Notes under the pieces: generated by a model
Told to the model about the DNA's origin: nothing
Database searches by the model: none
What the model saw: only the letters and a program-made list of their open reading frames with translations
In this document: positions 1-45,094 of the stretch, piece after piece
How positions within the stretch are numbered: position 1 is the first letter of the stretch
How the letters are laid out: every line of letters begins with the position of its first letter
Program-made: the position numbers and the translations under genes
NCBI GenBank assembly: GCA_029261295.1
Contig: JAJDBP010000001.1
Span: 1-45,094, forward strand
From: Nitrospirales bacterium
GTDB taxonomy: Bacteria; Nitrospirota; Nitrospiria; Nitrospirales; UBA8639
Direction: 5' to 3'
DNA: 45,094 bases

Positions 1-2971
1 CTTCGTTCAAACTCACATCATTGATCGCCACCGTCGCACTGTCATCATTCTCAATGGTGCCCGTCCCCGGCGAGACTGCGATGACCCCATTGACCGCATT
101 GCTCAGGTTGACCACAAACGTTTCATCCAGCTCCACCGTCGCATCCCCGTTCACGGTGACCATGACTTGCTGCGCAGTCTCCCCGGGGTTGAACGTGACC
201 GTCCCGGTCGCCGCCACGTAGTCACTGCCCGCCGCCGCCGTCTGGTCCGCCGTCGCATAGTCCACAGTCACCGTTTCGGTGGTGGCCTCACTCAACGTCA
301 CGTCAAAGAGGAACACCGTCGTGCCCCCATCGCCTTCGGCTTGGCTCACGTCGCCGATGCTAATCGTCGGCACGACAGCATTTGTCACTTCAACATTGAT
401 CGTTTGGGTTGTGGTCCCATTTACTGAATTTCCATCATTCGCCCGAACTATGACTTCATAAATATTGTCACCATCGGCAGATGACGGATTTTCAAAATCT
501 GGAGCATTAATGAAACTTAATTCACCAGTATTGCTATCAATATTGAAGAAACTGTTGTCTGCTCCACCCGGGCCTTTGTCAAAAGTTGGGGTGTCCCCAT
601 CAAGATCTGTAGCTTCTACCCTAGTTACCATCGTCGTATTTTCAGCAACCATCACATTAGCCGTGGCACCACCACCATCACTCGTTATTACCGGAGGTCG
701 ATTGGTTACCGCATTGATGGTTAAAACATCAAAATCAATTACTGAGCTAGGAAGATCTACTCCTGCTTCGCCTTCAAACCTGGCAAATAATCGTTGCTCA
801 CTGGTCGCAGCATCGGCCGTAAATGTTATAGGACCCTCTCCAAGAGCTTCAAAAATCATGAACCCTAAACGTTCCCAATCAGGTTCAAGCGCAAGTCCTG
901 TTGTAAGCGTTCCCCCACCAAAATTTTCGATTTGACCGCTAGATGGATTAATTGTTCCATCTATTACGGAAGTAAAAGCGCCACCTCCAAAAAACCCATG
1001 ATTATTGTCAGGAATATCGCCAGAAACCAATGGAGGACCAACCACAACTACTCCAGTAAAGTTCGCCTGGAGAGCTACGGCTTGGGCGGGATCGTAGCCT
1101 AGGTTAATAAATCCTCCGACTAATCCACCACTGTTTGGGTCCAAATCCTGAACCCAAACTTCTACAACATATAGATCACCCGTGGATACATTCAAAAGAT
1201 CTTCTGGAAGTGATGTGACCGCCCCAGGTTGGGGAAAGGGTATAATATCAGCTAGAGGAATTGCTACTAATTCAACATCAACTTCAGCCCCTTGAAAAGG
1301 TGGTTCATGTAAGGCCGACCCCTCCTCAGTTAAGGACTGAACCAAACTTGAAGAGGCCAACAACACTTCATTCCCATTTTCAGGGCTTTCTGAATTCTCT
1401 TCCGAGTTCATAAGAGAAGAACTTTGCAGGGGGCTGCTTCCCCAAGCTTCTGGGAAATTATCTGGGAATGAAATGTCGGGTTCAGGTCTTGGATTTTTAG
1501 CAAAGTTCGAGGCGAAAACTCCCAAATCTGCTAAAGTCACCCCATTGGTTTTTGTGAAATCTGCCCACCAGGCTAAAGGATCGTTGGCGTCGCCATTAAA
1601 TGCAGTGGAAAATGGCGCCAGATCTCCTCCTAATGTTAATTGATTATCATCATTAAAATCATAGACAACCGCCCACAGATCTGTGGGCGGGGCAACATCA
1701 ATATTCTGTAATTCAATGGCTGGGGCATTGGCCAAGTCAATGGCTCCCTGCGAAATGGTCAAGCCAAGGTTGTAGGGCCCAATGAACTGACCAGGAACAT
1801 TTACATTTGCCTGATCTGCCCCCAGAGGCTCAAACTGAACGCGAGCTACTCGGACCAAGCCCCCATCACCAATTACCCCATTCCCGGTGGCTTTTAAAGG
1901 AACAATACCCATACCATCATTGATGGCATCAGGACTATTCTGTGTAAATCCAGGGCCATACACCACATTAGTTGCGGTCGTGATGGCAGAGTTATAATTC
2001 AAAGTCGCTTCCCATGCGGTAAACCCAGATCCGTTGGTTGGAGATTGCGCCCAAATTTCTACGAAGAAAGGCTCCCATTCATGGATAAATTCGTCGGTAA
2101 TCGGTGGCGCGGTGAGATTATCATCTGCCGTATCAACCACACTCATGGTTAACAATGCATTCGCATCAAAAATCGTAACTTCAGGGATAATATCAATGAT
2201 ATTTCCCCCTCCGTCGCGTTGGACCACTCCTGAGACAAATTCATGCCCTACCGCTGGGGATCCTGAAAATTTCACTTCAGTGAATTGGCCAGACCCAATA
2301 TTTGACACAAAGTTTGCGGTAAAGAGTAATTGTTCATTATTGGTAAAGAGGTCAGGCCATTGTGAAAAATCCGGGCCTGTATTGTCTGCCCAAAGGAAGG
2401 CAATGTACTTATCAGTATTAGGATCGCCATCAAACCCATCCAAATTCGTAGACCCGTCAGGATTAATGAATTGATCATTCTGAGGTAATTTCACTTCTAT
2501 CTGTAGTTCATCTTGGAAAATATCGGTGACAAAATTATCAACGCCCGCAAGAGGAGTCAGTAAACTTGAGTCATAATGCAACCGCAATCCGACCCCTGCT
2601 AATTGTTCGTTGTCTGGATTAATTGTGGAATATTCCACATCCAAACTCACGACCCCTCCTTGCGTTACTGCTTGATTGGAAGAATAGACCACTTGGGCAG
2701 GACCTGTCGGTGGAGCGAGCGCTTGCCCCGATGCTTCACCTAGGCTTTGCTCTGCCACAATGGCGGTTTCATTGGGATCAATTTGCACATCTAATTCAAG
2801 CGTTGGCATTTCCAAGGGATCACCCGACAACAAAATTCGATGTTCGAGTGACTCCATGACATACTGGTTGCGGTGGCGCTTGGCTTCTCGCTCCCGTTGT
2901 TTACGATTTCGCGTTTCTTGATTGCGTTGTTTAACGGCCTGTTTCCAGTAAAAAAGTTGTGCAAGACTCAT
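1..2971 (-). CDS. Giant LEPR-XLL/cadherin/Calx-beta surface protein (partial, runs off left edge)
   Basis: An open frame starts at ATG 2971 and continues without a stop for 990 codons to the window edge, so the C-terminus is missing. Residues 42-52 read LEHRILLSGDP, a variant of the LEPR-XLL motif found near the N-terminus of very large exported proteins, after a basic, Gln/Arg-rich leader. Three cohesin-like beta segments follow (about residues 85-240, 290-400 and 590-740). Between the second and third is a dockerin-like Asp/Asn-rich segment (about 429-480, DFNDDNQ). A cadherin-like domain lies at about 752-859 (VEATDLDGD) and a Calx-beta domain at about 861-980, ending in the start of another repeat (ATVAINDVSLNE). 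By family knowledge such proteins are secreted calcium-binding adhesins or matrix proteins. Adhesion as the function here is inference. A GGGGGGG run lies just before the start. Confidence 0.88.
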   Translation of the reverse strand, partial: MSLAQLFYWKQAVKQRNQETRNRKQREREAKRHRNQYVMESLEHRILLSGDPLEMPTLELDVQIDPNETAIVAEQSLGEASGQALAPPTGPAQVVYSSNQAVTQGGVVSLDVEYSTINPDNEQLAGVGLRLHYDSSLLTPLAGVDNFVTDIFQDELQIEVKLPQNDQFINPDGSTNLDGFDGDPNTDKYIAFLWADNTGPDFSQWPDLFTNNEQLLFTANFVSNIGSGQFTEVKFSGSPAVGHEFVSGVVQRDGGGNIIDIIPEVTIFDANALLTMSVVDTADDNLTAPPITDEFIHEWEPFFVEIWAQSPTNGSGFTAWEATLNYNSAITTATNVVYGPGFTQNSPDAINDGMGIVPLKATGNGVIGDGGLVRVARVQFEPLGADQANVNVPGQFIGPYNLGLTISQGAIDLANAPAIELQNIDVAPPTDLWAVVYDFNDDNQLTLGGDLAPFSTAFNGDANDPLAWWADFTKTNGVTLADLGVFASNFAKNPRPEPDISFPDNFPEAWGSSPLQSSSLMNSEENSESPENGNEVLLASSSLVQSLTEEGSALHEPPFQGAEVDVELVAIPLADIIPFPQPGAVTSLPEDLLNVSTGDLYVVEVWVQDLDPNSGGLVGGFINLGYDPAQAVALQANFTGVVVVGPPLVSGDIPDNNHGFFGGGAFTSVIDGTINPSSGQIENFGGGTLTTGLALEPDWERLGFMIFEALGEGPITFTADAATSEQRLFARFEGEAGVDLPSSVIDFDVLTINAVTNRPPVITSDGGGATANVMVAENTTMVTRVEATDLDGDTPTFDKGPGGADNSFFNIDSNTGELSFINAPDFENPSSADGDNIYEVIVRANDGNSVNGTTTQTINVEVTNAVVPTISIGDVSQAEGDGGTTVFLFDVTLSEATTETVTVDYATADQTAAAGSDYVAATGTVTFNPGETAQQVMVTVNGDATVELDETFVVNLSNAVNGVIAVSPGTGTIENDDSATVAINDVSLNE

Positions 2972-3001
2972 GAGGCCCCCCCTATTGTGGTTCAACCTTG
3001 G

Positions 3002-3020
3002 GCCATGTTGGGGACATGGC
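3002..3020. repeat. Short hairpin in the 5' leader of the giant surface protein gene
   Basis: The sequence is GCCATGT-TGGGG-ACATGGC, a perfect 7-bp stem with a 5-nt loop. It lies between the candidate promoter (3055-3082) and the start codon at 2971, so it would form in the leader mRNA. A regulatory or stabilising role is only inference. Confidence 0.4.
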
Positions 3021-3054
3021 TAAAGGCGAATAAAAAATCACCTACCCTTTTGGA

Positions 3055-3082
3055 TAATTAAATCGTATCTCCGTTTTGTCAA
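3055..3082 (-). promoter_or_regulatory. Candidate sigma-70-type promoter for the giant surface protein gene
   Basis: On the minus strand there is a perfect TTGACA (3082-3077), a 16-nt spacer, then TAATTA (3060-3055). The AATTAT reading of the -10 gives a 17-nt spacer. It lies about 85 nt upstream of the start codon at 2971, in the right orientation. No transcript data are available. Confidence 0.5.
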
Positions 3083-3420
3083 TTCGCATTTATTCCTTGA
3101 ATTTCTTGCCTATTCACAGTTGATTTAAGCATTTCTTTTCTGTTGTTTGCTTGGCAAGCTAGCACTGCCTTTCAAATAAGTCAATAACCCATTAGTTAAA
3201 CGCAACGCCTTGAAATATCAAACAAAACACGGTTAATAATTCTCTAGAAAAATTGTTAAAATATTCGACAGCTTCACCCTTGAGTCCTATTTTCCTTTGC
3301 AACCTATCAAAGCTAGTAAACAGGACGACTGGGCATGAACACTTGAGTAAAAGGGCCTTCAATCTAAAGCGTGGAATTCCCTACCATGTGAGGGGTTTGT
3401 GAGATCACTCAAGCATAGGA
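3083..3420. other. AT-rich gene-free stretch upstream of the IS200 remnant
   Basis: I see no convincing coding frame, RNA gene or strong repeat here. It is AT-rich and probably holds upstream promoter sequence of the leftward gene plus the decayed left flank of the insertion sequence that follows. Confidence 0.5.
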
Positions 3421-3807
3421 GCTCGTTTTAGTCCTCAACGGGCCTTTCCTCACCAATATCAATTGGTGTGGATCCCCAAATATCGTCAACGAATTTTTCG
3501 GAGGAGGCTATTAAGCTCCTTGCCAAGTAGGCGGGACTACAGATCCAGCACTTTCACTACGATGTACAGCTAGAACCATGGAGAGGGCAGGTCGATCACA
3601 TTCATGGGGTAATAATGATTCCTTCGAAATATGCCGTCTCGGGTATTGTGGGAAAGATGAAACCGAATATGAGTCGAGAACTTCGGCTCCGGTCCCGCGC
3701 TTAAGCGGACTTGCAGGGGAACCGTGTTGCGGTCTGTCGGGTTTTTCTCTTCGGCCTTTTGGTGGAATGAAGCCGTGATCTGACGGTATGTGGATGATGA
3801 AGAATGA
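3421..3807 (+). pseudogene. Decayed IS200/IS605-family TnpA (HUH/Y1) transposase
   Basis: Three pieces in two frames together resemble a Y1 transposase from its N-terminal to its C-terminal part. Piece 1 (from 3421) encodes HQYQLVWIPKYRQRIF, like the conserved HYHLVWIPKYR start. Piece 2 (from about 3567, frame of 3591) encodes VDHIHGVIMIPSKYAVSGIV, which keeps the HUH metal-binding motif (HIH) and the IPPKYAVS signature. Piece 3 (from 3730) encodes SVGFFSSAFWWNEAVI, an in-frame stop, then RYVDDEE. This matches the C-terminal part carrying the catalytic Tyr (RYxxxQ in the family, the Gln replaced by Glu here). At least two frameshifts and internal stops make it inactive. No TnpB gene lies nearby. 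Confidence 0.8.
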
Positions 3808-4112
3808 GGACGCAAAGGGGTAAATTTAACCCAAACGTGAATTATACGTGCCACACGACGTGAGCCCCTAGGCATCTATTTTCAAGAGAATGCGAATGGC
3901 GGGTTAACACCCGTCTTAGGAATCTATGTTATTTTAAGATCGTCAGATCTCGAGCCACAACTCCTGACGTAGGGAGCCTCCCTTAGTCTGTGCTTACCTC
4001 CCCACCATTAGCCCTAAGAAGATTCAGTGTGATATTTTGCTTCTAGGCTACCCCAACTATCGATTTTTTTCTAGCCAAGATTTATTTTTTCTGAGAAAAG
4101 GAGACCTTATTC
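3808..4112. other. Gene-free stretch between the IS200 remnant and the SapC gene
   Basis: No coding sequence is supported. It has short palindromes, for example CGGGTTAACACCCG near 3900 and an ACGT-rich patch at 3834-3862, which could be the decayed right end of the insertion sequence. An AT-rich segment at 4040-4095 precedes the next gene's ribosome-binding site and is the likely place for its promoter. Confidence 0.4.
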
Positions 4113-4937
4113 ATGGGGACACAACTGTTGTTTTATGAAACTGCTGTCCAATTATCGAGTGAACGACACCGGGACTGGTCCATCAAGAAGGGGACCGATT
4201 ACACCTTCGCCCAACATGTCAATGCGGTTCCTCTCACAGCCGTAGAGTTTGCCAACGCGGCAAGGGAATACGCCATCGTGTTCACGGGCACGGCAGAACA
4301 GGTCATGCCGGCCGTCATTCTTGGTGTACAGAATAAACAAAACTTGTATCTAAAAGCCGATGGAACCTGGCAAGCGAAATACATTCCAGCCTTTGTGCGC
4401 CGCTACCCGTTTGTGTTTTCACGCACGAAGGACGAAAAGAAATTTGTCTTGTGCTTGGATGAATCATTCTCCGGCTGTAATCAACAGGGCCTTGGGGAGC
4501 GATTGTTTGATGCTCAAGGCTCTCGAACTGAGTATCTTGAAAATGTCCTAAATTTCATTAAGCAATACCAAGGCCAATTTCAACTCACTGAGGCCTTCTG
4601 CAAGAAACTCACTGACCTTAATTTACTCGAAACTATGAAAGCTCAAATTACCTTAAAAAGTGGCGAAAAGGTATCCCTCGCAGGATTCATGGGGATCAGC
4701 AGGGATCGGCTCAAGGCCCTACCTGCAGAAAAGTTGGCGGAGTTTGCACAGACCAACGAACTTGAGTTGATGTATATCCACCTACAATCCATGGGCCATT
4801 TTACAGACATGGTCAGCCGTTTGGCTGGAACCATTCCCCAGGAGGAACAAGCTATGGGTGCCGAAAACTCAACGGGCCAGCCAAGCCCAGAGAACCCGAA
4901 AAAAATTAAGAAGACCGTAACTACTGGGAAGGGATAA
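4113..4937 (+). CDS. SapC family protein
   Basis: This 274-residue protein matches the SapC family (Pfam SapC type) along its length. The N-terminal part has the HVNAVPLTAVEFANAAREY segment, then VILGVQNKQNLYL, a W-x-A-x-YIPAFVRRYPF segment near residue 90, and LCLDESF near 110. The C-terminal part carries the usual LTDLNLL and GFMGISRDRLKALP segments. Some family members are linked to S-layer or peptide-resistance loci, but the biochemical role is not settled. There is no signal peptide. The C-terminus is a Pro/Lys-rich tail that looks disordered. The start is well placed: AAGGAG lies 9 nt before ATG. It stands alone on the plus strand, followed by an 11-bp dyad that may end its transcript. 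Confidence 0.88.
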   Translation: MGTQLLFYETAVQLSSERHRDWSIKKGTDYTFAQHVNAVPLTAVEFANAAREYAIVFTGTAEQVMPAVILGVQNKQNLYLKADGTWQAKYIPAFVRRYPFVFSRTKDEKKFVLCLDESFSGCNQQGLGERLFDAQGSRTEYLENVLNFIKQYQGQFQLTEAFCKKLTDLNLLETMKAQITLKSGEKVSLAGFMGISRDRLKALPAEKLAEFAQTNELELMYIHLQSMGHFTDMVSRLAGTIPQEEQAMGAENSTGQPSPENPKKIKKTVTTGKG

Positions 4938-4974
4938 CCGACTTTACCCATCAAAAAATAGAACGAGAAATAAC

Positions 4975-5015
4975 GACACGGCACTCAACCCCATAAGCAC
5001 GCGGTGCCGTGTCGC
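4975..5015. terminator. 11-bp perfect inverted repeat after the SapC gene
   Basis: CGACACGGCAC at 4975-4985 pairs perfectly with GTGCCGTGTCG at 5005-5015 across a 19-nt spacer. It lies 37 nt after the SapC stop codon. No U-run follows directly, though T-rich sequence lies 20-35 nt further on. It may be a weak terminator or an mRNA 3'-end stabiliser. Confidence 0.4.
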
Positions 5016-5156
5016 CAGAATTCAGAACTCTTCTCTTTTCGATTTTTCTTGCTTCCACCTCTCATGGTTTTCTTTGGGATCTTGGCTTTCCATCCCGCTA
5101 TTAGCTAGAACATCGCTTGTGATTAATGTTGAATCATGGCGCATGGCATTTGCCAA

Positions 5157-5534
5157 TCATCTGGTTCGGAGTCTTCGTTTCCTCTTCCTGGCCCTTGAGG
5201 CACCTTCCGACAACTCGACCATATATTGAGTTCCTCCAAAGGAAATGAGATTGGTCAATTCTCCCCCGGAAATTGTGGTAGAGGAAACAATCATGAGAAG
5301 CGCAAGCCATAGTGGACTAGATGCAAAATCCTGATAACTGCATGCCATTAGTCGTGGGGCCAGGTAAGGAACTATCTGACTCAAAATCTTTAGCACTGGC
5401 TGACGCCCTATCGCCAATACTTCAACGCTCACGGATGACCACATGGGACAGGCTGGAAGCCAGTATCGACCCCAAAATTCAATCGCGAACAACCTAATGT
5501 TTTTTTGCAGGTATGGCTCAAGCCCCTGCCGCAT
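5157..5534 (-). CDS. Hypothetical protein, 125 residues, possibly coupled to the upstream small gene
   Basis: I do not recognise this protein. The ATG at 5534 lies only 3 nt after the stop of the preceding minus-strand gene (5538-5867), a spacing typical of translational coupling; that spacing is the main reason to accept it. It has one hydrophobic stretch (about residues 70-90, SSPLWLALLMIVSSTTIS) and a very basic C-terminus (RARKRKRRLRTR). It could be a single-pass membrane protein or a chance open frame. No ribosome-binding site of its own is visible. Confidence 0.3.
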   Translation of the reverse strand: MRQGLEPYLQKNIRLFAIEFWGRYWLPACPMWSSVSVEVLAIGRQPVLKILSQIVPYLAPRLMACSYQDFASSPLWLALLMIVSSTTISGGELTNLISFGGTQYMVELSEGASRARKRKRRLRTR

Positions 5535-5537
5535 CCA

Positions 5538-5867
5538 TTATCGTATTTTTATCGAACTAGGGGGTGTGGGAGGTGTTGGTTGTGTTGGGAATGTGGTGTC
5601 GACTCTTTTTTGGGAAGGACTTGGCGACTGGATATCAAAATTTCTTGGTTGGATGGTGGAGGCCTTGGCTTTTAAAGTTTGCGCTAGGCAGATCTGTAGT
5701 TGTGCAATTGATGACACAGGTAATGAGCTGGGTTCCTTCGCATAGCTAGCCGCTATTTTTTTGCAATGAGCTTCCTCCACAGCTTTTTTGACCTCTAGCA
5801 GATTAGCCGAAGCCAAACCCGTCAAGATTGCCCACCCTAGCATTGTTCCAAATATCACGGTTTTCAT
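5538..5867 (-). CDS. Small exported protein with Pro/Thr-rich C-terminus, unknown function
   Basis: This 109-residue product begins with a Sec-type signal peptide (MKTVIFGTMLGWAILTGLAS, likely cleaved after Ala-Ser-Ala around residue 21). A short helical region with two cysteines (about 35 and 59) follows, then a Pro/Ser/Thr-rich tail ending TQPTPPTPPSSIKIR. An AGGGA motif lies about 11 nt upstream of the ATG. No family is recognised. It sits alone with the 125-residue frame downstream, between the SapC gene and a divergent lipoprotein gene. The signal peptide and upstream motif support a real gene. Confidence 0.55.
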   Translation of the reverse strand: MKTVIFGTMLGWAILTGLASANLLEVKKAVEEAHCKKIAASYAKEPSSLPVSSIAQLQICLAQTLKAKASTIQPRNFDIQSPSPSQKRVDTTFPTQPTPPTPPSSIKIR

Positions 5868-6118
5868 TCTTCGTTATTCCCTGCGAGTCAAAGAGTAAAG
5901 GCTGAGGTTATGTCTCTGGAATTCTTCGTTAATCAGTGCGCTAAATTTGGTTTATTTATGTTTGGCCTAAATTTCCTAAATAAAATCGAGTTTTTAGCAT
6001 ACCACGACTCCATCAAAAATCCTGCACAATATCCCACCTTCGCAACATTCGTTTGAAATCACTCTTTGAATTTCAATGATTCTATGAATAAGGCTGAGTT
6101 CGTGATTAAATTTTCCGT

Positions 6119-7216
6119 ATGGATATAACTTCTCAAAAAGTGAGATTGGGAATTACCCTGATGAGCTTTTGCATGATGGGTAGCTTTTTGATTCTGGGAT
6201 GTTCAGAAAACCCTGCCAATTCAGCTCAGGTATCTAAGGGTGACCGGATTCTTTCGATTCAAGCCAATATGGGCAAAGAGGGTGACTTTGACGCCCTCTT
6301 TGAAGAATCTCTTGAAGCAGGCAATGAAGCACAAGTTTTTTCACAGGATTGGAAGGACCTTGAGCCCTCCTCCGGGAAATTTGAGCAACAAAGGAATTTG
6401 CTAGCCATTGCCAATGCCTATTATCCTACTCGAAAGATTCCCCTCCACATCACTATTCGCCCAGTCCATACCAGTCAAAAGGTTGTCCCACCTGATCTCA
6501 TGGATGTCCCTCTTGATGATCCTAGGACCATCAATCGGTTTATGAGATTATTGGACTGGGTGGCGACTCAGATTCCAAAGTTGGAATTAACCTCGATGAC
6601 GATCGGCTCCGAAGTCGACATCTTTATGTGGGGAGATGCTGAACGCTGGGAGGCCTGGACGAATTTTTACGCAGCGGTGGCTCCATATGCCCGCCAAAAA
6701 TTTCCTGGTACGTTGATCTCCTGCGAAACCACTTATGCGGCGTTCACTGGCCCTGAGCTACCACGTGTTCGCACACTTCACGAACATAGTGACATTATTG
6801 GCATTTCGTATTATCCCATGAAAGATCAGCTTGGAGGGGTAAAACTTCCTCAGGCGGTGCATGAAGACTTTGAAACTGTTGTGAACGGGATTCCTGAAAA
6901 ACCCATTATGTATTATCAGATTGGCTATCCCTCTAGCACTGAACTAGGAAGTTCTCTAGAACAACAAGCGGCCTTCATTACTGAAGTCTTCCACGCATGG
7001 GATAGGTATGCCGATCGCATCCTTATGCTGAATTTTCAATGGATGCATGAAACCCCTCCGTTTGGTATCGATCGGTACGTTCAGTACTATCAATACGACA
7101 CTGCAGATTTTCGAGCCTTTTTAGGGAGTCTCGGCTTACAAAGTTGGGAAGGTTTACCAAAACCTGCGTGGGGAAGGTTGAAAGAAGAAGCAAAAGCTAG
7201 AGGGTTTGGAACCTAA
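6119..7216 (+). CDS. Predicted lipoprotein with glycoside-hydrolase-like TIM-barrel fold
   Basis: This 365-residue protein starts with a lipoprotein signal peptide; the lipobox is LILGC with the lipidated Cys at position 28. The rest looks like a (beta/alpha)8 glycosidase-type domain. It has alternating hydrophobic strands, TIGSEVDIFMW at about residues 161-171 (like the beta-4 acid/base GNE motif of clan GH-A), ISYYP near 230 and MYYQIGYPSS near 264, where the nucleophile strand would fall. No clear second catalytic Glu is seen on that strand, so the enzyme may be altered or non-catalytic. No strong Shine-Dalgarno precedes the ATG, so a start at a nearby internal ATG is possible. It is flanked by the opposite-strand EF-G paralogue and appears monocistronic. 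Confidence 0.7.
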   Translation: MDITSQKVRLGITLMSFCMMGSFLILGCSENPANSAQVSKGDRILSIQANMGKEGDFDALFEESLEAGNEAQVFSQDWKDLEPSSGKFEQQRNLLAIANAYYPTRKIPLHITIRPVHTSQKVVPPDLMDVPLDDPRTINRFMRLLDWVATQIPKLELTSMTIGSEVDIFMWGDAERWEAWTNFYAAVAPYARQKFPGTLISCETTYAAFTGPELPRVRTLHEHSDIIGISYYPMKDQLGGVKLPQAVHEDFETVVNGIPEKPIMYYQIGYPSSTELGSSLEQQAAFITEVFHAWDRYADRILMLNFQWMHETPPFGIDRYVQYYQYDTADFRAFLGSLGLQSWEGLPKPAWGRLKEEAKARGFGT

Positions 7217-7279
7217 GAAGTATAGAAGATAAGAGATACACTCAATCTAAGAACCTGCCATTTAGGTATTAGTTCTTGT

Positions 7280-9370
7280 TTAGGATGCAGAAGCGACCAC
7301 CTCTTTTTTGTGTTCTTCGACAATGCGATTGACTTGTTCCTTGGGAACATCTTCATACCCAAAAAATTCCATTCGATAGCTGCCTTTTCCTGCCGTCAGG
7401 GATGTCAATGTTGGCGCATAGGTGAGCAATTCAGCCAAGGGTACATGAGCCTTCACTATTTCATTGTGGCCTTTAGCATCCATGCCTTGAATCCGCCCTC
7501 TGCGTGAATTGAGATCTCCGATCACGGTTCCCACGAGATCATCAGGAACGGTGACTTCTACTGCCATCACCGGTTCAAGTAAACCAGCCTGTGCCGACTC
7601 CATAGCTTTTTTGAATCCCATGGAGGCCGCGACCTTAAAGGCCATTTCTGAGGAATCCACTGGATGATGAGATCCATCATACACGGTCACTTGCACGTCG
7701 ATCACCGGGAAGCCTGCAATGATGCCATGTTGCATCGCTTCCTGCACGCCTTTTTCAATGGCAGGAATAAAGTTGCGAGGAATGGCCCCTCCTACAATTT
7801 TATTGTGGAACTCCAAGCCTTTCCCACGAGTCGCTGGCTCGATTTGTAACCAACAATCTCCGAACTGTCCATGCCCACCAGTTTGTTTTTTATATTTACC
7901 TTGGGCTTGTGCCATCTGATGAATGGTTTCTTTGTATGGCACTTTCGGCATATGTAAATTGACTTCCACCCCATACTTGCGTCTCAACTTTTCAAGAGTG
8001 GCATCGATGTGGACTTGGCCTACTCCGCTCAAGAGCATTTCTTTGGTTTCATCATTCCGTAAAAATTCCAACGAGGGATCTTCTTCGACTAATTTATGGA
8101 GCCCTAAACTGACCTTGTCGATTTCCTTATTGCTTTTCACTTCTAAAGCATAGGACATGACCGGCTTCATGATTTTGATACCTGGATAGAGGATAGGATG
8201 CTTTTCATCGCAAATGGTATCACCTGTTTGCGTATCTTTTAGTTTAGCGATGGCTACAATATCCCCTGCAACTGCGTGACCGATTTGTTGATGCTTTTTC
8301 CCCACGGAGAAAAACAGGTGGCCGCCTTTTTCTTTGATTTGGCGAGAGGCGTTGAAAAAGGGAGAATCAGCTTTCAGAGTGCCTGACAAGATTCGAACAT
8401 ACGTGAGTCGACCCATGAATGGATCGATGGTGGTTTTAAAGGCTAATCCTGAAAATGGAGCTTCGGTCTCAGACATTCGTTTGCAGGCTTCCTGTGTGTG
8501 TGGTTGCTTCCCTGCCTGCGGGTGTAGGTTGGCACGATCTTCAGGCGAAGGGAGAAAGCGAGTCATGGCTTCCAGCAAGCTTGCCATGCCGACGTGACTG
8601 GTTGCTGAGCCACACACGACCGGAACAATTTTTCGTTCTAGGGTTCCCATCGTTAATCCATCAATGAGATCTTCGTCAGACAAATCTCCATCGGTCAGAT
8701 ATTTTTCGACCAATTGATCATTCGTTTCAGCCACCAACTCGATGAGTCGACGACGTTGCTCTGTAGTGACGGCTTCGTGTTCTGTCGGAATGTCGCTTAG
8801 TTGAACCTTGGGAGATTGTGTATTGGAGGTCAGGAGTTTTCGATTCAGTAAATTAATGACTCCAGTCAATTCTCCATTTTGAGTCGCGGAGATGGTAAGC
8901 GGGACGCCATTGAGTTCAAGAGATTTTTCACACTCACCTAATATTGAATTGAGGTCAGCATCGCTCTTATCCATTTCATTGATGAAGATGACACAGGGTA
9001 ATTCATGTTCTTGAATCGCCTCCCATACGCGCTCTATTTCTGAACGCAATCCTGTCGCGGCTCCCAATACTAGAATGACCCCGTCTGCGGCACGCAAGGC
9101 TGATTGAACTTCCACGCCATAATCGGTCATGCCTGGTGTGTCGAGCATATTAATTTTTGTTCCCTGCCAATCGAATTGAATCAGCGCAGAGCTCAGTGAA
9201 TGGTGTCGATGGACTTCTTCGGGTTCAAAATCGCCAATGGTATTGCCCTCAAGGATATTTCCCATTGTTGGGATGATTCCACTTGAAAAGGCCAGAGCTT
9301 CAGAGAGGCTGGTTTTTCCGGCTCCAGGATAGGATGCCAGGACAACATTGCGGATGGTGCCGTGTTTCAT
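7280..9370 (-). CDS. fusA2: Elongation factor G-like GTPase (EF-G2 type paralogue)
   Basis: The 696 residues cover the five-domain EF-G layout. The P-loop is ASYPGAGKTS (residues 12-21), G3 is DTPGM (about 76) and G4 is NEMDK (about 129). Domain II (GRLTYVRILSG) and domains III-V (VGQVHIDATLEKL, TGGHGQFGDC, RRGRIQGMDAKG, YRMEFFGYEDVP) follow. The canonical switch I signature RGITI of EF-G is absent; the equivalent region reads HRHHSLSSAL. This marks it as the EF-G-like group rather than the main translocase. Its role is uncertain: ribosome-associated GTPase is established for the superfamily, a specific job is not. GAGGAGG lies just upstream of the ATG, a strong ribosome-binding site. It is monocistronic. 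Confidence 0.92.
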   Translation of the reverse strand: MKHGTIRNVVLASYPGAGKTSLSEALAFSSGIIPTMGNILEGNTIGDFEPEEVHRHHSLSSALIQFDWQGTKINMLDTPGMTDYGVEVQSALRAADGVILVLGAATGLRSEIERVWEAIQEHELPCVIFINEMDKSDADLNSILGECEKSLELNGVPLTISATQNGELTGVINLLNRKLLTSNTQSPKVQLSDIPTEHEAVTTEQRRRLIELVAETNDQLVEKYLTDGDLSDEDLIDGLTMGTLERKIVPVVCGSATSHVGMASLLEAMTRFLPSPEDRANLHPQAGKQPHTQEACKRMSETEAPFSGLAFKTTIDPFMGRLTYVRILSGTLKADSPFFNASRQIKEKGGHLFFSVGKKHQQIGHAVAGDIVAIAKLKDTQTGDTICDEKHPILYPGIKIMKPVMSYALEVKSNKEIDKVSLGLHKLVEEDPSLEFLRNDETKEMLLSGVGQVHIDATLEKLRRKYGVEVNLHMPKVPYKETIHQMAQAQGKYKKQTGGHGQFGDCWLQIEPATRGKGLEFHNKIVGGAIPRNFIPAIEKGVQEAMQHGIIAGFPVIDVQVTVYDGSHHPVDSSEMAFKVAASMGFKKAMESAQAGLLEPVMAVEVTVPDDLVGTVIGDLNSRRGRIQGMDAKGHNEIVKAHVPLAELLTYAPTLTSLTAGKGSYRMEFFGYEDVPKEQVNRIVEEHKKEVVASAS

Positions 9371-9848
9371 ACGAACCTCCTCGTGATGTTGATGGTGGAG
9401 AGTGAATTCTAGGTAGCCAATGATGTGGAGTCAATGGAAAAAATGACATCAGTGTCAGGGATCTCTACGCAATTTTGTGAGTTCTGTCAGTTGCTCGACA
9501 GCATAAGCCTTATTGTGGAATTCCACTATGAAGAAGTCTTTTTATCTTTCGGCAAAAAATTCCCAGTAATTCCAATGGGATTTCTCTCAAGAAGATTCCT
9601 TCGTAGGAGAAAATTTAATTTGGCATTCAGGTTGCTCTATACCTCGTTCATACGAAGATGAATCTGAAGGCCTCCTGAATTCACTTTGATGATTCAGGCA
9701 ACCCCCTTACCTGTCCTGCTGCCTTCCTCGGTTCATTTTTAAAATAAGTTCCTCCTCCAGTTGAGACTTGTTGGGGTTCTTCTGAACCCAAGGAATCGTT
9801 TGCCTAGGCTGATAGGTAAAAATATTTAGGTGCAAAAAGGAACGCAAT
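9371..9848. other. Intergenic region between divergent EF-G2 and hydrolase-methyltransferase genes
   Basis: The region holds divergent promoters by position. I find two imperfect dyads: CCTGAAT/ATTCAGG at 9674-9698 and a TTGGGGTTC-TTCT-GAACCCAA hairpin at about 9771-9791. No convincing gene is present; a 78-codon frame at 9425-9661 lacks a ribosome-binding site and protein-like character. An AAGGAA motif just before 9849 serves the downstream gene. Confidence 0.5.
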
Positions 9849-12143
9849 ATGATTGGAACTCTTCTAGAAACGGTATCGCCCCAAGTCACAAACACAACAA
9901 GTTTAACCTCTATCCAAGCTTCTTCTTTGAAGCCGGTCAGGAATGTTTCTTCATGCCCGTTTACTTCTGTGCCGTTGTCATTTGAGTGTCTCGGTGGAAA
10001 GTGGAAAGGTCAGATACAACTGTTGAAAACTGGATTCTTAGAGTTCCATCTTGAAGGCTTGCCCCCCGTACTCATTGGGCAGGAACTTCAGTTTCAGTGT
10101 TTACAAAACCCGTCAGACCAAAATAGCCAAATATACACCGGAAATATTCACTTACGGCAGATTCAACGAGGAGTCTCCGTCTGGGACGCGACCACCATTC
10201 TCCTGGTTGAACCATGTGGATTGTCACAAAACATTTTGCATCTTGGAAGTTTTGTCAGGAGTCGGCCTTCTGTCGAACAACCAGAGCCTTTTTCTGAAAA
10301 TAGCATTGGGTTTAATCAGTCTGAATCACCCGATGTTTCCCTACAGAAAGTTTTAAACGTCCCCAGAGAGAATTATTTTTCGAATGGCGCACAAATCAAG
10401 AGTTCCCGAGTGTCTTTTCAAAATATTTCAGGGCAAGTGATATCAGCCTTTCATGATTACCCTGTCGATCATGATATGGCCACACTTCCTGTCGTGGTCC
10501 TGGCTCCTGGCTATGGCGAAACAAAACGCGATTATCTCACCCTCTCCTATTTCTTTGTCAGCAATGGCTTTCAGGTGATTCGTTATGATCATACGAATCA
10601 TGTTGGAGAAAGTGAGGGAATCCATTTTGATATTACTCTTTCGTCGATGAAGGAAGACTTCCAGGCCGTGGTTCGAAATGCACGTCAGCGATGGCCTCAA
10701 AGCCCTGTCATTGGAGTAGCCTCAAGTTTGGCTGCACGGGTTGCGCTAAAAGCCGAAGCTAACGACCCATCCCTCACGCTATTGGTTCTGCTTATGGGTA
10801 TCGTTGATATTCAACAGTCCGTAGCCACCGTTCATCTAGAAGATGTTTTTGCGAATTACCTTAAAGGCCACATTCAAAATTGGGCGAATATCTTAGGCTT
10901 TAATGTCGCCAAACAGTTTTTGTGTGATGCGTTGAGCAATGAATATTCCACCTTGGAAACGACCATTCAAGATATTCAGTCCTTAGAAACTCCACTGATG
11001 TATGTCTCTGCGGGGAAAGATGCCTGGATAGACAAAACAGCCTTGTTGAAGTTTAAGCATTCGCTCGATTCGAATAACACACAATGGATAGAAGTCCCTG
11101 AGGCTTTACATCGTATTCAGGAAAATCCAAAAATCGCAAGGATGACGTATCGGCATATTATCCAACATTGTCATGAACAACTGGGATTATCTGTGCGGTT
11201 TTCTGGTATTCAAGAACCCGATCGCGTTGATCTGGGTCGGCAAAACAGACAAGAGAAAATAGCTTTTCAACGACAATCTTTCACTAAAGTCGGAAAGGCA
11301 TTTTGGAGTGACTATTTGGGAAACTTCCAAACCGTGGGTGCCTGCCAGGATTACGTCCAATTGTTAGATCATGTATTTCATGCCTTGGGCCCGATTACCC
11401 CAGGACAACGGCTCTTAGATGCAGGTTGTGGTAATGGGAATGCCGGTTTATTTTTCTTGCAATCTCTTCTGACAAGACAAAATCCATCCCAACAAATTTC
11501 GGACACTCCCATTGACTATATTGGTATCGATGTCGTTCAAGAAGCCCTTGGACGCGCTCAATGTCAGATGAGCGCGGCCTATCGTTCACTTCAGGAATCC
11601 TGCGCTCATGGTGTTGCCCCTATTCGCATGTCCTGGTCGCAAGTTGATTTAGGCCATTCATTGCCATTTAAAGACAATCAGTTTGACCAAATCATTTCTA
11701 ATTTGGTTCTTGGGTATATGCCTGATCCACAAGCGGTCTTGCAGGAACTGTTTCGAGTTCTCGCACCCGGTGGACGGATGGTGATATCGAATCTCAAACC
11801 CAATGGAGATTTTTCCGAAATTTATCAAAACTTGGTTGCTCATGCAGGGTCCAATAATCAAAAGACTGAAGCGCGAGAACTATTAAATAATTATGGAAAA
11901 ATTCGTCAAGCTGAAAAGGAGGGGCAATTCCGGTTCTTCGATCAAACAGAATGGCAAAGTACCCTCGATACGCTGAAATGTGTGCATTCTGGGATCTATC
12001 CGACATTTGCTAATCAAGCCTATCTTATCGTCCTCCAGAAATCTGAAATTCCCACCGACCATTTCCTCTCGCCAACTTTCAAAGAGGGCTTAGGTATTCA
12101 ACTGCATCCTGAATGCTCACCATCTTTGAAGGCGGCAGCCTAG
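9849..12143 (+). CDS. Bifunctional LuxD-like alpha/beta hydrolase - SAM methyltransferase fusion
   Basis: This is a 764-residue protein with three parts. Residues about 40-150 form a beta-rich N-terminal domain (PilZ-like appearance, uncertain). Residues about 200-450 are an alpha/beta hydrolase very like LuxD, the myristoyl-ACP thioesterase/acyl-transferase of bacterial bioluminescence. They include APGYGETKRDYL (219), GFQVIRYDHTNHVGESEG (about 240-257), GVASSLAAR with the likely Ser nucleophile (about 291), GKDAWID with the likely Asp (about 389) and ALHRIQENP with the likely His (about 419). Residues about 480-730 are a class I methyltransferase: motif I LLDAGCGNGNAG (about 521), motif II/III around LPFKDNQFDQIISNLVLGYM (about 603) and LAPGGRM (about 637). 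AAGGAA precedes the ATG. There are no luxAB genes nearby. Inference: it releases or transfers an acyl group and methylates the product or a partner. Confidence 0.85.
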   Translation: MIGTLLETVSPQVTNTTSLTSIQASSLKPVRNVSSCPFTSVPLSFECLGGKWKGQIQLLKTGFLEFHLEGLPPVLIGQELQFQCLQNPSDQNSQIYTGNIHLRQIQRGVSVWDATTILLVEPCGLSQNILHLGSFVRSRPSVEQPEPFSENSIGFNQSESPDVSLQKVLNVPRENYFSNGAQIKSSRVSFQNISGQVISAFHDYPVDHDMATLPVVVLAPGYGETKRDYLTLSYFFVSNGFQVIRYDHTNHVGESEGIHFDITLSSMKEDFQAVVRNARQRWPQSPVIGVASSLAARVALKAEANDPSLTLLVLLMGIVDIQQSVATVHLEDVFANYLKGHIQNWANILGFNVAKQFLCDALSNEYSTLETTIQDIQSLETPLMYVSAGKDAWIDKTALLKFKHSLDSNNTQWIEVPEALHRIQENPKIARMTYRHIIQHCHEQLGLSVRFSGIQEPDRVDLGRQNRQEKIAFQRQSFTKVGKAFWSDYLGNFQTVGACQDYVQLLDHVFHALGPITPGQRLLDAGCGNGNAGLFFLQSLLTRQNPSQQISDTPIDYIGIDVVQEALGRAQCQMSAAYRSLQESCAHGVAPIRMSWSQVDLGHSLPFKDNQFDQIISNLVLGYMPDPQAVLQELFRVLAPGGRMVISNLKPNGDFSEIYQNLVAHAGSNNQKTEARELLNNYGKIRQAEKEGQFRFFDQTEWQSTLDTLKCVHSGIYPTFANQAYLIVLQKSEIPTDHFLSPTFKEGLGIQLHPECSPSLKAAA

Positions 12144-12326
12144 AGGCACTAACTCCAATGCTAGTGATCAAAGAAAGATTTCACATATCCTAGGCTGAGT
12201 CTAAGTTCTCTTTCATTACCTCAAGGTGTACTTTGACTTCTTCAAATAATTGTTGTCCAATACAAGCGTCTTCCGTGAAACGGTTGACCGAAGTGGTTTT
12301 ATCTCACACCGGAATTCTTCTGCTAC

Positions 12327-14504
12327 GTGAATTTCCACGCTTTCAGCGGACTCCTCAACGGCCTGGCAGCCACGATTTCCGGTCTCATTGTCTACGCCAA
12401 ATATTCGACCAACCCTAAACATCAAGCGTATGGTTTATATGCTCTTGCTGCTGCCACATGGGGATATGGCTACTGGGCTTGGCAGATATCGACGACTCAC
12501 GATTCAGCACTTCTCTGTGTTCGTCTGTTAATGGTCGGGGCCATTTTTTTGCCTGTCGCGTATCTTTTCCACGTCTTCACTTTATTAGACAAGCTTCCTC
12601 GCCAACAACGGTTTTTGTGGTGGACAACGGGAATTGGTCTGTGTTTTTTCCTGACGAATTTAACGCCATATTTTGTTGCTGATGTGCAACCCGCAGGGGG
12701 CTTCCGATTTTGGCCACAACCCGGGCCAGCCTTTCATCCGTATCTTCTCTGGTTTGGGCTCTGTTCACTTTACGGAACAGCCTTATTGTTTCAAGGTGCT
12801 CGGAGCAAAAGTGGCGGTGAGCGCTATCGTTTTTATTTATTAGCCTTTGGGTCCATCGTTGCCTATGGCGGGGGCATGACCACGTTTCCATTGTGGTATG
12901 GAATCAATATCCAACCCAATGGCGCAATCCTTCTTACCGTCTACACCTCCGTAGTCGCCTATACGCTTTTGCGCTACAGACTCATGGATTTAGACACGGC
13001 ATTTGAACGAGGCGTCACTGGAAGTTTACTTGTCTTATTAGTGGCCTTTCCGGCTTATCCAGCTTTATTGATTGGGCAAAAATGGTATTTTGGATCGATC
13101 AATATTGGCTATTCTCTTGTCGAATTGTTTGTTTTGCTCTTGCTGGTGTTTGGTGCATCTTCTTTAAAGACACAAGCCACCACGATTATTACCAAAGCCT
13201 TTTTCAAAGAGCGATATGATCAATATAAGACAGTCTTAGGTTTTTCAAAATCATTGGTATCAATCCTGGAATTGAAGGATTTGACATCGACAATCGTGCA
13301 GTCCATTTGCCCCAGTTTAGGCTTACAATGGGGTGCCTTATTTTTACGAAAGCCTGGAGGAAAAGATTATGATCCCATTTCCAGTTATGGGAAACCACTT
13401 GCGGACTTTTCTCGCTTACAACTGGGACATCTTTCGGCATTAGAGGATCGATGGCAACAGGGAACGACTTGTTTTATCATTGATGAAATGAAAGAATTTA
13501 TGACCGATCCCGACTCACAATCTGTCGTCGCCAAGCTTTCCGCGCTGGGCACAGAAGTCTGCTTGCCTTTAGTTAATAAAAACCGGTTGTTGGGATTTTG
13601 TATATTTGGGCCCACTGTGGCTAGTGGTGGGGGTTATTCTTCCCAGGAATTAGAATTACTCACCACCCTCTCCCAAGAAGCATCAGTGGCATTGGACAAC
13701 GCCCTCCTCTATGAAGAGCTCAAACGTTCCCAATCTTTGGTCCGCCGAACAGATCGTCTTCGGTCACTGGAAACCATGGCAGGGGGATTGGCCCACGAAA
13801 TTCGAAACCCGTTAACGTCCATTAAGGCGTTTGTCGATTTAGCCCCAGAACGAAAAGACGATGAACAATTTCTTGCTCGTTTCAGCAAAGTCGTCAAGGA
13901 AGATGTCTTCCGTATTGAACGATTGACTCGAGAGATTTTAGATTATGCCAAACCCATCGAACCGTTTTTGCGAGAAGAAGATCTAAACGATATTATCGAA
14001 TCCTGCCTCTATACCTTACGGGTTCGGCCTTCTCATGAACTGATTGTAATAGAAACCGATCTGTTGGCGGATCTGCCAAAAGTCTTTGCTGATCGCCAAC
14101 AACTCAAACAGGTCATCCTGAACTTTTTATTTAATGCTGTGGAAGCGATGTTGCCTGATGGCGGAATATTAACGGTTCGAACTCGACATCTGAAGTTTCC
14201 GGGAAAGACCGATTGGGTGCAACTTGAAATTCAAGATGTCGGATCAGGAATTGCGCCTGACGATATTGAACATATCTTTGATCCATTTTTTACGACGAAA
14301 CATTTAAGTCAGGAGCATGAAGGCACGGGATTGGGGCTCGCCATTGCTCATCAAATTATTCAAGAGCATCAAGGAAAGATTGAAGTTCAAAGCTTGAAGG
14401 GACGGGGCACTACATTTTTGGTCAATTTGCCCAGCGTTGCCACTCAGGAAACCTTACCTACCCTTCCCTCCGAAGGAACAACTCCAGCCTCTCAGAGTTC
14501 CTAA
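12327..14504 (+). CDS. Membrane sensor histidine kinase (7TM-GAF-HisKA-HATPase)
   Basis: The 725-residue protein begins with a multi-helix membrane region (about residues 1-285) like the histidine-kinase N-terminal 7TM module. A GAF-like domain follows (about 310-460, ending SQEASVALDNALLYEEL). Next are HisKA with the H-box GGLAHEIRNPLTSIKAF (phospho-accepting His about 490) and HATPase_c, with N-box NFLFNAVEAM (about 600), G1 DVGSGI (637), F-box FDPFFTTK and G2 GTGLGLA (664). The start is GTG 12327, the first usable start after an in-frame stop at 12285; only a weak GGA lies upstream. No response regulator is in the window, so it is an orphan kinase here. Layout and size resemble PrsK-type kinases of PEP-CTERM systems, but I cannot assign that name. 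It lies 183 nt after the hydrolase-methyltransferase gene on the same strand. Confidence 0.9.
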   Translation: MNFHAFSGLLNGLAATISGLIVYAKYSTNPKHQAYGLYALAAATWGYGYWAWQISTTHDSALLCVRLLMVGAIFLPVAYLFHVFTLLDKLPRQQRFLWWTTGIGLCFFLTNLTPYFVADVQPAGGFRFWPQPGPAFHPYLLWFGLCSLYGTALLFQGARSKSGGERYRFYLLAFGSIVAYGGGMTTFPLWYGINIQPNGAILLTVYTSVVAYTLLRYRLMDLDTAFERGVTGSLLVLLVAFPAYPALLIGQKWYFGSINIGYSLVELFVLLLLVFGASSLKTQATTIITKAFFKERYDQYKTVLGFSKSLVSILELKDLTSTIVQSICPSLGLQWGALFLRKPGGKDYDPISSYGKPLADFSRLQLGHLSALEDRWQQGTTCFIIDEMKEFMTDPDSQSVVAKLSALGTEVCLPLVNKNRLLGFCIFGPTVASGGGYSSQELELLTTLSQEASVALDNALLYEELKRSQSLVRRTDRLRSLETMAGGLAHEIRNPLTSIKAFVDLAPERKDDEQFLARFSKVVKEDVFRIERLTREILDYAKPIEPFLREEDLNDIIESCLYTLRVRPSHELIVIETDLLADLPKVFADRQQLKQVILNFLFNAVEAMLPDGGILTVRTRHLKFPGKTDWVQLEIQDVGSGIAPDDIEHIFDPFFTTKHLSQEHEGTGLGLAIAHQIIQEHQGKIEVQSLKGRGTTFLVNLPSVATQETLPTLPSEGTTPASQSS

Positions 14505-14572
14505 GGACTAACCCATTGCCATTTCCTTAGCGAAAGAACGCTATTCTGCCACATCGATGAAGTAAAGTGAAT

Positions 14573-15595
14573 TTAAGAAGCTGAGGGTTTTCTGGCTTCG
14601 AGAATTTGACCGTCCCAATCACCGGTTCCTTGTTTCATACGACGTATTCTGGTGCGATTCAATCCAGCTTTGTGAAGCCAAGCACGTACGTCTTGTAACG
14701 AGTAGGTGTTACCGGTCTCGGTGTAGAGAAGCATCGTCACTGCAAACAAATTGGTTTCTAAAGGTCGAAGCCCTTGTGGGTCTTGGAGGAAGGTATCTTG
14801 GATCAAAAGCCGACCACCAGGGTTAAGGGCTTGTTTGATTTTTTTGAAAATCTTGCGATTTTCTGATGGCGAGTAAATATGAAGAACATTTGAATACCAA
14901 ACGATATCGTATTTTTCAGGAATTTTGTTCTCGATAAAATTTCCTGAATGCAATGAGAGTCGAGATTCCATAGATAATTCTTTTGCCAAAATACCTGCGA
15001 CTTCTAACGCGGCAGGCCGATCCATGACCGAAGCTTGCAAATGGGGATTCTTCTGAAGAAATGCCAGCGCATAGGTGCCTGGCCCGCCACCAAGATCAAG
15101 AAATGAACGAGCGGACTTCAGGGAGATCTGCTGGGCAACTTGTTTGGCCGGTTCTAGTGAGCGATGATGCATAGCCCAGGTAAAAGAACGTCGGTATTCA
15201 GGCGTTTCTGGTTCCTCATGATCAACGGGAATGCCGGATGTGACCACTTCTGTGAGACGTGACCATTCTTCCCACTGTCGATGCATGAGTGTGAGGTAAT
15301 CACCTCGGAACTCTTTGCTATTTTTTTGGAGATACGTTTTGGCAAATCGACTGACTCGAAACCCTGCTGTTGTTTTGCCCATGAGGCCGGCACTCGCCAA
15401 ACTACGGCAAAGAATTTCTAAGCCCCGTTGACTCGTCTGTACTCGCTTTGATAATTGCGCAATGGTCCAGGCTCGATTGCCCATCTGGTTGAAAAGATCA
15501 AGATCTAAGGCTGTAAATATGATGCGGGATAATCGAAAGCTGTAGACCACATCACGAAACTGTTTGAATGACTGAATGGTAGGACTATGAGTCAT
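14573..15595 (-). CDS. O-methyltransferase-type SAM-dependent methyltransferase
   Basis: The 340 residues have the two-part build of the small-molecule O-methyltransferase family (Methyltransf_2). An N-terminal winged-helix dimerisation domain spans about residues 10-110 (AWTIAQLSKRVQTSQRGLEILCRSL and GLMGKT). It is followed by a Rossmann catalytic domain with motif I FLDLGGGPGTYAL (about 163), DIVWYSNVLHIYS, ALNPGGRLLIQDTF and a final ARAWLHKAGL-like helix. Relatives act on quinone-, polyketide- or carotenoid-like hydroxyls; the substrate here is unknown. It is convergent with the histidine kinase gene (69-nt gap) and is the last gene of a minus-strand unit after the TPR and 145-residue genes (39-nt gap). 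The ATG has no clear Shine-Dalgarno. Confidence 0.87.
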   Translation of the reverse strand: MTHSPTIQSFKQFRDVVYSFRLSRIIFTALDLDLFNQMGNRAWTIAQLSKRVQTSQRGLEILCRSLASAGLMGKTTAGFRVSRFAKTYLQKNSKEFRGDYLTLMHRQWEEWSRLTEVVTSGIPVDHEEPETPEYRRSFTWAMHHRSLEPAKQVAQQISLKSARSFLDLGGGPGTYALAFLQKNPHLQASVMDRPAALEVAGILAKELSMESRLSLHSGNFIENKIPEKYDIVWYSNVLHIYSPSENRKIFKKIKQALNPGGRLLIQDTFLQDPQGLRPLETNLFAVTMLLYTETGNTYSLQDVRAWLHKAGLNRTRIRRMKQGTGDWDGQILEARKPSAS

Positions 15596-15634
15596 TCGGA
15601 GTCGTGTATGGATGAGTCTCGATTGGGCGGAGGG

Positions 15635-16072
15635 TCAGGGCCGGAACCACGATTGGCACGTGTGAATCTTCTTGCGCAGATCTGCAATCGCACTCAAGTC
15701 GATGGGTTGCTCAAAATTGGCGGCGACGAAATCATCGTTCATTTCCATTCTTTCGGTAAAGCCTTCCGCCACCAGTTTTTGACGATATTTGGAGGTGGTT
15801 TGTTGAAGGAAAAATTTTACTTGTTTGGCTAATTCATCAGTACCTAAATCTTCTGGCGTTCCATCTGACAGCATACTTTTCATATCGTCTAAGTCATATC
15901 CAGCGACACACACTAATCGACTATCAGGAGTTATTTCTAAGAGCCAGTCTTCATCGGGTAAGGATAAGGTCAATGATTCAGCTTCTTGAGAGTCAAACCA
16001 TCCAGGAACTTCAGCCAACAATGCCGTTCGGGTTGCGAGCCAATGAGGTGAAACTGAGTTGGGCTCACTCAT
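15635..16072 (-). CDS. Conserved-looking hypothetical protein, 145 residues
   Basis: I do not recognise a family. The protein is acidic and soluble, with alternating strands and helices (LTLSLPDEDWLLEITPDSRL, then AGYDLDDMKSMLSDGTPEDL, then a helical C-terminus). No signal peptide or membrane segment is visible. The start overlaps the end of the upstream TPR gene by 8 bp, which argues for translational coupling and a shared role. It could be an adaptor or a partner of the TPR protein; that is inference only. Confidence 0.7.
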   Translation of the reverse strand: MSEPNSVSPHWLATRTALLAEVPGWFDSQEAESLTLSLPDEDWLLEITPDSRLVCVAGYDLDDMKSMLSDGTPEDLGTDELAKQVKFFLQQTTSKYRQKLVAEGFTERMEMNDDFVAANFEQPIDLSAIADLRKKIHTCQSWFRP

Positions 16073-16868
16073 GTGGAATCTCCTGAGAGTTTTTGAGGCG
16101 AGTTGTGAGAGCCTCTAGTCGTTGTGTATTTTCTGATAATTTTGGAAGGCTATATTTTTCGTCGACTCGTACTACTTTTTGTAAGTAGTGAATGGCTTTT
16201 TCCCATTCCCCTCTGGCTTCATGACAACTGGCCAACACATACCAAGCTCCTCCCATCCGCAATTCATCTTTGAGACGTCGTGCGACGTCTAAGCTTGTTA
16301 ATGTGCAAGATTGAGCCTCTTCAAACCTTCCTTGGCTTAAATACAACCGGGCCATCATGCGAAAAACATCCGCTTGGCCAGCTTCATTTCCCACTCGACG
16401 CATTAAGACTAATGATTCTTGATAAAAGTCAAAGGCTTCGGCCTCTTTCCCCGTTTCTCGTGCCACTAAGCCCAGATCCGACAGCAAGACGGCCTTCCCT
16501 GCATAATCCGCTAATAGATTCATGATATCCAGCGCTTCCAAATAATAGGCACGGCCACGTTCCCATTCGCCAGCATCAGCAGATAAATTTCCCAAGTTCG
16601 CTAAGGTGGTGCTAATTCCTCGCTCCTCACCTAGTATCTTTTGCAGTTCTAGCACCTCTGTATAGTAGGCCCTGGCTTGTTCACGACGACCACTGACAGC
16701 ACAGATATTTCCAAGATTTCCTAAAGTCGTGGCCAATGCGCGTTGATCGCCATTTTTTCGATCGACTTCTAACGCCTGGGAATAACATTGAAACGCTTCG
16801 GTATAAAAGCCTTTTGAGAAATGTGTGTTTCCTAATGTGTTGAGATCAGCTGATTGAGACCATGCCAT
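16065..16868 (-). CDS. Tetratricopeptide repeat protein
   Basis: The 267 residues consist almost wholly of about six TPR motifs with the W/L-G-Y-A-P pattern, for example LNTLGNTHFSKGFYTEAFQC, LGNLGNICAVSGRREQARAY, LANLGNLSADAGEWERGRAY and LASCHEARGEWEKAIHYL. Repeats are about 40 residues apart, as in Nephrocystin/Kinesin-type TPR_12 pairs. There is no signal peptide, so it is probably a cytoplasmic scaffold. It is the first gene of a unit followed by the 145-residue gene (8-bp overlap) and the O-methyltransferase. Partners are unknown. Confidence 0.85.
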   Translation of the reverse strand: MAWSQSADLNTLGNTHFSKGFYTEAFQCYSQALEVDRKNGDQRALATTLGNLGNICAVSGRREQARAYYTEVLELQKILGEERGISTTLANLGNLSADAGEWERGRAYYLEALDIMNLLADYAGKAVLLSDLGLVARETGKEAEAFDFYQESLVLMRRVGNEAGQADVFRMMARLYLSQGRFEEAQSCTLTSLDVARRLKDELRMGGAWYVLASCHEARGEWEKAIHYLQKVVRVDEKYSLPKLSENTQRLEALTTRLKNSQEIPHE

Positions 16869-16937
16869 AAATGGTTACCCATCAGAATGCATGGCATGAG
16901 AAGAAGCTGGTATGTTCGAAGCTTTCATGTCTATTCT

Positions 16938-17537
16938 CTAGGCCTGCGCAAGCAATTGTTCAACCATGGGTTTTGCTCCAGTAACAATGGAAGACCCATC
17001 TCCGACCAACAGACAATCGAAGTTATATTTCAATAATCGGCGCAAGCTTTCACGGGCTTTATCGCTATCCGCATATTTCTCAGAAGGAAGAAGTCGAAGA
17101 GAACCTTCCGGATGTCCAATGATGGCATCCCCAACAATAAGAATCCCTTTCCCCGTCTCTAAAAACAATGCACTTTCCCCCTGAGATTTTTGATCTGTAA
17201 GTTGTATCACCCAAATCCCACCTGGAAGTAATTCACCATCTTTACAGATTTTATCTGGCGTGAGACTCATTTCTGCAGCATCCAATTCAGGAACTATGAC
17301 GGTACAGTGAAATTCCTCACGTAACTGAGCCGCTTCTCGTTCATGGTCTCGATTGGTCACAATGATGTAATCCACAGGACCTCCTCGTTGAGCAGAGCCT
17401 CTATCACCCACTGACATGGGGGGAGGGTCAACCAGGATTCGATGCTCGCCTACTGTCAATAAATGACCATTGAAATTGAGCTGTTTTTCTTCTGAGAACC
17501 AAGACCACTCCCAGACATTCGGAAGCAGGGCTTTCAT
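16938..17537 (-). CDS. Metallo-beta-lactamase-fold protein with degenerate metal site
   Basis: The 199-residue protein has the MBL-fold outline: an N-terminal strand pair with GHLLTVGEHRILVDPPP, a central VDYIIVTNRDHEREAAQL (about residues 50-68), a later WVIQLTDQKSQGESALFL and LIVGDAIIGHPEGSL (about 131-146), then a C-terminal DCLLVGDGSSI. The usual HxHxDH metal motif is reduced to TNRDHE, keeping only the D-H pair. The second His ligand position before SALFLETGKGILIVGD is also lost (DQKSQGE). It may bind one metal or none. Its ATG overlaps the stop of the 79-residue gene by 4 bp (ATGA), so the two are probably translated together. Confidence 0.7.
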   Translation of the reverse strand: MKALLPNVWEWSWFSEEKQLNFNGHLLTVGEHRILVDPPPMSVGDRGSAQRGGPVDYIIVTNRDHEREAAQLREEFHCTVIVPELDAAEMSLTPDKICKDGELLPGGIWVIQLTDQKSQGESALFLETGKGILIVGDAIIGHPEGSLRLLPSEKYADSDKARESLRRLLKYNFDCLLVGDGSSIVTGAKPMVEQLLAQA

Positions 17538-17773
17538 AATGCGTCAATCGCTTCTTGAAGCAGAGTCTTGGTTTTGTCTTGGACAGACGTTTCTTCAGGA
17601 AGGTCTAAGACATCGTCTTCGTGGACGGTCATGAATTTTCGATTTCCCTCTTTTGAGAGGGAAATCTTAAAAAGACTTTGAGAAGGTGTCGTGGGGATGA
17701 CCACTTCGACTTCGGCATCAAGCGTTCCAATTAACTCTAGGAGTTTCTGTTTGCCCTCTTCAAATTCATCCAT
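17534..17773 (-). CDS. Small acidic protein, 79 residues, unknown function
   Basis: No family is recognised. The sequence is acidic with a beta-rich middle (VEVVIPTTPSQSLFKISL and KFMTVHEDDVLDLPEE) and flanking helices. It overlaps the MBL-fold gene by 4 bp and starts 28 nt after the TlpA-like gene, so it sits inside a three-gene run. A GGAT motif lies 6-9 nt before the ATG. The overlap is the main support that it is real. Confidence 0.6.
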   Translation of the reverse strand: MDEFEEGKQKLLELIGTLDAEVEVVIPTTPSQSLFKISLSKEGNRKFMTVHEDDVLDLPEETSVQDKTKTLLQEAIDAL

Positions 17774-17801
17774 AGCTATCCGATCATTCTAATTAAAAAA
17801 A

Positions 17802-18353
17802 CTACATTGCAGAAGGCATCGAGGTCGCCAAAAGCTTTTCGACTTCTTCCAGGATCATTTCGTGACCAGCCAAGGTCCCATCGGTGAAGAAATTTCCGAC
17901 GCGCTGCCAACGGATGACGCCTTGTTGGTCTATCACATAGACATTAGGAATAAATTTCCCCCCACCATAGAGTTTGTCCGTCGCCTGTTCTGGGTCTAAT
18001 AAATAGGGATACGTCACTTTCACCGGGAAGGCTTTCAAAAAATCACTCACGTCGCTTTGAGAATCACCTGAAGAATTGATTCCGACAACCGCGACCGGCT
18101 TGCCTTGTGTGGCCTCAAACACTTTCTGTAGGTTTGTGCCCTGCTCTAAACAGGGTTTGCAAATATGAAATAGACCAAGGACGATCACTTTTCCCTTAAA
18201 ATGATCTAGAGAGACCTTTTGTCCCTCCAAAGACGTTAACGTAAAACTTGGTGCTGGTTCACCAACTTTAAAAAAGCTTCCTGCCTGTGCCATTCCGACA
18301 CTACAGAAAAACAATCCGGCCACAATACATACGAGTCTTCGTCGTAAGGTCAT
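17802..18353 (-). CDS. TlpA/ResA-like thioredoxin-fold protein, exported
   Basis: This 183-residue protein has a signal peptide (hydrophobic residues 7-22, cleavage near AQA-G25), so it acts in the periplasm or outside. The thioredoxin/AhpC-TSA fold follows: GEPAPSFTLTSLEG (31-44), the redox motif CKPC at 65-68, and the long insertion plus FIPNVYVIDQQGVI strand with the cis-Pro region. Relatives reduce disulfides during cytochrome c maturation or act as peroxiredoxins. Here CKPC rather than CxPC with Trp suggests a TlpA-like reductase, but the substrate is unknown. AGGAGG precedes the ATG by 8 nt, a strong ribosome-binding site, so it likely starts its own unit with the 79-residue and MBL genes downstream. 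Confidence 0.85.
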   Translation of the reverse strand: MTLRRRLVCIVAGLFFCSVGMAQAGSFFKVGEPAPSFTLTSLEGQKVSLDHFKGKVIVLGLFHICKPCLEQGTNLQKVFEATQGKPVAVVGINSSGDSQSDVSDFLKAFPVKVTYPYLLDPEQATDKLYGGGKFIPNVYVIDQQGVIRWQRVGNFFTDGTLAGHEMILEEVEKLLATSMPSAM

Positions 18354-18478
18354 GATTTTTCCTCCTGAAATATGGTTGGGGAAGAATCTTTAGTCAACTG
18401 CTTCTAAAAAAGCCTTTAGCCTTTCAAGAAGATGATATCACAGGGTTTTTCGGGGCAGCAAGAAAACGATGGGAGAGA

Positions 18479-19990
18479 CTATGAGGACGAAACCTGATTC
18501 GGTTCGAAGAGTCCGAGCTGCATTTCCTCGGCTTTTGTTAAACTAATCGGATAGTTATCGGTAAAACATGCTGTACAATAATGCTGAGAGTCACCGGGTG
18601 CGGTTGCCAACATCCCCTCAAGGCTTAAATAGCCCAAGCTATCAGCGGTGACATACTTTCGAATTTGTTCAAGAGAAAACTTTGCCCCAATAAGTTCCTT
18701 TTTGCTGGGGGTATCGATTCCATAGAAACAGGGAGCCATCACCGGAGGAGAACTGATCCGCATGTGAATTTCTTTGGCCCCTGCTTGTCGAAGCATTTTG
18801 ACTATTTTCCGACTCGTGGTTCCACGCACAATCGAATCGTCCACCACCACAATACGTTTACCTTCTAACACTTCAGGGACGGGATTGAGTTTGAGCTTCA
18901 CGCCAAAATGGCGAATGGCTTGCTGGGGTTCAATAAAGGTTCGGCCAATATAGTGATTTCTCGTCAGGCCAATTTCAAAAGGCAGTCCCATGCCTTCCGC
19001 ATAACCAAGAGCTGCGGGGACTCCCGAATCTGGAACTGGAATAACAAGATCGGCCTCGACAGGGCACTCCTTCGCTAACTGGCGACCAAAGGCTTTTCGA
19101 ATTGGATACACAGCCCTTGTGCCAAAAATTTTGGAATCGGGTCTAGCAAAATAGACATATTCAAATATACATTGCGCGTGGTTTCGTTCAAGAAATGGAC
19201 GATAGGATGTCAGCTCCGTGCCTTCGATGACGACAATTTCTCCCGGCTCCACTTCACGTACGAATTTGGCATCAATCAAGTCAAACGCACAGGTTTCAGA
19301 TGCCACGACCCAGCTATTTTTATATCGTCCCAAGCATAAGGGTCGAAAGCCATACGGATCACGGGCGGCGATAAGATGTTCATCAGTCAACAAGACTAAC
19401 GAATAGGCACCTCGGACCAGGCTTAATGCATCAATGACTCGATTGACGATCGTCTCTCCTTTTGAATGGGCAATTAAATGAATAATGACTTCACTGTCAG
19501 AGTCCGATTGGAAAATAGCTCCGTAGGCTTCTAGTTCTCCACGCAACACACCTGCATTGATCAGATTGCCATTATGAGCTAGTGCCAAATTACCAAAGGC
19601 AAAATTCACTGATAAGGGTTGGACATTATGGAGATCTCCGCTTCCTGCTGTGGAATACCGGTTATGCCCAATGGCTTTCCCTCCTGGCAGGGCCCGTAAG
19701 GTTTTTTTCGAATAAATATCGGCAACGAGGCCCAGGCCTTTTTTTTGGAAAAACCGTTCCCCATCGGAAGAAACGATTCCCGACCCCTCTTGTCCTCGAT
19801 GTTGTAAGGCATAGAGTCCTAAGTAGGCGAGATTGGCTGCCTCTTTATGCCCAGAAATACCAAACACTGCACATTCTTCATGAAACGCGTCGTCAGAAGC
19901 TGCAGACGGTTGAATAACTGGTAAAGATTTCATGGTTTGTGGTGCAAAGATAAAAGCATTCGATCTCTCAATTGTGAAAGGTTGGGGCAC
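18479..19990 (-). CDS. purF: Amidophosphoribosyltransferase PurF
   Basis: The enzyme makes 5-phosphoribosylamine from PRPP and glutamine, the first step of purine synthesis. The N-terminal Ntn glutaminase has its nucleophile Cys in FHEECAVFG, and LQHRGQEGSG follows. The phosphoribosyltransferase part has DSGVPAALGYAEG and the PRPP loop VVVDDSIVRGTTSRKIV. Cysteines in QCIFEYVYF, APCFYGID and HYCTACFTDNYP match the 4Fe-4S type seen in Bacillus PurF. The open frame begins at GTG 19990, 4 nt after the purL stop. ATG 19933 would give 20 residues before the Cys, closer to a normal propeptide, and is an equally good start. Neither has a Shine-Dalgarno. It is the last gene of the purine run. Confidence 0.95.
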   Translation of the reverse strand: MPQPFTIERSNAFIFAPQTMKSLPVIQPSAASDDAFHEECAVFGISGHKEAANLAYLGLYALQHRGQEGSGIVSSDGERFFQKKGLGLVADIYSKKTLRALPGGKAIGHNRYSTAGSGDLHNVQPLSVNFAFGNLALAHNGNLINAGVLRGELEAYGAIFQSDSDSEVIIHLIAHSKGETIVNRVIDALSLVRGAYSLVLLTDEHLIAARDPYGFRPLCLGRYKNSWVVASETCAFDLIDAKFVREVEPGEIVVIEGTELTSYRPFLERNHAQCIFEYVYFARPDSKIFGTRAVYPIRKAFGRQLAKECPVEADLVIPVPDSGVPAALGYAEGMGLPFEIGLTRNHYIGRTFIEPQQAIRHFGVKLKLNPVPEVLEGKRIVVVDDSIVRGTTSRKIVKMLRQAGAKEIHMRISSPPVMAPCFYGIDTPSKKELIGAKFSLEQIRKYVTADSLGYLSLEGMLATAPGDSQHYCTACFTDNYPISLTKAEEMQLGLFEPNQVSSS

Positions 19991-19996
19991 ACGGCT

Positions 19997-22261
19997 TTAA
20001 GGAGAATCTTTCATCTTCAGTTGGGAAGGTAAACTATTATACCATTGGTCTGCTAAGTCTTTTACAGGCCATACCATCTGGCAGGGAGGCTGGCCTTGAT
20101 CTTTTTGAACGGTGACATCTATTTGATCCGTAGCCGTGACTTGTCCTAGAAGGCTCATCGGCACCTTCCCACCCATATCTTGAATGCATGCTCGAACCGA
20201 GTCGAGATCCTTGGTTTTAACCGAAATGACAATTCGAGAAGGGCTTTCCCCAAAAAGCAGCGCATCCAAACGTAACCGTTCCTGAGAAAGAGTAATCGTA
20301 GCTCCGAGTGGTGCCGAGGGATGTGTGAGGCAACATTCAGCCAGTGTAACGAGGAGGCCTCCTTCCGAGCAATCATGGGCCGATTGTATCCATCCCTTTT
20401 TGATGAGAGTTAAGATACATGCTTGGATGGACTTCTCCTGTTCCAAATCTAACCACGGCGGCATACCTTGTTCACGAGAATGCATCACTTTAAGAAATTC
20501 GGTGCCGCCTAAATCTTCTTTGTTCTCACCTACTAATAAAATTGTATCACCTGATTCTTTAAACCATTGAGTGGTAATATCTTCTTCTCGTTCAATGACT
20601 CCCACCATCCCAATAATCGGTGTGGGGTAAATTGAGAGACCATTCGTTTCGTTATAGAGACTCACGTTGCCGCTGACGACTGGCACTTCAAAGCTACGAC
20701 AGGCATCTGCAATTCCTTCAACAGCCATGATGAATTGCCACATGATATCCGGGCGCTCGGGATTTCCAAAATTCAAACAATCTGTGACCCCAAGAGGCTT
20801 GCCTCCTGAACACACCAAATTTCTCGCAGCTTCCGCCACGGCCAAGGATCCGCCCATATAGGGATTGAGCAAGCAGTAGCGACTATTGCCGTCAGTGGTC
20901 ATGGCCAGAGCCTTCCCTGTCCCTTTAATGCGAACCACCGCCGCATCCGAACCAGGGCAGACCACGGTGTTTGTTCCTACCATATAATCATATTGTTGAT
21001 AGACCCAACGTTTGCTTGCAATGGTTGGTGAGGCTAGCAATTGGAGTAATGCGTCTGTGCCGTCTGTAAGATCAGGCAATGCGTCGAGATTTAAGGCTTG
21101 CAACACTTCTTGGTACTGTGGCGGTGCCGATGGTCTTTCATATCGTGGTGCACCTTCGGCAATCGCATCAGCTGGAATTTCCGCGACAATTTGGTCTCCT
21201 TCTCGAATTCGCAGCATTCCGTCATCTGTCACTTTCCCCACTACTGCGGCATCAATTCCCCATTTTTGACAGACGGCAAGAACAGCCTGCTCCTTGCCTG
21301 GTTGTGCGACTAACAACATTCGTTCTTGGGACTCAGACAGGAGAATTTCATACGGCGTCATATTATGCTCACGACGAGGTACCTTGCCCACGTCAAGCTC
21401 AATTCCTGTTCCTGAACGAGAAGCCATTTCACAAGAGGAACTTGTCAGTCCTGCTGCACCCATATCCTGAATGCCGACGAGGAGGTCCTGTTCTAAAAAT
21501 TCAAGGCATGCTTCAAGTAAGAGCTTTTCCAAAAAAGGGTCGCCAACTTGAACATTAGGGCGTTTTTTCTCTGACGCATCATCAAAGCTATCCGAAGCCA
21601 TGGTTGCCCCATGAATGCCATCTCGACCCGTCTTTGCCCCAATATATAACACCTGATTCCCCACACCTTTTGCCAGGCCACGCAAGAGTCGATCTTTTTT
21701 CACAATACCAAGGCAAAATACATTGACCAGTGGATTTTTTGAATAGATATCATTAAAGGTAATTTCGCCACCGATGGTTGGCACCCCGATACAATTGCCA
21801 TACCAAGATATACCCGATACGACCCCCTTTAGGAGATGGGTATTTTGTGGAGAGTCTAATTCACCAAATCGAAGAGAATTTAACAGAGCAATGGGTCGTG
21901 CACCCATGGTGAAAATATCTCGCAGAATGCCTCCCACTCCGGTTGCGGCGCCTTGAAATGGTTCGATGAATGAGGGATGGTTATGGGATTCCATTTTGAA
22001 TACCGCAGCAAACCCATCTCCAATATCAACGGCTCCGGCATTCTCTCCAGGTCCCTGAACAACTTGAGGGCCTTCGGTGGGAAATCTCTTTAAATGCACT
22101 CGAGAGCTTTTATAACTGCAATGCTCACTCCACATGACCGAAAAGACACCAAGCTCAGTTAAATTTGGTTCTCTGCCTAGGTGTGTTAAAATTTTTTGAT
22201 ACTCATCTTCTGACAATCCATGTTGTTGGATGAGTTGTGGAGTGATGGTAGTAGAGGGCAA
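19997..22261 (-). CDS. purL: Phosphoribosylformylglycinamidine synthase subunit PurL
   Basis: The 754-residue length is that of the small PurL that works with PurS and PurQ, unlike the 1300-residue fused enzyme. It uses ATP and ammonia to turn FGAR into FGAM. Landmarks are [15 protein letters not shown] (about 40-54), [34 protein letters not shown] (about 92-111), [18 protein letters not shown], the middle [18 protein letters not shown] and the C-terminal [16 protein letters not shown]. purQ and purS lie upstream in the same transcription direction, separated from purL by a DUF433 gene and a 156-nt gap. purF follows 6 nt later. Confidence 0.97.
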
Positions 22262-22417
22262 AGTGTTCGTGTCTTTGTTTAATGATTAAAATTAGATGTT
22301 AGGAAGATTTACGGCATAATTTGAAGAGATTTCAGATAGGACAGGAATCTTTCATTGAAGGCATTTTATCAATGTCTAAGAAAAGATTGCGCTGAAAAGA
22401 AACTACCATAACTCAGT

Positions 22418-22666
22418 TTAATCTGTCCTCTGAGGTTGTTCCGATGAAGACATTCGCAATGGCAAATGGTCGGTGACATAGGAGGCATACCGTAGCGCGG
22501 TATAAATTTGCTCTCGAGTTATTTGAAAAATCTCTTGGACGTCTTCGAAGGATTTTCCTGTGCTTAACATGCCTACGATGGTCGCTACATCGATGGATAT
22601 TCCTGAGGGGCAGGGTTTTCCTCCACAAATTTCAGGACTCATGGTAATGCCAGGGAAGACTTCCAT
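22418..22666 (-). CDS. DUF433 family protein inside the purine gene run
   Basis: This 82-residue protein matches DUF433: ITMSPEICGGKPCPSGISID at the N-terminus, then GKSFEDVQEIFQITREQIYTALRYASYV, a helix-turn-helix-like half. DUF433 proteins are often VapB-like antitoxins paired with a PIN or DUF5615 toxin, but no toxin gene is adjacent here. AGGA lies 6 nt before the ATG. It sits between purQ (40-nt gap) and purL (156-nt gap). It could be a stray antitoxin, or a DNA-binding regulator of the operon; the latter is inference. Confidence 0.8.
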   Translation of the reverse strand: MEVFPGITMSPEICGGKPCPSGISIDVATIVGMLSTGKSFEDVQEIFQITREQIYTALRYASYVTDHLPLRMSSSEQPQRTD

Positions 22667-22705
22667 GTTTATCCTAAAATTTCCAAGGGGCGTATGAAGA
22701 TCTTT

Positions 22706-23419
22706 TTATTTTGCAGGTAGAGGTATCTGCCCAATCAAACTTGTCAACATAGACTCAAATATGAGCCGCCCATCCTGATTGCTAAAAATGGGTTCTGCGC
22801 AACGTTCAGGATGCGGCATCAGTCCGAGAACATTACCCTGGGCATTCTGAATGCCTGCGATATTGTCAATTGAACCATTCGGGTTTGAACTTGGAGTGAC
22901 TATGCCGTCTCTGTCGCAATAGCGAAACACGATCTGGGCATTGGCTTGAAGCGCAGATAAGTCAACCGGGTTGGTGAAATAATTTCCATCTGCATGTGCG
23001 ATTGGTAGTTTAAGAACCTTCCCTACTTCACAAGATTTTGTAAAAGGCGTATTGGCATTTTCCACACGGATATATGTCTCTTTGCAAATAAAGGATAACT
23101 CCGTATTACGTAACATCGCACCAGGCAATAGGCCCGTTTCTAACAAAATCTGAAAACCGTTACAGATTCCTAAAACAAGCCCTCCTTGATTGGCAAACTG
23201 AATAACAGCTTCCATAATGGGGGAAAAGCGAGCAATGGAACCCGTACGAAGATAATCTCCATAGGAAAAGCCCCCAGGGAGGAGAATGGCATCCATTCCC
23301 TGCACCGAGGTCTCTTGGTGCCAAATGAGATGTGACGATTGTCCCATGACGACCGAAACCACATAATCACAGTCTCGGTCACAATTTGATCCTGGGAAAA
23401 CGATAATCCCTATATTCAA
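22706..23419 (-). CDS. purQ: Phosphoribosylformylglycinamidine synthase subunit PurQ
   Basis: This glutamine amidotransferase of 237 residues supplies ammonia to PurL. It starts with the conserved [17 protein letters not shown]. It has the oxyanion loop [19 protein letters not shown] (about 46-65), the nucleophile elbow [15 protein letters not shown] with Cys at about 87, and the catalytic His-x-Glu pair in [10 protein letters not shown] (about 216). The length is normal for the family. It follows purS after 57 nt. Confidence 0.97.
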
Positions 23420-23476
23420 TGAATCACATCCATATTCGAAAAGAAGGCTATTAGATTTCTAGAAAAAAACGGTCGA

Positions 23477-23722
23477 TTAGTTCTCGATGATTTCATATCG
23501 GAAATCTTCAATAACCGTATTGGCGAGTAATTTTTGACACATCGTATTAATGGTTTTCTCAGCAGAATCTTTTTTCATTTCTTGGAGGTCCACTTCCAAA
23601 AACTTTCCCATACGAACATCCTGCACACCTTCAAACCCGAGGGTCTGCAGTGATTGTTGAATAGCCCGACCCTGTGGATCATGAATACCGTTTTTCAGGG
23701 TGATATATATTTTGGCTTTCAT
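23477..23722 (-). CDS. purS: Phosphoribosylformylglycinamidine synthase subunit PurS
   Basis: This 81-residue protein is the small bridging subunit that joins PurQ and PurL in the three-subunit FGAM synthase. It shows the family pattern MKAKIYITLKNGIHDPQGRA, then LQTLGFEGVQDVRMGKFLEV and a closing KLLANTVIEDFRYEI. It starts 15 nt after purC and is followed by purQ, the usual order. Confidence 0.95.
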   Translation of the reverse strand: MKAKIYITLKNGIHDPQGRAIQQSLQTLGFEGVQDVRMGKFLEVDLQEMKKDSAEKTINTMCQKLLANTVIEDFRYEIIEN

Positions 23723-23737
23723 GATAAGTTCGTTAGG

Positions 23738-24445
23738 TTACTCACACACGCGCTTGAGCACTTCTTGATAGGTTTCTTCAATTCGACCTAAGTCTTTCCG
23801 AAATCGATCTTTGTCCATCCGCTCTCCTGTTTGCATATCCCAAAAACGACACGTGTCAGGGGAGATCTCATCGGCTAAAATAATTTGTCCATTCCAAAGT
23901 CCAAATTCTAACTTAAAATCAACAAGCATCATTCCCCGCTTTTGAAAAAACGGTAGGAGGACTTCGTTTATTTTAATGGCTTGATTTCGTAATTCTAGCA
24001 CCTGGGATGGGGTGGCTAATTTCAGTAAACGAATATGGTCCTCGGTTATTAAGGGGTCTCCTAAGGAATCATCTTTATAGAAAAATTCGACTAATGGAGG
24101 GTCAATGCGCATTCCCTCTTCCAGTGCCAATCGTTTAATAATACTGCCAGTCGCACGATTTCGTACCACGACTTCTATTAATATGATGTTGACGCGTCTG
24201 GCTAACATTTCTCGATCATTGATTTGTTGAATGAAATGACTTGGAATCCCCGCCTCTGCTAATTCTTGAAAGAGTCGTGTTGAAATTTTATTATTCACGA
24301 CTCCCTTCTCAAGAATGGTTCCACGCTTTTCCGCATTAAATGCGGTCGCATCGTCTTTGAAGTATTGGATGACTTCGTCTTCTTTCTCTGTAAGAAATAT
24401 CTTTTTTGCTTTCCCTTCGTAGAGCATTTCGCCTTTTTCCATCAT
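23738..24445 (-). CDS. purC: SAICAR synthetase PurC
   Basis: The enzyme joins CAIR and aspartate using ATP. The 235 residues show the family markers: LYEGKAKKIF (about 8-17), FKDDATAFNAEKRG, VEVVVRNRATGSIIKR, DFKLEFG and DEISPDTCRFWD (about 194-205). AAAGGA lies 6 nt upstream of the ATG, and the start is 1 nt from the purB stop, so the two are coupled. A second ATG one codon later is an alternative start. Confidence 0.96.
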   Translation of the reverse strand: MMEKGEMLYEGKAKKIFLTEKEDEVIQYFKDDATAFNAEKRGTILEKGVVNNKISTRLFQELAEAGIPSHFIQQINDREMLARRVNIILIEVVVRNRATGSIIKRLALEEGMRIDPPLVEFFYKDDSLGDPLITEDHIRLLKLATPSQVLELRNQAIKINEVLLPFFQKRGMMLVDFKLEFGLWNGQIILADEISPDTCRFWDMQTGERMDKDRFRKDLGRIEETYQEVLKRVCE

Positions 24446-24446
24446 C

Positions 24447-25808
24447 TCATCCTTTACGTGAAGATTTCCCCAATGGTGTTTTAGCGGAAGACTTTGTCTT
24501 TACAGAGTTTCCCATTTTTCCAAACACTCGCCTAAATATCTGTTTCTGATGCTGCACATATGCTTTGGGATTAAAACAGGTGGCTATTTCTTTTGTCGAT
24601 AAATACTTCAAGATAAATGGGTCTTGTTCGATACAAGCTTGAAAATTTCCCTTGTTCTTCCATGCCGCCATGGCATGCTGTTGGACTTGTTCATAGGCCG
24701 TTTTCCTGATGGCGCCTTTATGGATAAGAGCCAACAAAAGTCGTTGAGAATAAATGAGGCCCCCGGTATGATTCAGCGTTTTCTGCATTTGCTCGGGATA
24801 GACCACCAATTTAGAGAGAACTTTCGTTAACCGGACCAACATGTAATCCAATAATATTGTGCTATCGGGAATGATAATTCGCTCAACCGAGGAGTGACTG
24901 ATATCTCGTTCATGCCAGAGGGCCACATTTTCCATAGCCGCAAGACTATTACTACGAATGACTCGGGCTAGGCCACAAAGGTTTTCGGATGCGATAGGAT
25001 TACGTTTATGCGGCATGGCCGAGGAGCCTTTTTGCCCTGGCTCAAAATATTCTTCCGCCTCTAAGACCTCGGTGCGTTGCAAATGCCTAATTTCAGTCGC
25101 GACTTTTTCGATACTAGCTGCAATGAGTGCGAGGGCCGAGAGGAACGCTGCATGGCGGTCACGTTGAATGATTTGATTGGAAATTGGTGCAGGCTTTAAT
25201 CCCAATTGTTCACAAACTGTTTTTTCAATGGCAGGAGAGAGATGTGCAAATGTTCCCATCGCACCCGATAATTTTCCGACGGCAATATCAGTAATGGCAG
25301 CCTTGAGACGCTGCTGTTGCCGCTCAAACTCCTGATACCAAATGGCCACTTTCCACCCAAATGTGATGGGTTCCCCATGAATGCCATGTGACCGTCCAAC
25401 TGTCATCGTTTCTTGGTTGCTTAATGCCAAATCTTTTAGCGAGAGGAGTAAGGCTTCAAGATCTTGCATAAGCAAGCCTGAAGCTTCAACCATCTGTAAG
25501 GCTAAGGCCGTATCTAATATATCCGATGAGGTCAGTCCAGCATGAAGGAAACGAGCGTCTTTTCCTGCCTGTTCAGCAATGGACTCTAAAAATGCAATGA
25601 CATCATGCTTGGTGACCTGTTCAATCGCGGCAATTCTGGCAGGATTGACTGACACTTTTCTTCGAACGCGTTTGGCAATTCCGCGAGGAACATCGCCCAT
25701 CTGTTCCATGGCTTGGCAGACGGCTAATTCCACCTCTAGCCAACATTCATATTTTCGTTGCTGGGTCCAAATAGCACCCATTTGAGGGCGCGTGTAACGA
25801 TCAATCAT
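24447..25808 (-). CDS. purB: Adenylosuccinate lyase PurB
   Basis: The enzyme cleaves SAICAR and adenylosuccinate, acting at two points of AMP synthesis. Family markers in the 453 residues are RYTRPQMGAIWT at the start, HDVIAFLESIAEQ, TSSDILDTALALQ (about 93-105), VGRSHGIHGEPITFG (about 139-153) and the fumarase/lyase signature GSSAMPHKRNPI (about 261-272). The C-terminal ~20 residues are Ser/Lys-rich and not typical of the domain. It lies 26 nt after nusB. Confidence 0.96.
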   Translation of the reverse strand: MIDRYTRPQMGAIWTQQRKYECWLEVELAVCQAMEQMGDVPRGIAKRVRRKVSVNPARIAAIEQVTKHDVIAFLESIAEQAGKDARFLHAGLTSSDILDTALALQMVEASGLLMQDLEALLLSLKDLALSNQETMTVGRSHGIHGEPITFGWKVAIWYQEFERQQQRLKAAITDIAVGKLSGAMGTFAHLSPAIEKTVCEQLGLKPAPISNQIIQRDRHAAFLSALALIAASIEKVATEIRHLQRTEVLEAEEYFEPGQKGSSAMPHKRNPIASENLCGLARVIRSNSLAAMENVALWHERDISHSSVERIIIPDSTILLDYMLVRLTKVLSKLVVYPEQMQKTLNHTGGLIYSQRLLLALIHKGAIRKTAYEQVQQHAMAAWKNKGNFQACIEQDPFILKYLSTKEIATCFNPKAYVQHQKQIFRRVFGKMGNSVKTKSSAKTPLGKSSRKG

Positions 25809-25834
25809 AGGGCAATGGGTATGAAGAGGTAGGG

Positions 25835-26356
25835 TTAGATTTGGTTATTTCTGTTTTGAGCTGTCGATGTTTTTCGCTGCTGCCGTTTCTCAAATAATTG
25901 TTCTTCGTCACGAAGAATATGATCTAAGATGCCGTTGACAAATTTTTGCGCCTCATCATCGGCAAAACGCTTGGCAAGTTCAATAGCTTCATTGATCGTG
26001 ACGACAGCGGGGATATCCGGTTCCCATAATAATTCATATATTGCACATCGCAGAATATTGCGATCGACCACTGGCATTCGTGAAATTGACCAATCAACCG
26101 CAAATTTCTGAATGAGGTGATCAATACCTGTCTGATGATTTTTTACCCCCTGAAAAATGCGAGTGGCGAAATCTTGAACATTGGCTGATGCCGTTTGATG
26201 CTCTGCCCAAAAATCTTCTTCCCAACCCACGTTCTTCGCTTGAAATTCCAGTTGGAAAAGTAATTGCAACGCAAGCTGCCTCGCGAGTCTTCGGGAGGTC
26301 CTTCCAGTCTTAGGCAAAGGGGGCGGAGGAATATCTGCAGGATTTGCCATAATCAT
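25835..26356 (-). CDS. nusB: Transcription antitermination protein NusB
   Basis: This all-helical RNA-binding protein binds boxA with NusE in rRNA antitermination. The 173 residues have RRLARQLALQLLFQLEF near the N-terminus, WSISRMPVVDRNILRCAIYELLW (about 104-126) and INEAIELAKRFADDEAQKFVNGILDHI near the C-terminus, all NusB hallmarks. The N-terminus carries about 20 extra Pro-rich residues and the C-terminus a basic Gln/Asn-rich tail. Two ATGs (26356 and 26350) are possible starts. It follows ribH closely, the widespread ribH-nusB pairing. Confidence 0.95.
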   Translation of the reverse strand: MIMANPADIPPPPLPKTGRTSRRLARQLALQLLFQLEFQAKNVGWEEDFWAEHQTASANVQDFATRIFQGVKNHQTGIDHLIQKFAVDWSISRMPVVDRNILRCAIYELLWEPDIPAVVTINEAIELAKRFADDEAQKFVNGILDHILRDEEQLFEKRQQRKTSTAQNRNNQI

Positions 26357-26366
26357 AAGTTGGATA

Positions 26367-26864
26367 TTAACGTAAAAATCCAGATTGCCGGGTGTGGGAC
26401 TTTTGTATTTGCTCCAAGAGGGAAACCATTTCTACCGCAGTGCGAGCGGCTTCGGCTCCTTTATTTCTTTCTGACGATTCCGAACGTTCCATGGCCTGAT
26501 CAACCGTATTGGTAGTGAGTACACCGAAAACAATTGGAATGCCGGTATCGAGAGAGACTCTTCCAATCCCGTGACTTGCCTGTTCACTGATGTATTCAAA
26601 ATGAGCGGTCTCGCCTCGTATCACAGCGCCTAAACAAATGACGGCATCCACTTGTTGTGACTGGGCCAATGCTTTTGCTGCTAAGGGCAGTTCAAACGCT
26701 CCAGGAACACGAGCAACGTGAATGTGATCGGTAGGGATTCCCAATTGTTCTAATGCTTCTAGTGCCCCAACCTCTAACCGGCTGGTGATGGGTTCATTGA
26801 ATTTACTCACAACAATCCCAATGGAACAATCTTTTCCCTGAAGATTTCCTTCAAAAACGTTCAT
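26367..26864 (-). CDS. ribH: 6,7-dimethyl-8-ribityllumazine synthase RibH
   Basis: The enzyme condenses 3,4-dihydroxybutanone 4-phosphate with the ribitylaminouracil to give lumazine, the penultimate step to riboflavin. The 165 residues show VVSKFNEPITSRLEVGALEAL, VPGAFELPLAAKALA (about 55-69), DAVICLGAVIRGETAHFEYI (about 74-93) and PIVFGVLTTNTVDQAMERS. One substrate is made by the RibB half of the upstream ribBA product. The nusB start lies 10 nt after its stop. Confidence 0.97.
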   Translation of the reverse strand: MNVFEGNLQGKDCSIGIVVSKFNEPITSRLEVGALEALEQLGIPTDHIHVARVPGAFELPLAAKALAQSQQVDAVICLGAVIRGETAHFEYISEQASHGIGRVSLDTGIPIVFGVLTTNTVDQAMERSESSERNKGAEAARTAVEMVSLLEQIQKSHTRQSGFLR

Positions 26865-26955
26865 ACTGTTTGGTGAATCCGTAGAGACCTTGTTTTGGTA
26901 GAAAACACGCGATAGCAGTGTGTACCACTTGCTTCAGGGAACTTCAAGCCCCCTT

Positions 26956-28185
26956 TTACACATTATTGAGGAGATGACCTAATTTGGCTTTTTTTGTGCG
27001 TAAATAATGAACGTTGGATTCCTGCGGTGTGATCTCAATGGGGACTCTTTCCACCACTTTTAACCCATAGCCCTCAATCCCAACAATTTTTCGAGGATTA
27101 TTGGTAATTAACCGAATATTTTTCAAACCTAAATTCACCAAGATTTGGGCACCAATTCCATAATCCCGCAAATCGGGCTTAAACCCCAATTGCAGATTCG
27201 CTTCAACCGTGTCACTACCTTGATCTTGAAGATGATACGCTTTGATTTTATTGGTCAAACCAATGCCACGTCCCTCCTGATTAAGATAGAGGAGAACCCC
27301 TTTTCCTTCCTGTTCAATCAGAGCCATGGCATGATGAAGTTGTTCTCGGCAATCACATCGCAATGATCCCAGGACATCAGCCGTTAGACATCCTGAATGG
27401 ACACGAACCAAAGCAGGATTTTCATCAATAGCCCCCTTCACCAAAGCAATATGGGTGCCGGTATCCAATTCATTTTCAAATACAACTGCTTCAAATTGTC
27501 CGAAATTTGTAGGAAGATTGGCTCGAACCATTTCCTTAACAAATGTTTCTTGATGTAAGCGATGCTGAATCAGATCTTTCACAGTAATAATTTTCAATTG
27601 ATGCTGCTTGGCAAAATCCAGGAGATGTGGAACTCGAGCCATTGTTCCATCATCGTTCATAATTTCACAGATGACTGCAGCCGGAGACAAGCCAGCTAAT
27701 TTGGCTAAATCGACGGATCCCTCAGTTTGCCCAGCTCGTCTCAGAACACCACCTTTATGAGCTTTGAGGGGAAAAACATGCCCTGGACGAGCAAAGTCAT
27801 GTGCCTGAGCCTCAGCATTTACGGCCAGTTTAATGGTGGTTGCTCGGTCGGCAGCGGATATTCCAGTGGTGATGCCCTTGGCAGCATCAATTGAGACAGT
27901 AAACGCTGTTCCAAAAGTCGCGGTATTTTCTTGAGCTTGGGGAGGAAGTTTAAGTTCGTCTACCCGTTCCGGTGTGAGAGCAAGACATATGAGGCCGCGC
28001 CCAAATTTTGCCATAAAATTAATGGCATCTGGAGTAACCAGCTCAGCAGCCAATACCAAATCACCCTCATTTTCTCGATCCTCATCATCTACCAAAATGA
28101 TACATTTCCCAGCCCGAATATCATCTAAGGCTTCAGAGATCGTGTGAAATTGAGAAGTTGGTGGTGCCACAGCGTTATTGCTCAT
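26956..28185 (-). CDS. ribBA: Bifunctional DHBP synthase / GTP cyclohydrolase II RibBA
   Basis: The 409-residue fusion starts riboflavin synthesis from both ends. The N-terminal RibB half makes DHBP from ribulose 5-phosphate ([17 protein letters not shown] at about 33-49; [20 protein letters not shown] at about 133-152). The C-terminal RibA half opens GTP ([19 protein letters not shown] with the three zinc cysteines at about 260-274; [27 protein letters not shown]). A GGGG motif lies upstream of the ATG. It is followed by ribH after 91 nt and preceded by narK in the same direction. Confidence 0.97.
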
Positions 28186-28227
28186 ACGTATATTACCCCA
28201 TAGTGCTTGATCTTGGTTTTCCTCATC

Positions 28228-29448
28228 TTAGGCTTGGGAAGATGCCTTGGGAGGAAAAAACCAAGTTGAACGTTGTACTATCATAACACTAATGACTGCC
28301 AATGCTGAAACACAGCCCAGAACTAAAAACCCTGAGGAAAATGTTCCAGTAAATTCTTTTAACCATCCAAATCCCGTGGGTAAGAAAAACCCACCAACGC
28401 CACCAGCTGCACCAATTAAGCCCGAGGCCGTTCCCATGATTCCCCTGAATCGACAGGAAACAAGTTGAAAGACCACTCCATTTCCAAAACCTAAGCACAT
28501 CATTATCCCAAATACTAGTGCCAAAGCCCAGGCAATAGTGGCTAATTTCCCTAAGGCAAAGCACAGAATCATGACTAATAAAAAGATCCCCCGCAAAAGC
28601 AATAACCCACAAAAACGATCTGCGAGAAATCCTCCTAAGGGACGCGCGGCACTTCCGGCCATCGCCGCAAGAGCGGTCATTGAACCAGCCGTGACCATAT
28701 CCATATGAAATTGGTCATGAAAATAAATGGGAAGGTAACTTGAAAGGCCTACGAATCCCCCGAAAGTCACTCCATAAAGGCCACATAACCAAAGCATTGA
28801 TTTATGTTGTAAACCCTGTGAGAGAAATGAGAAGTATGGCTGTGTTGGCTTTTGCGAAGAATTTGGGGCAGGGGCTGGTTTCACCAACCAGAAAAATAGG
28901 CCTCCAGTGGCTAGCACCGGAATGAGCATGAGAGCAAAAACTTGATGCCACCCAAACACGGCCGCTAGACGAGGAGCAAAGAAAGAAGCCAAAAGCACAC
29001 CGCTATTACCTATAGCGGCAATACCCATAGCTAACCCTTGATGGGCCGGAGGATAGGCCTGGCTGGCTAACGGCAAGGCTATGGCGAAGCTGGCACCGGC
29101 AATTCCCAGGGTAAACCCAACAACTAAAATTTCTCCAAAGCTGCTTCCCCATTGCCACCCAAGAAAAAGTGCCACGCTTTCAAGGGCTAAAATTGCAAGA
29201 CCTACAGTTTTTGCACCGACCCAATCCCCTAGCGGTCCAACCACAATGCGAAGTAAGGAACCTCCCAGCAAGGGAATTCCAACCAAAAGACCCTTCTCAA
29301 ATGGAGAAAGGCCGAATTCTTCGGAAATGGGGATACTCAAGGCTCCGATTAGTAGCCACACGACAAAGCTCACTTCAAAATGCAGCCACGCTCCCAGTAA
29401 ACTTGGCCAATGACCGGAACGAAGAGCCTGATACCCTTCTCTTAACAT
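28228..29448 (-). CDS. narK: NarK-type nitrate/nitrite MFS transporter
   Basis: The 406 residues form about 12 membrane helices of the major facilitator superfamily. NarK-family features include the N-terminal LLGAWLHFEVSFVVWLLIGA, GLLVGIPLLGGSLLRIVVGPLGDW (motif A region with the substrate Arg) and the two Gly-rich signatures, AGASFAIALPLASQAYPPAHQG (about 117-138) and GFGNGVVFQLVSCRFR with GTASGLIGAAGGVGGFFLP (about 318-360). The family moves nitrate or nitrite across the inner membrane. In a nitrite oxidiser it would import nitrite or export nitrate; that is inference. It is the first gene of the minus-strand run and diverges from the rpoH-like gene across an AT-rich 255-nt gap. Confidence 0.93.
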   Translation of the reverse strand: MLREGYQALRSGHWPSLLGAWLHFEVSFVVWLLIGALSIPISEEFGLSPFEKGLLVGIPLLGGSLLRIVVGPLGDWVGAKTVGLAILALESVALFLGWQWGSSFGEILVVGFTLGIAGASFAIALPLASQAYPPAHQGLAMGIAAIGNSGVLLASFFAPRLAAVFGWHQVFALMLIPVLATGGLFFWLVKPAPAPNSSQKPTQPYFSFLSQGLQHKSMLWLCGLYGVTFGGFVGLSSYLPIYFHDQFHMDMVTAGSMTALAAMAGSAARPLGGFLADRFCGLLLLRGIFLLVMILCFALGKLATIAWALALVFGIMMCLGFGNGVVFQLVSCRFRGIMGTASGLIGAAGGVGGFFLPTGFGWLKEFTGTFSSGFLVLGCVSALAVISVMIVQRSTWFFPPKASSQA

Positions 29449-29703
29449 GGGTGACTCAACATTGGAGTCTTATCTTCCGCTCAACCATTTAAAAGTCCTT
29501 AATTTCATAGAGATTAATTACCTTTTTACCATAAAAATTTTAGTGTTTAAGGACAGTTGAATACAAAAGGCCGAGTGTTACTTATCCAAAAGGATGCTTT
29601 ATTATAGTGGCTTGGTTTATAAAAGAATTTGGTCATACGCATCAAATTCATTACAATAAACATAAGGCGATGACTAAAAAATAAAGCCTGATTGCCAATA
29701 CAG

Positions 29704-30756
29704 ATGCGTATAAAACCCTCACAAAAAATCAAATCTGAAGTGATCGATGTGGAAGCTCATCCCTCAGATTTAGCCGATTCTTCAGATGAAATTAGCGCAC
29801 TCACCGGGGAATTATTGCCGGTTGAACCCTCAAGTGATGAAGATCAAAAAGAGGTCAAGCAAGAGGGTACTAAGGATGAAGCCACCTGGGAAAGTCTCTC
29901 CACTGCTCTCACTCCAACCACGACGTTAAGCCGCTATCTTGCGGAAGTCAGAAGATATCCCTTTCTCTCTAAGGAGGAAGAACTTCAACTCTTTCATGAA
30001 TATCAGCAACTTGGTACACGCGAAGCAGCCGTTAAGCTTATCTTAGCTAACCTACGTGTGAGCGTAAAAATCGCTTCCGAATATGGTCTTGCCGGTCTTG
30101 ATCAAATGGATCTTATTCAAGAAGGAAACGTTGGACTTCTTCAGGCCATGAAGAAATTTGACCCTACCAAAAATGTCCGATTCTATGCATATGCTGCTTG
30201 GTGGGTACGAGCATTTGTGTTGCGTTACCTCTTGAATAACTTCCGCTTAGTCAAAATTGGGACTACACAAGAACAGCGTCGTTTGTTCTATAACCTGGGC
30301 AAAGAAAAAGCTAAGCTTGAACGACAGGGTTATGTCCCAGATCCCAAATTATTAGCTGATCGCCTCAATGTTCGCGAACGAGATGTGGTTGAAATGGGCC
30401 AACGATTGGGTAGCTGGGAACTATCCTTGGACCAACCAATGACTGAAGACGGAGAAGGTACATTTCACGATTTATTGCCTGCCGTCCAAACACCAGTGGA
30501 TGATCAATTAGGCAATACACAACTTCGGCTCCTTTTTCGCAAAAAACTTGCTGAATTTGCCAAATCTCTAACAGAACGCGAAGAGGATATCCTCAGGAAC
30601 CGGATGCTCTCAGAAACCCCTGTAACCTTAGAGGATTTAGGGAAAAAGTATTCTATTACAAAAGAGAGGAGCCGACAAATTGAGGCAAATATCATTAAAA
30701 AACTACGCGATTTTATGAAAAATGAAATCCATGATTTTGAATTGCTAAAAAAATGA
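29704..30756 (+). CDS. rpoH: RNA polymerase sigma factor, RpoH (sigma-32) type
   Basis: The protein is a group 3-like sigma-70 factor. Region 1.2/2 is LSRYLAEVRRYPFLSKEEEL, then LRVSVKIASEYGLAGLDQMDLIQEGNVGLLQA and FYAYAAWWVRAFVLRYLLNN. The segment QRRLFYNLGKEK directly after matches the RpoH box (QRKLFFNLRK in E. coli), which defines heat-shock sigma factors. Region 4 is LTEREEDILRNRML and SITKERSRQIEANIIKKLRDF. About 75 acidic, low-complexity residues precede the conserved part, unlike the ~285-residue standard. I place the start at ATG 29704; a TTG at 29692 is in frame. Neither has a clear Shine-Dalgarno. groES-groEL follow on the same strand, fitting a heat-shock role. Confidence 0.9.
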   Translation: MRIKPSQKIKSEVIDVEAHPSDLADSSDEISALTGELLPVEPSSDEDQKEVKQEGTKDEATWESLSTALTPTTTLSRYLAEVRRYPFLSKEEELQLFHEYQQLGTREAAVKLILANLRVSVKIASEYGLAGLDQMDLIQEGNVGLLQAMKKFDPTKNVRFYAYAAWWVRAFVLRYLLNNFRLVKIGTTQEQRRLFYNLGKEKAKLERQGYVPDPKLLADRLNVRERDVVEMGQRLGSWELSLDQPMTEDGEGTFHDLLPAVQTPVDDQLGNTQLRLLFRKKLAEFAKSLTEREEDILRNRMLSETPVTLEDLGKKYSITKERSRQIEANIIKKLRDFMKNEIHDFELLKK

Positions 30757-30840
30757 AAATACGTATATCATCTTAGTTGCTTGGTGCGAAATTATCATTC
30801 CTCCCATTAAAACTCGGGCAAAATTCTCCTCCAACCCCTC

Positions 30841-30868
30841 TTGACTTCAATTGAACGAGACTTATCTT
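30841..30868 (+). promoter_or_regulatory. Candidate sigma-70-like promoter of groES-groEL
   Basis: TTGACT at 30841-30846, a 16-nt spacer, then TATCTT at 30863-30868, about 125 nt before the groES start. The preceding CCCCTC and the TTGACTT core also loosely resemble a heat-shock -35 (CTTGAAA), but no CCCCAT-type -10 follows. I found no CIRCE inverted repeat in 30757-30991, so HrcA control is not supported. Confidence 0.4.
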
Positions 30869-30991
30869 GTTTCCCAGTCAGAGAAATCGTACATCAATAT
30901 CAGCTAACCCTAAAGGTTGGTAGTCAAAAAGAGATTTAGCCTTTTCAGATTTTTTCATTAATCAAGCCGCAAACCATTGAAGGAGGTAAGC

Positions 30992-31303
30992 ATGGCAGCC
31001 ACGAAAGAAAAAAAAGAAACACCAGCCGGAAGCAGTGCCAAAGGGTTTCGTCCCCTTGGAGATCGAGTCTTTGTCACCTATACCGAAGAATTAGAACGGA
31101 CAGCGGGAGGCATTTATGTGCCTGATTCAGCTCGTGAGAAACCCCAACGTGGAACGATTGAAGCCGCAGGAGCCGATGTCGAAAATGTGAAGGTTGGCGA
31201 CCAAGTGCTATTTGATAAGTATTCAGGCACCAAAATCAAAATTGAAAATGATGATTGTTTAATTTTGAAGGAAGAAGATATTTTGGGTGTGTTTGAAAAC
31301 TAA
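30992..31303 (+). CDS. groES: Co-chaperonin GroES (Cpn10)
   Basis: The heptameric lid of the GroEL chamber. From ATG 30992 the protein has 103 residues. The Cpn10 signature is FRPLGDRVFVTYTEELERTAGGIYVPDSAREKP (mobile loop near residues 34-48), with GDQVLFDKYSGTKIKIENDDCLILKEEDILG at the C-terminus. A strong AAGGAGGT lies 4 nt before this ATG, so the upstream in-frame TTG (30977) is not the start. About 15 Lys/Glu/Ser-rich residues precede the usual start of the domain. groEL follows 76 nt downstream with its own ribosome-binding site. Confidence 0.97.
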   Translation: MAATKEKKETPAGSSAKGFRPLGDRVFVTYTEELERTAGGIYVPDSAREKPQRGTIEAAGADVENVKVGDQVLFDKYSGTKIKIENDDCLILKEEDILGVFEN

Positions 31304-31361
31304 TCCTGCCAATAAATGCTAAAAATAATTTACTCAATATCCATTTACAGATTTCAGATGA

Positions 31362-33038
<1,677 letters not shown>

Positions 33039-33070
33039 TTTTTCTGCTCTTAATAAGTGAAGAGAGAAAT

Positions 33071-33107
33071 GAAAAACCTGGAGGGACTTCCCTCCAGGTT
33101 TTTTTTT
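33071..33107 (+). terminator. Intrinsic terminator after groEL
   Basis: CCTGGAGGG (33077-33085), loop ACTT, CCCTCCAGG (33090-33098), then a run of nine T. The stem is a perfect 9 bp, and upstream A residues make it partly bidirectional. It lies about 40 nt after the groEL stop. Confidence 0.95.
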
Positions 33108-33187
33108 GCCTATAAAGTGATCTCCAAAATGACGAGTCCTATATAATTAAAAGAACTTTTTCTTATCCAATTCGAGCTTTTTATTTT

Positions 33188-33748
33188 ATGCGATTAATTT
33201 GTTTCCTCGCTTTTTTGTTCATGGTGAGTTGTGCCCCAACTCTCAACTGGGTCCCTGATTCCTCACCAATAGCCTCGTGCCAACCAGATAGGCTTTTAGA
33301 ATGGAGTGACTTTTCTCCAAAAGTTCCACAAGACCAGCGAGGTGCCGAAACAGCCATACGTTTTCTGCCGTATCCCACTCACCATCGATTAGCAATGGCT
33401 CTTGATCATGAACATTCTTGGGTAAGACCCGAATTTATAGATCCTGCGAATGTATCTCTCTGGCGCGTGTCTCAACATCTTCTCGCTCACGAACAATTAC
33501 ATTTTCTGATTAGTTGTTTAGCGGTCCGACAGGCGAATCTCTCAATGACCCAAGACGATAATTTATGGAAAATGTTGGAATTAACTAAATCTGTCGCACA
33601 ACGATTAAATTTGCAGTATGATAGTGATACCAATCACGGCTTGGATCTAGATGCCCAAGAATCTTGGGAATTGGAAGTCATGAGGCAATTTCAAGAACTT
33701 GGGAATTCCGCTTTTCCTTTTAAGAAAAACAAAGCCAAGAAGTTTTGA
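33188..33748 (+). CDS. DUF922-like lipoprotein with HExxH motif (putative zinc protease)
   Basis: The 186-residue protein begins with a lipoprotein signal; the lipobox is FMVSC, Cys at about 15. The rest resembles DUF922: LLEWSDFSPKVP (about 38-49) followed by a variable part and then LLAHEQLHFLISCLAVRQAN (about 97-116), which contains HEQLH, a zincin HExxH motif. The family is listed as predicted zinc-dependent proteases, with little experimental work. Anchoring in the outer membrane or periplasmic face is inferred. It follows the groEL terminator and is likely monocistronic. The ATG has no clear Shine-Dalgarno. Confidence 0.75.
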   Translation: MRLICFLAFLFMVSCAPTLNWVPDSSPIASCQPDRLLEWSDFSPKVPQDQRGAETAIRFLPYPTHHRLAMALDHEHSWVRPEFIDPANVSLWRVSQHLLAHEQLHFLISCLAVRQANLSMTQDDNLWKMLELTKSVAQRLNLQYDSDTNHGLDLDAQESWELEVMRQFQELGNSAFPFKKNKAKKF

Positions 33749-33840
33749 CAGGCTCTTTCTTGACTATGGTATAAGTGAAAGGTAGCGTTGAAAATAAGTT
33801 CATATTCTTCTTTCACTTTTAGGATGAAAAGTAGGTTCAC

Positions 33841-34278
33841 ATGAAAGATTCTCCGCAAACAGCTCTATTAGAAATTGAGCCAAATTCCCGTTTCTACATA
33901 AGTTTGTTTATAGGAATTTTCTTTATCAGTGCAATTTTCCTTACCGCGGGTCTTTCAAGGGCTGCCGAATCGCAATCCCGGACAGAATCTAATTGCACAA
34001 TTGGGATGGCAAAAGGAGAGAAAAAGGCTGAATGCAACGTTCCAATCCTGAGTGGATGTACCGTGGCGCAATTTCCTGGCTATGATGAGCCCTGGGCAGA
34101 AGCAAGTAAAGGCGGGGCAACCTCTTGTAAATTTGACCCAGAAAAAACTAATTGGAAAACTTCTATAGTCGGCACCTGTGAAGCCTGCAAGACAGAACAA
34201 TGTACCGGTAGATTTACAGTCATGTTTAATTGTGCAGATAATGTCCCCTCCGCAAGCCCCGCTTTTCCTCAACAATAA
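33841..34278 (+). CDS. Exported eight-cysteine protein, unknown function
   Basis: The 145 residues have one hydrophobic segment (about 19-37, YISLFIGIFFISAIFLTAGL), ending in SRAAES, so a signal peptide with a long charged front or an N-terminal anchor. The remainder (about 100 residues) contains eight cysteines, including a CEAC-x4-C cluster (about 118-126), which suggests up to four disulfides in an exported domain. No family is recognised. GATGAAAAGTAGG lies shortly before the ATG. It lies 36 nt upstream of queG in the same direction. Confidence 0.65.
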   Translation: MKDSPQTALLEIEPNSRFYISLFIGIFFISAIFLTAGLSRAAESQSRTESNCTIGMAKGEKKAECNVPILSGCTVAQFPGYDEPWAEASKGGATSCKFDPEKTNWKTSIVGTCEACKTEQCTGRFTVMFNCADNVPSASPAFPQQ

Positions 34279-34314
34279 TAGTCCTGATCAATACTCTTCA
34301 AAGGGGACCACCAC

Positions 34315-35319
34315 ATGTCCTCTTCATCGCAACTTGTTAGTGAGATAAAAAAACAATCTCAGCTATTGGGATTTGATGCGGTGGGTATTGCTCGAGTTCG
34401 ACCTCTCAGTCCCCTCAATGAATCTCACGCCTCATCCTTCACCAATAGACTTTGGCAACGGTTAACCTATTGGCTGAGCCAACGATTCCATGGAACGATG
34501 GCCTGGATGGAACGAGATCCTAAACGGCGATCAGATCCCTCAAAAGTCCTTCAAGGTTGCCAATCAATAATTGTAGTTGGAATGAACTATTTTACGGAGC
34601 ATGATCCGCTTGAAATTCAGCAAACTGGACGAATTGCTCGCTATGCATGGGGAAAAGATTATCATGATCTGATGAAAAATAGACTCAAACAATTAGAGCA
34701 ATATATTCACGGCTTGGCCCCTGAGGCTCAAACACTAAGTTATGTCGATACGGGACCCATTATGGAAAAGGCCTGGGCCCAAGAAGCTGGAATTGGCTGG
34801 ATTGGTAAACACTCCAACCTTGTCTCCACCGAGTATGGTTCCTGGTTATTATTGGGGGAAATTCTTACCACCCTGGACATGGAGCCAGATGAGCCAGCCC
34901 TCGACCTTTGTGAGTCGTGTGCATTGTGTATTCAAGCTTGTCCAACTGGTGCCATTGTTGAACCCTATCAAGTAGATGCGGAGCGCTGTATATCGTATCT
35001 CACAATTGAATATCGTGGCCAATTAACAGACATCGCTCCTGAGCTTCGAAAAAGAATAGGGAATCGCATTTTTGGTTGTGATGATTGTTTAGATATTTGC
35101 CCCTTTAATATCAATGCCAAACCAACCTCTGAACCTCATTTTCAACCTTTACCATGGACACTTGATCCTCAGCTATCTCAGTTAGTCAACTTATCCGAAG
35201 ATGAATTTAAATCCATGACGAAAGGAAGCCCCACTCGACGACCAAAATACGAGGGATTTATTCGCAACACTGAAATTGCGCTTCATAACCAAGAATCCTC
35301 TTCTACTGCAATTCAATAA
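34315..35319 (+). CDS. queG: Epoxyqueuosine reductase QueG
   Basis: The cobalamin- and iron-sulfur-dependent enzyme completes queuosine synthesis in tRNA. The 334 residues have LGFDAVGIARV (about 17-27), HGTMAWMERDPKRRSDPSKVL, RYAWGKDYHDLMKNRL, the DTGPIMEKAWAQEAGIGWIGKHSN segment (about 145-168), and two 4Fe-4S clusters: CESCALCIQACPTGAI (about 200-215) and CDDCLDICPFN (about 259-269). The C-terminal HEAT-like repeat present in some relatives is absent. AAAGGGGA precedes the ATG. The 3' end overlaps mutS2 tail-to-tail by 17 bp. Confidence 0.95.
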   Translation: MSSSSQLVSEIKKQSQLLGFDAVGIARVRPLSPLNESHASSFTNRLWQRLTYWLSQRFHGTMAWMERDPKRRSDPSKVLQGCQSIIVVGMNYFTEHDPLEIQQTGRIARYAWGKDYHDLMKNRLKQLEQYIHGLAPEAQTLSYVDTGPIMEKAWAQEAGIGWIGKHSNLVSTEYGSWLLLGEILTTLDMEPDEPALDLCESCALCIQACPTGAIVEPYQVDAERCISYLTIEYRGQLTDIAPELRKRIGNRIFGCDDCLDICPFNINAKPTSEPHFQPLPWTLDPQLSQLVNLSEDEFKSMTKGSPTRRPKYEGFIRNTEIALHNQESSSTAIQ

Positions 35320-37711
35320 TCGTGACCCCATCCCCTCCTTCTGTCTGATCCCCCGTACGATAACTTTTCGTATAGGGCGACGATTGGCAAAGTTTGTGTA
35401 TTCCTGCTTTTAATGCACCTGATCCCCGCCCATGAATGATTTTTACAAATTTGGCTTGATCCAAAAGCGCTTGATCTAAGGCGGCAGTAGTCATCTCTAT
35501 GGCGGCCTCTAACCGCACACCTCGAAGATCATGTTCTTGTTGATACACGCCACGGTTTATTGCAGGGTGAGTAGCCAGTGGAGACAGAGCAGGCAGGCCT
35601 CGTCTAGCTTGAGATGTCAAATTGCCCTTTGAGTCTGATGGTGAAACTACTCGCAGGGCTGAAGGAGCGACCTTAAATGTCTGTGACCCGACAAGAATTG
35701 ATATGTGTTTTTTCCCCTCAGGATCTTCTTTCAAAATACCTATTGTGCCAAACTCACCAATTTCAACATGATCGCCTGCCTTTGGAGTTTTACTGAAGGA
35801 TCGATCATCTAGGCCTATTTGTTCTTTCATATGTTGGTCGATTGAAGCCAGAGAACGCCGTTTAGCTTGTACTTCAGAGGGGTTTTTCTCTTTTTTGAGA
35901 GTTTCAACAATCTGGTTAACCTGGCGCTGTGCCTTGGAAAACTCTTGTTGCCATTTGTGACGATTTCGTTGACGTAATTCTTTTTCCTGTGTAGCCATTT
36001 GCTCACGAAGGAGATTGGCTTCTTTAAATAATTTTTGGGCTTCTTCATGATGCTTATGTGTAAGGGTTCGCTCATCTTCCAATTGAGTATATGTTTTTTG
36101 AAGGCGTTGAAACACTTCATCAAGATCTTGATCTTCTCGTTGAATTAAGTCATGGGCAAATTGAAGAATTTCCGGTTCTAACCCTAACCGACTGGCAATA
36201 TCCAAAGCCGAGGAACCACCTGGAATTCCATCAATTAAGCGAAAGGTTGGGGAAAGACTTTTAAGATCAAATTCTTGGCTGGCATTGCGTACCTTCGGAT
36301 TTCGAAAGGGAAGTGTTTTTAAAGAGGGATAGTGGGTGGTCACAATATTAATACATCCTAAATCGCTCAAACGACGTAAGAGAGCTTCCGCCAAAGCAGC
36401 TCCTTCAATAGGATCCGTTGAACTGCCAATTTCATCCAGTAGAATCAAAGACGAGTGTAATGAATTCTTTTCCTCTGATTGAAGATCTTTGAGTAAGGCA
36501 ATGAGAGAGAGGATATGTCCTGAGAAGCTAGAAAGATCTCGATTTAAATCCTGAGTGTCCCCAATATCTGCATACACGCGATTAAAAAACATCATTTCTG
36601 AATGGGGTGCGCATGGGGGAAGAAGACCGACCTTCACCATAAGAGCAATCAACCCCATAAGTTTGAGGGTGACGGTTTTCCCACCGGCATTTGGCCCGGA
36701 AATAATTAAGGTATGAATCTCTTTATCAAGATGGATAGTATTAGCCACCACATGGTCTTTATGTAAGACTAAAAGTGGATGTTTGGCCTGATGAAGATGC
36801 AATAAATGTTGTTGATTTAGATGAACTGGGCATCCATCTATTTTCCTACTAAACCGCGCCTTCGCGACCAAAGAATCTAATTCTGCCAGACTTTGAATAT
36901 TCGTTTTAATAGGAGCAATATTCTCTGTCACTGAGTTAGAAAGATCTTGGAGGATTCGACGAGTTTCTTGGGCTATCTCAATGTCAACGAATTTAATGGC
37001 ATTATTTAACTCAATTAAATTTCGTGGTTCGATAAAAACGGTAGCGCCACTACTTGAGACATCATGAATAATGCCGTCAACTTCATGTTGTCGTTCCGCT
37101 TTGACGGGTATCACATAACGATTTTCCCGTTCCGCAAAATACTGCCCTTGCAATCGTTCTGCATATTGCTGCGAAGACACCATATGTTCTAATCGTCTTC
37201 GCATGCCTTGACGTAGATTCTGACTTTTTTGAGTGAGTTGATGTAAAAGAGGACTTGCTCCTTCGCGAATTTCTCCCTGAGGATCCACACATTGATCAAT
37301 CATTTGTCTGACCCAAGAGATCTCCTCAATATGACTGGCTCGAATAGATACGGTTGGACAAAGATCATGATGTCCTTCTAACCAACGTTTAGCCTTTTGA
37401 CTCATGGACAACACAAGAGAGATATCCCTCAAATCTAAGCCTTCCAAAAACCCGGCTTTGGCGGCCCGACCAAGTTGCGGACGAATATCGGGAAAATTCA
37501 AAGGCGAGAGAGGAGAGCTTCCTACAAGCGTTTGAACCATTTCAAATGTTTCTTGTTGTTGCAATCGAGCCTGTTCAACATGTTCGGCAAACGGGAGGAT
37601 TCGACAGAGTTCCGCACCCATACTTGACGCGGCTTCATGCGCCACGGCATCAAGTAACTCATGCCATTCCAGAACCTTCTCTGACTGTTGCGCTAACAAA
37701 GATTTGTACAT
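35303..37711 (-). CDS. mutS2: Endonuclease MutS2
   Basis: The 802-residue length fits MutS2, which acts in recombination suppression and in ribosome-collision rescue in some bacteria. The core has NRYVIPVKAERQHEVDGIIHDVSSSG (about 200-226). The ATPase part has Walker A ISGPNAGGKTVTLK (about 335) and Walker B LILLDEIGSSTDPIEGAAL (about 425), followed by TTHYPSLK. A long coiled-coil (about 520-620) precedes the KOW-like segment, and the C-terminal Smr domain has DLRGVRLEAAIE and FVKIIHGRGSGAL (about 722-770). The mismatch-binding domain I of MutS is missing, as expected. Confidence 0.96.
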   Translation of the reverse strand: MYKSLLAQQSEKVLEWHELLDAVAHEAASSMGAELCRILPFAEHVEQARLQQQETFEMVQTLVGSSPLSPLNFPDIRPQLGRAAKAGFLEGLDLRDISLVLSMSQKAKRWLEGHHDLCPTVSIRASHIEEISWVRQMIDQCVDPQGEIREGASPLLHQLTQKSQNLRQGMRRRLEHMVSSQQYAERLQGQYFAERENRYVIPVKAERQHEVDGIIHDVSSSGATVFIEPRNLIELNNAIKFVDIEIAQETRRILQDLSNSVTENIAPIKTNIQSLAELDSLVAKARFSRKIDGCPVHLNQQHLLHLHQAKHPLLVLHKDHVVANTIHLDKEIHTLIISGPNAGGKTVTLKLMGLIALMVKVGLLPPCAPHSEMMFFNRVYADIGDTQDLNRDLSSFSGHILSLIALLKDLQSEEKNSLHSSLILLDEIGSSTDPIEGAALAEALLRRLSDLGCINIVTTHYPSLKTLPFRNPKVRNASQEFDLKSLSPTFRLIDGIPGGSSALDIASRLGLEPEILQFAHDLIQREDQDLDEVFQRLQKTYTQLEDERTLTHKHHEEAQKLFKEANLLREQMATQEKELRQRNRHKWQQEFSKAQRQVNQIVETLKKEKNPSEVQAKRRSLASIDQHMKEQIGLDDRSFSKTPKAGDHVEIGEFGTIGILKEDPEGKKHISILVGSQTFKVAPSALRVVSPSDSKGNLTSQARRGLPALSPLATHPAINRGVYQQEHDLRGVRLEAAIEMTTAALDQALLDQAKFVKIIHGRGSGALKAGIHKLCQSSPYTKSYRTGDQTEGGDGVTIIELQ

Positions 37712-37859
37712 AGGACAGAAGTGTAAAAATAGGGGCAGACGTGTGGCAAGTACCAGGGAAGCACCTGGAACTCATGGAGTCTCCTTTGATGGAGAAGGTT
37801 TGGTGAGGAACTACGACTGAAGAATGAGAAGCTTTATGAAAAGAATAGGGCAATAAGGC

Positions 37860-38273
37860 CTATTTTTCTATGGTTTCCACGGAGGCTTTGAGGTCTTCTA
37901 TAGCCTTTTGAATATTTTCCTTAACATCTTGCCATGCCGTTTCACTATTATCTCTTAGCTTTTCGATACGGGGGATCAAAGTGTCCCGTTGTTTTTTTAA
38001 GCCATCCAATTGAGATTGCAGTTTCGCCCGAGTTTTTTCTTGTAAGGCCAAGCTTTGTTCTCGTAGTTTTTGAATTTGCCCATCCAAATCAGTAATTTGT
38101 TTTTGGAGGTTTTCATTAGAAGATGCATCGTTTTTATTGGCCGTGGGGGTAGCCGCTTTTTTACTCGACAACTCTTCAGCTGCTGTGGAGAGAATGGGAA
38201 ATCCCAAGCACAGACAAGTAAGGCACAATCCCAAACCTAATCGACAGACAACTTTTACCAATTTTTCTGTCAT
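37860..38273 (-). CDS. Exported coiled-coil protein, sll1863-type stress-response-like
   Basis: From ATG 38273 the protein has 137 residues; ATGGAGGT lies 6-13 nt before this start, so the upstream in-frame ATG at 38318 is not used. A signal peptide (LVKVVCRLGLGLCLTCLCLG, cleaved after STAAE near residue 33) is followed by a Ser/Asn-rich linker and a long heptad-pattern helix rich in Gln, Lys and Leu. Its end (KKQRDTLIPRIEKLRDNSE, then AWQDVKENIQKAIEDLKAS) resembles sll1863-like stress proteins. No enzymatic motif is present. It is monocistronic. Confidence 0.7.
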   Translation of the reverse strand: MTEKLVKVVCRLGLGLCLTCLCLGFPILSTAAEELSSKKAATPTANKNDASSNENLQKQITDLDGQIQKLREQSLALQEKTRAKLQSQLDGLKKQRDTLIPRIEKLRDNSETAWQDVKENIQKAIEDLKASVETIEK

Positions 38274-38421
38274 GCAAATACCTCCATTTCTGTAATAAAC
38301 AGTACCACAGCCCTGCATTCTTGCCCAGAAGCTGTGGCTGCTATTGAACGTGTCGATCTCAACAATACTTGCCCCATGGCCTGAAGTTCCTTAAAATGCC
38401 AGCCTTTTTGAGGACATAACC

Positions 38422-39657
38422 ATGACACATGAAGATGCTCGGGCTTATCTTAATTATTTATTGACTCTTAATCTTCGCCAAGAAGAAGCCTTTGGGCCTT
38501 TGGCCTTGGCGTTTGTCAAAGAAAACGACCTGAGCCAACTAGGCCTTCTTCCCGAAGAACAATTTAATTTATTAATGGCCACGGCCACTATCTTTTCTGC
38601 CGAGCCAAAACGATACACCATGAAGTTAGAATTACTGCAAAAAGCTCGCCAACTACTAACCAGTACAAGATACGATAATCCTGAATTAAGCCAAGACCTT
38701 GAGCATTTAATTAAAAAGACCCAAAGTGACCTTCAGCGATATAGCGAGGCCATGAAGGTTCCTCGCCCCCAGGCCTTGGATCGACAAAGTTTAATCGTGG
38801 AAACGGACTTTCCGGAATATTATTTAGAAGTTGCTCAAAAACGGGCTTCTTCCTATTACCAAGAGAAATATCGGTTGACCAAGGAGGCAAAAACTGCCCA
38901 GCATTTTGGAGGAGCCCCGAAAAAGTTCGAACCTGAAAACCCATCAATTCATAAAGAGTTCCCCGGAGCCTGCGCACCGTTCATGAATGCTAGGACGAAC
39001 GCTTTTCATTTGCTCCTGCCATTTGATTTGAAAATAAGTCGGAGCCCAGAAGACCCGTTAGAAGGTGGCATTCGAATTTTTTATGGCAAAATGGGATATT
39101 CCTACCCATTACGATATGAGATGGGGAAATTATGCAGTTACCATGATGGCCAGGTCTTAGATGTTGACCTCCAAGACCCCAATCTTATTTTTGTTTCTGT
39201 TTCTGCCATAAAAGATCCAGATTTCCCCCTGCACCCTTCGGAAAGCAACCCTTCTCTTCCACCAGAGTTAGCCTATCCGATGGCTATCTTAGAGCACACC
39301 GGGAGTTTAGGTCCTTTTATCCAAGTGAGTTGTAATGTCAAAGTTTGGTTTGATGCCGCCATCGTGTCCCTCCTCATTCAGGGGGCACCCGATCTTGCCG
39401 AGTATGGGCTTCAGGGTGGAGCAGGATTGATGACCCGGTCCTATGCTTCGGATAAAATTGAATCTTATGTAGAAAACCTCTCTCAGCCATGGCAAGAAGG
39501 TTTAAGCTTTAATTTTGTTAATCTGCATTTAGCGCTTAATCCTGGCAGTGATAGCGCAACCATCCCAAGTGGTACTCCTATTTTTTCGGTATTTCCGGTT
39601 TTGAACCGACAATGTTATCGATATATCGATCGTCGCACGATAGATCAACCTTCCTAA
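38422..39657 (+). CDS. Hypothetical protein, 411 residues
   Basis: I cannot assign a family with confidence. The first ~140 residues are helical and acidic (FGPLALAFVKENDLSQLGLL and ATATIFSAEPKRYTMKLELL). The rest is mixed, with GACAPFMNARTNAFHLLLPF (about 187-206) and a beta-rich end including IPSGTPIFSVFPVLNRQCYR (about 382-401). The end pattern PxGTPIxxxFPV recalls DUF6065-type proteins, a weak similarity only. There is no signal peptide or membrane segment. GAGGAC lies 8-13 nt before the ATG. rlpA starts 76 nt downstream on the same strand. Confidence 0.7.
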   Translation: MTHEDARAYLNYLLTLNLRQEEAFGPLALAFVKENDLSQLGLLPEEQFNLLMATATIFSAEPKRYTMKLELLQKARQLLTSTRYDNPELSQDLEHLIKKTQSDLQRYSEAMKVPRPQALDRQSLIVETDFPEYYLEVAQKRASSYYQEKYRLTKEAKTAQHFGGAPKKFEPENPSIHKEFPGACAPFMNARTNAFHLLLPFDLKISRSPEDPLEGGIRIFYGKMGYSYPLRYEMGKLCSYHDGQVLDVDLQDPNLIFVSVSAIKDPDFPLHPSESNPSLPPELAYPMAILEHTGSLGPFIQVSCNVKVWFDAAIVSLLIQGAPDLAEYGLQGGAGLMTRSYASDKIESYVENLSQPWQEGLSFNFVNLHLALNPGSDSATIPSGTPIFSVFPVLNRQCYRYIDRRTIDQPS

Positions 39658-39733
39658 AAAACGTTCCTTCGAATTTTCCTCTGGTATCTTATCCAGAAGT
39701 TCATCTCCCCTTTCAAAAACACCACGTGGTTGA

Positions 39734-40402
39734 ATGAACCATTTTGTCACAAAACCTACAGGGTGGATTGCTTTCATTCTAGGGATTTTGTTGGCGGGGG
39801 GGTGTATTGGCCATTATAAAAAAACTCCATCTCCAGATACCGATCAGATTTACCATGGGAAGGCCTCCTGGTATGGGCCAGGCTTTCATGGGAAATTATC
39901 GGCAAGCGGCGAACCCTATGACATGTGGGCTCTAACTGCAGCCCATCGAACCCTCCCATTTGGAACCTGGGTCCAGGTCCAAAAAGTAGGTTCAGAGGAA
40001 AAGCTACGTGTAAGAATCAATGATCGTGGTCCATTTATAAAGGGACGGATCATTGACTTATCCTATGCAGCAGCGCGGGAATTAAAAATGATTGGAGAAG
40101 GAACAGCGGAAGTGATCCTCACCATTCTTGAAAACCGAGAGAATTCGGATTCTTCTCAGGAAAATTCCCAGCACTTCTGGGTCCAGGCCGGGCCATTTAT
40201 CTCCATAAGGGAAGCTATGATCCTTCGTGAAAAACTGGCGCAGGATTACCCATACGTTCGAGTCAAAAGCGTCAACCTGCCGTCAGGAGAGTGGCATCGG
40301 GTCCAGATTGGTTCGTTTGATTCAATCCAAAACGCACAAACGATTGCGAGGTCATTAAAAAATGATTGGGGTGTTCAGACGACGGTTATTATATCTAAAT
40401 AA
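39734..40402 (+). CDS. rlpA: RlpA family septal ring lytic transglycosylase with SPOR domain
   Basis: The 222-residue lipoprotein has lipobox LAGGC (Cys about 24). The double-psi beta-barrel follows: HGKASWYGPGFHGKLSASGEPYDMWALTAAHRTLPFGTWV (about 42-81), INDRGPFIKGRIIDLSYAAARELKMI (about 95-120), the RlpA catalytic fold. A C-terminal SPOR domain (about 146-222: FWVQAGPFISIREAMILREKL and HRVQIGSFDSIQNAQTIARSL) binds denuded septal peptidoglycan. In RlpA enzymes this cleaves glycan strands during division. The 5' end has no strong Shine-Dalgarno. Confidence 0.93.
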   Translation: MNHFVTKPTGWIAFILGILLAGGCIGHYKKTPSPDTDQIYHGKASWYGPGFHGKLSASGEPYDMWALTAAHRTLPFGTWVQVQKVGSEEKLRVRINDRGPFIKGRIIDLSYAAARELKMIGEGTAEVILTILENRENSDSSQENSQHFWVQAGPFISIREAMILREKLAQDYPYVRVKSVNLPSGEWHRVQIGSFDSIQNAQTIARSLKNDWGVQTTVIISK

Positions 40403-40653
40403 TTGAAAAATAAAATGAATTTAGCTGTTCACTCCTGAACAATTGCCATAATCCCCTACCCTATGGTAGCCTATTTTCTACATGGTAATTGATGGGTCAA
40501 GACATCGTATGGACGATGAAATCTTTGGCCAAACTATTCATTCCTCTTCACATCTTCTGATACCTTTCTTCCTCATAGCCCGTGTCTCCAATCAGGTAGC
40601 GACCTCAAGGACAATCTCCTGCACTTACCCTGCTGGAGTACGCTAATCTTCCT

Positions 40654-41925
40654 ATGGATTTTCTCGCTGTCCTTATCTGTCTAGGACTGTCAGCATTTTT
40701 CTCAGGGGCGGAAATCGCCTTTTTCTCCATCACCGAGTCTCGTCTCAAGACATTGGCTGATGAAGGTCATAAGGGGGCTAAAATGGCCCTCAAACTCCGA
40801 TCAAACCCTCAGCGTCTTCTCTCAACGATTCTAATCGGAAACAATCTTGTCAACATCATGGCCGCGTCTTTGGCCACCTTAATAGCCATTCGAATGTTTG
40901 GGTCCGAGGCCGTTGCAGTAGCCACGGGGCTTTTGACTTTCATGGTCTTATTATTTGGTGAAATTGTTCCCAAAACCCTGTGTGCTAAATATGCTGAAAC
41001 TGCCGTCCAAATTCTGGCCTATCCTATTTATTGGCTGGAACAGCTCTTCTTCCCCTTTCTGTATTTCCTGGAACCCTTCATCTTAAAACTGACCGGTGGC
41101 CGGGGCTTAACGGTGCCCTTTATTACGGAAGAAGAACTCAAGATCATGTTGGATGCCGGCGGCAAGGCTGGGGTATTAGAAACCGATGAAGTCAGAATGA
41201 TTAAAAACGTGTTTGAGTTTAATGATGTCACCGCTGAAGATGTCATGACCCCGCGTATCTACATGTTCATGTTAGACGGAACACAATCCCTAGAAGGAGC
41301 CAGACAGGAACTCTATAAAGCCAAGTACTCACGGATTCCGATTCACGATGGAAACCCAGACAATATTACCGGCATACTGTATCGTAGCCATGCGCTTATG
41401 GAATTAGCACAAGGGCACACGCAGCAACGACTCAACGAATTAGCCAAACCAACACTGTTTGTTCCTGGGACGAAACCAGCAGATGAACTCTTAAAGCAAT
41501 TTCAAAAAGAAAAACGACATATCGCTCTTGTTGTTAATGAATTTGGGGGCGTTATAGGGTTGGTCACGGTGGAAGATTTACTGGAAGAAGTGGTCGGGGA
41601 AATTTTAGATGAAGGTGATCTTCACGAAGAATGGATTCGCCGAACCGGGAAAAATCAAATCTTAGTTGATGGCCGGACAGAAGTGCGTCGAATCAATGAA
41701 TTCCTTGAAGTCGAACTAGATGATGAACAAAATACCATCAGTGGTCTTATCCTTGAGGAGCTAGGACACATCCCAACGGTGGGCGAAAAAGTTAACACCG
41801 ATAATTGCCTTCTTATTGTCCAAGAAGCCGATGAGCGCTCAATAAAAAGTGTTCAAATCATCAAAGAAGAAGTCGTTTCCGAAACAGAAACAGAAGAACC
41901 TTCCCCAGTCGGCTCCGAATCCTAA
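40654..41925 (+). CDS. CorC/HlyC-type membrane protein with DUF21, CBS pair and transporter-associated domain
   Basis: The 423-residue protein has the CNNM/CorC layout. Residues about 1-180 are the DUF21 membrane domain with FFSGAEIAFFSITESRLKTLADEG and LLSTILIGNNLVNIMAASLAT. A CBS pair follows (about 195-315, VMTPRIYMFML at the first, FGGVIGLVTVEDLLEEVVGEI at the second). The C-terminal CorC_HlyC domain (about 330-405, RVDG-type ILVDGRTEVRRINEFL and TISGLILEELGHIPTVGEKV) follows. The family is tied to magnesium or cobalt efflux; older names say hemolysin. GGAG lies 15-18 nt before the ATG, so initiation may be weak. The final acidic tail is Glu-rich. Confidence 0.93.
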   Translation: MDFLAVLICLGLSAFFSGAEIAFFSITESRLKTLADEGHKGAKMALKLRSNPQRLLSTILIGNNLVNIMAASLATLIAIRMFGSEAVAVATGLLTFMVLLFGEIVPKTLCAKYAETAVQILAYPIYWLEQLFFPFLYFLEPFILKLTGGRGLTVPFITEEELKIMLDAGGKAGVLETDEVRMIKNVFEFNDVTAEDVMTPRIYMFMLDGTQSLEGARQELYKAKYSRIPIHDGNPDNITGILYRSHALMELAQGHTQQRLNELAKPTLFVPGTKPADELLKQFQKEKRHIALVVNEFGGVIGLVTVEDLLEEVVGEILDEGDLHEEWIRRTGKNQILVDGRTEVRRINEFLEVELDDEQNTISGLILEELGHIPTVGEKVNTDNCLLIVQEADERSIKSVQIIKEEVVSETETEEPSPVGSES

Positions 41926-41973
41926 AAGCCTCTCTCTACAAATGTTTCCCCTCATTTCCGAAGGGAGACTTGT

Positions 41974-42936
41974 CTATTGTCGAACAATGGCGTCAGCTAA
42001 TAACCCGACACTTGTTGCAAAATAGGTAGACCGGTTCCACTTCATAATCACCCGAAAATTTTCGTAGACCAAGTACGCTGGGCCACCTTTTCCATCAGGC
42101 AAGACAATGGAAGCGTTAAGGGGGACAAGAGGAAGGTCATTTCCATTGCTCCTTCGCACACCCATCTTTTGCCAATGTTTCAGAGGTTTGCTAATTTTCA
42201 AGGTAGCCTGTTTCATATTAAACCCTTTTGGGAGATGAGCCATACGCCCCCAAATCTGTTTTCCTTGCCAGCCTGATTGGGAAAGATAATTGGCAGCAGA
42301 GGCAAAAACATCTGCCGGAGTATTCCAAATATCCTTACGTCCATCTCCATCATGATCCACCGCCAATCGCAAAAAACTACTGGGCATAAATTGGCATTGG
42401 CCCATGGCACCGGCCCAGGATCCCTTCATGGCTTCTAAAGAAATATGCTGGTCTTGTAAAATTTCGAAGGCATTCAGCAACTCCGTACGAAAATACTGAC
42501 TGCGCCGACCATCGAACGCTAAAGTCGCCAGAGCCTGAACAACGCTATATCCGCCAGTGTTCTTGCCATAATTGGTTTCAATCCCCCAAAGTGCCACAAT
42601 AAATCTGGGCTGCACCCCATAATGTTGGCCAACCGCATTCAAGAGATTGCGATGTTGAGCCATCATCTGACGTCCACGTTGAATCCGGATTTGAGAAACA
42701 ATTTTTTTTCGATATTCCACAAAGGTCATTCTGGATTCGGGTTGCTTCCGGTCGAGTTCAATGATTCGAGGAATAGGCGTAACGCCTTCAAAAGCCTGAT
42801 CTACTAATGAAGATGAAATGCCCTTCTGTGTAGCCTCTGATTTAAAATCCTTGACCCATTCCTCAAAATTCGCCTCTCCCATCACCGGTGACACAAAAAC
42901 CAAAGTAAGCAGTCCGACGACCAAAAAAAATTTCAT
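41974..42936 (-). CDS. MltB-type lytic murein transglycosylase
   Basis: The 320-residue protein starts at ATG 42936, giving a signal peptide (MKFFLVVGLLTLVFVSPVMG, cleaved near GEA) and an AAGG motif 10-13 nt upstream. The in-frame ATG 72 nt further upstream is less likely. The lytic transglycosylase domain has the catalytic Glu in FIVALWGIETNYGKNTGGYS (about residue 118-120), VVQALATLAFDGRRSQYF, and SWAGAMGQCQFMPSSFLRLAVDHDGDG (about 166-192). These match SLT_2/MltB. It is exported and cuts peptidoglycan between MurNAc and GlcNAc. No lipobox is present. Confidence 0.93.
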   Translation of the reverse strand: MKFFLVVGLLTLVFVSPVMGEANFEEWVKDFKSEATQKGISSSLVDQAFEGVTPIPRIIELDRKQPESRMTFVEYRKKIVSQIRIQRGRQMMAQHRNLLNAVGQHYGVQPRFIVALWGIETNYGKNTGGYSVVQALATLAFDGRRSQYFRTELLNAFEILQDQHISLEAMKGSWAGAMGQCQFMPSSFLRLAVDHDGDGRKDIWNTPADVFASAANYLSQSGWQGKQIWGRMAHLPKGFNMKQATLKISKPLKHWQKMGVRRSNGNDLPLVPLNASIVLPDGKGGPAYLVYENFRVIMKWNRSTYFATSVGLLADAIVRQ

Positions 42937-43209
42937 GAAACCACCCTTACTCCATTCAGCGTTAGTTGGGTTCCAACTTCTTCCCAGGAAAATAGTATTT
43001 CCCATCATACTACGAATAACCCTTCCGGCTAGAAGGCAACTTGATCGTGAACTTGCGTATTAAATAGCTCAACACAACTGATATGGCCAGATGATTGCGG
43101 GGTGCATCCGGGATACCCCAAGATATTGGCAATTTCTTGGATCGGTTGATTTGGAGGGAGCCCTCACCCCTAAATACCTACCGTATGCTTGTAAGCGATT
43201 TTTGATATC
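42937..43209. other. Gap between mltB-like gene and MITE-like element
   Basis: I see no gene here. It contains the upstream region of the leftward mltB-like gene and ends at the left inverted end of the repeat element. Confidence 0.4.
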
Positions 43210-43658
43210 GCCGGGTTTCGCCCCGGCAGGCGAGTGACTTTCCTTTCGGGGAAAGTAACCAAAGCCATTGACGCCCAGTCTGGCCACATCACAAGTGTCA
43301 GACGCAAACCTGAGGAGCGCGGACCAACTCGCTACGCTCAAACAAGGCCCGCCAATTAAAAAGAGCGTCCGACCCAGGAGCCAGCAAGCAGGCGTCGGAA
43401 AAGGAAAAAACGAAGCGGCAAAAGTGATATCGGAGCGCATTCTGGCCTCGTGGCCTGGCCGAGCAGTGCAGCCAGCCACGGAAAACAGGCGGGCCTTGTT
43501 TGAGCCCTTCGATAAGTCTCAAGACAAGCTCCGCGAGTTGGCGCGCCGCCGGGGTAGGCGAACCGCGGAGGGCACCCGAAGGGCCATGCCACGGCCAAAC
43601 TGGTTTTGGGTCCTTTTGCAGAAACAAAAGGGCCTCGGCTGCCGGGACGAAACCCGGC
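43210..43658. mobile_element. MITE-like 449-bp repeat element with inverted ends
   Basis: The ends CCGGGTTTCGCCCCGGCAG (43211-43229) and CTGCCGGGACGAAACCCGG (43639-43657) are reverse complements at 18 of 19 positions. Just inside each end is a hairpin: ACTTTCC-TTTC-GGGGAAAGT at 43238-43256 and TCCTTTTG-CAGAAA-CAAAAGGGC near 43611-43633. Internally an 18-bp perfect inverted pair occurs: GCTCAAACAAGGCCCGCC (43336-43353) and its complement at 43488-43505. The interior shares its right half with the truncated copy near 45 kb. It encodes only short Arg-rich frames of doubtful reality and no transposase, so it would be non-autonomous. Confidence 0.75.
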
Positions 43659-43760
43659 AAACACTTGAATGCAGAGAGAAATAGAAGAGAGCCATTTGGG
43701 GAGGTCCTACTTGTGGAGATGGGAATCAAGGAATTGCCAGGGACAATACAAGCAAGATAG

Positions 43761-43785
43761 ATCCCCGCCACAAACCTGCGGGGAT
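43761..43785. repeat. REP-like palindrome
   Basis: ATCCCCGC-CACAAACCT-GCGGGGAT is a perfect 8-bp stem with a 9-nt loop, followed by GACG. The core TCCCCGC...GCGGGGATGACG has the form of dispersed extragenic palindromes in many bacterial genomes. It lies between the MITE-like element and the PEP-CTERM gene. Confidence 0.5.
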
Positions 43786-43935
43786 GACGATTATAAGAAT
43801 AACGATTCCTGGAGCTTCAATAACTGCGTACGTGAGATTAACACCTGGAAGGACAGCACCCGCCTAAATCCCCACATTTTGGGATATGCTGATCAGCAAA
43901 AACCTCAGATTGTGGTTGAAAAACCTTGACGCAGA

Positions 43936-43946
43936 GGGGGGGGGGG
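43936..43946. repeat. Run of 11 G upstream of the PEP-CTERM gene
   Basis: An uninterrupted G11 tract lies 107 nt before the TTG start codon, in the presumed promoter or leader region. Such tracts can slip during replication and switch promoters, but they are also frequent sequencing errors. Confidence 0.5.
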
Positions 43947-44053
43947 TACGTTAGGTTTCTCTTTGCGAAATTTTTGTTGATTGTTCATGGTTATTTTACC
44001 TTGGTGGGGTTAGGGACGATTCCAACAAGGCGCACTCAAATAAGGAGATCTCA

Positions 44054-44698
44054 TTGATAAAACGCCTTGGTCTTTCCCTCACGCTCGTTCTCATTTTTTC
44101 AGCCTTCAGTGCTCCAGCCTTTGCCGTCCCGTTTAGCTTTGAATACAACGATACGATCTTATCCACTTCCATTACTGGGCTTGGGCTATCCGCAGGGCAG
44201 GCCGTCAAAATTACGATGACCCTGGATAATGGGAATTTGACTAATCTTGCCCAAACCTGGAACGCCACCCACCTGCAATCGGTGACTTTTGATTTTAATA
44301 ATGGCGGGCTCGTGACCACATTCAATGCGCCATTCGATGGGGGCCTAGGATTCACGACCGGTAATTTCATGACCGATGGGACAGGGGCGCTGACGTCCTC
44401 ACCGACAGATTGGGGAGACGCCCAAGCCACTACTGATTTTACGACCACTGGGTCGGGAGCCTTATTGAGCTGGAATCTTAATGGTGGTAACCCGGTATAT
44501 TTCGAGTTCCCGCCTGGAGGTCTTGGGGCTTCTTCTAGAGTTAGCCTTACCAATGTTACCGGCAACACAAGCGCCGACAATTGGTCCCCGGCTGCATCAA
44601 CGGTCCCAGAACCCTCCACGATGCTCTTATTCGGCACCGGCGTATTGGGGCTCATGGGTTATAGCTGGAGACGAAAACACCAGGAAGTAAAAGCGTAA
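44054..44698 (+). CDS. PEP-CTERM sorting domain protein (TTG start)
   Basis: The 214-residue exported protein has an N-terminal signal peptide (LGLSLTLVLIFSAFSAPAFA) and a C-terminal PEP-CTERM tripartite signal: VPEPSTMLLFGTGVLGLMGY followed by the basic SWRRKHQE. By family knowledge exosortase cuts at PEP and sorts the protein to the envelope or extracellular matrix. The middle is a Gly/Thr/Asn-rich beta protein with no recognised domain. The start is TTG 44054, because TAAGGAGAT ends 5 nt before it and no in-frame ATG fits. No exosortase is in this window, so the sorting enzyme must lie elsewhere. It ends at a strong intrinsic terminator. Confidence 0.9.
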   Translation: MIKRLGLSLTLVLIFSAFSAPAFAVPFSFEYNDTILSTSITGLGLSAGQAVKITMTLDNGNLTNLAQTWNATHLQSVTFDFNNGGLVTTFNAPFDGGLGFTTGNFMTDGTGALTSSPTDWGDAQATTDFTTTGSGALLSWNLNGGNPVYFEFPPGGLGASSRVSLTNVTGNTSADNWSPAASTVPEPSTMLLFGTGVLGLMGYSWRRKHQEVKA

Positions 44699-44723
44699 GC
44701 CAAAACTTTTCTTGTTGAATATA

Positions 44724-44762
44724 ACGGCCCTCTGGAAGCTCCCAGAGGGCCGTTTTTTTTTT
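44724..44762 (+). terminator. Intrinsic terminator after the PEP-CTERM gene
   Basis: ACGGCCCTCTGG (44724-44735), loop AAGCTC, CCAGAGGGCCGT (44742-44753), then a run of about ten T. The stem is a perfect 12 bp. It lies 25 nt after the stop codon. Confidence 0.96.
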
Positions 44763-44811
44763 GCGAATCATTTTTGGCACTGCTCTTTATCATTTCCTCT
44801 TCGCTTGCCTC

Positions 44812-44850
44812 CACCCTCACCTCAATCCTCTCCCTGCGGAGGGAGAGGAA
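44812..44850. repeat. CCTCTCCC...GGGAGAGG-type palindrome
   Basis: CACCCTCACCTCAATCCTCTCCCTGCGGAGGGAGAGGAA contains TCCTCTCCCT-GCGG-AGGGAGAGGA, a perfect 10-bp stem with a 4-nt loop. It has the form of a widely dispersed extragenic palindrome in bacterial chromosomes. Confidence 0.55.
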
Positions 44851-44911
44851 AGAAGAGGAATCCGACACCTTTCGTCTGGTTCCTTGGGCGAACGTTTCAA
44901 ACAACAAGCTG

Positions 44912-45094
44912 ACCTTGTCTAAGCATAGCGAGTTGGTCCTCAATCATTACAGGCCTTATTGTTTCAGAAATCTCCTCTGGCCTTGTGGCATGGCCGAGCT
45001 GTGCAGCCAACCCCGGAAAAAAGGCGGGCATTGTTTGAGCGGAGCGAGTTTGCCCGCCGCCGGGGTTGGCAAACCGCGAGGGCACCCGAAGGGC
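44912..45094. mobile_element. Second, truncated copy of the MITE-like repeat family
   Basis: TCTGGCCTTGTGGCATGGCC and on (44976-45040) aligns closely with 43441-43505 of the first copy, and both then end in GGCACCCGAAGGGC. The module CCTTGTCTAAGCATAGCGAGTTGGTCC (within 44912-44940) also matches, on the opposite strand, 43321-43347 of the first copy (24 of 27). So left and right modules are arranged differently in the two copies. The right end lies outside the window. Confidence 0.65.

Follow-up and report, generated by a model that had tools for sequence, protein, structure and literature searches.

What might a LuxD-type acyl hydrolase do when it is fused to a methyltransferase and is not part of a lux operon? 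This question is raised by a gene in the window, i.e. the whole 45,094-nucleotide stretch analysed here (contig JAJDBP010000001.1 of the Nitrospirales bacterium assembly GCA_029261295.1). The open reading frame (9849-12143, + strand) is intact, without internal stops, and both the hydrolase and the SAM methyltransferase Pfam matches fall within its single 764-aa chain, as an earlier note made from the sequence alone had claimed. None of the papers searched joins LuxD, methyltransferase, acyl transferase and fusion. The coordinates of the features are collected in Table 1.

Table 1. Features of the fusion gene, its upstream region and the adjoining kinase gene (window positions)
Feature	Position	Strand	Basis or remark
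Sigma-54 (-24/-12) promoter-like box TGGCATTCAGGTTGCT	9621..9636	+	begins 228 bp ahead of the start codon
PilZ-like / LuxD-type hydrolase / SAM methyltransferase fusion protein, 764 aa	9849..12143	+	
Degenerate PilZ-like beta-barrel, aa 41-140	9969..10268	+	hhalign to relatives' PilZ domains; motif check; weak fold match
LuxD-type alpha/beta hydrolase domain, aa 183-448	10395..11192	+	PF02273; 1tht is the best structural match
Predicted catalytic Ser293 codon (VASSLAAR)	10725..10727	+	aligned to LuxD S114; translation; kept in all intact members
Predicted catalytic Asp391 codon	11019..11021	+	aligned to LuxD D211
Predicted catalytic His421 codon	11109..11111	+	aligned to LuxD H241
Class I SAM methyltransferase domain, aa 515-735, motif I LDAGCGNG, acidic D561	11391..12053	+	PF13847 and related; alignment
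HisKA_7TM-GAF-HisKA-HATPase sensor histidine kinase, 725 aa	12327..14504	+	Pfam; conserved adjacency
7TM sensor region of the kinase, aa 15-222	12369..12992	+	PF16927, E 4.3e-12

The central part of the protein (aa 200-438) matched PF02273 (Acyl_transf_2, LuxD; Pfam, E 7.3e-22) with 78.4 bits against a gathering cut-off of 20.3, which, together with the Ser-Asp-His triad, places it in this superfamily. PF02273 was found once in the window genome and had no match in 14 control genomes. The V. harveyi LuxD structure 1tht was the top PDB match of the protein, both by sequence (phmmer, 1.6e-15) and for the AlphaFold model (E 2e-19, Z 29.6, rmsd 3.0 over 276 residues; mean pLDDT 75.8, mostly 80-97 in the hydrolase). 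In the sequence alignment to 1tht, S293/D391/H421 align to LuxD S114/D211/H241, two residues from the positions predicted earlier (Ser ~291, Asp ~389 and His ~419); Ser293-Asp391-His421 is thus the predicted triad, with its geometry taken from that alignment. The LuxD equivalog model NF052253 (NCBIfam) gave 87.3 bits, well below its curated cut-off of 420, and the fusion protein is therefore a relative of LuxD, not LuxD itself. Consequently, the LuxD relationship claimed in the earlier note holds as homology (PF02273, 1tht sequence and structure matches), but not as membership of the LuxD equivalog family. The protein shares with LuxD (Vibrio harveyi myristoyl-ACP thioesterase/acyltransferase) the fold, the triad positions and the RYD..HVG.S.G motif; it differs in its 19% identity, in the fused methyltransferase and PilZ-like domains and in the lack of lux reductase partners.

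Several class I methyltransferase models matched the C-terminal part (aa ~506-702; Methyltransf_31, E 2.5e-18, Pfam). The scores of the methyltransferase subfamilies in NCBIfam did not pinpoint the methylated group, and no PhcB model was among the NCBIfam matches listed.

The N-terminal domain, correctly described before as beta-rich, forms a seven-strand beta unit (aa 41-140) in the AlphaFold model. The window protein alone did not match Pfam PilZ (PF07238), while the profile of its N-terminal family aligned to the relatives' PilZ domains (hhalign profile-profile, P 1.8e-6, probability 90%), weakly to one single PilZ domain, and four close homologues matched the PilZ model (2e-3 to 3e-7). A fold search with the barrel was weak; the YcgR PilZ domain came first (E 0.019), level with further small barrels, V-ATPase N-domains among them. 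The [DN]xSxxG c-di-GMP motif was absent from the window domain, as was a properly placed RxxxR, the sole similar string (RQIQR, aa 102-106) lying away from the domain's N-terminal edge. The motif check indicated that the c-di-GMP PilZ motifs were lost in the window's lineage; they are kept in most PilZ domains of a clade with a dead triad (see below) and in some of the intact long homologues.

Most of the window's genus carries the fusion, which also occurs elsewhere in the family and the order. In a phylum-wide sample it was found in 42 of the 198 genomes, mostly within the order. Among the named records are Nitrospirales MAGs, Candidatus Nitrospira defluvii, a Deltaproteobacteria MAG and the Verrucomicrobia Opitutaceae, Puniceicoccaceae and IMCC26134. 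The recurrence in relatives expected by the earlier note was thus observed, in dozens of independent genomes from several phyla. The PilZ part is missing from the minimal forms of Verrucomicrobia (560-580 aa), those of Nitrospirales have either a PilZ-like domain or a pair of clear PilZ domains, and in a group of ~1400 aa a REC-PAS-PilZ-PilZ stretch stands ahead of LuxD-MT.

The fusion gene is followed on its own strand, after 183 bp, by a gene for a sensor kinase of the HisKA_7TM type (7TM 46.8 bits, cut-off 28.6; HisKA 42.6, cut-off 26.9; HATPase 92.5, cut-off 26.4). When the neighbours were tabulated across genomes, as had been suggested, this adjacency was kept in nearly every homologous locus with downstream DNA in view. 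A 4-bp overlap joins the two genes in L107, L109, L126 and the Verrucomicrobial loci L136-L140. In L107 the operon continues into a sigma-54 NtrC-type regulator and then a REC-HD-GYP protein. In one Nitrospira MAG (L129) a single 1641-aa chain has the order PilZ-PilZ-LuxD-MT-7TM-GAF-HisKA-HATPase; this form could be a frameshift error, as it comes from a single MAG, and its junction residues look unlike those of its relatives. The near-constant adjoining sensor kinase points to a lipid signal for the kinase, probably, and not to light.

No NtrC or HD-GYP gene is adjacent in the window. Candidates elsewhere in the genome were considered and rejected: the closest REC-HD-GYP protein (G000:C30, 53% identity in the receiver) lies in an unrelated neighbourhood, and of the many NtrC-type homologues (best 46%) none is distinctive.

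The box upstream of the fusion gene is the sole zero-mismatch match to TGGCAYN5TTGCW within the window. With at most one mismatch to TGGCACN5TTGCW, a box was found in 26 of the 75 upstream regions of homologous loci, compared to 0.3 expected from base-order shuffles, although these matches are not independent events because many loci are related. Across 16 aligned upstream regions the box was the most conserved block, invariant between diverging flanks. Part of the dead clade has a weaker box at -43 to -46.

We propose, at roughly even odds (about 50%), that the fusion acts as both acyl-ACP thioesterase and methyltransferase and produces a methylated acyl signal for the adjacent 7TM kinase to sense. 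By analogy with LuxD, the hydrolase domain would take an acyl chain from acyl-ACP via Ser293 and release the acid. The fused methyltransferase may then methylate the acyl product, in the simplest case at its carboxylate, to yield an acyl methyl ester or a related methylated acyl compound, which, outside the cell or in the membrane, would be read by the 7TM domain of the kinase. The gene order seen in relatives suggests that the kinase would phosphorylate an NtrC-type sigma-54 activator and, in those relatives, also the REC-HD-GYP c-di-GMP phosphodiesterase. If the sigma-54 box ahead of the synthase gene is used, a positive feedback loop would result. The LuxD fold and triad, the 7TM kinase adjacency, the gene overlaps, the L107 operon, the L129 chain, the sigma-54 box, the PilZ-KASIII gene of L048 and the triad/7TM pattern described below are counted in favour of a signal synthase, as are the known parallels discussed next, and the methylated lipid or signal guessed at in the earlier note fits this genomic context. 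The note had overlooked the adjacent 7TM kinase, the sigma-54 box, the PilZ-like character of the N-terminus, the regulators of relatives and the dead paralogues. Counted against a signal synthase are the small number of independent triad losses, the 7TM kinase kept by the Ser-less L130 and the lack of an adjoining NtrC or HD-GYP gene in the window; moreover, the 7TM domains may be sensing membrane state instead of a diffusible signal.

Two known systems have a comparable layout. In the part of PMC11960443 drawn on here, PhcB of Ralstonia makes methyl 3-hydroxymyristate, which is sensed by PhcS. The 3-hydroxy fatty acid methyl ester quorum sensing system PhcB-PhcS-PhcR/Q has, in that part, a methyltransferase gene with a sensor kinase, and at the window locus a SAM methyltransferase is likewise encoded beside a sensor kinase; its product class, acyl methyl ester, would be the one proposed for the fusion. 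The same part describes PhcB as a methyltransferase, mentioning no LuxD part, and Phc output as running via PhcA. In the DSF system, RpfF is an acyl-ACP thioesterase and RpfC/RpfG its two-component system (PMC4542539), which gives an acyl-ACP thioesterase synthase, a cognate kinase and a REC-HD-GYP regulator in common with the proposed system. Unlike the fusion, RpfF-RpfC-RpfG has no methyltransferase. RpfF is a crotonase-fold enzyme, and the analogy of the fusion-kinase design with PhcB-PhcS and RpfF-RpfC-RpfG is one of layout. There is also a resemblance to the XrtA/PEP-CTERM pair PrsK/PrsR, for which the C-terminal part of the kinase scored 142 bits with TIGR02916 (below the curated cut-off of 300) and the NtrC-type regulator 447 bits with TIGR02915 (below 502.6).

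In a supported clade of 26 sequences the triad is dead: Ser is replaced by Asp, and Asp and His are both lost. The clade retains the RYDHTNHVG-type motif and most PilZ motifs, and its SAM-binding acidic residue is Asp in 7 sequences, Glu in 10 and Gly in 9. Where the triad is intact and a separate kinase is adjacent, that kinase is a 7TM kinase (45/45 homologous loci). The long REC-PAS-PilZ-PilZ-LuxD-MT paralogues with a dead triad and a visible kinase have a soluble one (~425 aa, zero TM, 24/24), and genomes with dead copies only had no match to the 7TM region of the window kinase. In L134 the triad was lost separately, and no kinase gene adjoins. A small clade (L130-L132) is an exception, with Ser replaced by Asn; in L130 the Ser is lost yet the 7TM kinase is kept, and the fusion and kinase genes are separated by an extra PilZ-KASIII gene. 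In the phylogeny, the link between triad and 7TM comprised two changes and was not significant (sign test, independent pairs), because there were only two independent losses. The triad-less paralogue of many Nitrospira, with its PilZ c-di-GMP motifs and soluble kinase, may be a former synthase that now acts as an intracellular regulator. If true, these proteins offer a natural gradation between a working synthase and a dead regulator, with the putative receptor domain lost in step.

At L048:4159-5757 (- strand), the gene between the LuxD-MT gene and its 7TM kinase encodes a 532-aa protein in which a PilZ domain is joined to a beta-ketoacyl-ACP synthase III; the Ser of the LuxD-MT protein is replaced by Asn there.

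The main rival sees in the fusion an enzyme that modifies lipids or edits acyl groups, and in the 7TM kinase a sensor of membrane or envelope state that induces the enzyme via sigma-54. The kinase adjoining the enzyme gene and the sigma-54 box of that gene agree with such homeostasis, nothing in this analysis indicated export, and 7TM kinases are not necessarily signal receptors. Homeostasis alone leaves unexplained why dead copies keep the kinase and lose only its 7TM part, as well as the HD-GYP regulator, and no further lipid-synthesis gene was recognised as a constant neighbour; we consider this rival somewhat unlikely. That the fusion serves chiefly as an accessory to regulate the kinase, acting by protein contact and PilZ/REC/PAS inputs with catalysis secondary or vestigial, is suggested by the PilZ motifs and kinase partner retained in the dead paralogues and by the single-chain fusion of L129. 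The window's lineage does the opposite, keeping the full triad and SAM motif and losing the PilZ c-di-GMP motifs, which makes this explanation distinctly improbable. A role in fatty aldehyde or bioluminescence-type metabolism has LuxD homology in its favour but very little chance of being correct: the window genome had no LuxE family member and a single marginal LuxC-family match (23 bits, within a 999-aa frame elsewhere), in line with the earlier observation of no lux operon, and the constant context is a kinase instead. An assembly chimera of two genes, for which no point speaks, is refuted by the homologues in dozens of independent genomes of several phyla.

Returning to the signal synthase, we suggest only tentatively that it defines a kind of acyl-derived cell-cell signalling not described before, used by nitrite-oxidising Nitrospirales and by Verrucomicrobia, with a LuxD-type thioesterase-methyltransferase as synthase and, in many Nitrospira, a dead PilZ-bearing regulator with a 7TM-less kinase. 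LuxI/LuxR is the only form of quorum sensing considered in a 2025 comparative survey of Nitrospirales, in which LuxD goes unmentioned (PMC12342949). A widespread acyl-signal module, if true, would give major nitrite oxidisers a second, testable communication route, and LuxD relatives would gain a role outside bioluminescence.

Several further observations concern the kinases and the neighbourhood. The partner kinase at L107:11734-14664 (976 aa) has two tandem HisKA_7TM copies, and partner kinases in the Nitrospira defluvii group are about as long (1002-1005 aa). Another paralogue of the 7TM kinase, with 38% identity across the 7TM region, was found at L177:3281-8978 (contig C10 of the window genome) and L178:2423-8814. 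It adjoins a PAS hybrid kinase and another class I methyltransferase with a PLGYAGD-type motif (L177:3281-4231), which we take to recall PhcB. In the window-genome copy the phospho-acceptor His is apparently Gln (LTQELHNP vs. LAHEIRNP), and the HATPase domain was not recognised. Within the window, an O-methyltransferase with a dimerisation domain (14573-15595, - strand; PF00891, PF08100) is convergent with the kinase in a position conserved across the genus. An EF-G-like GTPase (7280-9370, - strand) is divergent from the fusion gene, its position being conserved in the window's family, and a SapC family protein is encoded at 4113-4937 (+ strand; PF07277, E 2.4e-73).
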